Below, piece by piece: positions 1-56,447 of a stretch of 56,447 nucleotides of DNA (position 1 is its first letter; every line of letters begins with the position of its first letter). The DNA is taken from positions 1-56,447 of the forward strand of contig JANWVL010000076.1 of assembly GCA_025056655.1 (NCBI GenBank), given 5' to 3'. Made by a program: the position numbers and the translations under genes. The notes under the pieces were generated by a model. That model did no database searches, was not told where the DNA came from, and was given only the letters and a program-made list of their open reading frames with translations. The stretch is from Candidatus Methylacidiphilales bacterium. GTDB lineage: Bacteria > Verrucomicrobiota > Verrucomicrobiia > Methylacidiphilales > JANWVL01.

Positions 1-34
1 CCCCCCTCCCCCCCATCCCCCAGCCCGCGCCCCA
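1..34 (-). other. C-tract / possible G-quadruplex on minus strand
   Basis: The first 34 bases of the + strand are runs of 6, 8, 5, 3 and 4 C separated by 1-3 bases. The complementary strand therefore fits the G3+N1-7 quadruplex pattern. It lies about 80 bp before dxs. Whether it has a function or only reflects the C-rich composition of this block cannot be told. Confidence 0.35.
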
Positions 35-41
35 CCTAAAC

Positions 42-69
42 TTTACAACTTGGCATCACCCAACATTAT
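42..69 (+). promoter_or_regulatory. candidate sigma-70 promoter before dxs
   Basis: TTTACA (42-47) and CATTAT (64-69) are separated by 16 bp, matching 5/6 and 4/6 of the consensus. They lie 40 bp upstream of the dxs start. This is weak evidence by eye only; dxs could also be read from an upstream gene outside the window. Confidence 0.25.
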
Positions 70-110
70 GACAACCTAAACCACTCCCCACAAACTCTCC
101 CACACCCCCC

Positions 111-1973
111 ATGAGCAAGCTACTCGATACCATCAACTCACCAGCCGACCTCAAAAAAATCCCCATCCCACACCTCCCCACCCTCGCACAAGAAATCCGA
201 GAAAAACTCATCTACGACCTCTCAAAGACCGGCGGCCACCTCGGTCCAAACCTCGGCGTCGTCGAGCTCACCATCGCCCTCCACTACGTCTTCAACACCC
301 CCACAGACAACTTCGTATTCGACGTCTCCCACCAAGCCTACGTCCACAAACTCCTCACCGGTCGCCGCGATCGATTCCACACCATCCGCCAACCCGGAGG
401 ACTCAACGGCTTCATGCTCCGCACCGAATCCGAACACGACTGCTACGGCGCCGGCCACGCAGGCACAGCCCTCTCCGCCGCCCTCGGCATGGCCGTCGGC
501 CGCGACCATCGAGGCACACAAGAACACATCATCGCCCTCTGCGGCGACGCCGCCTTCACCTGCGGCATCACCTTCGAAGCCCTCAACAACGTCGCCCACC
601 ACACACGCCGACTCATCATCATCCTCAACGACAACGAATGGTCCATCGACAAAAACGTCGGCGCCATCGCCAACTACTTCAACCGCATCGCCACAAACCC
701 CGGCATCGCCTCCCTACACGATCGAGCACGAAAATTCCTCGAGCGCATCGGAGGAAAACTCGCTGCCCGAGCCCTACACAAAGCCGAAGAAGCCGTAAAA
801 GGCATGGTCTTCCCCTCCCTCCTCTTCGAAGAATTCGGCGTCACCTACTACGGCCCCATCGATGGCCACGACATCCCCACACTCATCAAAACCTTCGAAT
901 TCCTAAAAGAACAAGACTACCCCGTCCTCCTCCACGTCCTCACCACAAAATCCAAAGGCTTCGAACCCGCACTCGAAAAACAAAAAAAATTCCACGGCCT
1001 AGGCCCATTCGACCCCGAAACAGGCGAAACCCTCCCCTCCTCCCAACCCACCTATTCCGAAATCTTCGCCGACACCCTCGTACGCCTAGCCAACGACGAC
1101 CCCACAATCATCGCCATCACAGGCGCCATGCCCAACGGCACCGGCCTCGACCGCTTCTCCCCCAAACACCCCTCCAAATACTACGACGTCGGCATCGCCG
1201 AAGAACACGCCGTCATTTTTGCAGCAGGCCTCGCAACCAAAGGCCTAAAACCCTTCTGCGCCATATACTCCACCTTTCTACAACGCGCCTTCGACCCCAT
1301 CGTCCACGACGTCTGCCTCCAAAACCTCCACGTCGTCTTCTGCATGGACCGAGCCGGCCTCTCAGGAGACGACGGCCCCACCCATCACGGCCTCTTCGAC
1401 ATCGCCTACCTCCGCGGCATCCCCAACATCGTCCTAATGGCCCCCAAAGACGAAGAAGAATTCGCCGACATGCTCGCCACCGCAGCAGCCCACAACGGCC
1501 CCATCGCCATCCGATACCCACGCGGCATCGGCCCAGGCGCAAAACCCAAAGAAAAACTCACCCCCATCCCCATCGGCCAAGCTGAAATCATCCACGACGG
1601 CAACGACGTCGCCATCCTCGCCCTAGGCGACCTCTTCAACATGGGCGCACAAACCCGCATAGAACTCGAAAAACAAGGCTACTCCACCGCACTTATCAAT
1701 CCCCGCTTCATCAAACCCCTCGACCAAAAAACCCTCGAACACTACGCACGCCGCTGCCGCTTAATCATCACCTTCGAAGACCACGTCCTAAAAAACGGAT
1801 TCGGCACAGCCGTCCTCGAAACCCTCAGCGACCTCCAACTCCCCACACCAGTCATCCGCATCGGCTGGCCAGACCAATTCATCGAGCACGGCAAAGTCCC
1901 CGCACTACGACAAAAATATGGCATCTCCGTCGCCTCTGCGCTAGAAAAAGCCATCACCATACTAAAAAAATGA
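111..1973 (+). CDS. dxs: 1-deoxy-D-xylulose-5-phosphate synthase
   Basis: Condenses pyruvate with glyceraldehyde-3-phosphate, the first step of the MEP isoprenoid pathway; a cytosolic ThDP enzyme. The 620 aa length is normal. Visible landmarks are the N-terminal His motif GGHLGPNLG (about 42-49), DVSHQAYVHK (71-80), a ThDP motif starting CGDAAFT (144-150), LNDNEWSI, the catalytic Glu365 in GIAEEHAV, and DRAGLSGDDGPTHHG in the pyrimidine-binding domain. The usual GDG of the ThDP motif reads GDA here, a variant I associate with verrucomicrobial DXS. The start is the only Met before the conserved region; no Shine-Dalgarno sequence precedes it (C6 before the ATG). It supplies precursors for the squalene genes at 32.7-35.8 kb. 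The following protease gene is close enough for cotranscription. Confidence 0.95.
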   Translation: MSKLLDTINSPADLKKIPIPHLPTLAQEIREKLIYDLSKTGGHLGPNLGVVELTIALHYVFNTPTDNFVFDVSHQAYVHKLLTGRRDRFHTIRQPGGLNGFMLRTESEHDCYGAGHAGTALSAALGMAVGRDHRGTQEHIIALCGDAAFTCGITFEALNNVAHHTRRLIIILNDNEWSIDKNVGAIANYFNRIATNPGIASLHDRARKFLERIGGKLAARALHKAEEAVKGMVFPSLLFEEFGVTYYGPIDGHDIPTLIKTFEFLKEQDYPVLLHVLTTKSKGFEPALEKQKKFHGLGPFDPETGETLPSSQPTYSEIFADTLVRLANDDPTIIAITGAMPNGTGLDRFSPKHPSKYYDVGIAEEHAVIFAAGLATKGLKPFCAIYSTFLQRAFDPIVHDVCLQNLHVVFCMDRAGLSGDDGPTHHGLFDIAYLRGIPNIVLMAPKDEEEFADMLATAAAHNGPIAIRYPRGIGPGAKPKEKLTPIPIGQAEIIHDGNDVAILALGDLFNMGAQTRIELEKQGYSTALINPRFIKPLDQKTLEHYARRCRLIITFEDHVLKNGFGTAVLETLSDLQLPTPVIRIGWPDQFIEHGKVPALRQKYGISVASALEKAITILKK

Positions 1974-2011
1974 ACACCCCATCACACCAACCACCCACAC
2001 CACCCCACAAC

Positions 2012-3616
2012 ATGAAAACCACCCCACACAACACCATCCTCCTCTCCCTATCCCTCACCCTACTCCTCACCTCCTGCACTTTCGCAGCAAACGAATGGTG
2101 GCCAGAAGGCAAAAAAACAGAAAAATTCACACAACCCATCCTCCTCGACACCACCCCCATCAACCGAAACACCGCACCAACAATCAGCTACGCCAACGTC
2201 GTCAAAAAAGTAACCCCCAGCGTAGTCAGCATCATCTCCATGCAACCTAAACCAAACATCCAAGAATTCATACACCCCTTCCTAGACGACCCCTTCTTCC
2301 GACGCTTCTTCGGACCAGACTTCTTCGGCCTCCCAGACGACGAAGACCCACTAGACCAGCGCCGTTTCAACCGAAGACCCACCCCCAAACAACCCGACAA
2401 CCGAAACAAACGTCGCCGAAACGTCCCAGCAGGCATCGGCTCAGGCGTCGTCATCACCAGTGATGGCTACATCATCACCAACAACCACGTCGTAGATAAT
2501 GCAGAAGAAATCAAAGTCTCATTCGATGGCCTAAAAGACGGCAAACGAGAAATGACCGCAAAACTCATCGGAGCCGACAAACGCACCGACATCGCCCTGC
2601 TCAAAGTCGACCTACAAAACCTCACCCCCATCACCCTCGGCGACAGCGACCAACTCGAAGTCGGAGACATCGTCCTAGCCATCGGCAGCCCCTTCAAACT
2701 CACCCAGACCGTCACCTCAGGCATCGTCAGCGCCCTCGGACGCAACATCACCCAAGGCCGAGAAACCCTATTCTCCGATTTCATCCAGACCGACGCCCCC
2801 ATCAACCAAGGCAACTCCGGCGGTGCACTCGTCGACATCCAAGGACGCCTCGTCGGCATCAACACAATGATCTTCTCCTCCACCGGCGGCAACATCGGCA
2901 TCGGATTCGCCATCCCCACCAACACCGTCCGAGCCATCACCGAGCAACTCATCACCAAAGGAAAAGTCAGCCGCGGCTTCATCGGCGTCTCAATACAAGA
3001 AATCACCGATGACATCTACGAAGCCAACAAACTCAACACACGCGACGGAGCCCTAGTCTCCGAAGTCATCGAAGACTCCCCAGCAGAAAAAGCCGGAATC
3101 AAACATGGCGACATCATCATCGAATTCAACGGACGCCCCATAGACACCCCCGCCACACTCCGCCGCCTCGTCAGCAACACCCCACCCGGCACCCCATCCC
3201 AAATCAAAGTCCTACGCGACGGAAAAACACTCACTTTACCAATCACTCCAAAAGAACTACCCGCAAATCAAGACGGATCACCCAGCGAACCAACCCCAAC
3301 TGACAACGGCGACACCACCGACCAATCAGCACTAAGCGGCGTAGAATTAAGCGACATCACCCCATCCCTCCGCGAACGCTTCAACATCCCAGAAAAAATA
3401 ACCGGTGTCGTCATCCTCAGCATCGAACCAGACTCCCCAGCCGCAGAAGCAGGCCTATCCGTTGGCGACGTCATCCGCGACATCGGCAACAAACCCGTCA
3501 AAAACGTCAACGAAGCTCAATCGCTCCTCAGCGAAATCAAAGACAAACGCTACGTGCTTCGCGTCTGGAGCCGCGAAACTCGCGGCACCCGCTTCGTCGT
3601 CGTAGACGAAAACTAA
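2012..3616 (+). CDS. HtrA/DegP-type periplasmic serine protease with two PDZ domains, lipoprotein
   Basis: Envelope quality-control protease of the trypsin-like S1C family. A lipoprotein signal peptide ends in LLTSC (Cys22), so it is probably membrane anchored. The catalytic triad is His159 (ITNNHVV), Asp193 (KRTDIALL) and Ser269 (GNSGGAL). PDZ1 begins around GFIGVSIQ, with DSPAEKAGI inside it; PDZ2 carries DSPAAEAGL near the C-terminus. Residues 85-137 form an Arg/Pro/Asp-rich insertion before the protease core. An in-frame ATG at 1970 overlaps the dxs stop (ATGA), but ATG 2012 is preferred because it begins directly with the signal peptide (MKTT...), giving 534 aa. It could be called degP, degQ or mucD; the subfamily is not resolvable by eye. 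Confidence 0.9.
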   Translation: MKTTPHNTILLSLSLTLLLTSCTFAANEWWPEGKKTEKFTQPILLDTTPINRNTAPTISYANVVKKVTPSVVSIISMQPKPNIQEFIHPFLDDPFFRRFFGPDFFGLPDDEDPLDQRRFNRRPTPKQPDNRNKRRRNVPAGIGSGVVITSDGYIITNNHVVDNAEEIKVSFDGLKDGKREMTAKLIGADKRTDIALLKVDLQNLTPITLGDSDQLEVGDIVLAIGSPFKLTQTVTSGIVSALGRNITQGRETLFSDFIQTDAPINQGNSGGALVDIQGRLVGINTMIFSSTGGNIGIGFAIPTNTVRAITEQLITKGKVSRGFIGVSIQEITDDIYEANKLNTRDGALVSEVIEDSPAEKAGIKHGDIIIEFNGRPIDTPATLRRLVSNTPPGTPSQIKVLRDGKTLTLPITPKELPANQDGSPSEPTPTDNGDTTDQSALSGVELSDITPSLRERFNIPEKITGVVILSIEPDSPAAEAGLSVGDVIRDIGNKPVKNVNEAQSLLSEIKDKRYVLRVWSRETRGTRFVVVDEN

Positions 3617-3637
3617 AACAAAAACACCCCCTCACCT

Positions 3638-4763
3638 ATGGACAAAACTCAATTTGCAACCCTCCAACACCGCCTAGCACAACTCCGGAGGTTTCTTTGA
3701 CCTTCCCAACCTCCAAAACAAACTCAAAGCGCTAGAGGACCAAATCGCCCAACAATCATTCTGGAACGACCCCCAAACTGCACAAAAAATCATCCTCGAA
3801 GCCAATCAACTTAAAGAAAAAATCCAACCCATCCTCAACCTCGAAGAAGCCCAGCGCAACATCTTATGCCTCTTTGACCTAATACAAGAACACCCAGACG
3901 AACCCTCCCTCCAAACCGAACTCCACAAAGAACTCTCCACATTCTCCCAAAACCTCGACCAAGCCGAGCTAAAAATCCTCCTCTCCGATCCACGCGATAT
4001 AAACAATGCCATCGTCAGCCTCCACGCAGGAGCTGGCGGCACAGAAGCCTGCGATTGGGTCAGCATGCTCTTACGAATGATCACCCGATACGCCGAATCC
4101 AGAGGCTACACGACCGAAATCCTCGATATCTTACCCGGCGAAGAAGCCGGCATCAAATCCGCTACCCTCATCGTCCGCGGACCCTACGCCTACGCCTACC
4201 TCAAATCCGAAAGCGGCGTCCACCGACTCGTCCGCATCTCACCCTTCAACGCACAAGGAAAACGCCAAACCTCCTTCGCCTCAATTGACGTCATCCCCGA
4301 AATTGATGATACCATCGAAATCAAAATTGAAGAAAAAGACCTCCGCATCGATGTCTTCCGCGCCAGCGGACACGGCGGACAAGGCGTAAACACCACCGAC
4401 TCAGCCGTCCGCATCACCCACCTGCCCACTGGCCTAGTTGTCACCTGCCAAAATGAACGTTCCCAACTCAAAAATAAAGCAACCGCTCTAAAAGTCCTAC
4501 GCTCCAGACTCTACGAAATGGAATTAGACAAAAAACGCGCCGAAGCAGAAAAACACTACAGCGAAAAAGGAGAAATCGCCTGGGGACGACAAATTCGCTC
4601 CTACGTCTTCCACCCATATCAGATGGTCAAAGACTTGCGAACAGGCGAACAAACCTCAGACATCCAAGCAGTAATGGATGGGCAACTGCTCCCTTTCGCT
4701 GAAGCATTCATCCGCGGAAAAAAACGAATAGACCCCTCTCCAAATCAAGCCCAAACCGATTAA
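3638..4763 (+). CDS. prfB: peptide chain release factor 2 (programmed +1 frameshift)
   Basis: Terminates translation at UGA and UAA. It starts at ATG 3638, reads 20 codons to an in-frame TGA at 3698-3700, then continues in the +1 frame from GAC 3699 to the TAA ending at 4763, giving about 374 aa after frameshifting. The SPF tripeptide that reads UGA (LVRISPFNAQG) and the GGQ hydrolysis motif (SGHGGQGVNTT) are both intact, so this is RF2 and not RF1. The N-terminal acidic helical domain follows the shift site. It lies 21 bp after the htrA stop. The in-frame UGA gives autoregulation: low RF2 favours the frameshift. A gene caller that ignores the shift would start at an internal ATG such as 4065 and lose the first half. 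Confidence 0.95.
3687..3701 (+). promoter_or_regulatory. RF2 programmed frameshift site
   Basis: GGAGG (3687-3691) acts as an internal Shine-Dalgarno sequence three bases before CTT TGA C (3695-3701). Order, spacing and slip codon match the classical prfB recoding site. It also indicates that the host ribosome keeps a normal anti-SD sequence, although many genes here have no SD. Confidence 0.93.
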
Positions 4764-4777
4764 CACCACCCCTTATC

Positions 4778-5557
4778 ATGAATAAACTCTCAGAAATCCT
4801 CCGCACCAAACAACAAGAAGTCGCTTCACTCCTCCCAGAATTCGAAAGCCTCCGCAGAGCTGCATGGCTACGAAATGAGTTTTGCTCCTTCGAAAACGCA
4901 ATCCGCCGCATAGATGGGACCTTAGCCATAATTGCCGAAATAAAACGTCAATCTCCCTCGGCTGGCGTCATCGCTCCAGATTTTGATCCCGTCCGACAAG
5001 CCCGCCTTTACCAAGAAGCAGGAGCCGATGCTTTAAGTGTGTTAACTGACTCCCCCTACTTTGGTGGATCTATCGAGCATCTCCAAGCCATCCGCAAAGC
5101 AGTCGATCTCCCCATACTCCGTAAAGATTTCATCATCCATGAAGTGCAACTTTACCAAAGCGTCGTCGCTGGAGCAGATGCAGTGCTCTTGATTGTAGCC
5201 GCTCTAGACCAGCAGACTCTACAACACCTCCACACGCTCGCACGAGATCTTCAACTCGACGTCCTAGTCGAGGTGCACACACATGAAGAGATAGACCGCG
5301 CCCTCGAAATCGATGCCCGAATTATCGGCATAAACAACCGAGACCTTAAAACGTTCACCGTCGACTTATCCGTCACCGATAAACTGATTGACGACATCCC
5401 CGCCGACGTCATCGCCGTCAGTGAGAGTGGAATCAAAAATCGCGACGATGCCCGATTCGTCCGCAACTGCGGCGCACAAGCTATCCTCGTAGGCGAGACC
5501 CTAATGCGCGCTCAAGACGTTGCAGATACAATCCGTCAACTCAGCCTTCGTCGCTAA
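4778..5557 (+). CDS. trpC: indole-3-glycerol phosphate synthase
   Basis: Closes the indole ring in tryptophan synthesis by converting CdRP to indole-3-glycerol phosphate. The 259 aa protein is a single TIM barrel of the usual length. Diagnostic segments are IAEIKRQSPSAG (catalytic Lys), GADALSVLTD, FGGS, LRKDFI, GINNRDL, VSESGI and AILVGETLM. It follows prfB by 14 bp and converges on the lipoprotein gene. The next tryptophan enzyme, trpA, is 17 kb away, so trp genes are dispersed in this genome. No trp leader or T-box is seen. Confidence 0.95.
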   Translation: MNKLSEILRTKQQEVASLLPEFESLRRAAWLRNEFCSFENAIRRIDGTLAIIAEIKRQSPSAGVIAPDFDPVRQARLYQEAGADALSVLTDSPYFGGSIEHLQAIRKAVDLPILRKDFIIHEVQLYQSVVAGADAVLLIVAALDQQTLQHLHTLARDLQLDVLVEVHTHEEIDRALEIDARIIGINNRDLKTFTVDLSVTDKLIDDIPADVIAVSESGIKNRDDARFVRNCGAQAILVGETLMRAQDVADTIRQLSLRR

Positions 5558-5571
5558 AAACCAGATTTCGA

Positions 5572-6057
5572 CTACGGCACAACAAATATCTTGTTCGTAT
5601 AAGGGCAACGCACTTCCGTCCCAGGTGGATAGCCGCGGACATCCACCAGCCCAGCATGCTCAGCAAAAGGACTTCTGACCAGCCCCTTCTTATCAGTCAA
5701 AATTCCTTTCGGATAACGTGGCGCCGGAGGCACACGATTACTCGCAGGAACTATAGGACGATCATTACCAAGACTCGGCGTGGGATTTTGCTGCTGAGGT
5801 GCATTAGGTTCCATAGGATATGGTGTGGTGTCAGCAGGCGTTCCTTCCTCATACACATTCGGCGGTGGCACGTTAGCCTCCTGAGGCATAGCGGAAGGGT
5901 CATAACTGCCATACGGATTAGACTGAGGATAGGAATAGGTGCCTGCAGAAAGCCCGATACTCGGATCCCGCTTCGGAGCAGACCCACATCCATTGAATAC
6001 AAAGACAATAGCAACACATGCCGACAAACCCAAAAAGCTCAATCTCATAAAACTCAT
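5572..6057 (-). CDS. small proline-rich lipoprotein with conserved C-terminal motif
   Basis: A 161 aa exported protein of unknown function. The N-terminus is a signal peptide with lipobox FNGC. A low-complexity Pro/Asn/Tyr/Gln-rich middle follows. The compact C-terminal block has [26 protein letters not shown] and KIFVVP; I recall similar tails in several verrucomicrobial lipoproteins, but that is memory and not a search. A second in-frame ATG at 6048 (MRLSFLG) is an equally good start. It converges on trpC with a 14-bp gap. Confidence 0.7.
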
Positions 6058-6081
6058 TCTTTAAAGGTTCATTCTAAAAAA

Positions 6082-8127
6082 TCAACTGACGTTTTTAGCC
6101 AAGCTAAACTCTATCCACCAAGCCTTGCGATCACCAGCTGCAAGACACAAACGTTGCTGCATAAAAAGAGCAGACCCCTGGTAGCTCTGAATCCTTTCCT
6201 CGGCGCCACAAGTGGTGTAAATTGGCACCTGCATAAGCCTGATCGGTGTCTGCACACGCCAGCTCCAAAGCAACCCCTTTACCTTATCAGACATATTCCA
6301 ATCACTCACCCCGTCGTAATCCAGACGTTCTCCGCTACAGTGTGAATTTCCGCAGACATGAATAGACCGCTGAAAATCATTCCCATCCAAAAAGGAATAA
6401 TTCGCCTCGATCACCCATAGACAATCCAACAAAATCGGCGAACGATTCTCCAACTGATACATCAGCCGTATAATCCCACTCCGGTCCATGCGATAGTGTT
6501 TTTGGCAACTAAGTTTCTGGCAACGGCCAAAGCTATAAATGCCCCCTTCGCGGACCAATTCCACATCACAATGATCCGGACCGTAAGCTATCTCCTTTAT
6601 CTCAAAAGGTTGATCGATAAAATCCCCATACTCAATAAATCGGCATCGTTCTAGATCATCCAAGCTAGTGTCCAGAGGCACAAAATGATCCTGAAACAAA
6701 TGACGTTCATACCAATCCTCAACGACATCAACATCAACTCCTCCCTTTGAAAAGTGATAAGCCTCCTTCCGACGACGGAAAGTATTGGTAACATTATAAG
6801 CCAACCCCAGCTCCGAGAGCTCACTCACAGACCCACCATAGGCTGGCCGCACAATCATCTGGACGTCACCGCCATGAAAACGCAGTTCTTCAATCCCATC
6901 CGCATCTAAGTCGATACGATCGAGCCTCGGCACCTCCCCCCTCTCTTTCCAGAGCGCCTTCTCGACATTTAAAATCTGTTCGTAAACGTGGTTCCGAAAA
7001 TAATTCGCATAGCACCCGTCTAGATCTCCATGCCAAAAGGCCGTATGGCACTGTGCCTTAAGAATACACTCAGTAAGTTGGTCGCGCCCCTCAATATGCC
7101 CCTCCTTGCTCAATTCATCTGAGAGATAAAGCAGCCTCTTGTGCATTCGATTGACCTCAGGATACTTTCTCAAAAAACCATTCCACGTCCCCACATGCAT
7201 AAAATTTAGAAACCGATCCCGATCAAACCGCCGACTCAACTCCGCCACCGAACGCTCATATTCCACAAGGGATTCCGTCAACAACGTTCGCTTCTGAACG
7301 TCGTGTGCGCATCCCTCCGGTAGATAGATTGTCCACAACCTTCGCGGCTCATCGACATATTCTCCGACCGTTCGTGTATGCACCCACTGTTTTTCGCTTT
7401 CCAGAAAGGAGACCCACTCCTCAAGCACCTCTCTCCCGGCAGCAATGCTTCGAGGCACCCCGCCCCCAAAATAGTGTTCACCGCGCTGAACCATCGCCAT
7501 AACTTGGGGATACGGCCGATGACTTGCTTGCATCAATAAATTTTTCGCTTCTGATAGAGACTGCCGCAGATCAAGTCGCAACCAAGACCGAAGATAAGGC
7601 ACGACGACTAGCTCTTGGCCTAGATATTCCGTCCGATACACTTCATACAAATCCGCAGATCGACAGCCAGCCTTCAAGAAAAGAGAGTCCTCAAGCACCG
7701 TGTAACGAATACCTGCCCGACGTAGCAGGCTAGGATAACGCGGCTCCCAGTGAGATTCCGCTAGCCACGCTCCACGCACCCGTTGCTTATAATGCTCGTA
7801 GATTAAGCTCGACATCTTTTCAAGCTGCCTTACCCCATCCTCATCTCGAAACATCCCAAATATCGGCTCGAAATAGCCACCCCCCATTAATTCTACTTGC
7901 CCCTGCTCACAGAGACATCGCAGCCTCATAGCTAAATCAGGGAAACACCGCGTTATTCGCTCAAGCAACGATCCATCAAAATGCAAAGTCAGCCGCAACG
8001 AGGGTAACCCCTCAATCGTCGCCACAAACGGACCGCAGATATTCCGGATGTAATCGTCCACCACATGATCGAAGTTGCCTGTAGGTTGATAAAAATGAAT
8101 AACCCAAAACAAAGTGACAGTATTCAT
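6082..8127 (-). CDS. GH57 4-alpha-glucanotransferase-like protein, acid/base Asp apparently missing
   Basis: 681 aa, alignable from memory along its length with Thermococcus litoralis 4-alpha-glucanotransferase (GH57 plus DUF1925/DUF1926 beta domains). Shared segments include PTGNF, GGGYFEP, WLAESHWEP with nucleophile Glu124, RKYPEVNRMHKR, ILKAQCHTAFWHG, PAYGGSVSELS, FQDHF and DFIDQPFE. Two key positions differ. HNHQP of motif 1 reads HFYQP (11-15). The motif carrying the acid/base Asp214 (HDDGEKFG) reads VQRGEHYFG (213-221), leaving Arg or Gln at that position. It may be a catalytically dead glucan-binding or regulatory protein, or may use another acid. It starts 6 bp after the second GH57 gene, so the two are cotranscribed. 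The nominal role is remodelling of maltodextrin or glycogen. Confidence 0.8.
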   Translation of the reverse strand: MNTVTLFWVIHFYQPTGNFDHVVDDYIRNICGPFVATIEGLPSLRLTLHFDGSLLERITRCFPDLAMRLRCLCEQGQVELMGGGYFEPIFGMFRDEDGVRQLEKMSSLIYEHYKQRVRGAWLAESHWEPRYPSLLRRAGIRYTVLEDSLFLKAGCRSADLYEVYRTEYLGQELVVVPYLRSWLRLDLRQSLSEAKNLLMQASHRPYPQVMAMVQRGEHYFGGGVPRSIAAGREVLEEWVSFLESEKQWVHTRTVGEYVDEPRRLWTIYLPEGCAHDVQKRTLLTESLVEYERSVAELSRRFDRDRFLNFMHVGTWNGFLRKYPEVNRMHKRLLYLSDELSKEGHIEGRDQLTECILKAQCHTAFWHGDLDGCYANYFRNHVYEQILNVEKALWKERGEVPRLDRIDLDADGIEELRFHGGDVQMIVRPAYGGSVSELSELGLAYNVTNTFRRRKEAYHFSKGGVDVDVVEDWYERHLFQDHFVPLDTSLDDLERCRFIEYGDFIDQPFEIKEIAYGPDHCDVELVREGGIYSFGRCQKLSCQKHYRMDRSGIIRLMYQLENRSPILLDCLWVIEANYSFLDGNDFQRSIHVCGNSHCSGERLDYDGVSDWNMSDKVKGLLWSWRVQTPIRLMQVPIYTTCGAEERIQSYQGSALFMQQRLCLAAGDRKAWWIEFSLAKNVS

Positions 8128-8133
8128 TGCTCC

Positions 8134-10302
8134 TCAGACAATCCACTGCTGCTCAATATAGTCCCGATGAGGACACTCAAATTCTATAGCTCCACGCTCA
8201 GGATAACGCTCCACAGCAAGACCGTCTTCCCACAGCTCCACATAAAAGCTCCAACGTTCTCCTGGCTGAGCGCCCATATACTGCCAAGGCAGCGCCATCA
8301 CCCAATAATCGCTCCAGCCAATAGATGGTGAGTAATCAGAGAGCGCCTCAAAGTTAACGCCGTCTCGACTGCTCCACAGGGAACCTTTCCATTTTTCTGC
8401 ATGCGGTCGCGCTTCGATGCGAATCATTTCCACTCCTTTCATAAAGGTCACACGCACCCCCAGTGGTTTATGGGAGAAATCCACGCGTAGAAAAAATGCC
8501 TCTGCATCGTAGCCAAAGTAGAGAGCTTGACCCTTACGCTCGCCTTGAAACATTGCCGTCTGTTGTTGTCGGATATCGAAATAGCCAGCTCCAACCCAAT
8601 CAAAATACGACTCATCCCTGCCCGTCAAGGGAGGCTTGATCGGACTGCGCGGTTCGCGATAAGGCAGAGCACTAGAGGGCACACATATCGGAATATCGAG
8701 ATACCCCGGTGGCTCTACTCCCAAAGCTAAATAGACATTTTTAAGATGCGTGCGAAAGAGATCATCAAATAAAACATCGGAGTCTGTCGTAAAATCCGGC
8801 CCATACCACCAAAACCAATCGCTCCCCTCTGCAGCATAGATCGACCACCACGCCAGCTCCACACGTTCCGGTAGGAGATTCCGTGTATGAAGGCTCTCGA
8901 CCAAGAATTCTCGAGTATGCGTTAACCAATCCCACGCTTTGTTTTCCTCTTCGTCGCCAATCCAAATGTCAAAGTCACTTCCAATCCAAGATCCAGAGTG
9001 AAGACGTCTGGCGGTGACTCGAGGAGGATAAGCCGAAAAATAATCGCCCATTTTTTGGAAGCGTAGACTGGGATGCCTAGCGGAGGCTTTATACCAACCG
9101 TCGAGAAAAGCTTCTCCCCCATCGGGAAATGCCTCCCAAGCATTCTCCCCATCTAGAGCTAGGCAGACAACGGTATCTTCTCGATTGCGGACTTGCCCGA
9201 TATGCACACAGTGATGGATCAAGTAATCAATGGCGCGTTGAGGTTCGTTTCGTGCAGCATTGAAGCCGACGAAATCTGACAGAGGCCTCTCTCGGAAAAG
9301 CGCACGGATGGACGCCCCTTCAACGGCAATTTCCCACCCTTGAAACAACTCTAGATGATCGATCGGTTTCCCCCCCTGGCTCCATTCAGGATCCATTTCC
9401 AAGCTCTTGAAAAGGTTCCCCTCATCTGAGCAGAAATATTCAATGCCCGCCTCCCTCATTAGCGGAATAATCTCCGGACAGATAGATCCTTCCGATGGCC
9501 ACATCCCCTTCGCGCGATGCCCGAAGACTTTTTGGTGCAACTCCTGAGCCAAGTGAAGTTGCGTCCGCACATCCTCTGGCGCGCTGAAACCTCGAGGAAG
9601 TTTGGCTTGTGGCATACAACGCCTCGCAATATTCGTATCATAAACCAGCGGCATGATCGGATGAAAATAGGGCGTTGTCGTCAACTCAATTTGACCTCGC
9701 TCCGACGCTTCTCGATAGAGATTCAGGATCATCCCGAGAATTTTGCGGTGCACTGCCAAGACCACCTTTTTATCATCCTCAGTAAAGTCTCTTCCTTTTT
9801 GCTTCAATTCAGTAAGCTCCGGGAATCGTTTGCAGGCGGAAAATCCACACCAGGCGAGGTTATACCACACTTGCAAGTCGCGGTAGTCCTGCTCTGTAAA
9901 ATGCGCAAGAGCATCTTTAAGAGCCCGATCAGTCAGCAAAGCGCCTCGGGCCTGGAGCAGTTCCCAGTAACGTGGAAAAGGTTTTATCAAGTGATCCCAA
10001 TTGGCTTTGAAGAAGTTTTGCAAAATGGAGCGACGGTAAGACTCCGGTAGATCACCAGCGTCTCGCTCACTCCATTCTAGCCATTCATCTGTAACCTCCC
10101 CGTTTACGAGCTCTAAAATCTGCCGGACAAGGACTGGGGTGAAATTCACATTGACATGGATCTCCGGAGTCCGACTCAGCACGTCAATCATATCAAGATA
10201 GCCTTTTACAGCGTGGAGTCGCACCCATGGCATTTTGGCTCGTTTAGTCAAAGGGTCCACGTAGTAGGGCTGATGCATGTGCCAAAGCAAAACGACATTC
10301 AT
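8134..10302 (-). CDS. GH57 alpha-amylase / amylopullulanase-type glycoside hydrolase
   Basis: 722 aa retaining alpha-glucan hydrolase; its GH57 motifs are complete. HMHQPYY is near the N-terminus (8-14), the nucleophile is Glu271 in GMWPSEGSI, and the acid/base is Asp384 in LALDGENAWE. The C-terminal 220 residues form a beta-rich domain without recognised motifs. No signal peptide is seen, so it is probably cytosolic and acts on storage glucan. The start follows GGGAGGT, 12 nt upstream. It is the first gene of a two-gene unit with the glucanotransferase-like protein, which suggests that the two products work on the same polymer. Substrate and branching specificity cannot be read from sequence. 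Confidence 0.85.
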   Translation of the reverse strand: MNVVLLWHMHQPYYVDPLTKRAKMPWVRLHAVKGYLDMIDVLSRTPEIHVNVNFTPVLVRQILELVNGEVTDEWLEWSERDAGDLPESYRRSILQNFFKANWDHLIKPFPRYWELLQARGALLTDRALKDALAHFTEQDYRDLQVWYNLAWCGFSACKRFPELTELKQKGRDFTEDDKKVVLAVHRKILGMILNLYREASERGQIELTTTPYFHPIMPLVYDTNIARRCMPQAKLPRGFSAPEDVRTQLHLAQELHQKVFGHRAKGMWPSEGSICPEIIPLMREAGIEYFCSDEGNLFKSLEMDPEWSQGGKPIDHLELFQGWEIAVEGASIRALFRERPLSDFVGFNAARNEPQRAIDYLIHHCVHIGQVRNREDTVVCLALDGENAWEAFPDGGEAFLDGWYKASARHPSLRFQKMGDYFSAYPPRVTARRLHSGSWIGSDFDIWIGDEEENKAWDWLTHTREFLVESLHTRNLLPERVELAWWSIYAAEGSDWFWWYGPDFTTDSDVLFDDLFRTHLKNVYLALGVEPPGYLDIPICVPSSALPYREPRSPIKPPLTGRDESYFDWVGAGYFDIRQQQTAMFQGERKGQALYFGYDAEAFFLRVDFSHKPLGVRVTFMKGVEMIRIEARPHAEKWKGSLWSSRDGVNFEALSDYSPSIGWSDYWVMALPWQYMGAQPGERWSFYVELWEDGLAVERYPERGAIEFECPHRDYIEQQWIV

Positions 10303-10508
10303 AATCCGAGGCTACCTCCCTCTAGCAGCGTTTCACGTTATCACAAATCCCAAAAAAAGGACGGTTGAGTCCAGCGGAGTGGCCTCTTAAGCGTGCGAAC
10401 TTAGGTTTTTTAAGTTTCTAAGGTTAAAAAGTTAATTCGAAGTCAAAAAAAGAAGAGCAAAAAAGGCAAATAGAGGAAGAATTTTGCCTGTAAAATTTTT
10501 GTAATTAT

Positions 10509-10558
10509 TTGCTTTACAACGATTTGTGATTATATAAAATTTGCTCGAGGATGGAGGT
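10509..10558 (+). promoter_or_regulatory. promoter and Shine-Dalgarno of the Ig-like domain gene
   Basis: The 260-bp gap between divergent genes is AT-rich. TTGCTT (10509-10514), a 16-bp spacer and TATATA (10531-10536) make a plausible sigma-70 promoter. GGAGGT (10553-10558) sits 7 nt before ATG 10566 and decides that start over the in-frame ATG at 10551. Nothing else is recognised in the gap. Confidence 0.5.
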
Positions 10559-10565
10559 AAAACTG

Positions 10566-11702
10566 ATGCGTATATTTTATCTCTGTTTGTTACTATGGTC
10601 GGCTTGTTATTCGGATAGTAAGGCGATCAGTCAGCCCAGTGCAGAGAAAAATCGGAGTGGTCACCCACCTGTCATCTTTGGCATAGCAGGCAATACCGTT
10701 AGGACACAGAGTTACGGAGTAAGCTGCCGTCCTGTAGTCTGGGGAGTGGTGACACATTTTATATTAGAAGGGGAGCTTGTAGGGGATTTAAAATTTGATC
10801 GAGATACTGGACGACTGAGCTCTGGAGGCGGTGTAAATTTAACATATTTTCAGAATGCCTATGCCACGGCGTCGCGACGTGAATTGTCATATCGTATCCG
10901 CGCGGTGAACGAATATGGTGAGAGTGCCCCGTATCCCTTTAAGATTACGATCGAAAATCGTTATGGCGGAGAGGTTCCCCCGCGAGTGGTTCAGCTAGCC
11001 GGAGAGATGCCCGCTAGGATACAAGCAAAGGTCGGTGAAAAGTTTTTAGGGCACTGGAAAGCGATCAAACGTGTGATCGCAGGAAATCTGCCGCCAGGAA
11101 TAGAAATCGACCAAGTGGGGAATCTTATCGGCGAACCCAAAGAAAAGGGGCGCTGGGAAGCCTTCCTCTTAATTGGCGCCGAGGGCGATGCCTTTAATGT
11201 AGGATCCACGAAACCCCATCCATACGGAGAACAAGTCGTGAGCGTGACTTTTGAAATCGAAGGTGACGAAAAATCAATCCATGTTGAGACAAAAACTCAA
11301 GATACTGCACCCAGCTCGCCAAAGGTAGAGTCACCCAAACAAGGATCGGTTAATATACCCATGCCTAAGCCTTCGAAGCCCATTTCTTCTGGTTCAGCGT
11401 GGGACTCTCTCTCGCGGCAGGATGACCTAGCTATTATCCCTAGGATTGTAGGGACAAAATATCTAAGAACAAAGGTCGGCGAAAAGTTTAACCATCAGCT
11501 ACAAATCTGGCCGCCGGAACGCAGCAAAGAGGTGACTTTTGAAATAATCAGCGGAGAGATGCCGCCCGGGATAGAACTCGATAAAATAAATGGGGAATTA
11601 AAGGGATCACCACAGAAGGCAGGCTCGTATGTGTTTACCATTGTAGCAAAGCGGGGGAATGAACAAGGAATGGCTTTTTCGATGACGCTGAAGGTAGACT
11701 AG
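10566..11702 (+). CDS. secreted protein with putative Ig-like (He_PIG) domains
   Basis: 378 aa with an N-terminal hydrophobic signal ending WSACYS, perhaps a weak lipobox. Two copies of a He_PIG-like motif are visible: LPPGIEIDQVGNLIGEP (middle) and MPPGIELDKINGELKGSP (C-terminus). These follow the family pattern LPPGL..D...G.I.G.P of putative Ig folds found in bacterial surface proteins. A Ser/Pro-rich linker separates them. No catalytic domain is seen; an adhesive or scaffold role is inferred. It is followed after 49 bp by the MgtE-like gene. Codon use is more AT-rich than in the C-biased genes on the left. Confidence 0.65.
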   Translation: MRIFYLCLLLWSACYSDSKAISQPSAEKNRSGHPPVIFGIAGNTVRTQSYGVSCRPVVWGVVTHFILEGELVGDLKFDRDTGRLSSGGGVNLTYFQNAYATASRRELSYRIRAVNEYGESAPYPFKITIENRYGGEVPPRVVQLAGEMPARIQAKVGEKFLGHWKAIKRVIAGNLPPGIEIDQVGNLIGEPKEKGRWEAFLLIGAEGDAFNVGSTKPHPYGEQVVSVTFEIEGDEKSIHVETKTQDTAPSSPKVESPKQGSVNIPMPKPSKPISSGSAWDSLSRQDDLAIIPRIVGTKYLRTKVGEKFNHQLQIWPPERSKEVTFEIISGEMPPGIELDKINGELKGSPQKAGSYVFTIVAKRGNEQGMAFSMTLKVD

Positions 11703-11751
11703 TCTCGAATTCAGCCCTTGTCAGGAGCCGAGCACGTAGATAACTGCAGCT

Positions 11752-12753
11752 ATGCTGACGAGAGAAGAGCAGTGTGCCTGGCGACAGAGCATTCTGCACT
11801 ATGTGAGAAAGGATTGGTTGGCTTTTGATGAAGGCGCTACGGTGCAAGAGGTGCTGGATACGCTGAGAAATAAAGCCGAAAAAGGGGACGACGTCTTATA
11901 TTTTTACATCATCAATAGCGAACGAAAACTTTTGGGGGTCGTGCCCGTGCGGAGGCTTTTAACGGCGAACGCCGAGACAAAATTAGGCACACTGATGATC
12001 ACGCGGTTGGTGACGTTATCGTCTCAAGCCAGTCTTATTGAGGCTTGCGAGGCATTTGTCCGATATCGCTTTCTTTCTTTGCCAGTCGTAGATGTAGATG
12101 GGCGCCTCATTGGGGTAGTGGATGCGATGCGAGTAAATGATGAGATTGTGGATTTAACAGAGCGTCAAGCATCGGACGAGATGTTTGAACGGATCGGGAT
12201 GCGCCTCGAAGCCATCAAAGACGCTTCGCCTTGGAACGCCTTTCGTTATCGCTTTCCGTGGCTGACGGCGACGTTGATCTCAGGCTTGGGATGCGCCGTC
12301 TTGGCCAGTCTATATGAATTAACGTTGGCACAGAGCTTGGTCTTGACGTTTTTTTTGACGTTGGTGCTTGGAGTCGGAGAGAGCGTGAGCATGCAGTCGA
12401 TGACGGTGACAATTCAGCAACTTCGAGTCCAGCGACCAACTTGGCAGTGGGTGAAATTTTGGTTTCCACGCGAGCTCGTAACGGCGTTTTTGATCGGAAT
12501 AGCCGCCGGTGGAGCGATTGGGCTGATCGCTGGCTTGTGGCGGCAGAGTCAAACTGAAGCCTGGGTAATTGGCGGCAGCCTATGCGCTGCGGTGATCAAC
12601 GCTGCCCTAATTGGTAGATTGGTGCCGACTGTGTTGCACGGATTAAGGTTAGACCCGAAAGTCTCTTCAGGCCCATTGACACTTGGCTTGACGGATATTA
12701 TGACGTTACTGGTTTACTTTAATGTAGCAAAATGGATATTGGGGGTGAATTAA
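11752..12753 (+). CDS. MgtE-like Mg2+ transporter lacking the MgtE_N domain
   Basis: 333 aa against about 450 for typical MgtE. A pair of CBS motifs lies at residues 15-145, followed by a five-helix MgtE membrane domain. The signature GxSxxxQS region appears as GESVSMQSMTVT, and the C-terminal helix pair has VPTVLHGL and SGPLTLGLTDIM with the conserved Asp of the pore. The N-terminal superhelical Mg2+-sensing domain is absent, so the gate would depend on the CBS pair alone. No M-box riboswitch is seen upstream. The stop overlaps the convergent pabC stop. Transport of Mg2+ is inferred from the family; Co2+ or another divalent ion is possible. Confidence 0.8.
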   Translation: MLTREEQCAWRQSILHYVRKDWLAFDEGATVQEVLDTLRNKAEKGDDVLYFYIINSERKLLGVVPVRRLLTANAETKLGTLMITRLVTLSSQASLIEACEAFVRYRFLSLPVVDVDGRLIGVVDAMRVNDEIVDLTERQASDEMFERIGMRLEAIKDASPWNAFRYRFPWLTATLISGLGCAVLASLYELTLAQSLVLTFFLTLVLGVGESVSMQSMTVTIQQLRVQRPTWQWVKFWFPRELVTAFLIGIAAGGAIGLIAGLWRQSQTEAWVIGGSLCAAVINAALIGRLVPTVLHGLRLDPKVSSGPLTLGLTDIMTLLVYFNVAKWILGVN

Positions 12754-13523
12754 GACGAGGGAGAGAAACTGGTTAGCTGTTGAATTTGCCTATTAATTTC
12801 AGCCTTATAGGCCTCGATAAGCGGATCAAAAAGCTTCGAAGAGAGAGGCGTCCAATGGAGAAAAGCGCTGATAGGCTGGATACCGAGGCGGGAGTTTGTG
12901 ATGGCAATTGCCTTCGATTGAAGCAATTCTTCAGGAGTGATCAAAGATTCTTGGACAGGTAGCTGTGAGAGGATCCATTGCCGTACGGCACCATTCCTGC
13001 ATCCAGCGGAGAGAGGCGGAGTGTGAAGGCAACTGTTATCCAGCCAAAAGAGGTTACTGCTCGAGCCGCAGACGACATGCCCATCTTCATTAAGAAGAAG
13101 CGCCTCATCGCTAGATGTAGACAGACGGGCCTGGGTATGAGTGAGATAACTGAGTGTTTTGTAGCGCGCATCCCAGTTGTGTTTTCCGAGACGTTGGAGA
13201 GCAAGCCCTAGCGAAAAGGAAGTTTGAGTTTGATGCGGCGTTTCTTCGTTGAAAGTGTGATAAAGTCGACCTTCTGCATCTAAAATAAGTCGAAGACGAC
13301 CTGTGCAGGCTTGCAAAAAAAGAGGCGGTGGAACCTCTACGGGCAGATTGTGAGGGATTTGGAGAGCATTCGCAGCCTCAAGGAAATTCTTCCAGTGAAT
13401 CTGCCAAAAAATTGGGACTCCTTGATGAATCCAGATGGTCTCAAAGACTCCGCGCCAGGGCTCAAAATGTGAAAAAGAAAAAACGCTGGAGCGTTCAATA
13501 CCTGGAAATTGAATAGGAAGCAT
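12750..13523 (-). CDS. pabC: aminodeoxychorismate lyase (class IV PLP aminotransferase fold)
   Basis: Splits 4-amino-4-deoxychorismate into p-aminobenzoate and pyruvate for folate. The PLP Lys is in ARYKTLSYL; DEALLLNEDG, GSSSNLFW, TPPLSAGCRNGAVR and ITNSRLGI follow the fold-type IV pattern. The open frame extends up to 13721, but its first 66 codons lie inside pabB and are unlike the family. ATG 13523 gives 257 aa, places the conserved GVFETI near the N-terminus, and overlaps the pabB end by 29 bp (translational coupling). D-amino-acid or branched-chain aminotransferase would be the alternatives, but the pabB neighbour favours PabC. Confidence 0.82.
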   Translation of the reverse strand: MLPIQFPGIERSSVFSFSHFEPWRGVFETIWIHQGVPIFWQIHWKNFLEAANALQIPHNLPVEVPPPLFLQACTGRLRLILDAEGRLYHTFNEETPHQTQTSFSLGLALQRLGKHNWDARYKTLSYLTHTQARLSTSSDEALLLNEDGHVVCGSSSNLFWLDNSCLHTPPLSAGCRNGAVRQWILSQLPVQESLITPEELLQSKAIAITNSRLGIQPISAFLHWTPLSSKLFDPLIEAYKAEINRQIQQLTSFSPSS

Positions 13524-14664
13524 ACTTTTTGTGATACGTTTCAATAGCTGCGAGAATGCCTGCGGCTTTGTGCATGGTCTCATCAAATTCTGCTTGAGGA
13601 TTGGAATCTGCCGTGATGCCGCTTCCGACGCCAAATGAGAGTTGGCCATCTTTTTGAATGAGTGTGCGTATCGCCATACTCCATGCAGCATCGCCGTTGA
13701 AAGCAAAGTAACCAATGCCACCTGTGTAGTGTTTTCGCGGGATGGGCTCGAGTTCTTGTATGATTTCTATGGCTCGCTTTTTGGGCGCTCCACTGATCGA
13801 ACCACCGGGGTGAATCGCTTGGAGAATATCTACCGGCGATAGATCATCCATGAGTTCGCCCTCAATTGTGGACACCAGATGATGGACGTGTGAGTAGCTT
13901 TTAAGGGAGATTAATTCTGGAGTAATAACAGAGCCTGTTTTACAGATTTTACCGAGATCATTTCGCATGAGGTCGGTGATCATGATGAGCTCGGCGATTT
14001 CTTTGGATGAAGTGAGGAGTTCATAGGCGTGCTGTTGATCGCGGACGGGATCTGCGAGATCTCGTGGACGTGTGCCTTTGATAGGCTGAGTGGTGATTAG
14101 GTTGCCGTTAATTTTGAAATAAAGCTCGGGTGAAGCTGAAAGGATGATCTCATCCTCGAAGTCCAAAAAAGCTGCTCCTGGTGCTGGGCTAATTTTCATT
14201 AATTCTTCAAAGAGCAAGTAAGGAAAGGCCACAGCAGATGTGGAAAATATGTGAGCTAAGTTCACCTGGTATATATCTCCACTGGCTATGTAGTCTTTAG
14301 CTTTTTCTACAAGGCAAGTATAGATGTAAGGATTAAGATTCGACCTTGGAGCATAGTAGGAACTTTCGGATGATCGAGCTATGTGTTTACGTGAGCGCCA
14401 TAGCGGGCTTTCTGGCCATTCCTCATGAACTTGAAATTTTTTAAAAAACTCAAACCGATAATTTCCCTCAAAAGTAACATATCCAACTGCACCCCCTTGT
14501 GGATGCGGAGAATCAGGATGTGCAGAATTCCGAACGAGGCTAAATGCTTCCTTCAACTCGTGTTTATCTGTTGAAAGATGCCCCTTTATGGAAAGAAAGG
14601 AGTCCTCTGCCTGGTAAATCACTCCAGGGTAATTCCACGAATTTATCGAGATAAAGCATGACAT
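13495..14664 (-). CDS. pabB: aminodeoxychorismate synthase component I
   Basis: Aminates chorismate to aminodeoxychorismate. It is 389 aa, of the chorismate-binding fold. The PIKGT motif, with the Lys that separates PabB from TrpE, is present, as are GDIYQVNLA, DLMRNDLG, GGSISGAPKKRA, GGIGYFAF and VGSGITADSNPQAEFDE. It is shorter than E. coli PabB because the N-terminal domain is reduced. AGGTGAG lies 6 nt before the ATG, one of the clear SD sites in the window. The amidotransferase subunit pabA is not nearby; it may be shared with anthranilate synthase elsewhere. Confidence 0.9.
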   Translation of the reverse strand: MSCFISINSWNYPGVIYQAEDSFLSIKGHLSTDKHELKEAFSLVRNSAHPDSPHPQGGAVGYVTFEGNYRFEFFKKFQVHEEWPESPLWRSRKHIARSSESSYYAPRSNLNPYIYTCLVEKAKDYIASGDIYQVNLAHIFSTSAVAFPYLLFEELMKISPAPGAAFLDFEDEIILSASPELYFKINGNLITTQPIKGTRPRDLADPVRDQQHAYELLTSSKEIAELIMITDLMRNDLGKICKTGSVITPELISLKSYSHVHHLVSTIEGELMDDLSPVDILQAIHPGGSISGAPKKRAIEIIQELEPIPRKHYTGGIGYFAFNGDAAWSMAIRTLIQKDGQLSFGVGSGITADSNPQAEFDETMHKAAGILAAIETYHKKYASYSISRY

Positions 14665-14770
14665 AGTTAACTCACCTTACATAGTCACAACCCTTCCATA
14701 CGTAGCCGTCTTCTTTTTGGCTAAAAAGGGGGATCTTGACTTCACCTGAGACGTCTTCATTCTTTGTATA

Positions 14771-15745
14771 ATGTCACCATTATCATTATTTTATCGCTTC
14801 AGCTTAGCTGTCACGTGCGTATTTTGGGTAGGAGTGGTATCTGTTTCTATTGCACAGGAACAAAAAGCCAACCTGGGCACAAATCACGATCCTTCTTCAA
14901 ATCAGACATCGGAGCCATCACAGAAAAAACTAACCGAGGATTCTCAACCGATGCCAGGATCGGAGCTTTTACCAAAAGCATTACAACTCTTTCTTGCTAA
15001 AAAATTCAATGAGTCTCTTGAGGTCGTTGATCAAATCCTAAAAATCAATCCTAACCATCATCATGCCTACAATCTCAAAGGCGCAAATTATACAAAAATG
15101 AAAAACTGGAGCGCCGCTGAGAGCGCGTTTCGACAAGCTTTATCTGTCGCTCCAAATGCATTCGAGCCTAAATTCAACCTAGCTGAGTTACTTTTTTTAC
15201 AAGGGCAATACGCTCAAGCTCGTCAAGCCTTTACCTCGATTTTGCATTTGGCAAATCTCGACATTTATAAACACCTCACCGAATTCAAAATTTTTTTAAC
15301 ATATCTCTTAGAAGATCAACTCCCACCAGCACTTGAAATCGCAAAAAAATATGATGGCTTTGAAACTACACCAATTTATTACTTTGTTCAAGGGGCACTA
15401 GCTTACAAAGAAGGGAATCGTGCCAAAGCTATGGAAAACTTCGACGCTGCAGCAAGGATCTTTCCAGCTTATTTGAATCACAACTTTGCTGACACTCTAA
15501 TCGAGCTAGGATGGATACAGGTTAATTCAAAAGGAATGCTTGATGACCCAGACGCCCCTAAGCAAAGCCCATCCATAACCAACTCAAAACCAAAAGATTT
15601 TCGACCAGTAAGTATCACGCCAGCTCGTACGCCCGTCGGCAATCTCTCAGTAGATACAAATTCAAACGGAGATCAGAAAAATGGGGATGCCGAGATCAAA
15701 AATCCCTTTAACGATAGGCGAAACATGTATCGAGAAACTCAGTAA
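14771..15745 (+). CDS. secreted tetratricopeptide-repeat protein
   Basis: 324 aa. A signal peptide (FSLAVTCVFWVGVVSVSIAQ) is followed by a Gln/Ser/Pro-rich stretch, about four TPR units (residues roughly 65-245, e.g. NPNHHHAYNLKGANYTKM and APNAFEPKFNLAELLFLQG) and a polar tail ending FNDRRNMYRETQ. TPRs act as protein-binding scaffolds; the partner is unknown. A TATAAT overlaps the start codon (14767-14772), and the 106-bp gap to divergent pabB shows no well-spaced promoter. Convergent with khpA. Confidence 0.65.
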   Translation: MSPLSLFYRFSLAVTCVFWVGVVSVSIAQEQKANLGTNHDPSSNQTSEPSQKKLTEDSQPMPGSELLPKALQLFLAKKFNESLEVVDQILKINPNHHHAYNLKGANYTKMKNWSAAESAFRQALSVAPNAFEPKFNLAELLFLQGQYAQARQAFTSILHLANLDIYKHLTEFKIFLTYLLEDQLPPALEIAKKYDGFETTPIYYFVQGALAYKEGNRAKAMENFDAAARIFPAYLNHNFADTLIELGWIQVNSKGMLDDPDAPKQSPSITNSKPKDFRPVSITPARTPVGNLSVDTNSNGDQKNGDAEIKNPFNDRRNMYRETQ

Positions 15746-15760
15746 GTTAGGCTTTACCAA

Positions 15761-16033
15761 TTAGCCAGCCTGTGTTGACTCTGGCTTTTCATTTGCTGCC
15801 ACATCGATCACCGCACGTATATTAGTCTTGGAGCTGACGGTATTGGCGAGCGACCTTATCGCGTTGATAGTTTTGCCGTGTTTGCCGACTACTCGACCTA
15901 CATCCTCAGCATTCACTGAAATTAGGTAATTTATCGTATTTCCATTATCGATCTGCAGAACATCAACTTCATCGGGGAAACGAACTAACCGCCTCACCAC
16001 ATATTCGATAAAATATCTTATATCACCAACCAT
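15761..16033 (-). CDS. khpA: KH-domain RNA-binding protein KhpA
   Basis: 90 aa, a single KH domain with the RNA-binding GxxG loop in VGRVVGKHGKTINAIR. KhpA proteins (YlqC family) pair with KhpB/Jag and influence cell elongation and translation in other bacteria. The position right behind rpsP (15-bp gap) is the usual one; rimM and trmD, which often follow, are absent here. Confidence 0.92.
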   Translation of the reverse strand: MVGDIRYFIEYVVRRLVRFPDEVDVLQIDNGNTINYLISVNAEDVGRVVGKHGKTINAIRSLANTVSSKTNIRAVIDVAANEKPESTQAG

Positions 16034-16048
16034 TTATTTAAGCGTAGG

Positions 16049-16300
16049 CTATGTTTTACTGGCTTTTCTTGCTTTGCGTATAAAACTCTGCACGGTTTCC
16101 GTTGGCTTAGCCCCCTGTTTGATCCAATAATCGATACGGTCAAGCTTGAGATCAAAATTTTGATGTTTCTTTAGCGGATCATACGTGCCGACCTGCTCAA
16201 GAAACTTACCGTCACGAGGACTCCGAGCATCAGCCACGACGACTCGGTAATAGGGGCGGTTTTTTGTTCCTTCACGACGAAGACGAATTCGCACTGCCAT
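16049..16300 (-). CDS. rpsP: 30S ribosomal protein S16
   Basis: 83 aa, normal length. It begins [27 protein letters not shown] and has the GTYDPL motif. A structural component of the small subunit body. Between ffh (24 bp upstream) and khpA (15 bp downstream), the conserved bacterial arrangement. Confidence 0.97.
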
Positions 16301-16324
16301 AATTTTACAAGGTGAATTAACTTT

Positions 16325-17647
16325 TTAACGCCTACCTATCCAATCACGCAAGACTTTTTCAGGTGAGCTGCCTTTGGAAAGTTTAGCCATGAAATGTCGC
16401 ATCTCTTCAAAACGGCGTATAAGTTCATTTACCTCCATCACAGTTCTTCCGCTTCCACGAGCAATTCGCTGACGTCGCCGAGCATTTAAAATTTCCGGCT
16501 TACGACGCTCCTCAGGAGTCATGGAGAGAACGATGGCCTCGATCTGTTTAACTTTTCGGTCATCTACTTGAGAAAGCACATCAGATGGAATACCAGGAAG
16601 CATCGCAATTATTTGCTGCAACGGACCAAGCCGTCTCAGCATGCGCATCTGGCCAAGGAAATCTTCCAAATCAAATTTTCCTTTCTTTAATTTGGCCTCC
16701 AGCTTCTCAATGTTCTCCGCATCAAAAGCCTCTTGAGCCTTCTCGACGAGTCCAACAATATCCCCCATGCCAAGAACTCTTGAAACCAGCCGCTCAGGTG
16801 CAAACACTTCTATCCCCTCTATTTTTTCCCCTACCCCCAGAAACTTAATAGGGACGTTTGTGACCTTATGCATCGAAAGAGCAGCCCCCCCGCGCGCGTC
16901 ACCGTCGAATTTCGTTAAAACTATCCCTGTAAGCGGAACCCGCGCCTTAAAAGCCTCTGCGACCTTCACCGACGTCTGCCCCGTGCTGGCATCAGCTACA
17001 AGCAGACATTCCTGTGGAGCTAATTGACGCGCAACCCCCTCAAGTTCCGCTAGCAAACTCTCATCCACCTCAAGACGTCCAGCACTATCGAAGATCATCA
17101 CATCCGCCTTCTGTTTTTCTTGCTCTGCCAGCGCCTGACTGACGACCGACTCGATAAGGGTATCTTCAGAAAACCGCACGATAGAGGCACCAGCTTGTGA
17201 CGCAAGCTGCTCCAATTGATTCACAGCTGCAGGTCTCCGTAAATCTCCTGCAACTAACAACACCTTAGCACCTTGCTTCACATACCACCGAGCCAATTTC
17301 CCAGCAGTCGTTGTTTTTCCACACCCGTTTAGACCACATAACAAAATCCTCAGTGGACGCTCAGCACTCATCCGCCTCTCTCCTTGACTCAGCATCTCGA
17401 TCAACGCGTCGTGAAATATCTTTACAAACGCCTGCCCCGGCTGGATGCTCTGTAATACCTCCCTCCCCAGGGCACGTCTCTTTACCTCATCACAAAGTGC
17501 TTTGGCCACTTGATAATTCACATCGGCACTAAGCAAAGCCAAACGAATCTCACGCACTGTGGCCTCAATATTGCTCTCCGAAATCCTCCCAAGACCCCTT
17601 AAATTCCTAAAGACCCCCTGCAGCTTCTCCGCTAACGCTTGTAACAT
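16325..17647 (-). CDS. ffh: signal recognition particle protein Ffh
   Basis: GTPase that binds signal peptides with 4.5S RNA and delivers ribosomes to FtsY. The 440 aa protein has the N domain, the G domain with GLNGCGKTTTAGKLA (P-loop), DSAGR and TKFDGDARGG, and the Met-rich M domain with RRRQRIARGSGRTVMEVN, which binds RNA. The P-loop carries Cys in place of the usual Ser or Ala. It heads ffh-rpsP-khpA and lies 54 bp downstream of the fumarase subunit on the same strand. Confidence 0.97.
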   Translation of the reverse strand: MLQALAEKLQGVFRNLRGLGRISESNIEATVREIRLALLSADVNYQVAKALCDEVKRRALGREVLQSIQPGQAFVKIFHDALIEMLSQGERRMSAERPLRILLCGLNGCGKTTTAGKLARWYVKQGAKVLLVAGDLRRPAAVNQLEQLASQAGASIVRFSEDTLIESVVSQALAEQEKQKADVMIFDSAGRLEVDESLLAELEGVARQLAPQECLLVADASTGQTSVKVAEAFKARVPLTGIVLTKFDGDARGGAALSMHKVTNVPIKFLGVGEKIEGIEVFAPERLVSRVLGMGDIVGLVEKAQEAFDAENIEKLEAKLKKGKFDLEDFLGQMRMLRRLGPLQQIIAMLPGIPSDVLSQVDDRKVKQIEAIVLSMTPEERRKPEILNARRRQRIARGSGRTVMEVNELIRRFEEMRHFMAKLSKGSSPEKVLRDWIGRR

Positions 17648-17701
17648 AACAACACACTTACCAAAACACAGTCAGATCTTGCAACCAACGCCCATCACTA
17701 C

Positions 17702-18598
17702 TCAATACAGCCACTTCATAATCTCACCCTCTGCAGATAGCACCGCCCCTTGTCGACGATAAGCCCAGCACATGTAACTCACCGTTACGAAATAAGAAGC
17801 TGGCACCCGATTCAGCACACCTATTTTAGTGCCAAGCAGCGTTGTTTTTCCACCAAACCCCATCGGGCCAATGCCCAATTTATTTGCCGTCTCCGTGATA
17901 TCCTTTTCCAAGCTCGCCAACGTTGGATTCGGATTTTCATCATCAAGCCTTCTCAAAAACTGCTCCTTCGAATGTGCATAGCCCGTGGCTCGATCCCCAC
18001 CGATCGTCACACCGAGCACGCCAGGCCCACAGCCCTTTCCCTGAGCTTGGAGAACTGCATCCAAAATCACCTTCCGCACACCATCAAGATCACGATCAGC
18101 CTCTAGACGCTCATCTGGCAACGAATACTGCGCCCCTACGTTTTCACAACCGCCCCCTTTTAAAATAAGCCTTATATCCCAATGCGCCTCTCGATGCGTG
18201 TGAAAATGAATCGTCGGCGAGCCCGGGCCGACATTCGTCCCATCGTTTCTACCTGTAAGCGGATCCACCGAATTCTGCCGCAGATAACCCAACCGCGTTG
18301 CCTCCCGCACAGCTTCTTCAGCCTGTTCCGTAAACGTCCCCTCATCAGAGCCCGCCGGTGCCCACACATAAAAAAGAATCGACCCCGTATCCTGACATAT
18401 CGGCTGAGATTTTTGCTTAGCTAAAGCAATGTTTTGCTGAATGATTCTCAAAGCCGCCTCAGCCGTTGTATTCTTTTCCTCTCTCTCTAGGCACGATAGC
18501 AACACTGCCTGCACATCATCTGGAATCTCCACAGATGTTTTACGAATAATCTCCACCAAAGAGTTTACAAGACACGCCATACCACGAAAGTATCGCAT
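17702..18598 (-). CDS. class I fumarate hydratase alpha subunit (Fe-S hydro-lyase)
   Basis: Iron-sulphur hydro-lyase N-terminal (TtdA/FumA alpha) domain, about 298 aa. Three probable cluster Cys are visible in PICQDTG, GGGCENVG and GKGCGPGVLG; NDGTNVGPGSP and GFGGKTTLLG are also typical. It converts fumarate to malate, or tartrate to oxaloacetate, together with a beta subunit. No beta subunit is present: the next gene on the strand is ffh. In-frame starts are possible at 18643, 18598 and 18580 and none has an SD; 18598 or 18580 puts the conserved region closest to the N-terminus. Confidence 0.85.
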   Translation of the reverse strand: MRYFRGMACLVNSLVEIIRKTSVEIPDDVQAVLLSCLEREEKNTTAEAALRIIQQNIALAKQKSQPICQDTGSILFYVWAPAGSDEGTFTEQAEEAVREATRLGYLRQNSVDPLTGRNDGTNVGPGSPTIHFHTHREAHWDIRLILKGGGCENVGAQYSLPDERLEADRDLDGVRKVILDAVLQAQGKGCGPGVLGVTIGGDRATGYAHSKEQFLRRLDDENPNPTLASLEKDITETANKLGIGPMGFGGKTTLLGTKIGVLNRVPASYFVTVSYMCWAYRRQGAVLSAEGEIMKWLY

Positions 18599-18661
18599 CC
18601 TGCAATAAAAACAACTTTTCTTACTTGCATTTTCCCCATCCACTGCTCATCCTCCCACACG

Positions 18662-18847
18662 ATGAAAAAAACCACACTTCCCTACACCAGCCTTAGCCTT
18701 CTGTCCCTAATCGCACTCACCATCATCACTCTCCTCACTGCTTGCGCAAGAGAGAGCAAAACTTACGACCGCAGCTACCGCCAGCCCGCCCCTGCCCAGC
18801 AGCAGCCCTACTACACTCCACCACCCCGTGATCCAAAAGCCCTCTAA
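18662..18847 (+). CDS. small lipoprotein, unknown function
   Basis: 61 aa. A signal peptide with lipobox LLTAC is followed by a short mature part rich in Tyr, Pro and Gln (QPAPAQQQPYYTPPP). No family is recognised. The lipobox and the divergent position opposite the fumarase gene support a real small gene; the short length keeps confidence moderate. It precedes the RlpA-like gene by 63-81 bp. Confidence 0.55.
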   Translation: MKKTTLPYTSLSLLSLIALTIITLLTACARESKTYDRSYRQPAPAQQQPYYTPPPRDPKAL

Positions 18848-18928
18848 TTTGGCCTGGTAACCACACCTAAACACAATTCCACCGCAAGTAAGTTGACGTA
18901 ACCTCACACCATGTGCATATCAAAGCAC

Positions 18929-19504
18929 ATGAGGATACCCACATCTCATGCTCACCTAGCCCTTGCCATTGCAGTAACATCCCTCATCACAAGCTGTGCC
19001 CCACCAAGTAAACGTTTTTACGTTTCAAGCATTGACGGAAGCTACTCGACAATCCCTCCTCGACAAGAAACACCCACAGACCACATCGAGCCGGTTCCCC
19101 TTACTCCCGTAGAAGAAAACCCACTACCCAGAGAAACTCACCCCGCCCCAAAAAAATCATCCAAAAAATTTTCTCCACACAGAAAAGCAGAGCAACGCCC
19201 AGTCATCCACGACAACACTACCACCGGCATCGCCATCTGCTACAACGACGAATCGGAAGGCAAAATAACTGCCAGCGGAGAAATCTATCGCCACAACAAA
19301 CTCACCGCTGCCCATCGCACACTACCTTTCGGCACACGCGTGCGTGTAACTCACCTCGAAAACAACACCTCCGTCATCCTTCGAATCAACGATCGAGGCC
19401 CCAAAGACCCAGCCTACATCCTAGAAATATCTCGCTCAGCAGCCCTAGCACTTGGCATACAAAGCAACACCACGGCTGCTGTTAAAATCGAAGTGCTAGA
19501 TTGA
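18929..19504 (+). CDS. rlpA: RlpA-like septal ring lytic transglycosylase lipoprotein
   Basis: About 191 aa. A lipoprotein signal with LITSC is followed by a Pro-rich linker and a C-terminal double-psi beta-barrel. Motifs GIAICYNDE, TASGEIY, TAAHRTLPFGTRVRVTH and RINDRGP (with the catalytic Asp) fit RlpA, which cleaves naked glycan strands at the septum in Pseudomonas. There is no SPOR domain. ATG 18929 (MRIPTSH) gives a clean signal peptide; ATG 18911 would add six residues. Confidence 0.82.
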   Translation: MRIPTSHAHLALAIAVTSLITSCAPPSKRFYVSSIDGSYSTIPPRQETPTDHIEPVPLTPVEENPLPRETHPAPKKSSKKFSPHRKAEQRPVIHDNTTTGIAICYNDESEGKITASGEIYRHNKLTAAHRTLPFGTRVRVTHLENNTSVILRINDRGPKDPAYILEISRSAALALGIQSNTTAAVKIEVLD

Positions 19505-19529
19505 GGAGACGCCCCCACAAAATACCAAC

Positions 19530-20183
19530 CTACAAAACCCCTTTCGAACTCGGTATCCCCTTCACTCTTAAATCTCGCTCAACAGCAAATCGAAGCGCCC
19601 TCGCCACGCCCTTGATAATCGCCTCCAACATATGATGTATCTCCTCCGTCTCCAATACATGCACATGCAGCGTAAACGCCGCCCGTTGAGCAAGCGCCCT
19701 TAAAAATTCCACTATCAGTTGAGCCGGAAACGTGCCTGCATATAGCGTCATCAACTTCACCCCACGAGGCGGACGAAACACAAACAATGGCCGCCCACTA
19801 ATATCAATCGCCACACGCACCAACGTCTCATCCATAGGCAAATACCCGAAACTGTAGCGGCGTATCCCAGCACGATCCCCTAAAGCCTGATCAATAGCCA
19901 TACCCAAACCAATCCCACAATCTTCCACCGTGTGATGAAAATCCACCTCTATATCCCCCTTCACCCTCAGATCCAGATCGAAAAGAGAATGTTTAGCGAG
20001 CAATGTCAGTAAGTGATCAAAAAAAGGTATCCCTGTATCTATCCGACTCCGTCCTTCGCCATCCAGATTCAAGGCAAGACGTATCCGTGTCTCCTTAGTC
20101 TCTCGAAAAATCCTGGCCTCCCGCGCCTTCGCCTCAAGAGAATTGCTCCCATTAGGCTTCCGACGCGACCGAGTAGAAGCCAT
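19530..20183 (-). CDS. hisB: imidazoleglycerol-phosphate dehydratase
   Basis: Sixth step of histidine synthesis, a Mn-dependent dehydration. 217 aa, with about 20 extra residues at a basic N-terminus. The metal-binding segments FFDHLL, DFHHTVEDCGI and EIHHMLEA are present, as is DETLVRVAID. It is the monofunctional form, without the phosphatase domain of E. coli HisB. It lies 30 bp downstream of the PUR-domain gene on the same strand; other his genes are not in the window. Confidence 0.94.
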   Translation of the reverse strand: MASTRSRRKPNGSNSLEAKAREARIFRETKETRIRLALNLDGEGRSRIDTGIPFFDHLLTLLAKHSLFDLDLRVKGDIEVDFHHTVEDCGIGLGMAIDQALGDRAGIRRYSFGYLPMDETLVRVAIDISGRPLFVFRPPRGVKLMTLYAGTFPAQLIVEFLRALAQRAAFTLHVHVLETEEIHHMLEAIIKGVARALRFAVERDLRVKGIPSSKGVL

Positions 20184-20213
20184 ACCAACAAATATAAACT
20201 TCCACGCCCCCCC

Positions 20214-20435
20214 TTAGATAGAATTCCCCGGCTCAGGAGCACCCGATGTAACCATCATCCGATCAATAATCGCCCGAAAATCACCCAACCCAGTCACCGG
20301 CACAATAATCGTATCCCGCCGGCCTCTCACATCCTCGGTGATTCGCAAAAATTGCCCCCGCTCGTTTTGCTTCAAGTCGAAGAAGAAAGTCTTCCGCTCG
20401 ACAACGAGCTTCTCACTATGAATGGTCTGATCCAT
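20214..20435 (-). CDS. PUR-domain nucleic-acid-binding protein (DUF3276-like)
   Basis: 73 aa. The segment VVERKTFFFDLKQNERGQFLRITED matches the PUR repeat pattern known from bacterial DUF3276/PurA-like proteins and Borrelia BpuR, which bind single-stranded DNA or RNA. It probably acts as a dimer of one repeat each. It is the first gene of a unit with hisB. An AAGGG lies about 9 nt before the ATG. Its target is unknown. Confidence 0.75.
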   Translation of the reverse strand: MDQTIHSEKLVVERKTFFFDLKQNERGQFLRITEDVRGRRDTIIVPVTGLGDFRAIIDRMMVTSGAPEPGNSI

Positions 20436-20468
20436 ATAACAATTCCCTTATCAAATCTCCATAAGCCG

Positions 20469-20496
20469 ATTTATGGCATCGACCCCACCTTGTCAA
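20469..20496. promoter_or_regulatory. overlapping divergent promoter candidates, PUR gene / zwf
   Basis: On the minus strand TTGACA (20496-20491) and ATAAAT (20474-20469) are 16 bp apart, facing the PUR gene. On the plus strand TTGTCA (20490-20495) lies in the same place, with CATACT about 18 bp downstream facing zwf. The two -35 elements nearly coincide, so the promoters may compete. By eye only. Confidence 0.35.
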
Positions 20497-20573
20497 TTCA
20501 CAAACATCAAAACCATACTCGTCAATCAGACAACTCCTGCTAACTAAATTCGACATTTCACCTCCCCACACCT

Positions 20574-22118
20574 ATGAGCCTTATTGATGAGCGCTGCGAG
20601 ATCAGCCCAAACAAAAACAACCTCCTCCCTACCTGCATCGTCATCCTCGGTGCCACAGGAGACCTCACCCACCGCAAAATCATCCCCGCCCTATACCACC
20701 TCAGAAAAAACGGCCAACTCCCCGAAGGCAGCGTAATCATCGGCTTCGCTCGACGCCCCAAAAATCACGACGAATTCCGCTCCGATCTCTACAATGCCCT
20801 CTTAGAATTCTCACACACCAAACCCGTAGATAAACAAGTCTGGCAGACGCTTGCCTCACACATCTACTACCACCAGGGCGAACTCACAGACCTCGAAGCA
20901 TACCGCAAACTCGCCACCTTCACTCAACAACTCCCCGAATCCAAAAGCTTCGAAGATCGATACCTATTCTACCTCGCCACCGCCCCCCATCTCTTCGGCA
21001 CCGCAGCCCATCACCTCGCCGCCGCAGGCCTCGCCCCCAAACCTCACACCGTGCCCCAAAAACGCATCATCGTCGAAAAACCCTTCGGTGAAAACTTAGC
21101 CAGCGCACGCGAACTCAACTACACCCTCCAAGACGCATTCCCAGAATCGGCCATCTACCGCATCGATCACTACCTCGGAAAAGAGACCGTTCAAAATCTC
21201 CTCTACTTCCGATTCGCTAACGCCATCTACGAACCCCTCTGGAACCGCCGCTACATCGACCACGTCCAAATCACCGTCGCCGAAACAGTCGGCGTCGAAA
21301 GCCGTGGCGGCTACTACGACCGCGCAGGAGCCTCAAGAGACATGCTCCAAAATCATCTCTTCCAACTCTTCACTCTCATTGCCATGGAGCCCCCGGCCTC
21401 CCTTGAGCCCGAAGCCATCCGAGATGAAAAAGTAAAAGTTTTAAAATCTATCGTCACCCCCTCCCACGACTACGTCCTCCGACACTCCGTGCGCGCACAA
21501 TACAGCGCAGGCTTCGCCCACGGTCGAGCCTATCGCGCATACCGAGAAGAAGACCGCGTTAATCCTCAATCCCTCACAGAAACCTACGTCGCGCTCCGCC
21601 TAGAAATCGATAACTGGCGATGGTCCGGCGTTCCCTTCTACCTCCGCACCGGCAAAGCCCTACAAAAACAATTCTCAGAAATCAACATCATCTTTAATCG
21701 CCCACCCAGCGTCCTCTTCGCCGCCGCCTGCGGCACCAAACTCCGACGCAACCAACTTCGCATCCGCATTCAACCCAACGAAGGCATCCACCTCGTCTTC
21801 AACACCAAAGTCCCCTCCAAATCCCAAATCCACCCAGTCGCCATGGATTTTCGCTATCGCCAAGGCTTCCACGAAGATTATTTCCCCGAAGCCTACGAAC
21901 GTCTCCTCGTAGACGCCCTACAAGGCGAAACAACCCTCTTCACCCGCTACGATGAAGTCGAAGAAGCATGGCGAATCGTCGACGCACTCCATGCCGCATG
22001 GAATCAAGAACCTGTCGACGCCCTCCCACTCTACGCCCCAGGATCAATGGGCCCCATCGAAGCTCAACATCTCATAGAAAAAGAAGGACGTTTCTGGCTG
22101 TCCGTAGACAAAGATTAA
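20574..22118 (+). CDS. zwf: glucose-6-phosphate 1-dehydrogenase
   Basis: Oxidises glucose-6-phosphate to 6-phosphogluconolactone with reduction of NADP+, entering the oxidative pentose phosphate pathway. 514 aa. The dinucleotide motif GATGDLTHRKIIPAL and the active-site motif RIDHYLGKETVQN are intact; FNRPP and DALQGETTLFTR occur in the C-terminal domain. Followed after 20 bp by pgl, the next enzyme, so this is a zwf-pgl operon. The gnd gene is not in the window. Confidence 0.96.
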   Translation: MSLIDERCEISPNKNNLLPTCIVILGATGDLTHRKIIPALYHLRKNGQLPEGSVIIGFARRPKNHDEFRSDLYNALLEFSHTKPVDKQVWQTLASHIYYHQGELTDLEAYRKLATFTQQLPESKSFEDRYLFYLATAPHLFGTAAHHLAAAGLAPKPHTVPQKRIIVEKPFGENLASARELNYTLQDAFPESAIYRIDHYLGKETVQNLLYFRFANAIYEPLWNRRYIDHVQITVAETVGVESRGGYYDRAGASRDMLQNHLFQLFTLIAMEPPASLEPEAIRDEKVKVLKSIVTPSHDYVLRHSVRAQYSAGFAHGRAYRAYREEDRVNPQSLTETYVALRLEIDNWRWSGVPFYLRTGKALQKQFSEINIIFNRPPSVLFAAACGTKLRRNQLRIRIQPNEGIHLVFNTKVPSKSQIHPVAMDFRYRQGFHEDYFPEAYERLLVDALQGETTLFTRYDEVEEAWRIVDALHAAWNQEPVDALPLYAPGSMGPIEAQHLIEKEGRFWLSVDKD

Positions 22119-22138
22119 TACCCCTTCCTTATTAGACC

Positions 22139-22804
22139 ATGATCGACCTCATCAAGCTCCCTGCCCCTGCAGCTCTCGACACACTCGTAGCAGGAATTCT
22201 GCGTATCACACAACAACCCTCTCCCCGCTCCACCACCCACATCGCACTAGCAGGTGGATCAACCCCTGCCCCATTTTATCGAGCTCTCAATCAATGCGAC
22301 ACCTTACCCTGGTCTCAAATTCACTGGTGGATCGGTGACGAACGCACTGTGCCCCCAGATCACCCCGATAGCAACGAAAAAATGATTCGCTCCACTTTGG
22401 GCCACGCTCGCCCCAATTTCCACCTACACAGCTGGCACTTGGACTCAGACCTCGTCAAAGCCGCTGAAAAAATGCATGCCCTCTTAACCCAGACAATCGG
22501 CACCCCACCTGTCTTCGACCTCATTCTCCTCGGATTAGGCAACGACGGCCACACCGCATCTCTCTTCCCCAACACAAATGCTCTCCAAGAACGACACCGT
22601 TACGCCGTATCCAATCCCGTGCCCCAATTAAAAACACAACGCTGGACCTTCACCTACCCCGTCCTAGAAGCCGCCAAAGAAATCTGGTTCCTAGTCCAAG
22701 GCACCAGCAAAACCGAAATGGTCCACAAATTGCTAGCCCGCGATCACAACATCCCTGCCGCTCGCATTCAAAATCCCCATCAAAAAATCTACTGGATCCT
22801 CTAG
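22139..22804 (+). CDS. pgl: 6-phosphogluconolactonase
   Basis: Hydrolyses 6-phosphogluconolactone to 6-phosphogluconate. 221 aa of the DevB/SOL type, with LAGGSTPAPFY, WWIGDERTVPPDHPDSN and LLGLGNDGHTASLFP. Directly behind zwf. Its stop overlaps the stop of trpA on the other strand by two bases. Confidence 0.94.
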   Translation: MIDLIKLPAPAALDTLVAGILRITQQPSPRSTTHIALAGGSTPAPFYRALNQCDTLPWSQIHWWIGDERTVPPDHPDSNEKMIRSTLGHARPNFHLHSWHLDSDLVKAAEKMHALLTQTIGTPPVFDLILLGLGNDGHTASLFPNTNALQERHRYAVSNPVPQLKTQRWTFTYPVLEAAKEIWFLVQGTSKTEMVHKLLARDHNIPAARIQNPHQKIYWIL

Positions 22805-23607
22805 CCTGACCGAAGACGCACCCCATGAATCGCCTCCGCAAACGGCCGTGCAAAGGTCTCGAGCGCCCCTCCCAAGTCACTCACCAAATCACGATTTTCT
22901 GCAATAAAATTCACAAGCGCACTGCCCACCACTACTCCATCTCCTAAAGCAGCAGCTTGTGCCGCCTGCTCAGGATTCGATATTCCAAAACCGATACATA
23001 TCGGACAACGCGCCTCACCACGGATAAGAGCTACGCGTTCCCTCAAATCCGACGCCAATGTCCGTTGCATCCCCGTCACACCCTCCCGCGAAACGTAGTA
23101 AATAAAACCGTCAGCTAGCGCCGCCAACCTCCGGATCCGCTCATAAGGCGTCGTGGGAGCAATCAACTGAATCCGTTTCAACGTGCCAAAATCTAATTCC
23201 TGGCATTCCTCAGGAGGCAGATCCAAAAGCAACACACCATCTGCCCCAGCTTCGATCGCACGAGCAATAAAGGCCCGATCGCCATAGCGATACATCGGAT
23301 TGTAATAAGTAAATAAAACCAACGGCACCTCACTCTCTTTTCGCACCGACTCAACGATTCGAAAAACATCCTCCGTCGTAGTGCCAGCCTCCAAAGCACG
23401 CTGTGCAGCAAGCTGATTCACTTGCCCATCAGCCAAAGGATCTGAAAACGGAATCCCCAATTCAATAATATCTGCCCCCGCTCGCACCAATCCTAGCACC
23501 AGATCCAATGTATGGCAGCACGACGGGTCCCCAGCAGTGATGTAAGCAACAAAAGCAGGCTGCTCTAGAGCTCTAAGCCTATGAAAACAGGCTTCAATTC
23601 GGTTCAT
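22801..23607 (-). CDS. trpA: tryptophan synthase alpha chain
   Basis: Cleaves indole-3-glycerol phosphate to indole and G3P. 268 aa TIM barrel with IELGIPFSDPLADG (catalytic Asp, and Glu at the start of the motif), VLLLDLPPEE, LIAPTTPYERI, YYVSREGVTG and CIGFGISNPEQA. trpB is not adjacent: the upstream gene is the DUF3307 protein, with an ATGA stop/start overlap at 23604-23607. Separation of trpA from trpB is unusual and fits dispersed trp genes here. Confidence 0.95.
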   Translation of the reverse strand: MNRIEACFHRLRALEQPAFVAYITAGDPSCCHTLDLVLGLVRAGADIIELGIPFSDPLADGQVNQLAAQRALEAGTTTEDVFRIVESVRKESEVPLVLFTYYNPMYRYGDRAFIARAIEAGADGVLLLDLPPEECQELDFGTLKRIQLIAPTTPYERIRRLAALADGFIYYVSREGVTGMQRTLASDLRERVALIRGEARCPICIGFGISNPEQAAQAAALGDGVVVGSALVNFIAENRDLVSDLGGALETFARPFAEAIHGVRLRSG

Positions 23608-24005
23608 GCACTAAAACGCCCAAGTAGCAAAGGCAACATACGAATTGCCCAATGATTGATCGTCAAATGCAGAGTATTATCAACAATCACAATTAACCAA
23701 AAAGATAACCAAACCGGTATCTTCTCAGAAAAACCCGTAGTAGCATTCAGCACTTCACCAGTCGAGCGAATATCCCAAGCATTCCGCCACACAACCAATT
23801 TGCGCGCGACCGCCAAGCGATCTATCACCACATGAGTCCCCCATATCACCGCAAGACTATAAACATTCTGAGTCAGAAATAAAAAGGGCAAGGTGTAAGC
23901 TGTAGCATGATAAACCGCCCACTTCCATGAGACAGTCTTCCTGAGAGCCATACGCTCTGTTTGCAAAACATAATCACCCCATAGATGAGCCAGCAACTCA
24001 GGCAT
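23604..24005 (-). CDS. DUF3307 family membrane protein
   Basis: 133 aa with about three or four hydrophobic segments. The opening LLAHLWGDYVLQTERMA and the internal His-containing helices (GTHVVIDRLAVARK) follow the DUF3307 pattern, whose function is unknown. Translationally coupled to trpA by ATGA, which is probably positional and not functional. Upstream, GGCAAT(N9)ATTGCC at 24031-24051 is an inverted repeat that could be an operator in the divergent gap. Confidence 0.7.
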   Translation of the reverse strand: MPELLAHLWGDYVLQTERMALRKTVSWKWAVYHATAYTLPFLFLTQNVYSLAVIWGTHVVIDRLAVARKLVVWRNAWDIRSTGEVLNATTGFSEKIPVWLSFWLIVIVDNTLHLTINHWAIRMLPLLLGRFSA

Positions 24006-24116
24006 AAAAGCACCTTATTTTTTTATCTTGGGCAATCAAGCGATAATTGCCTTTAACACACAGCATTCTAAAATTTGCCTCAACCTATTCCAACCAATCA
24101 CCCAGGCGATTGAACA

Positions 24117-25403
24117 GTGAGTAAGCATCCGATCATCTTCACCTTCCTTTTCATCATTTTGTTAATTGATGTAAGCATCGTCATGTGGTGGTTTCTCCTA
24201 CGACGCCCTCCCCCACCTCCACCTAGACCCGAATTACCCCTTCCACGCATCACACCCCTCCGCGTATGGGCCTATGGCAACGAGCACCAAATTCGACTGT
24301 GGCAAAGTGAGATCAACGCCTTCCAACGTTCCACCCGTCAACCCGTCTCCTTCACCTACTGGTCCAGAGAGACAGAATACTTGCAAAACCGCGACACTAC
24401 ACTTTCACCCGAGACCTCGCCCGATGTTTTTCTTACCAACAGCAACGAGATCGAACGCCTATACCGAAATGGGAGAATCCGCTCATTCCCCTTTTTAGCG
24501 TCAGAATCCACCCTATGGTTTGCTCCCGCTCTACTACCTTTCAGAAGAGGATCCGAAATCATCGCCTACCCATCCGACTTCAACACCCTCATGTTATACT
24601 ACAACAAAGACCACTTTGACCGAATTCGCACCGCCTACCCCGACGAAAAATGGTCCTGGGATGTTCTCATCGCAGTTTCACGTGCACTCGAACGAAAAGA
24701 TGAGCATAACCGCACCCAGATCTGGGGTATAGAATACCCGCTTACCTACGGCTTCTTCCAATGCTTGGTCAATCAATTTGCAGGTGCCATATTCAAAGAC
24801 GGCCGATGGATCTTTGGCGATCCGCAAGTAATCTCCTCTCAACTTCTATCCCTCCGCTTTCTCATCGACCTACGCTATACACACCAAACTGGCTTTATCC
24901 GCTCCCCAAGACTTGTCCCTACCCAATTCGAACAAGGACGCGCCTCAATGCTCATCGCAGGCTCAGAGGTCTTGCCAGCCCTAAAAAAAATTAAACACCT
25001 CAGATGGGGCGTCTCTCCCCTACCAGTAATGCTAAGACCTGGCGGATATCTAGAGATCTATTCCTGGGCTGTATCCGCTCACACCAACAATCCAAGACTC
25101 GCTCAACTCCTAGCACAACGCCTCTCACGCTACGGCACTCGCGAAGATCGCATCCCCGCTTACAAAGTTGAAGATCAACTCCAAACCCCCGAACTCCGCG
25201 TCTTTTACCTACAAGCCCAACGCTCGGAGACCGCTCCCATACATCCTCTCACCCCCGACGTCCAAGCCATGATACAACGCGAACTCTCCATCCTACATCA
25301 AGGTAAACCCATAGATGCCCACCAAATCCTAAACCGAATCAAAGCCCAAATCATCACTCGCCCGCCTCCACCCAAAAATACAGTCGCCCCAGCTCCGTTT
25401 TAA
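24117..25403 (+). CDS. ABC-type extracellular solute-binding protein, membrane anchored
   Basis: 428 aa of the family 1 (sugar) binding-protein type. GTG start. An uncleaved-looking N-terminal helix (FTFLFIILLIDVSIVMWWFLL) is followed by RR and a run of six Pro, then the binding protein fold with NTLMLYYNKDHFD, WSWDVLIAVSRAL, GYFQ-like aromatic clusters and FEQGRASMLIAGSEVLP. No permease or ATPase gene lies nearby, so it is an orphan or works with a distant transporter. Ligand unknown; oligosaccharide is the family default. Confidence 0.75.
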   Translation: MSKHPIIFTFLFIILLIDVSIVMWWFLLRRPPPPPPRPELPLPRITPLRVWAYGNEHQIRLWQSEINAFQRSTRQPVSFTYWSRETEYLQNRDTTLSPETSPDVFLTNSNEIERLYRNGRIRSFPFLASESTLWFAPALLPFRRGSEIIAYPSDFNTLMLYYNKDHFDRIRTAYPDEKWSWDVLIAVSRALERKDEHNRTQIWGIEYPLTYGFFQCLVNQFAGAIFKDGRWIFGDPQVISSQLLSLRFLIDLRYTHQTGFIRSPRLVPTQFEQGRASMLIAGSEVLPALKKIKHLRWGVSPLPVMLRPGGYLEIYSWAVSAHTNNPRLAQLLAQRLSRYGTREDRIPAYKVEDQLQTPELRVFYLQAQRSETAPIHPLTPDVQAMIQRELSILHQGKPIDAHQILNRIKAQIITRPPPPKNTVAPAPF

Positions 25404-25443
25404 CTACAATTCACCCCATTCCCCAGACTCAGTCGAACCTCCC

Positions 25444-26910
25444 TTACAAATCCCCCGAAAGTCGCCCCCCCTTCATCATACCCCGCCCCTCTAAAACCTC
25501 TTTCATCACATCTCGGCCAACCGGGACAGGATAGTCACCATCAAAACACGCCCGGCACAATCGCCCCTTATCGAGCCCCGTGGCAGAAATCATATCCTCC
25601 TCATTCAGATATCCCAAAGAGTCAGCGCCAAGATAATTCGCAATCGCTTCAAGTGTCATTTGATTCGCTATCAAATCCCTAGGATCAGGAAAATCAATCC
25701 CGTAATGACAAGCAAAACGATGCGGAGGACAACTCACCCGCACATGCACCTCCTTTGCTCCAGCCTTACGCAAATTCACAATACGCGCCTTCGCAGTCGT
25801 CCCCCTGACGATCGAATCATCAATCACCACCACCCGTTTACCCGCCACCGCCTCCTCGATTAAGTTCAACTTCACGCGCACAGAAAAATCACGAATCAAC
25901 TTCGAAGGCTGAAGAAAAGTCCGTCCAATGTAATGATTCCTCACAAAAGCCATCGAAAACGGTATCCCACTCTCCTCACTATATCCAAGTGCCGCGTAAT
26001 TCCCAGAATCCGGAATAGGCACCACCACATCTGCCTCCACAGGATAAGCGCGTGCCAAATACCGCCCCATCTGCACCCGAGCCTCACTCACATTTTTCCC
26101 ACACAACACAGAATCAGGACGTGAAAAATAAATATATTCAAAAATACAAAACCGCTCCCTCTTCCCCAAAATCCCCCGATGCCGTCGCACCCCCCTCTCA
26201 TCAATCACCACTATCTCCCCCGGCTCAATCTCCCCCTCCAGACTTGCCCCGATCAAATCCAAAGCACAACTCTCACTACTCAAGATCCAAGCTTGATCCA
26301 ACCGCCCAAGACACAACGGCCTAAATCCTTGCGGATCCCGCACACCAATAATTTGATCCCGCGTCATCATCACCAAAGAAAACGCCCCCTGAATCCGCCT
26401 CAATCCATACAACAAAGCCCCCTCCCTCCCGACCACACTCTCCGGTTGCGAAATCAAATGCAAAATAATCTCACTATCCGTCGTCGTCTGAAAGATAGAC
26501 CCCTTCCCCTCCAACTCCTCCCTCAACTCCTGCGCATTCACCAAATTCCCATTATGTCCCAAAGCAATCGTCCCCCTCGCAGATTCAATCACAATCGGCT
26601 GAGCATTCTTCATCTCCGAAGAACCCATCGTCGAATAACGCACATGACCAATCGCACGGTCCCCCGCCAATTTCTTCAACGCCTCCTCATTGAACACCTG
26701 AGACACCAACCCCATCCCACGATGCACCCTAAAAACCCCACTGTTCCCAACCGTAGAAACTATCCCCGCACTCTCCTGCCCACGATGCTGCAACGCATAC
26801 AACCCATAATAAGTCAACTCCGCAGCACTCGGATGACCAAACACCCCAAACACCCCACAAGCATCTCGAGGCCTAACCCATTCACTCTCTCGATCCATAT
26901 ACACACTCAC
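25444..26910 (-). CDS. purF: amidophosphoribosyltransferase
   Basis: First committed step of purine synthesis: PRPP plus glutamine gives phosphoribosylamine. About 488 aa of the B. subtilis type: a short propeptide before the nucleophile in DACGVFG, an Ntn glutaminase domain (LQHRGQESAG), a PRTase domain with VVVIDDSIVRGTT, and candidate 4Fe-4S Cys in CIFEYIYF, CPPHRFAC and CRACFDG. Candidate starts are GTG 26910, GTG 26904 and ATG 26898; GAGGTGGAG gives the best spacing to GTG 26904. Orphan among purine genes here. Confidence 0.95.
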   Translation of the reverse strand: MSVYMDRESEWVRPRDACGVFGVFGHPSAAELTYYGLYALQHRGQESAGIVSTVGNSGVFRVHRGMGLVSQVFNEEALKKLAGDRAIGHVRYSTMGSSEMKNAQPIVIESARGTIALGHNGNLVNAQELREELEGKGSIFQTTTDSEIILHLISQPESVVGREGALLYGLRRIQGAFSLVMMTRDQIIGVRDPQGFRPLCLGRLDQAWILSSESCALDLIGASLEGEIEPGEIVVIDERGVRRHRGILGKRERFCIFEYIYFSRPDSVLCGKNVSEARVQMGRYLARAYPVEADVVVPIPDSGNYAALGYSEESGIPFSMAFVRNHYIGRTFLQPSKLIRDFSVRVKLNLIEEAVAGKRVVVIDDSIVRGTTAKARIVNLRKAGAKEVHVRVSCPPHRFACHYGIDFPDPRDLIANQMTLEAIANYLGADSLGYLNEEDMISATGLDKGRLCRACFDGDYPVPVGRDVMKEVLEGRGMMKGGRLSGDL

Positions 26911-26931
26911 ATCTCCACCTCATCTCTACTC

Positions 26932-27501
26932 TTACTCTACCACCTGCAACCAATAATCAATCGCAGCCATCACCTCCTTATAGATCGCCTGCGTCCCAGC
27001 CACCACCACACGCCCCCTACCCTTCACCTGCAAGTAAATCCTCCACCGCACCACATCGCTTTCCCACCTCATAATCTGCTTCCACGGGATAAACTGCTCC
27101 CCCGGACAAAGACCTAAAAAATTAAGAAACTGTTCAAACAACTCCTCCTGACCCCTCCCCCGCGCTATCGAGTAAACAATCCTAATCCCTTCACTATTCA
27201 ACGTATACTCCGCCACTCGCCGATTCCTCAGCACCCCATACACCAACAACAAAAAAAGAAAAACACACAACCCAATCATCCCCCCAATAAATGGCCCCAC
27301 CGCATTCATCGCCCGCATCACCCCCCTTACACCCGACCCTAACTCCAACGCCGCAATCAATCCCAACGGCATCATCCCCATCAACCCCATCAACACAACC
27401 CACAACACCACCTCTTGCACCTTAAACAAAGGCACCTCGACCCTCCACCGTATCTCCTGTGGAGCCGAGCGTTTCCTTACCGACCGCCCACCTGTGCTCA
27501 T
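26932..27501 (-). CDS. two-helix membrane protein, unknown function
   Basis: 189 aa. A basic N-terminus is followed by two adjacent membrane helices (VLWVVLMGLMGMMPLGLIAAL and FIGGMIGLCVFLFLLLVYGVL) and a soluble domain of about 90 residues with PWKQIMRWESDVVRWRIYLQVKG, resembling the PH-like tails of YcxB/DUF304-type proteins. That likeness is an impression only. 21 bp upstream of purF on the same strand. Confidence 0.6.
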   Translation of the reverse strand: MSTGGRSVRKRSAPQEIRWRVEVPLFKVQEVVLWVVLMGLMGMMPLGLIAALELGSGVRGVMRAMNAVGPFIGGMIGLCVFLFLLLVYGVLRNRRVAEYTLNSEGIRIVYSIARGRGQEELFEQFLNFLGLCPGEQFIPWKQIMRWESDVVRWRIYLQVKGRGRVVVAGTQAIYKEVMAAIDYWLQVVE

Positions 27502-27611
27502 CCGCGCAAATTAAACAAAAACTCAAACACGAGCCAAGCCCCACTTCTGCCCCCCCACATAAAGGCTATCCAAAAATAACCCAATCCACTACAATCCCCC
27601 CAACACACCCT

Positions 27612-28298
27612 ATGGCGCAACGCATCTTCATCATCGGAGGCGGCCGATTCGGTTCAAGCCTCGCCACGCGACTCTCACAACTCGGCTGCGAAGTGCTCAT
27701 CGCAGATATCAACCCCAAACGCGTCGAAGACCTAGCTGAAGACGGATTCCACGCAATCGAATTAAACGCAGAAGACCCCGACGACCTCCGCGCCGCCGAC
27801 GTCCAGGACGCCGACGCCGTAGTCGTCGCAATCGGCGACAACATGCAAAGCAACATCCTCGCCACACTGGCCCTGCAAGAGCTCAAAGTCAAAAAACTCA
27901 TCGCCCGCGCCCTTGACCCCAAACACGCCTACGTCCTCGAAAAACTTGGCGCACATCTCGTCGTCCTGCCGACTCGCGACATCGCATACCGCCTCGCCGA
28001 AACCCTACGTGCAGGCTCCCTCGCCGATCGCATCCCCATCAGCGGAGAATACCAACTCGCTCAAATTCAAATCGGCCACAAGCTCCACAATCAAAAACTC
28101 TCCGACCTACGCCTACCCGCACGCTACAAAATCACGGTCGTCCTCATCAAGCGCCCCAACACCACCTCCATTACTAAAGAGCCCGAAACTTACGAGCCCA
28201 CCCCCGATCTCGTCCTACTTGATGGCGACACCCTAGTAATCACCGGCCGACGCACAAACATCGACGAATTCGAAACTGAATGCGCCAAGCGTAGCTAA
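27612..28298 (+). CDS. KtrA/TrkA-type RCK potassium-channel regulatory subunit
   Basis: 228 aa. An RCK_N Rossmann domain with IIGGGRFGSSLATRL, VLIADINPKRVEDLAEDG, DADAVVVAIGDNMQSN and ARALDPKHAYVLEKLGA is followed by an RCK_C domain. It gates a KtrB/TrkH-type K+ transporter on nucleotide binding. No channel subunit is nearby. An open frame extends up to 27459, but ATG 27612 fits the family exactly and the upstream codons do not. Confidence 0.9.
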   Translation: MAQRIFIIGGGRFGSSLATRLSQLGCEVLIADINPKRVEDLAEDGFHAIELNAEDPDDLRAADVQDADAVVVAIGDNMQSNILATLALQELKVKKLIARALDPKHAYVLEKLGAHLVVLPTRDIAYRLAETLRAGSLADRIPISGEYQLAQIQIGHKLHNQKLSDLRLPARYKITVVLIKRPNTTSITKEPETYEPTPDLVLLDGDTLVITGRRTNIDEFETECAKRS

Positions 28299-28356
28299 TC
28301 CTTCGTCAATTCCCTACATTGCACTTCTCAGAAAAAAAACTAGCCTAACAACCCAT

Positions 28357-29793
28357 ATGCAATTCCTCCCCATCAAAGACATCGTCAAACAACGACTCGG
28401 TGAAAACTACACCCTACATGAGCGCTACCTCAACCGCACCCTCGTTCAAGTCCAACGCATGATCGGTTTTGACAAAGTCTATGCACGCGCAGAAGGACAA
28501 TACCTCTACGACCAAGAAGGCAACCGTTACCTCGACTTCCTTTCCGGTTTCGGCGTTTACAATATCGGCCGCAACCACCCCATCGCCAAACAAGCCATCC
28601 GCGACATACTCGATCTCGATTTACCAAACATGGTCCAGATGGACTCAGCACTCCTAAGCGGCCTACTAGCTGAAGCCTTAGTCAAACGCCTAGCCCAACA
28701 AGGTGCCCCCCACCTCAACGCCGTTTTCCTTTGCAACAGCGGAACGGAATCCGTCGAAGGCGCATTGAAATTCGCCCGCTGCGCTACCGGACGCCCTCGC
28801 ATCGTCTCCCTTAAAAACTCCTACCACGGACTCACCTACGGCTCACTCTCAGTCACAGCCAATCCTTTCTTCCACGAAGGCTTCGGCCCCTTTCTCCCCG
28901 ACATCACCCATGTCCCCCTAGGTGACCTTGAAGCGCTCGAGCGCGAACTAAAAAAAGGTGACGTCGCAGCCTTTATTCTTGAGCTAATCCAGGGCAAAGG
29001 CGTTTACTATGCACCCGACGAATATTATCCCGCAGCTCAAGCACTCTGCCGAAAATACGGAGCGCTGCTCATCTGCGATGAAGTGCAGACCGGACTAGGA
29101 CGCACAGGAAAGTGGTTTGCCTTTGAGCATTGGAAACTCGAACCTGACATCATCACCCTAGCCAAGACTCTATCCGCTGGCTACGTCCCTGCGGCTGCGA
29201 TCATCACACGACGATCCATCTACCAAAAAGTCTATTCCAGACTTGATCGCTGCATCGTTCACTCCACAAGCTTCGGACGCAACAACCTTGCCTGCGTCTG
29301 CGGCCTTGCAGCTCTCCATATCATCGAAAAAGAACAGCTCCATGATCGAGCAGCACAGTTAGGCCAACTTCTCGAGGCAGAACTCAAGAAATTAACAACC
29401 CGACACGAGATTATCTCCCAAGTGCGCGTAAAAGGCTTGATGGCAGCAATCGAATTTGCCGAACCCAATTCGCTCGGACTGAAGATGGGCTGGAAAGCTA
29501 TCCATGCTTTGGACCCAAGCCTCTTCCCTCAGCTCATCGTCACTCCCTTACTGCAAAAACACCGCATCCTAACTCAAGTGGCTGCAAATAAGTTGGACTG
29601 CGTTAAGATTCTTCCTCCGCTCGTCTGCACCGAAGCCGATATCCATTACTTCATTGGAGCTTTAGACTCAGTCCTAAGTGATTTACGCAAATTCCCCGGG
29701 CCCATATGGGATATGGGTCAAAACTTTTTCAAAGCCATGCGAGCTAGCACTCCCAAAGAGCAAGAAGAAGATGCGCTCTACGCGGCATTGTAA
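28357..29793 (+). CDS. class III aminotransferase, HpnO-like (ornithine/acetylornithine family)
   Basis: 478 aa PLP enzyme. GFGVYNIGRNHP, FLCNSGTESVEGALKFAR, NSYHGLTYGSLSVT, LICDEVQTGLGRTG and the PLP-Lys segment LAKTLSAGYVPAA are all present. The stretch FLSGFGVYNIGRNHP with LPNMVQMDSALLSG resembles the HpnO group, which transfers an amino group to bacteriohopanetetrol. The converging hpnC/hpnDE operon next door supports this, but plain acetylornithine or putrescine aminotransferase remains possible. Its 3' end overlaps the last gene of that operon by 16 bp on the other strand. Confidence 0.75.
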   Translation: MQFLPIKDIVKQRLGENYTLHERYLNRTLVQVQRMIGFDKVYARAEGQYLYDQEGNRYLDFLSGFGVYNIGRNHPIAKQAIRDILDLDLPNMVQMDSALLSGLLAEALVKRLAQQGAPHLNAVFLCNSGTESVEGALKFARCATGRPRIVSLKNSYHGLTYGSLSVTANPFFHEGFGPFLPDITHVPLGDLEALERELKKGDVAAFILELIQGKGVYYAPDEYYPAAQALCRKYGALLICDEVQTGLGRTGKWFAFEHWKLEPDIITLAKTLSAGYVPAAAIITRRSIYQKVYSRLDRCIVHSTSFGRNNLACVCGLAALHIIEKEQLHDRAAQLGQLLEAELKKLTTRHEIISQVRVKGLMAAIEFAEPNSLGLKMGWKAIHALDPSLFPQLIVTPLLQKHRILTQVAANKLDCVKILPPLVCTEADIHYFIGALDSVLSDLRKFPGPIWDMGQNFFKAMRASTPKEQEEDALYAAL

Positions 29794-30641
29794 ACCAGTG
29801 CCCTTTGATAAGCACAAATCAAACGTTTCCGAATATCACGGCTTTTCTGAGTTAATTCCTGCTGCAAACGTTGATACAAAGCGCGGCCATCGGCCGTTTC
29901 AATCTCTATCGCTGAATAGCCCCATGCGCTCAGATCATAAGGGCTGGCGCGCATGTCGATTTCTCGTGCTTCGATAGCCAAGAACAGCGCATCAAGAATC
30001 AATTCGGTATCAATCCATGGCCAGAGCTTGTAAGCCCACTTGTATAAATCCATCGTGACGTGGATGCAGCCAGGTTGCTCCCAGATTATGCGAGTGTCAG
30101 CTTTGAGAGGATACGCGTTGAGAGGCAAAGCGGCTTTAGTAAAAAAACGATAAGCATCAAAATGAGTGCAACGCACCCCTTGAGAGAGAAGCACGTTTTC
30201 CAAGCACTCCTCTGTGATTCGCAAAGGAGTGGTGTTGTGTCGCCGTTCCCCTCGATAGACCATTGCCCATTCGTGAAGACCAAAACAGGCGTATTGAGGT
30301 GAGCGCTTTTCTGTTTCCATGAGCAATTGCAAAATCCACTGCCAACTCTCAAAACGATGGCGGGGCATTTTCTTACGGTCGAGATAGGCTCCTGATTCAT
30401 CTATGCAAGCCCATCGGGGCGCTAGATCTGCACTGGTGGCTTTTTCCAAAAAAACATCAAGTCCGGGCGACCAGCGCAAAAGGTGAGAAGGACGGAATGA
30501 ATAATACTCGAAAAGGAAATCATATATGGGGTGTTTGGATCCTCGCTTACGCCGCTCAAGATGAGGATCGAGAAACTGGCGAGCACGACGGCGCGCGTTT
30601 TCGCGTTCACAGCTCCACTCTTCGTAGGACTTGACTTTCAT
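29778..30641 (-). CDS. uncharacterised protein of the family annotated as 3-methyladenine DNA glycosylase
   Basis: 287 aa from ATG 30641, which overlaps the preceding stop as ATGA; the in-frame ATG at 30704 is less likely. Segments RRKRGSKHPIYDFLFEYYSFRP, CFGLHEWAMVYRG, RCTHFDAYRFFT, QPGCIHVTMDLYKWAYKLWP and EIDMRASPYDL match, from memory, an actinobacterial family usually labelled 3-methyladenine DNA glycosylase. I know of no experiment behind that label, and no HhH or AAG fold signature is seen. The conserved His, Glu, Asp and Asn residues suggest an enzyme. As the last gene of the squalene/glycosyltransferase operon it may have a lipid or sugar substrate. Confidence 0.6.
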   Translation of the reverse strand: MKVKSYEEWSCERENARRRARQFLDPHLERRKRGSKHPIYDFLFEYYSFRPSHLLRWSPGLDVFLEKATSADLAPRWACIDESGAYLDRKKMPRHRFESWQWILQLLMETEKRSPQYACFGLHEWAMVYRGERRHNTTPLRITEECLENVLLSQGVRCTHFDAYRFFTKAALPLNAYPLKADTRIIWEQPGCIHVTMDLYKWAYKLWPWIDTELILDALFLAIEAREIDMRASPYDLSAWGYSAIEIETADGRALYQRLQQELTQKSRDIRKRLICAYQRALVYNAA

Positions 30642-31786
30642 GATCTCACACGACGTCTCTGCCATAATTCCAAGAGGTATTGAATAAGAGCTGGGACATT
30701 CCAAAAAGAATGCTCTTCATGAGATTTTCGCGTCGCTTCCAGAAGTGCCTGATCACAAGAAAGGCGAGCGATACATTCTGAAAGCTCAGAGATGTTTTTA
30801 ACGTAGAAAGAAAGTTTATGCGCCAAGCAATACCGCAACGTCACCGATTCTTGAGGCATCAAGCCTCCAAAGGCATGGTGAACAATCGGGCAGCCAGCAA
30901 GAATCGATTCACTTGTGGTGGCACTGCCGGGACGAGTGATGATCACATCAGCTGCTCGAAGCCAGTCGGGTAACTCCGTCGTATAGGGAAAAGCCCGCAA
31001 CCTCAACTCATTCGTCGAACTTTGTGAGATTTTCCGTATCAAGGCTGTATCTTGTCCGCAAAAGAAAACGACTTGTAGGGGAGAAGAGACACGCAAAAGG
31101 GCTTTTAAGATTTTTAGATGTTGCTGAGCTCCAGACCCTGAAGCTGGCACGATGATCGTGCATTTATCGGGATCGAGTTGAACTGAGCGGAGCATGGTAT
31201 CGCGATCTTTCGATGGAGGACGGGAAAGACGAGGATCTAAGAGAAAACCACCGTGAAAAATTTTTTGTGGATTCATGCCGTGGTGAAGAGCGGCTGAGCA
31301 GGTTTCAGATGTCGCGCCTATGAAGGCATCTGCATCAGGATTGACCCAATGACGGCTGAAGCCGTAGCCACCGGTGAATTCGCCACAATATGTCACGCAC
31401 AGAGGCGGCACTCGCAAGGCTTTGCGTGAGAGAGCGAAGTAGGCGTGGTTAGTATGGGCATGGACGCTGACGATAATATCTGGCTGGAAGTCTGTTAAGA
31501 CTGATAGGAAACGTTTTTTGCCGATTAGTGCCGCAGGAGAGCGGTGTAAGGCAGCGATTTCTAAAAAATGAAAATAAATTTGATGGAGAATGGGTGCACG
31601 ACGTTGGATGGTGTTGTAGAGGCTCACTCCGAAGGCATAGAGCGGGTGGGTTTGCTCTAACACCTTGTAAATCATGATTTCGGCATCTGGGTGAATTTGT
31701 TTTATCCATGATTGTAAGGCATAGGCTCTGGCATTGTGACCGCCTCCTGTGCTGGAAGTTAGGATGAGAACGCGTGGAAACGCCAT
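30638..31786 (-). CDS. MGDG-synthase-like glycosyltransferase (GT28)
   Basis: 382 aa, GT-B fold. The N-terminal ILTSSTGGGHNARAYAL matches the acceptor-binding loop of monogalactosyl/glucosyldiacylglycerol synthases. The C-terminal donor domain has VPASGSGAQQHLKIL and IITRPGSATTSESILAGCPIVHH. It probably transfers a sugar to a lipid at the membrane face. It lies in the squalene operon, 10 bp after the membrane protein gene. A paralogue fused to a PHP domain occurs at 46.6 kb. Acceptor could be diacylglycerol or a hopanoid; not decidable here. Confidence 0.8.
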   Translation of the reverse strand: MAFPRVLILTSSTGGGHNARAYALQSWIKQIHPDAEIMIYKVLEQTHPLYAFGVSLYNTIQRRAPILHQIYFHFLEIAALHRSPAALIGKKRFLSVLTDFQPDIIVSVHAHTNHAYFALSRKALRVPPLCVTYCGEFTGGYGFSRHWVNPDADAFIGATSETCSAALHHGMNPQKIFHGGFLLDPRLSRPPSKDRDTMLRSVQLDPDKCTIIVPASGSGAQQHLKILKALLRVSSPLQVVFFCGQDTALIRKISQSSTNELRLRAFPYTTELPDWLRAADVIITRPGSATTSESILAGCPIVHHAFGGLMPQESVTLRYCLAHKLSFYVKNISELSECIARLSCDQALLEATRKSHEEHSFWNVPALIQYLLELWQRRRVRS

Positions 31787-31796
31787 AGGAGGAGGC

Positions 31797-32720
31797 TTAT
31801 TTTAGGATTTTGAGAAATCGAAGGAGGTCTCCCCACAGGGGCAGTTGCAAAAGGAAGGTTTTGATTGTGATAGGAGGAATGCCAACGGGTTTGTAGAGGA
31901 TGAAAAAGAGGGTGAGGAGAATGATGTTGTGGGGAAAGTGAATCGTCAACGTGAAGTAAGAACCGATGTGAAATAAAGCTAAGCCGATTGCCCACGGTGC
32001 GGCAATCACAGGACGAAAATAAGCAAGACATGCGAAGGCCTGAAGATAGATCGCTCCCCATAGCATAATGAAACCGACAAGGGGATGTTGAATGAGCCAA
32101 GGTCCTAGGAAGCTAGTGTTTCCTGAATCAAGCAGTCGTGCAGCGATATGACGACTCATAGCATCGAGGGAAAAGATAGAAGGCTGGTTATTTAGAAATT
32201 GGTAGATGCCTGCGATGCATTTGCTGACGCCAGCAAGGGTATAAGTAAGAAGGATCAAAAAGCGTGCAGTTTCGAATAAGTCGAGTGCAAGAAGGGTAGT
32301 CTTTTTGTTCCTTTGGCTTTCGTGCCAAAGTGCTGAGGGAAGAAAAATCCAGAGCAAGGAGATCAGCACATATAGATGTGTGCTGTGGCCGACTTTTCCA
32401 AAAGAGTTATTCCATGCGTGATAGAAGAATAGGCCAAGGAAGGCGAGCATGCGGGCGAGTCTAGACTGCGGCAGCCACGCAGCGGATAACGTTCCAAAAA
32501 GATAAAGAATTAAAATTGATGTAATGACTTTTTCTTCGGGGAAAGCATGCGCCCAGTAAAGTGGCCAGAGGAAATCCGCACCGCGACGCTGTATGAGGCT
32601 AGGCCATTGGGGAACAATCGATAAGGAGAGCGCGGCTGTGAGAAGGTAAAAGAAGTGAATACATAAAATGAGCTGGGAGACGCTTTGCTTCAGAATTCGG
32701 AAAGGAGATATAACGCGCAT
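31797..32720 (-). CDS. multi-pass membrane protein, HTTM-like
   Basis: 307 aa with about eight hydrophobic helices. FLWPLYWAHAFPEEK near the N-terminus, the segment FFYHAWNNSFGKVGHSTHLYVL with conserved His, and an overall layout like HTTM proteins (relatives of vitamin-K-dependent carboxylase membrane domains) suggest that family, but the match is from memory and partial. Sandwiched between hpnDE (15 bp upstream) and the GT28 gene (10 bp downstream), so a role in processing or moving the same lipid is inferred. Confidence 0.55.
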   Translation of the reverse strand: MRVISPFRILKQSVSQLILCIHFFYLLTAALSLSIVPQWPSLIQRRGADFLWPLYWAHAFPEEKVITSILILYLFGTLSAAWLPQSRLARMLAFLGLFFYHAWNNSFGKVGHSTHLYVLISLLWIFLPSALWHESQRNKKTTLLALDLFETARFLILLTYTLAGVSKCIAGIYQFLNNQPSIFSLDAMSRHIAARLLDSGNTSFLGPWLIQHPLVGFIMLWGAIYLQAFACLAYFRPVIAAPWAIGLALFHIGSYFTLTIHFPHNIILLTLFFILYKPVGIPPITIKTFLLQLPLWGDLLRFLKILK

Positions 32721-32735
32721 TGTAGTTGAAAAGAA

Positions 32736-34916
32736 TCACAAAACATCGTCTACAAAGGCTGCTGCGCGGTAACCGCTTTGGACTGCTCCTTCAATCGTAG
32801 CAGGTAAGCCAGTATCTGTCCAATCACCTGCAAGGACTAAGTTTTGCCATTCAGTGCGAACGCCTGGGCGATAAGGCTCGACCGAAGGTGAAGCGACAAA
32901 TGTAGCGTCTTGAGATTTGTAGAAATAGCGATGAAGAATTTTTATGTGTCGAGAGGCGGGGAAAAAACGGTGACATTCGTCGAGTGCAAGTTTCTCCAGG
33001 CGTTCGCTCGTCCAGCCTTCAATGGATTCTACCCCGCTAATGACGAAGATGTAAGGAAACCCGTTTTTTGATGGGTGTAAGCTGAAAGCGTTTTTGTTGA
33101 AGATCCAATGGATGGGAGAATCTATAAGGCCAACAAAGGGCTGAGGGAAGATTTCTGCATCAAACCAGAGTTGCCATGTGAGGATACTCGACCCAGAAAA
33201 GATCGAGCAAATTTGGAAGAGGTCTGATTCCTGTGGGATGAGTTTTTTTAAGCTATGCCAGGGGATCGCGCTGATAATGGCATCGCCTTTCCATTCTTTA
33301 TCCGTGCCATAACGAACCGACCGTATGCGTCGATCCTCAAATTCAAAGGATTGTGCTGGTTGCCCTTGGATAACCTCTCCGTTACAATAACGAAGAAAGT
33401 TTTTTACTGGATTTTCAATGAGCTCTGTGAGGCCCACTCGACTCAGAATAATGCGTGCATCTAGGGATGAAGAACAAAGCGTGCGGTGAATTACTTCAGC
33501 AAAGAGGGAGGCTGCGGCAGTCTCGAGCGGGAGGTTTATCGCCGCTAGGCATAAAGGCTCCCAGAGGATTTTAATCGCTTGGGCAGTCTGATTCTCGTTC
33601 TGTAGCCATTCGCGAGCATTGAGCTGGATGTCGGGCAAAAGACGCAAGGAAAGCTTGATACAAAGCCTGAGGATGCAGAGGCGATCATACCAATTAAGAA
33701 GAGGAAATTTAAATAGTGCAGCAAGCAAAGGGAATGGTGTATATCCCGGCTTGGCTGAAAAGTGCGCATAGCCTTCATGGGTGAAGAAATGAAGCTCAAG
33801 AGCCTCTTGTTCGTAGAGATGTTTGCGGACGTTAAGCTCATCTAAAAACTTTAGCGTATGACGGTAACAGCCCATGAGAATATGCTGACCATTGTCAATG
33901 GTTTCATTAATGGTCAACTCTTTGAAGCTATGGGCGCGGCCTCCCATGAATTTCCGCGCTTCGAGGAGCGTCACTGTGTGGCCTTGCCGCGCCAGCGTCA
34001 GTGCAGCAGCTTGCCCTGCCCATCCAGCGCCGATGATTAAAACTTTTTTAGGGGGATTGAAGCGTGGTTTTTTTTGGAAAGGGGAAAATAGGTTCTTAAA
34101 GATGAGATAAAGCTTTTCAATTTTGGATAAGCCAATAGGACGGGCGAAAACGTTGTAATCGTTTCGGATGATTTTTTGGAGTATAGCCCAGTAGATCTCG
34201 CGCATGAGTTCTGCCGCAAGCATGTTGTCGTATTCTTCATGAGATAAGTAACGTCGGGCTCTGTTGTAGTAGTGTTCAGCGCGAAGGGCGAAATGGCGGA
34301 AGTATTCACGAACTCGTGAATTCCAGACTGAGGTAAGGATATCGCTCTCGGAGATTTGCCATTCAGCGAGTTCTTCCTGAGGCAGATAAATTCGGCCTCG
34401 TGCGGCATCTATTTTGACATCACGGAGGATATTGGTCAGCTGAAAAGCCATGCCTAAGGCGACTGCGTATTCTTTAATCAAGGGCGATTTGTAACCAAAT
34501 ATTTCGATACTGACTAAGCCGACAGCTGAGGCTACGCGATAGCAGTATTGAGAGAGGTCATTGAAAGTGGCATATCGCATTTGAGTGAGATCGGTCTCTA
34601 CGCCTAGAAGGATTTCTTGATACAGATGGGTGGAGATACGATATTGATGTGTGATGAGAGCAAGCTCGCGTCCGAGAGGAGATTTACAAGACTGAGAGGG
34701 GATGGCGGCGATTTCGTTTCGCCAATATTCCAACTGCTTGCGTTTTTCCCAAAGGGGGAGTGTTTCGTCGTCCGCAGCATCATCAATAACACGGCAGAAA
34801 GCATAGAAAACACTCATCGCTTGTCTTTTGGCCTTGGTAAGGGAGACAAAAGAAAGAGCTAGATTCGATCCGCTGCGACGAGTGATCTGGGTGCTAGTTA
34901 ATTGTTGAAACTGCAT
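32736..34916 (-). CDS. HpnD-HpnE fusion: presqualene diphosphate synthase plus hydroxysqualene FAD oxidoreductase
   Basis: 726 aa, two enzymes in one chain. Residues 1-285 are a squalene/phytoene synthase fold with DDAAD (45-49) and DVKID (166-170) binding Mg-diphosphate, as in HpnD, which couples two farnesyl diphosphates to presqualene diphosphate. From about 290 to the end is an FAD amine-oxidase fold with GAGWAG (296-301), LEARKFMGGRAHSF, DNGQHILMGCYR and a C-terminal AGDWTDTGLPATIEGAVQSGYRAA, as in HpnE, which reduces hydroxysqualene to squalene. The middle enzyme HpnC is separate, with its stop overlapping this start by 19 bp. The reading frame crosses the junction with no stop. A carotenoid CrtB-CrtI type pair is the alternative, less likely given DNGQH and the hpnC partner. 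Confidence 0.88.
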   Translation of the reverse strand: MQFQQLTSTQITRRSGSNLALSFVSLTKAKRQAMSVFYAFCRVIDDAADDETLPLWEKRKQLEYWRNEIAAIPSQSCKSPLGRELALITHQYRISTHLYQEILLGVETDLTQMRYATFNDLSQYCYRVASAVGLVSIEIFGYKSPLIKEYAVALGMAFQLTNILRDVKIDAARGRIYLPQEELAEWQISESDILTSVWNSRVREYFRHFALRAEHYYNRARRYLSHEEYDNMLAAELMREIYWAILQKIIRNDYNVFARPIGLSKIEKLYLIFKNLFSPFQKKPRFNPPKKVLIIGAGWAGQAAALTLARQGHTVTLLEARKFMGGRAHSFKELTINETIDNGQHILMGCYRHTLKFLDELNVRKHLYEQEALELHFFTHEGYAHFSAKPGYTPFPLLAALFKFPLLNWYDRLCILRLCIKLSLRLLPDIQLNAREWLQNENQTAQAIKILWEPLCLAAINLPLETAAASLFAEVIHRTLCSSSLDARIILSRVGLTELIENPVKNFLRYCNGEVIQGQPAQSFEFEDRRIRSVRYGTDKEWKGDAIISAIPWHSLKKLIPQESDLFQICSIFSGSSILTWQLWFDAEIFPQPFVGLIDSPIHWIFNKNAFSLHPSKNGFPYIFVISGVESIEGWTSERLEKLALDECHRFFPASRHIKILHRYFYKSQDATFVASPSVEPYRPGVRTEWQNLVLAGDWTDTGLPATIEGAVQSGYRAAAFVDDVL

Positions 34917-35812
34917 GGTTTCTTGCAGAGAGATTTGAGGGCACGGAAAAGAAGCAGCGGGATGTCAAAGGCTTTGAGTCTAGGACGGTGAAATAGTGTA
35001 TTGTAGTCGCAGGCGATGATTTTATCCAGGATTCGTCTGCCTCCGTGCCACGTGAGAGCAATTTCGAAGTTGAGCGGCCAGGGAAGCCTAGAAATCAAGC
35101 AAAATCCTTCTTGGAACCATTGCTCAGTGCGAGTGACTTGAAATTGGATGAGTGCTTTGTAGGCTGGAAGTGGAGCAGTTTGAGTCAGGATTTGCCGCTC
35201 GGAGATGCCGAATCGAGCCAATTCATCAAGCGGTAAATATAAGCGATCTTTGAGGATATCTACCGAAACATCTTGCCAGAAATTGGTGATTTGAAGAGCG
35301 GTGCAGATCTTATCGGAGGCTTCGAGATTTTGAGGTGTGGCTTGACGGTGAAGATAGAGAACTAGACGGCCTATAGGATTTGCGCTGCGTGCCGAGTAGT
35401 CTAAAACTTCATCAAAATTTGCATATCGGTTTTTGACAACGTCCTGCTTAAAAGCTGAAAGCAAATCGGTGAAAAGTGTGATGGGCAAATCGAATTCTTT
35501 GATAGTATGGCGTAAGGCAATAAAGACGGGATGGGATGAGTGGTCCATATTCATCAGCTCGCGTTCCCAATTGTCAAGGGCTTCGAGACGAGCCGATGGA
35601 GTGGTAGGTTGATTGAAGTTTGTCGAGAAAGAATTAGGATAGCCTTCATCAGCCATGTCGTCTGCATGACGGGCAAAGGCATAAATGGCATGGACGTGTT
35701 TTCTAATTGATTTGGGAACTAGACGACCAACAGGAAAATTTTCGTAGTGCTTCAATGCTAGCTCAGTGCAATAGGCGTAAGCGGAATCTAGATCAGCTGT
35801 GAGAGAAGGCAT
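34898..35812 (-). CDS. hpnC: hydroxysqualene synthase HpnC
   Basis: 304 aa squalene/phytoene-synthase fold. Converts presqualene diphosphate to hydroxysqualene. HYENFPVGRLVP, AIYAFARHADDMADEGY (DDMAD 51-55) and ITNFWQDVSVDILKDRLYLP are the family signatures that separate HpnC from HpnD. It overlaps hpnDE by 19 bp, so the two are translationally coupled and the pair covers all three steps from farnesyl diphosphate to squalene. No SD before the ATG. Confidence 0.92.
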   Translation of the reverse strand: MPSLTADLDSAYAYCTELALKHYENFPVGRLVPKSIRKHVHAIYAFARHADDMADEGYPNSFSTNFNQPTTPSARLEALDNWERELMNMDHSSHPVFIALRHTIKEFDLPITLFTDLLSAFKQDVVKNRYANFDEVLDYSARSANPIGRLVLYLHRQATPQNLEASDKICTALQITNFWQDVSVDILKDRLYLPLDELARFGISERQILTQTAPLPAYKALIQFQVTRTEQWFQEGFCLISRLPWPLNFEIALTWHGGRRILDKIIACDYNTLFHRPRLKAFDIPLLLFRALKSLCKKPCSFNN

Positions 35813-35819
35813 GTCTAGC

Positions 35820-36755
35820 TTAGAAATTTAATCTTTCTTTTTCGATAACTAACGGCCGATTCATGACCTTGGTGTGAATTGAGCCTATGTATTCTCCGAG
35901 TATCCCGATAAAGAAGAGTTGAACCGAGGCTGTAAAGAAGATACCGATTATAAGCGGTGCTATACCGAGCTGGAAAGTTTGCCAAAAGAGAAGTTTAGCG
36001 ATCAGGTAAGCTAAGGCGATGAAAAAAAAGAGAATCGAGGAGACAAATCCTATCAACGTAGCGAGGCGAAGGGGGATTTTGGAGTGATTTGTGATACCTA
36101 GTAACGCCAAGTCATAAAGAGTATAGAAGTTGTTTTTTGAAAATCCACGACGACGAGCCGGCTGGTCGTATTCGATTAAGGCATGCGGGAAGAAACCGAT
36201 TTCAGAGATTAGTCCTCGGAAATAAGGGTAAGGGTCGTGAATGCGGCGTAGTATTTCAATGACACTTTTATCATAAAGCCCAAAACCCGTGAAATTGTTT
36301 ACCAGTTCAATTTCAGAGAGACGGTTGAGCAGGCGATAGTAAAAGGTTCGAACAGCATGCATGATCGGCGCGGCATTGCTAGTGGTCTTCACCCCTATCA
36401 CAATCCGATAACCTTCCTCCCATTTTTTCAGAAAATCAGGGATCAGTCTTGGTGGATCCTGAAAATCACAAACAATGAAGATCACTGCTTCTCCTTGAGC
36501 TTGAAGGATGCCGTAGAAAGGAGAACGGATGTGGCCAAAATTTCGAGAATTAAAAATAACTTTTATGCGTCGATCTTCAGCAGCCATTTGGCGCAAAAGC
36601 TGTGGCGTCTTATCCCGCGAATCATTATCAATAAAAATGTGTTCATACTCGTATTGCGGCAACGCCTCCATGATTGCTCGCACTTCTTGAGCAATTTCCC
36701 GCACATTTCCTTGCTCATTATAACAAGGTGTGACTATGCTTATGAACTTCTTCAT
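35820..36755 (-). CDS. GT2 polyprenyl-phosphate-type glycosyltransferase with two C-terminal membrane helices
   Basis: 311 aa, of the DPM1/ArnC/GtrB group. SIVTPCYNEQGNV at the N-terminus, the DNDSRDKTPQLL loop, IVCDFQDPP as the metal-binding DxxD, and two C-terminal membrane helices (IGFVSSILFFFIALAYLIAKLLF and LIIGIFFTASVQLFFIGILGEYIGS). Such enzymes load a sugar onto undecaprenyl phosphate for later transfer outside the cytoplasm. 7 bp upstream of hpnC and 3 bp after the HAD gene. Donor sugar unknown. Confidence 0.87.
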   Translation of the reverse strand: MKKFISIVTPCYNEQGNVREIAQEVRAIMEALPQYEYEHIFIDNDSRDKTPQLLRQMAAEDRRIKVIFNSRNFGHIRSPFYGILQAQGEAVIFIVCDFQDPPRLIPDFLKKWEEGYRIVIGVKTTSNAAPIMHAVRTFYYRLLNRLSEIELVNNFTGFGLYDKSVIEILRRIHDPYPYFRGLISEIGFFPHALIEYDQPARRRGFSKNNFYTLYDLALLGITNHSKIPLRLATLIGFVSSILFFFIALAYLIAKLLFWQTFQLGIAPLIIGIFFTASVQLFFIGILGEYIGSIHTKVMNRPLVIEKERLNF

Positions 36756-36758
36756 AGT

Positions 36759-37436
36759 TTAGGATCCTGGTGAATGCTGGGAGTGTAGAAGCCTTGCAAT
36801 AAATTGAAAACAGCCTTCATGATCGGGAAATATTAGGTCGGCGTCTAGGAGATAACTTTTGGGCAACGTCGTCATTATCGCGAAACAGTATGCCCCAGCT
36901 GCTTTTGCAGAGCGAATCCCGAGAGGAGCATTTTCGATCACAAGGCACTGCTCTGGAGGAAAACCTAGTCTCTGGATCGCTTTAGCATAAGGCTCGGGAT
37001 CGGGTTTGGTGTGTGTGACATCGTTTGAGGTCACTATCACGTGAAAATAATCGCGAACCTCTTTCGGGATTTTAGCCAAAACACGCGAGAGAGAGGCACC
37101 TGTGACAAGACCGAGTGCGACTGACCGATTGCTCCAGTCTTGTAGCGCTGGAAGTATGGAAGGAAAAAGCTTACTTGCCGAATGATGAACCATAATTTCA
37201 TCCTTGCGCCTGGCAATCGACTCAGCGTTTTCAAGCGGAATCCCATGCAAGCGGCATAAAGTTTGGGATACGACGAGACGACCGCTACCTTCTAGAAGGT
37301 AGTATTCATTTTGTGAAATTTGCACCCCGTGCTCTGCGAAAGCTTGAGCCCAAGCCTTGTGATTATCAGGCATCGTATCAGCTAGCACCCCATCATAGTC
37401 TAAGAGAATGCCCTTTATAGAACGGGGGTATGACAT
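36759..37436 (-). CDS. HAD-superfamily phosphatase / beta-phosphoglucomutase-like
   Basis: 225 aa from ATG 37436, which overlaps the previous stop by 22 bp; an in-frame ATG at 37475 would add 13 residues. Motif I is DYDGVLADT, motif II is VTGAS, and motif III with the Lys is THTKPDPEPY, followed by VIENAPLGIRSAKAAG. The helical cap follows the subgroup of sugar-phosphate phosphatases and beta-PGM. Probably dephosphorylates or isomerises a sugar phosphate made for the adjacent glycosyltransferases. Confidence 0.82.
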   Translation of the reverse strand: MSYPRSIKGILLDYDGVLADTMPDNHKAWAQAFAEHGVQISQNEYYLLEGSGRLVVSQTLCRLHGIPLENAESIARRKDEIMVHHSASKLFPSILPALQDWSNRSVALGLVTGASLSRVLAKIPKEVRDYFHVIVTSNDVTHTKPDPEPYAKAIQRLGFPPEQCLVIENAPLGIRSAKAAGAYCFAIMTTLPKSYLLDADLIFPDHEGCFQFIARLLHSQHSPGS

Positions 37437-38464
37437 AAGGTTGAAAAAGTAGGAAGAGCTAGACGTGTAGCCCAAGCGTCGAGCTCACTGATCAGAGCGT
37501 CCTCAACTGGTATTCCTTCAGTAGAACGTTGTTGAGCATTTCGAATTTCGGGTTCACCCGGAAATAGAATCGATGGGTTTTCGCTTTTTATTTCCTGGCA
37601 CATTCTATCTACAGTTGAAGCAAAATGGGCAAGGCCGATGAATCGATTGGGATCGATCGCTATGATAAGCGATCCAAGGTATCTGTATTGATCTAGATCG
37701 CCATACATTTTAGGTATATGTGGACCAAAGGGCATGCCGTTCAGAGGACCGCAGAGTGCATCAATAACAAACGCCAGAGCATAGCCTTTATGCTCTCCGA
37801 CCGGTTTTAGGGCGACAATTCGATGAGGGTCAGTGGTCTCTTCACCGTTTTCGTCTACTCCCAGACCTAGGGGCACTGGAGTATTCTCTCTACGAGCATT
37901 CATGATGCGGTTCCATGGAACAATGCTTGTAGCAAGATCGAGGCAGACAGGCTCAAGAGGTTCAGGACGAGGCAGCGCAATCGAAATCGGATTTGTTCCG
38001 AAAAAAGCTTTTTTTCCACCATGAGGAACGACAAAAGAGTCGGAATGTGTGAAGACAATACCGATGAGACCCTTTTTAGCAATGTCTCTGGAATACAAGC
38101 CGATGGCGCCGCAATGGGAAGAATGGAAAATCCCGACGACTCCGGCGCCTACTTCGCGAGCCAGATTAACAGCGTGTCGGGAAGCTTCAAAACAGATAAC
38201 GATCCCATGCCCATGGTCCCCATTGAATCGCCCAGTGGCAGGTCCCGTGCGTTCAAATTGAAACACAGGCCGTGGATTAATAGAGCGTCGTGTCAAGCGA
38301 TTAAGGTAGTGAGGTAATCGAGCAATTCCATGTGAATCGATTCCCCAGAGGCTTGTCTGAACGAGCGCTTGGGCAATGATTTTAGCGTGGTCTGGCAAAA
38401 CCTGTGCCGCTACTAGGGCACGCTCGATCCATGCTTGAATTTGAGAATGAGGAAGCCGCACCAT
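37415..38464 (-). CDS. Ldh2/MDH2-family NAD(P)-dependent dehydrogenase
   Basis: 349 aa, of the malate/L-lactate/sulfolactate/ureidoglycolate dehydrogenase family (unrelated to classical Rossmann LDH). SLWGIDSHGIARLPHYL with the catalytic His, FTHSDSFVVPHGG, FGTNPISIALP and GEHKGYALAFVID are characteristic. It reduces a 2-oxo acid or oxidises a 2-hydroxy acid. It starts 9 bp after the ThDP enzyme, whose product would be a 2-oxo or hydroxy-oxo compound, so the two may act in sequence. Substrate unknown. Confidence 0.82.
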   Translation of the reverse strand: MVRLPHSQIQAWIERALVAAQVLPDHAKIIAQALVQTSLWGIDSHGIARLPHYLNRLTRRSINPRPVFQFERTGPATGRFNGDHGHGIVICFEASRHAVNLAREVGAGVVGIFHSSHCGAIGLYSRDIAKKGLIGIVFTHSDSFVVPHGGKKAFFGTNPISIALPRPEPLEPVCLDLATSIVPWNRIMNARRENTPVPLGLGVDENGEETTDPHRIVALKPVGEHKGYALAFVIDALCGPLNGMPFGPHIPKMYGDLDQYRYLGSLIIAIDPNRFIGLAHFASTVDRMCQEIKSENPSILFPGEPEIRNAQQRSTEGIPVEDALISELDAWATRLALPTFSTLCHTPVL

Positions 38465-38473
38465 GGGATAAAA

Positions 38474-40282
38474 TTACTCTTTTTCTAGGATTGGGATTAG
38501 CATATTTGCCCTGAACTCTTCTCTCGGCAGAAAAGGGAAGAGATCTTCAAGTGGAGGTGAAACCAGTCGGCCGTCGGGTAGTTGTTTGAAGGAGACTTTA
38601 GGCACAAGAGGCTGCATGTAGGGCATTTTTACTTCACACACCAGTGGGCCCTTTGAATAAAGCCAATCGGGGGCTTCATGAGGTAGTTGCGCTGAAGAGG
38701 AAAAGCATAGGTAGGGCAACCCGTAGGCGTCAGCGATTTTTTGAAAATCTGGACAAGTGACTCCTGTATCTGGACTGGAGGCCGCAAATTGGCCTTGGAA
38801 AAGCGCATTCTGAGTGTGACGAATGGTGAGATAACCCTTATTATTTAAGATGACCACTTTCACGGGTAAACGATAATGAGCTATCGCCATTAGCTCTTGA
38901 AGATTCATTTGAATGCCGCCATCGCCGGTGAGACAAATCACAATTCGTTGCCGATCCGCAAATGAAGCGCCAACTGCTGATCCTATGCCATATCCCATCG
39001 AAGCAAGTCCGCTTGACGTAATGATGCGTTGTCGCTTCCGAATTGTGATGGCTTGATAGGTGCCTGTAAAACTTGTGCCCATGTCTGTTACGACGATTGC
39101 ATCCTCAGGCATGTGCTGAGAAAGCCAATCGCAGAACGTGTAAGAGTTCAGACCATCTTGGGCTAGAGCATACTCCGGCAAATTTGGCGAATATTTTTGA
39201 ACCCAATTTTTGCAACGCTGCCTCCAATCCTCAATCTGAGCGGGTGGAGGGGGAATGATTTTTTTTAGCTCTCGAATCGCCAGAGCTGCATCGCATTGGA
39301 TAAGAAGTTGGAAGTGTTCCTTGAATTTGGAGAGTTCACCCGCATCGATATCGATCATCACTTTATAGGCAGCCCTCGCAAATTCTTTAATTTCATATCC
39401 AATCTGGGGAATGGAGAGGCGCGTGCCGATTGTTAAAAGAAAATCAGCATTTTGCAGAGCAAAATTAGCAGCACGTTGCCCATAGATACCTGGTCGCCCG
39501 ACATAGAGAGGGTGGTCGTTGGGGATGATGTCTGCTGCATTCCACGAACTAACTATGGGAATTTGCCATGATTCGACGAGTTCATGTATCGCTGAAACAG
39601 AATGCGCGAGACGAACTCCATTACCAACATATAGAAGCGGGCGATTAGCTGAGCTGAAAGGAGCTTGGATTGCTTTAAATTGGGCTTCTATCGAGGGGTC
39701 GAGATGATCTGAGTGTAGCTCTTGCGACAAACTCTCTATGTGGAAATCCATGGAGACAGAAGGCATCTGGCGTGCTTGAATATCCATGGGAACATCAATC
39801 CACACAGGTCCAGGACGCCCACTCAGAGCGAGGATTAATGCTTGATAAAGGTGACTTTCGATTTCGTTTTCATGACGTATTTGAACAGCATATTTTGTAA
39901 AGGATTTTACGATAGGGATGATATCCACCTCTTGAATCCCTCGCTGTCGCAGAGGAGCGCCGGAAATGGTATCCGTTGATTTAACCTGGCCTGAAATAAC
40001 AAGAAGCGGAATAGAATCCTGCCATGCACCCATCACACCTGTGATCGCGTTTGTGGCGCCTGGACCAAATGTCACCAGACAGACGCCGATCGATTCTCTT
40101 ACGCGAGCATAAGCTTCGGCAGACATCGCAGAGGCTTGCTCATGATAATTGCAAACGTATTCAAGGTCAGGGTGTTGACGTATAGCCTCTAAAATATGAA
40201 GCATCCCGCCCCCTGACACTGTGAAAACATGACGCACTCCCAACTGGGCTATTACGTTTGCGATGAACTCAGAAACTTTCAT
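38474..40282 (-). CDS. acetolactate-synthase-like ThDP enzyme of a glycan-cluster type
   Basis: 602 aa with the three-domain ThDP layout. The catalytic Glu is in CNYHEQASAM; GPGATNAITGVMGAWQDSIP and GRPGPVWIDVPMDIQ occur in the N-terminal and FAD/NAD-like parts; the ThDP motif is TGDGGIQMN with NNKGY. This subgroup is frequent in surface-polysaccharide loci. One relative, YerE, adds a two-carbon branch to a keto sugar. A true IlvB is less likely because no ilvH or other ilv genes are adjacent. First gene of the nine-gene minus-strand operon. Confidence 0.8.
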   Translation of the reverse strand: MKVSEFIANVIAQLGVRHVFTVSGGGMLHILEAIRQHPDLEYVCNYHEQASAMSAEAYARVRESIGVCLVTFGPGATNAITGVMGAWQDSIPLLVISGQVKSTDTISGAPLRQRGIQEVDIIPIVKSFTKYAVQIRHENEIESHLYQALILALSGRPGPVWIDVPMDIQARQMPSVSMDFHIESLSQELHSDHLDPSIEAQFKAIQAPFSSANRPLLYVGNGVRLAHSVSAIHELVESWQIPIVSSWNAADIIPNDHPLYVGRPGIYGQRAANFALQNADFLLTIGTRLSIPQIGYEIKEFARAAYKVMIDIDAGELSKFKEHFQLLIQCDAALAIRELKKIIPPPPAQIEDWRQRCKNWVQKYSPNLPEYALAQDGLNSYTFCDWLSQHMPEDAIVVTDMGTSFTGTYQAITIRKRQRIITSSGLASMGYGIGSAVGASFADRQRIVICLTGDGGIQMNLQELMAIAHYRLPVKVVILNNKGYLTIRHTQNALFQGQFAASSPDTGVTCPDFQKIADAYGLPYLCFSSSAQLPHEAPDWLYSKGPLVCEVKMPYMQPLVPKVSFKQLPDGRLVSPPLEDLFPFLPREEFRANMLIPILEKE

Positions 40283-40371
40283 CAGGCCCGGCTTCTTATC
40301 AGCGAGCTGAGAATTTGGCGAGTCTTTGGTTCTTACTTGTTTTTTACAAGAAAGATGACTAGGGCATTTTT
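40283..40371. promoter_or_regulatory. divergent gap at the head of the squalene/glycolipid operon
   Basis: The 89-bp region must hold promoters for both the ThDP operon (-) and the SPFH gene (+). CTTGT-TTTTT-ACAAG (40336-40350) is a short inverted repeat that could be an operator. No consensus -35/-10 pair is convincing on either strand. Confidence 0.3.
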
Positions 40372-41154
40372 ATGCACCCAAGATACATTTCACTAATTAC
40401 TCCTATCCTAATCGTTGGCGTAGTGCTTGCCTTTTCATGCTGGAAAGTCGTGCCCCCAGGGACGCGTGGAATATCAGTCACTTTGGGCAAAGTAGATCCT
40501 GTGCCGCGTGCAGAAGGGTTGACCTTTAAAAAACCTTTTATCGAGGATATTATTTTATTCTCTGTGCGACAAGAAACTGTAAATGGCGTAGCAGATTGTT
40601 TCAGTTCCGATCTCCAGACAGTTAAAATTTCTTACTCTGTGTTATTCAGAGTGCCACCTGAAAATGTCGTCAGATTGTATCAAAATTATGCGGGGGATAT
40701 TTTCAAAAGCTTGATCGATCCGCGCGTGCAAAATTCGATTAAACAGATCACCGCCCTATACAAAGCTGAAGATTTAGTTAAAAACCGAGATAAAGTAAAA
40801 CAAGACGCTCTCTTACTCGTCCGTGAATCCCTCTCAGGCCTGATTGAGGTGGTGGACATTCCGTTGACGAATATCGCCCTGACAGATGAACTTCAACGCG
40901 CCATTGAGCTCAAGCAAGTAATGGAACAACAGGCTTTGGCAAAAGAATACGAACTACAAAAAGCCAAGAAAGAAGCTGAAATTACCATCGTTAATGCCAG
41001 AGCTGAAGCAGAAGCGGTGAAAATACGTGGAGAAGCACTGGCCAACAGTCCACGTATAATTGACTTGGAAATCGTAAAGCGCTGGGATGGTAAAGCTCCT
41101 TCGACGGTGTCCGTCAGCCAAGGGGGTGCCAATGTGATTTTACCATTAAGGTAA
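40372..41154 (+). CDS. prohibitin-like SPFH-domain membrane protein
   Basis: 260 aa. One N-terminal membrane helix is followed by an SPFH/Band 7 domain (VVPPGTRGISVTLGKVDPV, then about 150 residues) and a charged coiled coil (roughly 180-230) rich in Ala/Glu/Lys (QKAKKEAEITIVNARAEAEA). The layout matches eukaryotic prohibitins more than the larger HflK/C or flotillins. Forms ring-like scaffolds in membranes in the family. First of a run of + strand genes with the transporter pair. Confidence 0.85.
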   Translation: MHPRYISLITPILIVGVVLAFSCWKVVPPGTRGISVTLGKVDPVPRAEGLTFKKPFIEDIILFSVRQETVNGVADCFSSDLQTVKISYSVLFRVPPENVVRLYQNYAGDIFKSLIDPRVQNSIKQITALYKAEDLVKNRDKVKQDALLLVRESLSGLIEVVDIPLTNIALTDELQRAIELKQVMEQQALAKEYELQKAKKEAEITIVNARAEAEAVKIRGEALANSPRIIDLEIVKRWDGKAPSTVSVSQGGANVILPLR

Positions 41155-41175
41155 TTCGAGTTAATAACTCACAAC

Positions 41176-41394
41176 ATGCATGTCCGCCTTGGATTATTTG
41201 CCATATATCTTAGTGCTTATTTGGGCTTTGTAATCTTGAATGCCTATTGGCCCCAGACAATGGAGCTTCGGATCGCGTGGGGGATTAACCTCGCCGTGAT
41301 ATACGGGACAAGCCTTATACTCAGCGCGATTCTGTTGGCTATTATTTTCCTTTTTCATCGAGCTGATGATGACGACATGGAAGGCGACTTATGA
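41176..41394 (+). CDS. DUF485-like small membrane protein
   Basis: 72 aa with two membrane helices and an acidic C-terminus (HRADDDDMEGDL). DUF485 proteins (YjcH in E. coli) are encoded just ahead of acetate/cation symporters. Here the stop overlaps the symporter start as ATGA. Thought to be an accessory subunit. Confidence 0.75.
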   Translation: MHVRLGLFAIYLSAYLGFVILNAYWPQTMELRIAWGINLAVIYGTSLILSAILLAIIFLFHRADDDDMEGDL

Positions 41395-43169
41395 TCTATG
41401 AGGCTTCTTGGTTAACGGTTTTTATTTTTGGATTATTTGTTGCATTGGTGCTGGGAATCAGCTTTTATCTCGGCTCGAGAGCACGCTCCTCATCAGGCTA
41501 TTATGCAGCGCACGGACAAGTGCACTGGTTTGTAAATGGAGTCGCTTTTGCAGGGGATTACCTTTCTGCAGCTTCATTTTTAGGGATATGCGGAATGATC
41601 GCATTTTTCGGGTATGATGGTTTCCTTTATTCCATCGGATATTTAGCTGGCTGGATTGTTGCACTGTTTGTGATCGCGGAGCCGCTTAAGAAATTAGGCA
41701 AATATACCTTAGCAGACGCGTTAGATCAGCGTTTTCATTCTCAGCAAATCAAAATGACGGCAGCCATTAGCACGCTCGTTGTCAGTGTGTTTTATTTGAT
41801 TCCGCAAATGGTCGGCGCTGGAGCGCTAATCAAGCCCTTGCTAGGTCTTGAACATTGGCAGGGCGTGATTCTTGTCGGCGCAGTCGTCACCACGATAGTT
41901 ATCACGGCCGGTATGATTTCGACAACTTGGGTGCAATTTATCAAAGGTGCGCTTTTGGTTCTTTTTTGTGCCTTGATGACGTGCGGCATTCTATATCGTG
42001 GCCTTGAGACAAGACCTCCAGTAGGACAAGAGCAGCGTGTCACGATCCTACAGCAAGCAGATGGCTCACGTCGCGTTTTAATTAACGGCATTCAACAGGG
42101 ACACGGTGAAAATCAAGCCGAGCTTCCGCCAGCTGGACGAGTTATCGCTTTGCCCAACCAAATTTCAAAGACAGGCCCACTCAACCCCATCGATTATCTA
42201 CGATATTTTCAAGATGCTCAAATCGAAGTTTGGAGAATGGAAAAAAATCGCATCGTTGAAAAAACAGCAGAAGTCACAGCCGTGACGACCATTTATCGTC
42301 CAGAAATAAAACCTGGCAGTGAATTACTTGTGCCGGGGGGAACACCGACATTCCAAGGCCTCCGCAGTGAGGATTGGCGTGCCAAAATAGACTTTGTTTC
42401 ACTGATGCTAGCGCTTTTTGCTGGCACAGCATCGCTGCCACATATTCTCATCCGTTATTACACAGTAAAAAACCAAGCAGCAGTAAGAAAAAGCACAGTC
42501 GTTGGGATCATTACCATCGGAGCGTTTTACTTACTCACGCTCTATCTCGGCTTAGGCGCTATGTCTTGTGGAGCGTTGGACATGACAAACTCTAATATGG
42601 CAGCACCTCTACTCGCCCGCACTTTCGGCGAATTGCCGTTTGCGCTGATATCGGCTATTGCATTTACGACTGTGCTCGGAACGGTATGCGGCTTAATCCT
42701 CGCAGCAAGCGGAGCTGTCGTGCACGATTTAATGTCCAATTATTTTAAGCTCCAACTTAGCGATGAAGGAAAAGTGCGTGCGGGAAAGCTTGCTGCTTTG
42801 CTTGTTGGAAGCATCAGTATGTTGCTCGGGATCATCTTCGAGCGAATGAATGTGACGTTCCTCGTAGGTTGGGCGTTCAACATCGCTGCTTCAGCCAATC
42901 TTCCTGCACTAGTGATGGTTTTATTCTGGAAAAATACTACGAAACAAGGGGTAGCCGCCTCAATTTTTGTAGGACTAATTTTTTCCCTAGCCTGGGTTTT
43001 GTGCAGCAAGGAAGCCTATCAGCACGTTTACGGGTGGGATCCGCAGACGGCCCTCGCTCCATTTAGTCAACCGGCAATCGTCAGTATCCCTCTGGCTTGG
43101 ACGGTATTGATTGTTGTCTCAAAGCTCACCTCAAAAGCAAAACACCCCGCTAGTTCCCCCGCTGCTTAA
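41391..43169 (+). CDS. sodium:solute symporter, ActP/VC_2705-like
   Basis: 592 aa SSS-family transporter with about 13 helices. FLGSRARSSSGYYAAHGQVHWFVNGVA, GDYLSAASFLG, FYLIPQMVGAGAL and TASLPHILIRYYTV are typical of the acetate permease branch. Between helices near residues 205 and 330 there is an inserted hydrophilic segment of about 120 residues (RVTILQQADGSRRVLING...), longer than in E. coli ActP. Likely takes up acetate or another short carboxylate with Na+. Coupled to the DUF485 gene. Confidence 0.82.
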   Translation: MIYEASWLTVFIFGLFVALVLGISFYLGSRARSSSGYYAAHGQVHWFVNGVAFAGDYLSAASFLGICGMIAFFGYDGFLYSIGYLAGWIVALFVIAEPLKKLGKYTLADALDQRFHSQQIKMTAAISTLVVSVFYLIPQMVGAGALIKPLLGLEHWQGVILVGAVVTTIVITAGMISTTWVQFIKGALLVLFCALMTCGILYRGLETRPPVGQEQRVTILQQADGSRRVLINGIQQGHGENQAELPPAGRVIALPNQISKTGPLNPIDYLRYFQDAQIEVWRMEKNRIVEKTAEVTAVTTIYRPEIKPGSELLVPGGTPTFQGLRSEDWRAKIDFVSLMLALFAGTASLPHILIRYYTVKNQAAVRKSTVVGIITIGAFYLLTLYLGLGAMSCGALDMTNSNMAAPLLARTFGELPFALISAIAFTTVLGTVCGLILAASGAVVHDLMSNYFKLQLSDEGKVRAGKLAALLVGSISMLLGIIFERMNVTFLVGWAFNIAASANLPALVMVLFWKNTTKQGVAASIFVGLIFSLAWVLCSKEAYQHVYGWDPQTALAPFSQPAIVSIPLAWTVLIVVSKLTSKAKHPASSPAA

Positions 43170-43221
43170 TCATCCTGCTGTCTTGAGCCTCACCGTATTT
43201 TGGCCAAGATGGGGTCGTCTT

Positions 43222-44013
43222 ATGCTCACAGTCTTATTTCTAGGCGATGTCGTGGGTGAACCGGGGCGAGAAGTTATCAAAAAGGCCGTCCCCTTTCTCA
43301 AATCCAAATACGAAGCAGACTTCGTTGTCGTAAACGGTGAAAATGCCGCAGGGGGACAAGGCATCACCGGTCGAATCACATACGAAATACTTCGCGCTGG
43401 CGTAGATGTCATCACACTCGGCGACCATGTCTGGGATCAAAAAGAAATCATGTCTTTTTTTTCACAAGAACCTCGCCTTTTACGACCACAAAACTTCCCA
43501 GCAGGAGCCCCAGGATCAGGCCACATCATTGTATCAGGCAACGGCAAAAAACTCGGCGTCGTATGCGCACTAGGTCGCACATTTATGGCACCCGCCGTTG
43601 ACAATCCTTTCCTCACTATACCTCCAGTCCTAGAATCTATACGCCAAGAGACACTATGCATCTTGATTGATTTTCACGCCGAGACAACCTCAGAAAAAAT
43701 CGCCTTTGGCCGCGCCATGGATGGCTTAGCCAGCGTGATTGTCGGCACCCATACCCATGTGCAAACCGCTGACGAAAAAATCTTGCCAGGAGGCACAGCC
43801 TACCTCACGGACGCAGGATTTTGTGGTGGTCACGACTCAATTATAGGCAGAGACGTTGAAAGTGTCGTAACAAAGTATCGCACCGCCTTACCTCAAAAAT
43901 TCCACATCGCATCAGGCCAACCTCAAGCTGATGGATTTTGCGTCCGGATCGACGAAACCACCGGCAAAGCCATATCCTGTGAACGTATCCAACACCCCGT
44001 CCATTTCCCATAA
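43222..44013 (+). CDS. YmdB-family metallophosphoesterase (cyclic nucleotide phosphodiesterase)
   Basis: 263 aa. FLGDVVGEPGRE, VVNGENAAGGQGIT, ITLGDHVWDQKE, ILIDFHAETTSEK and VGTHTHVQTADE carry the two-metal ligands of the YmdB/DR1281 family, which hydrolyses 2',3'-cAMP in B. subtilis. An open frame runs back to 43111 inside the symporter gene; ATG 43222 gives the family N-terminus exactly. Often found with rny; here it is followed by xseA after 9 bp. Confidence 0.9.
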   Translation: MLTVLFLGDVVGEPGREVIKKAVPFLKSKYEADFVVVNGENAAGGQGITGRITYEILRAGVDVITLGDHVWDQKEIMSFFSQEPRLLRPQNFPAGAPGSGHIIVSGNGKKLGVVCALGRTFMAPAVDNPFLTIPPVLESIRQETLCILIDFHAETTSEKIAFGRAMDGLASVIVGTHTHVQTADEKILPGGTAYLTDAGFCGGHDSIIGRDVESVVTKYRTALPQKFHIASGQPQADGFCVRIDETTGKAISCERIQHPVHFP

Positions 44014-44022
44014 CCCCCCCAT

Positions 44023-45330
44023 ATGCCAGACCCAATCCTCAAAACCAAACCCCAGGCAAATCTCTTCACTCCTGCAGAATCAGAAATCGAGACTGTAACC
44101 TCCCTCACCCGCCGCATCCGCAAAGCGCTCACATCCCAAATCGGTTTTGTCAAGGTTAGAGGAGAGATCTCCAACGTTAAACTCTCTGCCGCTGGCCACA
44201 TTTACTTTTCACTTAAAGATTCTCAAGCACTCATCGCAGCCGTCCTATTTCGCTCAACTTTATCCCTACACCCCTCTTTTCCTGAAGAAGGCACAGAAAT
44301 CATCGCCTCCGGACAAATAACTGTTTACGAACCACGCGGACAATATCAACTCGTCGTCGAAAAAATCGAAACCATCGGACAAGGCGATCTCCAGAGACGT
44401 TTTGAAATCTTAAAACAAAAACTCCTAAACGAAGGCCTATTCGACCCCTCGAAGAAAAAGCCTTTGCCAATTTTCCCCAAGACAATCGCCATCGTCACCT
44501 CACATCAAGGTGCTGTCTTGCACGACTTAATACAAGTCTTCTCAAGACGCGCCCCTGGCCTTCACTTGATCGTTTACGATACACGCGTTCAAGGCACAGA
44601 AGCCCCACCTGAAATCGTCGCGGCAATCCAAAAAGCCAATGCTGATGCAAAAGCCGACCTCATCATTATCGCCCGAGGAGGTGGCTCTCTTGAAGATCTA
44701 TGGGCCTTCAACGAAGAAATCGTCGTGCGTGCAATCGCTCAATCCTCCCTACCCACCATCTCAGCCATCGGGCATGAGACAGATTTCACACTAAGCGATT
44801 TCGCTGCAGACATCAGAGCCCCCACACCCTCTGCTGCTGCAGAGATCGCTGTCCGCGACTGGCAAGAATGGCGAGACGAAATCCAATCCTTAAAAACACG
44901 CCTCCACCGCCACCTCACACACTGCCTCACCCTCCTATCCGCACGCCTCAAACGGTCCACCCAATCTTTTGTTCTCCGATCCCCACGACAACTCCTCCTC
45001 CCATGGCTCCAGTCCTATCAGATTGCGACCGACCGTTTCCAACGTGCATCTCAAGAAGTCCTCCAAAAAAAACGGCAAACCTACCTCACCCTCGCAGACA
45101 AAATCCACCCTCGTGTCATCCAGACAATCTTCGCACAAAAAAAACAACACTACCACCGACTCCGCGCCATCCTAGAAATTTACAACGTCCAAGCCACCCT
45201 CAAACGCGGATTCACCCTCATCCAATCCCCAGACGGCACCTACATCCTGTCCCGCAGCCAGGCCCAAAACAAATCATCCGTCACCATCCACTGGCACGAC
45301 GGCTCAGCACCAGCCCGCATCTGCGACTAG
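44023..45330 (+). CDS. xseA: exodeoxyribonuclease VII large subunit
   Basis: 435 aa. An N-terminal OB fold (FVKVRGEISNVKLSAAGHIYFSLKD) is followed by the catalytic domain (GAVLHDLIQVF, IIARGGGSLEDLWAFNEE, SAIGHETDFTLSDFAADIRAPTPSAAAE) and a coiled-coil C-terminus. It degrades single-stranded DNA to short oligonucleotides together with XseB. The xseB gene is not adjacent in this window. Confidence 0.95.
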   Translation: MPDPILKTKPQANLFTPAESEIETVTSLTRRIRKALTSQIGFVKVRGEISNVKLSAAGHIYFSLKDSQALIAAVLFRSTLSLHPSFPEEGTEIIASGQITVYEPRGQYQLVVEKIETIGQGDLQRRFEILKQKLLNEGLFDPSKKKPLPIFPKTIAIVTSHQGAVLHDLIQVFSRRAPGLHLIVYDTRVQGTEAPPEIVAAIQKANADAKADLIIIARGGGSLEDLWAFNEEIVVRAIAQSSLPTISAIGHETDFTLSDFAADIRAPTPSAAAEIAVRDWQEWRDEIQSLKTRLHRHLTHCLTLLSARLKRSTQSFVLRSPRQLLLPWLQSYQIATDRFQRASQEVLQKKRQTYLTLADKIHPRVIQTIFAQKKQHYHRLRAILEIYNVQATLKRGFTLIQSPDGTYILSRSQAQNKSSVTIHWHDGSAPARICD

Positions 45331-45376
45331 CCATAAAACCAACCCAAAGACACCCCGCCCATCCCCCACCCCCACC

Positions 45377-46456
45377 TCAATCACCAAACGACACCCCCAA
45401 ATCCCGCGCCATCTGCACCATCTGATGATCCACAGGCACTAACTTCAACTGCCCCACCGCCTCCGCAATCGACACATCCCCAATCATATAATTAAGATAA
45501 CTCACCATCCGCCCAAACTTCCCCTCCCTTATCAACTTCACCGCCGCACACCCAAAACGCGTCCCCAAAATCCGATCAAACGTCGTCGGATTCCCCCCCC
45601 GCTGCAAATGCCCCAACACCACTGCCCTCGCCTCCCGCCCCGTATTCTCCTGAATCGCCTCCGCTATCACCTGACTAATCCCCCCCAACCTCGCCTCCCC
45701 ACACCCTCGCATAGACCTCGTCACATAATCCCCCCCGATCGGCTTCGCCCCCTCCGCCACCACCATCATAATATACTCCGCCCCAGCATCCAACCGATCC
45801 CGCACATCCCTAAAAATCTTCTCATACGAAAACGGAATCTCAGGAATCAAAATAATATCCGCCCCACCCGCAATCCCCCCATACAACGCAATCCACCCCG
45901 CATACCGCCCCATTGCCTCCACAATCATCACCCTCTTATGGCTCGCAGCCGTAGTCTGCAAGCTATCCAACGCCCGCATCACACACTCCACCGCCGAATC
46001 AAAACCAAACGTCATCGCCGTCGCCGAAATATCATTATCAATCGTCTTCGGCACCCCCACAACCGGCACCCCCTCCTCAAACAACTGCTGAGCTGTCGTC
46101 AAAGACCCATCCCCACCCACCGCAATCAACGCATCCACCCCCAAATCCCTCAACGTCTGCTTAGCCTCCGCAATCACCTCAGCCGGCACCTTAGCCCTCT
46201 CCCCATGCCCCACCTTCGCCACAAAACGCCCCTTATTCGTCGTCCCAATAATCGTCCCCCCCGTGCTCATAATCCGCCGCGTATTCTCAGGCGTCAACAC
46301 CTTATAACGCACCGGCCGCAACAACCCCTCATACCCATCAATAAACCCTATCGTCTCCCACCCCAAACGATGCGCCGAATACACCGCAGACTGAATCACC
46401 GCATTCAACCCAGGACAATCCCCACCACTCGTCAATATACCAATACGCATAGACAT
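45377..46456 (-). CDS. pfkA: 6-phosphofructokinase
   Basis: 359 aa. Phosphorylates fructose-6-phosphate. TSGGDCPGLNAVI, GGDGS (114-118), PKTIDND (136-142), EAMGRYAGWIA and LGHLQRGGNP are present. Gly at the position equal to E. coli 104, with Lys at 124, is the combination seen in ATP-dependent actinobacterial PFKs; PPi-enzymes have Asp with Lys. ATP use is therefore favoured but not certain. AGGAG lies 8 nt before ATG 46456. The open frame continues for over 400 codons upstream antisense to the next gene; that extension is not coding. Confidence 0.93.
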   Translation of the reverse strand: MSMRIGILTSGGDCPGLNAVIQSAVYSAHRLGWETIGFIDGYEGLLRPVRYKVLTPENTRRIMSTGGTIIGTTNKGRFVAKVGHGERAKVPAEVIAEAKQTLRDLGVDALIAVGGDGSLTTAQQLFEEGVPVVGVPKTIDNDISATAMTFGFDSAVECVMRALDSLQTTAASHKRVMIVEAMGRYAGWIALYGGIAGGADIILIPEIPFSYEKIFRDVRDRLDAGAEYIMMVVAEGAKPIGGDYVTRSMRGCGEARLGGISQVIAEAIQENTGREARAVVLGHLQRGGNPTTFDRILGTRFGCAAVKLIREGKFGRMVSYLNYMIGDVSIAEAVGQLKLVPVDHQMVQMARDLGVSFGD

Positions 46457-46585
46457 ACCGCCCTCTCCTAGCAAACAAGCCTCCACACGCAAGCCATCTT
46501 CCACCCCACCCACCAAAAATTTTACCCCCACCCCCACCTCACCCCAAGCTTGTCGAAAGCCTCCACCACCCCTATCACTACCCCC

Positions 46586-48577
46586 GTGAAGAAAATCCTC
46601 ATATTCACCGCAGGCTTCGGCGAAGGCCACAACACCGCCGCCCGCAACATCCAACACGCCATCGAAACCATCGCCGGCACCGACGCCTCCGCCGACATCC
46701 ACGACCTCTTCCACACCTGCTACGGCAAATTCAACGACCTCATGCGCCGCCTCTACCTCACCGCCATCAACAAAACCCCACGCCTCTGGCAAACCATCTA
46801 CGACCTCCTCGACAACACCCCCATCCTCGAAAACAACCTCGCCACCCTCTCCCGCATGAAAGCCTCCCTCGCCAACCTCCTCCGCGAACACCAACCCGAC
46901 GCCATCGTCTCCACCTACCCCGTCTACAACTACCTCTTCAACGAACTCCGCCAAGAAGGCCACGCCCAAGAAATCACCCAATTCACCATCATCACCGACT
47001 CCATCTCCATCAACTCCCTCTGGTATCGCACCCCAAGCGACTACTTCCTCGTCCCCAACCAACAAACCGCCGACATCCTCCTCCGACAACACATCCCCCC
47101 ACACCAAATCCAAAACCTCGGCTTCCCCGTCCCCATCGAATTCGCCGACCCCCACCGCTTCCCCCCACTCCCCGACCTCACCCAACAAAACCCCCCACAC
47201 CCACGCATCCTCTACATCATCAACTCCGGCAAATCCAAAGCCCCACGCATCGTCAAAGAACTCCTCGAAAACCACACCTGGCACCTCACCATCGCCGTCG
47301 GCAAAGACCACCGCCTCCGCGAAACCATCCTCCACATCATCGATAAACTCCACGCCACCCACCGCGCAGACGTCCTCGGCTGGACAGACCAAATGCCACG
47401 CCTCCTCAAAACCCACCACTTCGTCGTCACCAAAGCCGGCGGCGCCACCATCCAAGAAGCCATCGCCGCCGCCTGCCCCATCATCATCAACCAAATCGTC
47501 CCAGGCCAAGAAGAAGGCAACTACGACCTCATCCGCCACCTCCAAGGCGGCATCCTCGCAGAAAAACCCTCCGACGTCGCCCGCCACATCACCCACGCCC
47601 TCCAACACAACGCCGCCCTCTGGAGCTACTGGCGCTCCAACCTCCAAAAAGCCGCACGCCCAGACGCCGCCCTCCGCATCGCCGAATTCATCCTCTCCCA
47701 CACCCCCTCCTCACCCCACCCTCACCCCACACCCCCCCCTACCCCTCCCCCCCACATCTCCACCCCCACCACCCACCCCTCCATCCTCCTCTGCGACTTC
47801 CACACCCACACCACCTACTCCGACGGCAAACTCACCATCCGCGAACTCGTCGACTTCTACGGCCAACGCCGCTTCGACTGCCTCGCCATCACCGACCACC
47901 TCTGCGACCCACGCCGCCTCATCGGCAAACTCTGCAACCTCACCGGCCTCGTCCTCCCCCCACACCAAATCCAAGACTACTTCGACACCATCGAAAAAGA
48001 AAAAAAACGCGCCTGGCAAAAATACTCCATGATCCTCCTCACCGGCATCGAATTCAACAAAGACGGCCTCACCCCCAAACAATCCGCTCACCTCCTCGGC
48101 CTCGACCTCACCCACCCCATCGACCCCTCCCTCTCCCTCAAAGACACCATCCACGCCATCCACGCCCAAGGCGCCCTCGCCGTCGCCTCCCACCCACACG
48201 AATTCCAATCCACCTGGGGCCGCAACACCCTCTACCTCTGGGAACACCTCGACGAATTCATCCCCCTCATCGACGCCTGGGAAATCGCCAACCGCGACGA
48301 CCTCTACACCCCCATCGGCCTCAAACGCCTCCCCTTCCTCGCCAACAGCGACTTCCACAAACCCAAACACATCCACTCCTGGAAAACCCTCCTCTACTGC
48401 GAAAAACACCCCGAAGCCATCAAACAATGCATCCGCGAAAACCTCAACATCGCCATCACCCTCTACCGCGGCCACCGCTTCACCCACCCCATCCCCCACC
48501 CCTTCCCCCCTTACACCCCACCCCCCACCACCCCCACCACCCCCACCACCCCACTCCCCCACCTCACCTACGCCTAA
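46586..48577 (+). CDS. MGDG-synthase-like glycosyltransferase fused to a PHP phosphoesterase
   Basis: About 663 aa from GTG 46586 (a TTG at 46550 is also in frame). Residues 1-370 form a GT-B glycosyltransferase with FTAGFGEGHNTAARN and the donor loop VTKAGGATIQEAI, ending IVPGQEEGNYDL, as in processive glucosyldiacylglycerol synthases. A Pro/His/Thr-rich linker of about 30 residues follows. A complete PHP domain (about 400-630) comes next: DFHTHTTYSDG, AITDH, GIEF, ASHPHEF and NSDFHKPK, so all metal ligands are kept. A second Pro/Thr-rich tail ends the protein. The combination is unfamiliar to me. Codons nearly all end in C. It diverges from pfkA and lies 4 bp before argS. Confidence 0.83.
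   Translation: MKKILIFTAGFGEGHNTAARNIQHAIETIAGTDASADIHDLFHTCYGKFNDLMRRLYLTAINKTPRLWQTIYDLLDNTPILENNLATLSRMKASLANLLREHQPDAIVSTYPVYNYLFNELRQEGHAQEITQFTIITDSISINSLWYRTPSDYFLVPNQQTADILLRQHIPPHQIQNLGFPVPIEFADPHRFPPLPDLTQQNPPHPRILYIINSGKSKAPRIVKELLENHTWHLTIAVGKDHRLRETILHIIDKLHATHRADVLGWTDQMPRLLKTHHFVVTKAGGATIQEAIAAACPIIINQIVPGQEEGNYDLIRHLQGGILAEKPSDVARHITHALQHNAALWSYWRSNLQKAARPDAALRIAEFILSHTPSSPHPHPTPPPTPPPHISTPTTHPSILLCDFHTHTTYSDGKLTIRELVDFYGQRRFDCLAITDHLCDPRRLIGKLCNLTGLVLPPHQIQDYFDTIEKEKKRAWQKYSMILLTGIEFNKDGLTPKQSAHLLGLDLTHPIDPSLSLKDTIHAIHAQGALAVASHPHEFQSTWGRNTLYLWEHLDEFIPLIDAWEIANRDDLYTPIGLKRLPFLANSDFHKPKHIHSWKTLLYCEKHPEAIKQCIRENLNIAITLYRGHRFTHPIPHPFPPYTPPPTTPTTPTTPLPHLTYA
47705..47775 (+). repeat. 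C-rich tract encoding the interdomain linker
   Basis: Runs of 4-8 C separated by A, T or CA encode the Pro-rich linker of the glycosyltransferase-PHP protein. The opposite strand contains many G4+ runs and fits the quadruplex pattern. A second tract, encoding the C-terminal tail, lies at 48485-48565. Confidence 0.6.
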
Positions 48578-48581
48578 AAAC

Positions 48582-50300
48582 ATGATCTCCCCACGCCACC
48601 ACCTCACCCAATGGCTCACCCAAGCCCTCCCCACCCTCCACCTCCACCACCTCCCCCCCACTCCCATCCAACCCTGCCCACACCCCGCCCACGGCGACTA
48701 CCAAACCAACCTCGCCCTCACCCACGCCAAAACCCTCTCCACCACCCCCACCTCCCTCGCCCACACCCTCATCCAAGCCCTACCCCCTCACCCCCTCTTC
48801 GAAACCCCACAAATCGCCGGCCCAGGCTTCATCAACTTCCGCCTCACCCCACACGGCATCCTCCACCTCCTCAACACCCACCACCACGACCCACGCCTCG
48901 GCATCCCCACCACCCCACACCCACGCCACATCATCATCGACTTCAGCAGCCCCAACGTCGCCAAAGAAATGCACATCGGCCACATCCGCAGCACCCTCCT
49001 CGGCGACGTCCTCGCACGCATCCTCACCTTCACCGGCCACCGCGTCACCCGCATCAACCACCTCGGCGACTGGGGCACCCAATTCGGCAAAATCCTCCTC
49101 GCCTACAAACGCTACGGCTCCCCACTCGCCCTCGAACAAAACCCCATCCCCCACCTCGAATCCCTCTACCAACGCATCACCCAAGAAGAAAAAACCGACC
49201 CCACCACCGCACAAGCCGCTCGCGACGAACTCGTCCGCCTCCAACGCGGCGACCCAGAAAACCTCGCCCTCTGGAAAACCTTCTGCCAACACACCCTCCG
49301 CACCCTCTTCCCCCTCTACGACCGCCTCGACATCCACTTCCACTTCATCCTCGGCGAAAGCTTCTACCACCCCTGGCTCCACGACACCGTCCAAGACCTC
49401 CTCTCCCTCGGCATCGCACGCCCAAGCCAAGGCGCCATCGCCATCTTCTTCGACGACGACCCCGACCTCCGCCACACCCCCATGCTCATCCAAAAAACCG
49501 ACGAAGGCTACCTCTACGCCACCACCGACCTCGCCGCACTCCGCTACCGCATCCTCACCCTCCACGCCGACGAAATCCTCTACGTCACCGACGGCCGCCA
49601 ACAACGCCACTTCCGCCAACTCTTCGCCGTCGCCCGACGCTGGCTCCCCTCCCACCCCGTCACCCTCCGCCACATCTGGTTCGGCACCATCCTCGGCCCA
49701 GACAAAAAACCCCTCAAAACCCGCGAAGGCACCCCCATCAAACTCCGCGACCTCCTCGACGAAGCCGAAACCCGCGCCCTCTCCCTCATCCGCCAAAAAC
49801 GCCCCGACCTCCCACCCGACCAACACACCCACATCGCCCGCACCATCGGCATCAGCGCCCTCAAATACGCCGACCTCGCCCAAAACCGCAACCTCGACTA
49901 CATCTTCGACTGGGACCGCCTCCTCGCCCTCGACGGCAACACCGCCCCCTACCTCCTCAACGCCTACGTCCGCATCGCCTCCATCTTCCGCAAAGCCCAC
50001 CTCACCCCACAACGCACCCCCATCCCCACCCTCCAACACCCCCTCGAAATCGCCCTCGCCAAAAAAATCCTCGCCTACGCAGACGCCCTCGACGACACCC
50101 TCCACGACTACCGCCCACACCTCCTCTGCACCTACCTCTACGAACTCGCCACCCTCTTCCACCAATACTACGAACACTGCCCCATCCTCAAAACCGAAGG
50201 CGACACCCGCACCACCCGCCTCTCCCTCTGCGCCTGGACCCGCGACACCCTCGCCCACGGCCTCTCCCTCCTCGGCATCCCCACCCTCGAAGAAATGTAA
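48582..50300 (+). CDS. argS: arginyl-tRNA synthetase
   Basis: 572 aa class I synthetase. The HIGH signature is in NVAKEMHIGHIRSTLLGDVLAR, followed by NHLGDWGTQFGKI. The usual KMSKS region is the ArgS-type relaxed form LKTREGTPIKLRDLLDEA, and the DALR anticodon domain closes the protein. Third codon positions are almost always C, so an antisense frame (48780-50321) and the +2 frame (48611-50452) are also open by accident. The gene starts 4 bp after the glycosyltransferase-PHP stop. Confidence 0.96.
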   Translation: MISPRHHLTQWLTQALPTLHLHHLPPTPIQPCPHPAHGDYQTNLALTHAKTLSTTPTSLAHTLIQALPPHPLFETPQIAGPGFINFRLTPHGILHLLNTHHHDPRLGIPTTPHPRHIIIDFSSPNVAKEMHIGHIRSTLLGDVLARILTFTGHRVTRINHLGDWGTQFGKILLAYKRYGSPLALEQNPIPHLESLYQRITQEEKTDPTTAQAARDELVRLQRGDPENLALWKTFCQHTLRTLFPLYDRLDIHFHFILGESFYHPWLHDTVQDLLSLGIARPSQGAIAIFFDDDPDLRHTPMLIQKTDEGYLYATTDLAALRYRILTLHADEILYVTDGRQQRHFRQLFAVARRWLPSHPVTLRHIWFGTILGPDKKPLKTREGTPIKLRDLLDEAETRALSLIRQKRPDLPPDQHTHIARTIGISALKYADLAQNRNLDYIFDWDRLLALDGNTAPYLLNAYVRIASIFRKAHLTPQRTPIPTLQHPLEIALAKKILAYADALDDTLHDYRPHLLCTYLYELATLFHQYYEHCPILKTEGDTRTTRLSLCAWTRDTLAHGLSLLGIPTLEEM

Positions 50301-50358
50301 CCCACAGACCCCCAACATCAATCAAACCCCAAAATCCCACACCACCCCCCCTTGAAGT

Positions 50359-50396
50359 GCGGTGTCAAGCGAGGCTTTTGCCTCGCGCGACACCGC
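50359..50396. repeat. long palindrome (REP-like) after argS, copy 1
   Basis: GCGGTGTC (50359-50366), two unpaired bases, GCGAGGC, loop TTTT, GCCTCGC, two unpaired bases, GACACCGC (50389-50396): a 15-bp stem with one symmetrical internal loop. Possible REP or MITE-like element; it may also act as an argS terminator hairpin. Confidence 0.75.
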
Positions 50397-50409
50397 TCTC
50401 CTTTGCACT

Positions 50410-50446
50410 GCGGTGGCAAGCAAGGCTCTGCCTTGTGCCACGCCGC
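50410..50446. repeat. long palindrome (REP-like) after argS, copy 2
   Basis: GGCA (415-418) plus CAAGGC (421-426) pair with GCCTTG (430-435) and TGCC (436-439) around a TCT loop, with flanking GCGG/CCGC arms; followed by TTTT. A diverged copy of the element 51 bp upstream, with compensatory changes in the arms. The T-run makes it terminator-like on the + strand. Confidence 0.7.
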
Positions 50447-50466
50447 TTTTAATATCAAGTCAAAAT

Positions 50467-50781
50467 CCTCCAATGCCGCATCAGAATCTTCCAATACTGC
50501 GCCAGAATCCTCCAATGCCGCATCAGAATCTTCCAATACCGCCTCAGAAACTTCCAATACCGCCTCAGAAACTTCCAATACCGCGCCAGAATCTTCCAAT
50601 ACCGCCCCAGAAACTTCCAATGCCGCCCCAGAAACTTCCAATGCCGCATCAGAATCTTCCAAGACCGCCTCAGAAACTTCCAATACCGCGCCAGAATCTT
50701 CCAATATTGCCCCAGAAACTTCCAATACTGCGTCAGAAACTTCCAATATCGCCTCCACAATCCTCAAGACCGCCTCAGCGC
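50467..50781. repeat. 21-bp minisatellite, about 15 units
   Basis: Tandem units close to CTTCCAATACCGCCTCAGAAA, each exactly 21 bp; the last unit is degenerate. Changes fall at a few positions (T/C at 2, A/G at 9, T/C at 10-11, A/C/G at 14, T/C at 15, A/T at 21). Because 21 is a multiple of three, frames stay open on both strands and would give heptad-repeat peptides. No start with SD or conserved flank supports coding. Confidence 0.9.
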
Positions 50782-50890
50782 CCTTTCATCTGCCTTCACA
50801 CACCCTCACAAAACCGACTTTTTACTATTTCAAACATAAAATCCCACCATTCCCCAATCCAGCAAACCCCTGAAGGGCCCGGTTCCCCCC

Positions 50891-51014
50891 GCGCCATCGG
50901 GGATTGGATCCGCGGACGCCGTGAAAGGCGTCCCTCCACTTGAAATGGAGGGCGCCGTTCCACCGGCGCCATGCGGGATTTCATTCGCGGACGCCGTGAA
51001 AGGCGTCCCTCCAC
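50891..51014. repeat. tandem 75-bp-period repeat with internal hairpin
   Basis: Two copies of a 49-bp core (50891-50939 and 50966-51014), 75 bp apart. Each holds GGACGCC-GTGAAA-GGCGTCC, a perfect 7-bp stem. The last 29 bases of the cores are identical. A dispersed intergenic repeat of this style is common in Verrucomicrobiota, by memory. Open frames across it are repeat artefacts. Confidence 0.8.
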
Positions 51015-51239
51015 AGGTCGGGGTGGAACCCGACCCTCCAGATGCTGAAAACGCCGGGTATTGGCCGGGCCGACAGCTCATCTCCCGCCCTCCTCCACGA
51101 TCCAGATTTTATCCCCAGTCAGACCGCCTCCCGCTCCTCAGCCGTCAACCTCAACTCCTCAAACACCACGGAGTTTGCGATGAGATGCTTTTGTATGTTC
51201 ACCAACTTGCCGGTTTGGAAAACGTTCCTTTGGCATCGG

Positions 51240-51821
51240 TCAACTGGGTCGGGAACTGAATGCAGCAAGGACGCCATCACGGATGTGCTTGTTGAACGTG
51301 GCTTGCGCGGCAAGCACACGGCATGGGCGTTTTTGCGGATTCAGCACGCCGACCGGCAACTTCAGTTCGTTCATCACCACCTGCACTGGCGCGAGGAGGT
51401 CAGAGTCACCGCTGATGATCACCGCGCACTCAAACCGCCGGTTGTAGGCGTCGCTCAACAATTGCGTCGCCAAATTCACGTCCGAGCCTTTTTCGTCGGT
51501 CTTGATTACCCACACAAAAGCTGTCTGACCGGGCTGCGGATCAGCCAGCCGCATCTGCACCGGGTGTGTAAGGAAATGGCCGTAGAAAATTTCCAGATTG
51601 GGGATCGTTTGCAATGCGCGCAGATAGGTTTGTTGTCGGCGTGACGCCTCGGGGTCATGGGCGCGCGAACTGATTCGGGCAGTGAAATATTTGATCCGCT
51701 CGATGCGATGTTGTGGCAGCATCAATGCGCATAGCCGGGCGATGTTCAGCCACTTGTAAGCAGTGCCCTTGACGCAGCCGTAATAGAGGTTGAACGCATC
51801 CACGTAAACGAACGTTTTCAT
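51240..51821 (-). CDS. NYN-domain (PIN-like) protein, probably frameshifted near its C-terminus
   Basis: 193 aa from ATG 51821. FVYVDAFNLYYG, EKGSDVNLATQLLSDAYN and VIISGDSDLLAPV carry the acidic residues of NYN/LabA nucleases, which act on RNA. The annotated frame ends at 51240 with an odd tail. Shifting frame near 51258 gives QFPTQLTDAKGTFSKPASW and a stop at 51199-51201, which resembles, from memory, the usual C-terminus of the family. A one-base deletion or a sequencing error is likely. The catalytic part is intact either way. Repeats flank it downstream. Possible roles are toxin-like or RNA decay; unknown. Confidence 0.72.
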   Translation of the reverse strand: MKTFVYVDAFNLYYGCVKGTAYKWLNIARLCALMLPQHRIERIKYFTARISSRAHDPEASRRQQTYLRALQTIPNLEIFYGHFLTHPVQMRLADPQPGQTAFVWVIKTDEKGSDVNLATQLLSDAYNRRFECAVIISGDSDLLAPVQVVMNELKLPVGVLNPQKRPCRVLAAQATFNKHIRDGVLAAFSSRPS

Positions 51822-51836
51822 CAGCACCCAACCCGC

Positions 51837-51870
51837 AAAAAACAGGGGTTGCGTTTTGCAACGCAGCCCC
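51837..51870 (-). terminator. terminator-like hairpin in the NYN gene leader
   Basis: On the minus strand GGGG-C-TGCGTT (51870-51860) pairs with AACGCA-A-CCCC (51855-51845) across a GCAA-containing loop and is followed by TGTTTTTT. This is an intrinsic terminator shape, only 15 nt before the NYN start codon. It could end transcripts arriving from the helicase genes or act as an attenuator. Confidence 0.5.
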
Positions 51871-51908
51871 GCGCCTTCGCTGTCAAAACGGGGAAGATTA
51901 TCAATGTC

Positions 51909-51937
51909 ATCGTTAACGATATCGGATAAAGTGTCAA
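51909..51937 (-). promoter_or_regulatory. candidate promoter with palindromic operator before NYN gene
   Basis: A perfect TTGACA lies at 51937-51932 on the minus strand. ATCGTTAACGAT, a perfect 12-bp palindrome (51920-51909), begins 11 bp downstream and would cover the -10 position (AACGAT at 17-bp spacing, poor match). Transcription from here would run through the leader hairpin into the NYN gene. Confidence 0.35.
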
Positions 51938-52301
51938 ACCTTCTCCTCAAGCGACATTGTCCATTTTTCATCTCGCACGTCACCCAAGCTTTTTTGAGCC
52001 AAGCTCAGACAATCGAAAAACGTCTCGACAAAATGCCTCCCAATCCCTTGCCATCACATTCCGCGCATGAGCTCCGACTCAAGCACTGTGACCATTGCCC
52101 CCGCTTCTTCCCGCAAGACTCTCAGGAATCAACACTCCGTAATTCCCCTGCTAAGTCGCTACTAAAAACGTCTCTCCATCCTTCCCGCCGGGTTTTCTCT
52201 CTTCAACATGTGATTGAGATTTTCCACTAACTCATCGTCCAAAAGGATAGCCAATTCAGGCCCTCACAAACCGACGTCTGCCAGTGTGCTCTTACCGCGC
52301 C
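51938..52301. other. intergenic stretch without a supported gene
   Basis: About 360 bp between the helicase stop and the NYN promoter. A 31-codon minus-strand fragment ending at about 52163 reads LAILLDDELVENLNHMLKRENPAGRMERRF in two pieces, with no credible start; it may be a remnant of a small protein. Plus-strand frames here lack motifs. No RNA gene is recognised. Confidence 0.4.
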
Positions 52302-53519
52302 TCACAGAAAATCCAACCCTGAAGACTCCCTCTCCGACGACTCCGGAGGAGCAGACTGAACTGACGCATGCTCAAAACGTTGTATCGTCAATCCTCGCTC
52401 CGCCTCCATCCGCTTCAAATCGGCCAATAACGGTATACTATCCCCAACCACAGTACTCATATACACCCAGCGCGTAGCTCGCGTAACAGCTACAAATAAC
52501 AAACGCCGCTGTCGTGCATCCGTTGTGCGCGGAAAAGATTCTGCCACCAGCCGCGGCAACAGCACCGAGTCAAACGTCAATCCCTTCGCACTGTGATATG
52601 TGATCAACTTCGGCCGACTCGACCCAAAATCCAGATTTTCCTGCGTCTCAACTTCAATTCCCGCCGCTGCCAACCCCTTTGCAAAACCAAACACCTGCCG
52701 CCGAAGCGGAAACAGCACCGCCACCCTCTGGTCTGTGAGCAGACGCTGACGAAGCACTTCAGTGAGCCGGCGTTTCTCGTCTTGAAACGATGCTGCCTCA
52801 TAGAGCAACGGCAGTTCTCGTTCCCTCTGCTCCGTGCGCACCTGTCGAAGATACTGTTCGCGTTCTGCAGCTTCCTGCAGAAATTGCGCCGCCAAGCGAG
52901 CCACAAAGGGCGAGCATCGATATGCATCCAAAAGCGTCATGTTGCGCCGACGTAGCCCTAAAGCATTAAGGATCTCTGTCTCGCAGCAGCCGCGCTCGTA
53001 AATTTGTTGCTTATGGTCCAGGCACACCGTCACGTGCCCAGCTATCCGCCGCAACATATCGAAGTTAGCAGACTCAAGGTCTTGCCCTTCGTCCACCAAC
53101 ACAAAATCGTATAGCGGTAATCGAACTGTGCCGCTTGCTATTCTCTGCGCGACAGCCGTCCGAATCGCCTCAAAATCCGGTCGCTTAGCTACCGCATCCC
53201 ACGGCACCCGTGAGTTGATATGGCGCTCATAAAAACCCTTGCACCAGTCGTCAAAAGTACTCACAACCTGTTCCGGCAACCCAAGCAACTCAAGAGCTGA
53301 GCGAAGATAATTCTTAAGCACACCCGTAAAAACCAAAATCCGAAAACGCCCATCTGTCGATCCTAGCCGGCGTCGCAACTCCACCGCTCGATGCAGCAAT
53401 ATCTGCGTTTTGCCCGAGCCCGGCGCACCGAATATCACTTGATGCTCAGTATGCGGCAAATCAATCGCACGAAGTTGTTCAAGCGTCAATTCATTCCGAG
53501 GAATTAGCCATGTGCTCAT
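52302..53519 (-). CDS. compact superfamily I (UvrD-like) helicase / ATPase
   Basis: 405 aa, about half the size of UvrD. Walker A is GAPGSGKT (31-38), motif II is VDEGQD (142-147), then DHKQQIY (motif III-like), LLDAYRCS (motif IV-like), YHSAKGLTFDSV (motif V) and LLFVAVTRAT (motif VI). Subdomains 1B and 2B are reduced or missing, and no nuclease domain is seen. Start and Hsp70 stop overlap as ATGA (53516-53519), so it is translated coupled to the chaperone. Likely a nucleic-acid-dependent ATPase; partner and substrate unknown. A defence role is possible but unproven. Confidence 0.85.
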   Translation of the reverse strand: MSTWLIPRNELTLEQLRAIDLPHTEHQVIFGAPGSGKTQILLHRAVELRRRLGSTDGRFRILVFTGVLKNYLRSALELLGLPEQVVSTFDDWCKGFYERHINSRVPWDAVAKRPDFEAIRTAVAQRIASGTVRLPLYDFVLVDEGQDLESANFDMLRRIAGHVTVCLDHKQQIYERGCCETEILNALGLRRRNMTLLDAYRCSPFVARLAAQFLQEAAEREQYLRQVRTEQRERELPLLYEAASFQDEKRRLTEVLRQRLLTDQRVAVLFPLRRQVFGFAKGLAAAGIEVETQENLDFGSSRPKLITYHSAKGLTFDSVLLPRLVAESFPRTTDARQRRLLFVAVTRATRWVYMSTVVGDSIPLLADLKRMEAERGLTIQRFEHASVQSAPPESSERESSGLDFL

Positions 53520-55936
53520 ATCTTCCGAAGTGCAGGAGCAATCTCCGGCAGCAAACCACCAGACTCAACATCTCTCCCTTTGCCTGCCCGCTTACGACGA
53601 CGCTGCTCAGCCGTGGCCTCCTCTAGAAGCGCAGCATCAGATTGCATCTGCGCAGCAGTCTGCAACCAGCCCAGTTCCCAATCGCTCAGTGCCCTCACCG
53701 GTCCATACCGCTTCAATGCCTCTGCTAGCGCCTGATTGGCTTCCTGGCGATTGCCCCGCTTCTCCAGTATTTGCGCCAATAACACAAAATAGGGCGGGTC
53801 CTCCTCCACGGCAAGCGCCTCGCGGATGGTCGCCTCCGCTGCCTCTAACAAGCCACGCTTCCACTGCGACAGCGCTAAATTGAATAAAGACCCAGCCCAA
53901 TCCGGCTTAGCCTGAAACGCCTCCCGATAAGTCTTCTCTTGACGCTCCCAATCTTTCTTTTCACCATACCGTATCCCAAGCGAATTCAGCAAACTCGCAT
54001 CTGGCCGGCCCTTCCGTCGCAAAGCTTGCACTAGATAATCGATCGCCTTGTCAAGCTGCCCTAGCTCAGCATAATCGTCAGACAACTTTCTTAACGTATC
54101 CACAATCTCCTCCTCCGCCACTTTACCCGTGCGCAAGTTCTCCTCCACCTCCTCAATACGCTGTCGAGTCGCGTGAGGATTCACTACCAACGTTAACGGA
54201 TGTTCCACTGTGCATGCAAATGGCTCTGTCTCTGGCTGATCGCGAAGGGTTAACTCCAAATGCAAGCATTGGTTGGCATCCATTCGCACGCCCAGACGCA
54301 ACGGAGTGCCACGATTCACCGGTGCACGAATCTGCCACGTCGCTGCAAACACCGGTCGCGCATCACTCCCAGCGACAAGCTCCACCCGCAGCGGCACCGT
54401 GCCCACCAGCGCCGTCTGCGGCACCACAAGCTCAAAATGCTCAGCACTTCGGTCAGGACTAGGAAATGGCAACGTCGCACCCTTCGGCACCAACTCCAGC
54501 ATCCCCGAAGCCACCCGCAACGCGATCGCATCTTGCGCCACCGGCTGCACAAGCCCTCGCCCATAAAGCGCTAACGCCAACGCATGGTACGCTGCCCCAC
54601 GAGCAACCGCCACCTGTGTCGCATCCCGATCTTCGTATATCAAAAGACGCCCAGATCGCAGATAAGACCGTACCGCCTCCTGCACCTGTGGAATTAAACT
54701 GCTCCCCCCCACCATCAGACAAAAATCCACATCTGCTGCCTGCAATCCAGCCCGCTCAAGCGCATCAGACAGCGGAGCAAAAATTGAGCACGTCATGTGA
54801 TACTCCGTCTCCCGAGCGTACAGCAAATCCCTATCCAAAAATGGCTTGAGCAATTCCTCAAAACGCGCTGCTGTTAGCCGCGGTGAACGCAACGTCAACG
54901 TCGGATATCCAGGACACGGACACGACCACGACCCCGGATGCGTCTTGACTATCTCAGTCTTATCGGCATCCGCATAACGACCAAAACTCTGCAACCGCGC
55001 AATCTCGATACACAACCCCACTTTCAGCGACTCAGCTATCCCTAGCAGAGCTGGTTCTAAATGTCGCTTGCGCTGGTCAAAATCTAGGCTCTCCACCTTG
55101 AGACCATTTTGCTCGGCAACCTGCGGAATAAGTTCCTCATGGACAATCGCAGCATCAATATCACCCCCACCAAGCCGATGATAACGCGACACCGCCAGCG
55201 GCGCTATCTCCAGCTGCCCACTTCTCTTACTTAAATCCAAGCGAAACACTGCCACATCGCACGTGCCCCCTCCAAAGTCGAAGACAACCACATTCTGCGT
55301 ACCACGCAAATCCGCCAGCAAAGCTTCCCGATGCGTTACCAAATAATCGATAAAGGCTGCCACCGGCTCATCCAAAAGATCCCCAGCCTGCAAGTTCATC
55401 CCGGCCATCTCTGCAGCGCGAAACGTATCGTGGCGTTGCGCCAGTTGAAACGACGCCGGCACCGTAACAACCGTGCGAGCCACTGACACCTCATGGGCCG
55501 TCTCCGCAGCAGCTTTGAGAAAGCTCAACACTCTCCCCCCAATTTCCGCCGCACTGCGAAAGCCAGGCGGAGCCAGATGATACGTCCGCCGCGCGCCTAT
55601 CTCATTTTTGCACTCATAAAAAATATCTCTGTTTCGGCGCAACCGAGGATTTGCACGCAACCGTTTTGCCCCCTCGCCCACCCAAACCTGCCCCCCATGC
55701 AACGCCACCACCGACGGCACGAGCACATGGATGTAGGGCCCTGTATCTGTCGGCTGTTCAATTTCCAAACATCGTGCAACCGGCGGCTGGTTTTGATCCC
55801 GGCACCATATCACTTCAGCCACTGTAGAATTAGTCGTCCCCAAGTCTATCCCCAAAACTCGAACTGGCAATGGCACCGTCTGCGGTATCCCATCCAGCCG
55901 GCTCAGTATCAAAGCAGTGACCTGATCCGATGACAT
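53516..55936 (-). CDS. Hsp70-family ATPase with C-terminal TPR domain
   Basis: 806 aa. The actin-like ATPase core has GIDLGTTNS (29-37), DEPVAAFIDY, FDFGGGT (219-225) and MVGGSSLIPQV (408-417). A Cys-containing insertion (SWSCPCPGYPTL, near 336-347) is unusual. A short beta-rich region (about 470-600) replaces the normal substrate-binding domain, then about four TPR units (625-765) and a basic tail. It is not the housekeeping DnaK: there is no grpE or dnaJ neighbour and no EEVD-like or lid region. It is the first gene of a two-gene unit with the SF1 helicase. Confidence 0.87.
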   Translation of the reverse strand: MSSDQVTALILSRLDGIPQTVPLPVRVLGIDLGTTNSTVAEVIWCRDQNQPPVARCLEIEQPTDTGPYIHVLVPSVVALHGGQVWVGEGAKRLRANPRLRRNRDIFYECKNEIGARRTYHLAPPGFRSAAEIGGRVLSFLKAAAETAHEVSVARTVVTVPASFQLAQRHDTFRAAEMAGMNLQAGDLLDEPVAAFIDYLVTHREALLADLRGTQNVVVFDFGGGTCDVAVFRLDLSKRSGQLEIAPLAVSRYHRLGGGDIDAAIVHEELIPQVAEQNGLKVESLDFDQRKRHLEPALLGIAESLKVGLCIEIARLQSFGRYADADKTEIVKTHPGSWSCPCPGYPTLTLRSPRLTAARFEELLKPFLDRDLLYARETEYHMTCSIFAPLSDALERAGLQAADVDFCLMVGGSSLIPQVQEAVRSYLRSGRLLIYEDRDATQVAVARGAAYHALALALYGRGLVQPVAQDAIALRVASGMLELVPKGATLPFPSPDRSAEHFELVVPQTALVGTVPLRVELVAGSDARPVFAATWQIRAPVNRGTPLRLGVRMDANQCLHLELTLRDQPETEPFACTVEHPLTLVVNPHATRQRIEEVEENLRTGKVAEEEIVDTLRKLSDDYAELGQLDKAIDYLVQALRRKGRPDASLLNSLGIRYGEKKDWERQEKTYREAFQAKPDWAGSLFNLALSQWKRGLLEAAEATIREALAVEEDPPYFVLLAQILEKRGNRQEANQALAEALKRYGPVRALSDWELGWLQTAAQMQSDAALLEEATAEQRRRKRAGKGRDVESGGLLPEIAPALRKI

Positions 55937-56071
55937 TTAGATAATCTTGTTCGCAAAAACTTTTACCCAACTGTCCGCAAGATGCCAAGCCATATGAGCA
56001 CGTTCCAAGCCTCCATCACCAAACTTTCCCCTCGACTTGCCTCACCCACGGATAAAACCCAACAGCTCCCA

Positions 56072-56136
56072 CCACCCTCTAGACTCCGCCGACCCGTCGG
56101 CGCTTTCCAAAGCGGCAGTCCGCTGCCGCACTCCAT
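56072..56136. repeat. dispersed palindromic repeat
   Basis: Two perfect stems in tandem: GCCGAC-CC-GTCGGC (56088-56101) and GCGGCAG-TCCG-CTGCCGC (56112-56129), joined by CGCTTTCCAAA. I recognise this from memory as a family scattered between verrucomicrobial genes. The minus-strand frame across it (55963-56181) is repeat-derived and not counted as a gene. The rest of 55937-56177 shows nothing else. Confidence 0.65.
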
Positions 56137-56177
56137 ATTGATAAACCTCGACTCAGCACCTCGATTAAGCCGCCTGT

Positions 56178-56447
56178 TCATCCACCAGCCTCCCCCACTA
56201 CCTTGATTTCCTTAGGCGTTGCCAATTTGCCCGTATTACCAGCTATGAACAAGTCATAGACCGATTGGGCAAAGTCCTCGCTGCGCTTTTTGCAGCGGCA
56301 ATAGGCGATTAGGGTGGCGGTAACGAACACCAGCACCCACAGCGCGAACGTCAGCCAGTGGGCGGGCCGGCACCACAGTGCCCACGCGAAGCCGACAAGG
56401 GAAACGAGCGCGAGCAGGCCGAACATCGTCAGCAGGACGCGGAACAG
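56178..56447 (-). CDS. small membrane protein, 5' end beyond window
   Basis: At least 82 aa from an ATG at 56426, but the frame stays open to the window edge with a hydrophobic LFRVLL before it, so the true start may lie outside. Two membrane helices (FGLLALVSLVGFAWALW and TFALWVLVFVTATLIAY) are followed by a Cys/Lys-rich loop (CRCKKRSEDFAQ) and a short soluble tail. No family recognised. It is upstream of the Hsp70 gene on the same strand, separated by 240 bp containing a repeat. Confidence 0.45.
   Translation of the reverse strand: MFRVLLTMFGLLALVSLVGFAWALWCRPAHWLTFALWVLVFVTATLIAYCRCKKRSEDFAQSVYDLFIAGNTGKLATPKEIKVVGEAGG

Follow-up and report, generated by a model that had tools for sequence, protein, structure and literature searches.

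Gene organization of the locus

The window analyzed here is a stretch of 56,447 nucleotides from Candidatus Methylacidiphilales bacterium (assembly GCA_025056655.1, contig JANWVL010000076.1, window 1-56,447). A gene for an Hsp70-TPR protein lies 5' on its minus strand and is followed directly downstream by a gene for an SF1 ATPase. The features are:

53516..55936, minus strand: Hsp70-TPR protein, 806 aa (open reading frame; Pfam HSP70, 2.9e-32, and several TPR families; AlphaFold2 model)
54563..55864, minus strand: Hsp70 nucleotide-binding domain (NBD), residues ~25-458 (AlphaFold2; Foldseek matches among DnaK/Hsp70 structures with E values as low as 1e-27)
54203..54526, minus strand: SBD-beta sandwich, residues ~471-578 (AlphaFold2 strands; aligns with DnaK NBD plus SBD-beta, e.g. 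7krv, TMt 0.74)
53579..54172, minus strand: TPR solenoid replacing the SBD-alpha lid, residues ~589-786 (Pfam TPR; AlphaFold2 helices)
53546..53551, minus strand: conserved Leu-Pro near the Hsp70 C terminus, L796 88%, P797 75% (family conservation)
53516..53519, minus strand: ATGA overlap of Hsp70 stop and helicase start (sequence)
52302..53519, minus strand: half-size UvrD-like SF1 ATPase, 405 aa, 1A+2A core only (open reading frame; Pfam UvrD_C, 4.9e-15, and UvrD-helicase, 2.4e-11; AlphaFold2 model)
53406..53429, minus strand: Walker A, GAPGSGKT (G31, G34, G36 and K37 in 58/58 homologues, S35 in 56/58)
53079..53093, minus strand: Walker B/motif II, DEGQD (D143 and Q146 in 58/58, E144 and D147 in 57/58)
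52479..52481, minus strand: motif VI arginine R347 (58/58 homologues)
52305..52322, minus strand: acidic-hydrophobic tail SGLDFL, proposed docking peptide (comparison of helicase C termini)

A first-pass annotation of this DNA had described an Hsp70 core with TPRs in place of the lid (now confirmed by Pfam HSP70 and TPR matches and the AlphaFold2 model) and an ATGA-overlapping 405-aa SF1 ATPase with all helicase motifs and little else (borne out by open reading frames, Pfam and alignment). The span it had given for the pair, 53516-55936, is that of the Hsp70 gene alone. Its placement of the pair in a repeat-rich region between core genes holds in part: 21-bp repeats are present at 50.4-51.0 kb and argS lies further downstream, but the repeats are more than 1 kb downstream of the pair, and upstream the contig ends 511 bases from the Hsp70 start. 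The repeat units are contiguous and without spacers, and a reading as CRISPR was rejected. As judged from open reading frames and Pfam, the neighbors of the pair encode a NYN-domain protein and a small membrane protein. The NYN protein (HEC-09) was excluded as a third component because over 300 bases separate its start from the helicase gene and it was not observed as a recurrent neighbor. The pair itself encodes no nuclease.

Domain structure and conserved residues

The AlphaFold2 model of the Hsp70-TPR protein (pLDDT 90, pTM 0.86) has the NBD and SBD-beta fold of DnaK and HscA, and the catalytic residues K110, E190, D220 and T225, which by motif we take to be equivalent to DnaK K70, E171, D194 and T199, are kept in an alignment of 75 sequences. 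An NBD with its catalytic residues together with an SBD-beta assigns the protein to the Hsp70 superfamily. Unlike DnaK and HscA, however, it has TPRs in the place of the helical lid and is not a canonical DnaK, reaching about 110 bits against a cut-off of 648 with the NCBIfam DnaK model; its family forms a separate deep branch from DnaK/HscA. A weak N-terminal match to HEPN_Swt1 was noted in the Hsp70 of Antarctobacter.

The helicase model (pLDDT 92, pTM 0.87) finds its best structural matches in PcrA/UvrD. SF1 motifs Q, I, II, III, IV, V and VI are all present, which identifies an SF1 core, and the conserved positions comprise Q15, GxxGSGK, DExQD, D168/Q171, R201, K312-G313 and R347. The 1B and 2B domains of UvrD are absent, the 405 residues aligning with targets of 620-650 aa that carry large insertions, and the protein is not a full-length UvrD, Rep or PcrA (44 bits versus a cut-off of 965 for DNA helicase II). 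Half-size SF1 ATPases of this set are annotated as no more than an 'AAA family ATPase' or an 'ATP-binding domain-containing protein'.

Almost all Hsp70-partnered helicases (55/57) end in L, F or I, with endings such as LDFL, LDLL and DDLF; 84% of them also have at least two acidic residues among the last ten, compared with 4% of neighboring open reading frames. No such tail is present in six half-size SF1s whose partners are a kinase, DUF1998 or unknown, which favors an Hsp70-specific role. We propose from these comparisons that the tail docks on the TPR arm of the Hsp70. N651 (92%) and N686 (100%) are conserved in TPR helix A, and the groove has the two Asn of a carboxylate clamp; the distal basic pair is not kept, so that tail docking is putative. 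With conservation limited to two Asn, identity as a carboxylate-clamp TPR is reduced to a possibility.

Distribution, linkage and transfer of the pair

In a homologue scan with one genome per species, the Hsp70-TPR family was present in many phyla. By the first-pass annotation, a pair found only here or an overlap that is not conserved would have spoken against its reading. Instead, the helicase gene lies directly downstream of the Hsp70 gene in 60 of 71 testable loci, and 23 of 44 close (clade A) pairs share the overlap of exactly 4 bases. The helicase is missing at the remaining 11 of 71 Hsp70 loci, so that either the Hsp70 can function alone or some of these represent different families. 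One candidate, L006 (Cupriavidus KK10), was dropped as a plain DnaK adjoining a GroEL-like gene. Pairwise distances of the two proteins correlate strongly (Mantel r 0.96 for 57 pairs, best permutation 0.48), also within clade A (0.83) and clade B (0.98); judged from these sequence distances, Hsp70 and helicase co-evolve.

The absence of the pair from all 60 genomes examined of the same order argues for horizontal movement. Its nearest relatives are found in Chloroflexota, Gammaproteobacteria, Armatimonadota and Acidobacteriota, and plasmid copies occur in Persicobacter and, between IS elements, in Antarctobacter. When 289 genomes of the phylum were searched with the helicase model, no second Hsp70 pair was detected and kinase- and DUF1998-type relatives appeared instead. 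The third proteins encoded in clade B belong to at least two families without Pfam match or mutual profile similarity. Viral contigs yielded no relative with the single window protein and one true member (L102, 48%) with the family alignment; 79 further viral-contig loci were rejected as 24-31% matches resembling ordinary viral DnaK-type Hsp70s.

Defense genes in the neighborhood

Pairs are located in defense islands, and inspection of the neighborhoods revealed genes for Type IIG restriction-modification (R-M), HKD-SNF2, DrmD, HamA/HamB (Hachiman), AbiEi (AbiE), YhcG and NERD-UvrD, as well as BREX-like loci. Type IIG/PglX or SNF2 genes accompany 16 of 62 pair loci versus none of 40 control stretches drawn from pair-carrying genomes. 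The neighbor queries came from six pair loci; with these left out, the figures are 10/56 versus 0/40. In three BREX-like operons, pglX lies on one side of the pair plus third gene and pglZ on the other. In L085 the order is BrxC-PglX-[Hsp70-SF1-third]-PglZ-BrxL (PADLOC, 1351/1178/877/978 bits), and the arrangement is the same in L080 and L075, where the PglX and PglZ models gave matches. Around the window pair, pglZ, pglX and brxC were not found as far as the contig extends. The pair is a guest of BREX and not a BREX component. For most clade A pairs, no recognized defense gene of the tested kinds lies within the available flank. As far as gene context can tell, the defense association of the pair is well supported.

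Comparison with known systems

As the first-pass annotation had supposed, no characterized system contains this pair among the database models and the open-access literature searched on Hsp70 with UvrD, SF1, BREX or defense; related literature was limited to CoCoNuT, HEPN and GTPase-centric papers. By analogy, the nearest counterpart is CoCoNuT type III, a class of predicted defense systems with the Hsp70-like CnuD and the SF1 helicase CnuH (PMC11090510). Both pair an SF1 helicase with a co-encoded Hsp70-like protein that has NBD, SBD and helical repeats, and both are associated with BREX and R-M. CoCoNuTs, however, center on a McrB-type GTPase and the DUF2357 protein CnuC, CnuH resembles UPF1 and carries a large insertion, and the repeats of CnuD are HEAT-like and its ATPase motifs degenerate (PMC11090510), whereas our pair has a half-size UvrD-like motor, TPR repeats and kept ATPase residues. 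Having neither a McrB-type GTPase and DUF2357 in the operon nor a UPF1-like helicase with a large insertion, the pair is not a CoCoNuT type III. DUF2357 was found in no more than 3 of 22 pair-host genomes (in L056 less than 8 kb from the pair on the other strand, in the other two at a distance of hundreds of kb or on a different contig) and not around the window pair.

A UvrD-family helicase in an anti-phage system is also known from GajB (Gabija), NERD-UvrD and ArmD of ARMADA type II, which joins it with an SNF2 helicase and a PglX-like methyltransferase (PMC12458937). Compared with these, the window helicase is half size, has no fused nuclease and is partnered by an Hsp70-TPR protein; its best matches among PADLOC models are remote, and with no GajA adjoining the window pair, it is not Gabija. 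Pairs of a Ser/Thr kinase and a related half-size SF1 (25-27% identity; Cupriavidus L005, Rhizobium L230, L183) likewise have the SF1 in second position in the operon and in many cases include a third gene, but carry a kinase instead of Hsp70-TPR and lack the acidic-hydrophobic tail. The Rhizobium kinase-SF1 copy adjoins a DUF1837 (HamA-type) gene, a DEAD helicase gene and transposases; no published name was found for such pairs. GTPase-centric conflict systems also employ HSP70 in operons predicted to serve immunity, together with TPR proteins in one class, yet rest on TRAFAC GTPases, tubulins or GrpE, and an SF1 helicase is not mentioned for them (PMC7159879).

Proposed function and alternatives

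The mobile Hsp70-helicase pair probably acts jointly as an undescribed anti-phage module. What computation has established, i.e., the pair with its conservation and co-inheritance, intact catalytic sites, domain folds, helicase tail and defense context, would in our view be best explained by a complex of a coupled Hsp70-TPR sensor/scaffold and an SF1 motor that travels as a defense module, an explanation to which we give about an even chance as a whole. Translational coupling would deliver the two proteins in fixed proportion for one complex, and the module would move either by itself or as an insert in R-M, HKD-SNF2 or BREX-like loci. In this complex, the Hsp70-TPR protein would serve as ATP-driven sensor and scaffold with an Hsp70-like NBD/SBD-beta cycle, its TPR arm gripping the motor by the C-terminal tail. 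An infection cue, perhaps a polypeptide that is non-native or of phage origin, or protein complexed with nucleic acid, may bind to SBD-beta or TPR and switch the state of the Hsp70, whereupon the motor would be released or activated. Without 1B and 2B, the motor could work on single-stranded DNA or RNA as a short translocase or ATPase switch, and may pass its target to, or activate, an effector, putatively the third protein in clade B and a neighboring R-M, BREX or nuclease system in clade A. Against this explanation count the 11 Hsp70 loci without the helicase, the many clade A pairs with no recognized defense gene of the tested kinds in their flank, the window copy with its NYN-domain neighbor and contig end, the loss of the distal basic pair from the TPR groove, and the lack of a nuclease in the pair.

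More tentative, and somewhat doubtful, is the idea of a chaperone-operated immune switch in which the lidless Hsp70-TPR holds the SF1 by its tail and frees it on infection-specific polypeptides, such that protein-folding state would trigger nucleic-acid targeting. Such a switch would belong to a modular class in which the partners of the half-size SF1 (Hsp70-TPR, Ser/Thr kinase, helicase plus DUF1998) can be exchanged for one another, as can the third proteins.

The pair could also be only an accessory regulatory subunit of an adjacent R-M, BREX or HKD-SNF2 system, licensing restriction or guarding the host from self-restriction. The BREX-embedded copies, the Type IIG/PglX or SNF2 genes at 16/62 loci and L048, where an Hsp70 gene without SF1 is directly followed by genes for HKD-SNF2 and a large MTase-related protein, would fit this reading. 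We nevertheless consider it unlikely, given that most loci with available flank are free of Type IIG/PglX or SNF2 genes and that some two-gene copies adjoin unrelated genes.

Both other alternatives are rather improbable. In one, the tail would mimic the SSB tip and recruit SSB-binding proteins of repair and replication, from host or phage, to a DNA-repair or replication-restart device with the Hsp70 as remodeling factor. Some tails (DYDMPF, DYDAPF, EFDDIPL) indeed come near the SSB tip, the SSB of the window genome ends in EDDIPF, and the helicase core is UvrD/Rep-like; yet L (LDFL, LDLL), and not PF, is the ending of most tails, related half-size SF1s with other partners have none, and patchy distribution and defense neighbors are unlike a housekeeping repair gene. 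In the other, a stress or proteostasis module, the Hsp70 would use the small motor to separate nascent or aggregated protein-RNA complexes, with carriage on islands unrelated to phage. TPR arms are frequent in co-chaperones, the catalytic core and SBD-beta of the Hsp70 are intact and many loci stem from environmental metagenomes. Against this speak the absence of DnaJ and GrpE among the commonest neighbor families, the location of copies between pglX and pglZ and beside genes for R-M, and the occurrence of the pair in gut and marine bacteria as well. Of the functions suggested in the first-pass annotation, a nucleic-acid-sensing or phage-defense module fits the wide but patchy distribution, horizontal transfer, plasmid copies, defense neighbors and BREX embedding, while repair or disaggregation has less support.

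If the proposed anti-phage function is correct, bacterial immunity would be seen to employ an Hsp70 ATPase with intact catalytic residues whose dedicated task is that of sensor and scaffold. The two-gene module that contains it, present in many phyla, would have a specific peptide docking site. The anonymous half-size SF1 ATPases would then unite as one partner-swapping, defense-associated family, and phage-encoded DnaK-type proteins in virome contigs would become candidates for interference.

Architecture of the Hsp70-TPR and helicase genes

55936..53516, minus strand: Hsp70-TPR ORF, 806 aa (ORF, Pfam HSP70 and TPR)
53519..52302, minus strand: half-size SF1 ORF, 405 aa (ORF, Pfam UvrD-like helicase)

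The first-pass annotation had described an Hsp70 core with TPRs in place of the lid, joined by an ATGA overlap to a 405-aa SF1 ATPase, and ORF, Pfam and AlphaFold2 analyses bear this out. In the sequence, ATGA provides the stop of the first ORF and the start of the second. The Hsp70-TPR model (pLDDT 90, pTM 0.86) predicts a nucleotide-binding domain, a beta substrate domain (SBD-beta) sandwich and, at the position of the helical lid, a TPR solenoid; Foldseek matches it to DnaK/Hsp70 structures with E-values down to 1e-27. The helicase is modelled as a two-RecA core as in PcrA/UvrD (pLDDT 92), and since its 405 residues align with structural targets of 620-650 residues, it lacks the 1B and 2B insertions. 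Both proteins score far under all NCBIfam cut-offs and therefore belong to no curated family. PADLOC has no model for Hsp70-TPR (top value 0.014) and matches the helicase by remote models only. The upstream flank of the pair is missing from the sequence.

Other features of the window are as follows.

51240-51983, minus strand: NYN-domain protein (PADLOC HEC-09, 4.2e-39), on the strand of the pair and more than 300 bases from it
50874-51014: 75-bp GC-rich repeat, two copies, palindromic core GACGCC...GGCGTC
50460-50778: about 15 contiguous 21-bp units (TCCAATACCGCCTCAGAAACT) with 63-bp higher order and several open frames, immediately downstream of argS; contiguous units are not CRISPR-like
44000-50000: GC skew of -0.46 to -0.59, a strong G/C strand asymmetry over plus-strand genes for proteins rich in Pro, His and Thr

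Conservation and mobility of the pair

The adjacency and the overlap, noted at first on this contig, recur widely. Searching one genome per species with an alignment of three Hsp70 members yielded 80 loci, nearly all from metagenome-assembled genomes with mechanical ORF calling, in Acidobacteriota, Verrucomicrobiota, Deltaproteobacteria, Nitrospirae, Chloroflexota, Armatimonadota, Gemmatimonadota, Hydrogenedentota, Bacteroidota, Dependentiae, Gracilibacteria and others. Where the Hsp70 gene was intact and followed by at least 300 bases, an SF1 gene within 400 bases was next in 60 of 71 loci. Clade A, with which the window's pair groups, has Hsp70s 36-80% identical to the window's, and 23 of its 44 pairs share the identical 4-base overlap. 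Clade B comes mostly from Bacteroidota; identity to the window is 21-29%, the two genes are spaced by -17 to +32 bases, and most loci with sufficient sequence have a third gene next. Hsp70 and SF1 distances correlate with r = 0.96 (57 pairs; 0.83 in clade A, 0.98 in clade B), exceeding all of 2000 permutations. Almost no variation is seen in the Hsp70 catalytic residues K110, E190, D220 and T225 or in the helicase motifs.

Hsp70-TPR was found in none of 60 genomes of the same order, and its nearest relatives come from outside the phylum (Anaerolineales 79%, Methylohalobius 66%, Chthonomonadaceae 64%). Copies are plasmid-borne in Persicobacter and in Antarctobacter, the latter flanked by IS6 and IS256 transposases. 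A genuine member of the Hsp70-TPR family (48%) resides on one 6.9-kb IMG/VR contig (L102:4434-6815).

Defence neighbourhood and published systems

Phage defence was among the roles initially considered, and defence genes do surround some copies of the pair. In Gillisia (L085) the order is BrxC, PglX, Hsp70, SF1, third gene, PglZ, BrxL; PADLOC assigns the four BREX genes 1351, 1178, 877 and 978 bits. L080 and L075 share this layout, with matches to PglX and PglZ models. The nearest genes in clade A include Type IIG R-M enzymes, HKD-SNF2, DrmD, NERD-UvrD, Hachiman HamA and HamB, AbiEi, YhcG nucleases, Fic and Cas6. Eight defence-type neighbour proteins used as queries matched in 16 of 62 pair loci (597 kb; 10 of 56 excluding the six loci that supplied queries) versus none of 40 control stretches (544 kb; many are contig starts) from pair-carrying genomes. 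This enrichment is not background, because Type ISP methyltransferase domains occur in just 20 of 145 genomes of the window's phylum. The pair is very probably a conserved, mobile, defence-associated unit. The window's own genome also contains part of a Type ISP methyltransferase gene, interrupted by two TAG codons in frame (G000:C146:92-580), which is likely the remnant of a decayed R-M gene.

Among the systems in the openly available papers searched, type III CoCoNuTs come closest (PMC11090510): they too join an Hsp70-like protein (CnuD) to an SF1 helicase (CnuH), but they require an McrB-type GTPase and DUF2357. Of 22 genomes tested, 3 contain DUF2357, with a single instance within 8 kb of a pair. 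The text of a BREX diversity survey mentions neither Hsp70, TPR nor UvrD (PMC12839542). Phage-tested ARMADA type II (PMC12458937), in which a UvrD-family helicase accompanies a PglX-like methyltransferase and a second helicase of the SNF2 type, is a functional precedent for motors of this kind. The pair may already bear a name in subscription papers or preprints.

A candidate contact between the two proteins

At the C terminus of the helicase, a disordered linker leads to an acidic-hydrophobic tip (LDFL, LDLL, DDLF, DYDMPF, EFDDIPL). L, F or I is terminal in 96% of 57 Hsp70-partnered helicases versus 17% of neighbouring ORFs, and such an end with at least two acidic residues in the last ten in 84% versus 4%, counts from related sequences that are not independent. 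Clades that are about 25% identical still share the tip but not the linker, and the tip is absent from six half-size SF1s with kinase, DUF1998 or unknown partners. On the inner helices of the TPR arm, Asn651 and Asn686 are kept at 92% and 100%, at positions where TPR domains hold extended peptides. Because the tail is conserved and missing with other partners, and these asparagines are kept, we propose that it docks on the TPR arm. As a rival to docking we retain the similarity that some tails show to the tip of SSB; the SSB of the window's genome ends EDDIPF.

Docking would fit into a sensor-motor-effector mechanism, to which we give even chances overall. While the parts, conservation and context of the pair are computed results, we infer complex formation, cue, substrate and effector. 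Coupled translation would yield a complex in which SBD-beta or the TPR arm lets Hsp70 detect an infection cue; this cue would probably be a ribonucleoprotein, or else a polypeptide that is non-native or of phage origin. Its ATP cycle would control the tethered SF1 motor, which would engage single-stranded nucleic acid and hand it over; the receiving effector would be the third protein or a neighbouring restriction system.

Variation in partners

Helicase-less Hsp70 loci are mostly confined to a few branches.

L028:2178-5135: Hsp70-TPR, then an HD-domain gene instead of SF1
L029:8001-10903: the same, with a 4-base overlap
L048:6165-15399: Hsp70-TPR directly before HKD-SNF2 and an 1118-aa MTase-cluster gene, no SF1 gene

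At L058, a metallophosphatase gene takes the SF1 position. Antarctobacter Hsp70-TPR (L004:9449-12328) carries an N-terminal extension whose weak HEPN_Swt1 match (0.0015) suggests that some members may have a built-in RNase.

Conversely, relatives of the half-size SF1 (25-27% identity) occur with partners other than Hsp70, the next gene often being unannotated.

L183:4666-8662, L005:8582-11146 (Cupriavidus), L230:2589-6518 (Rhizobium): Ser/Thr kinase and half-size SF1 (and third gene) operons
L231:1-7824 and L184, including a Deinococcus plasmid: large helicase-DUF1998-SF1-hypothetical operon, L184 with an MrfA Zn-binding match

In Rhizobium, transposases flank the operon and its DUF1837 and DEAD helicase neighbours, and a same-phylum genome has a kinase-SF1 operon with two 4-base overlaps. 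The kinase operons are apparently a sister module. Across all these arrangements the motor is constant, with a different first partner and third protein.
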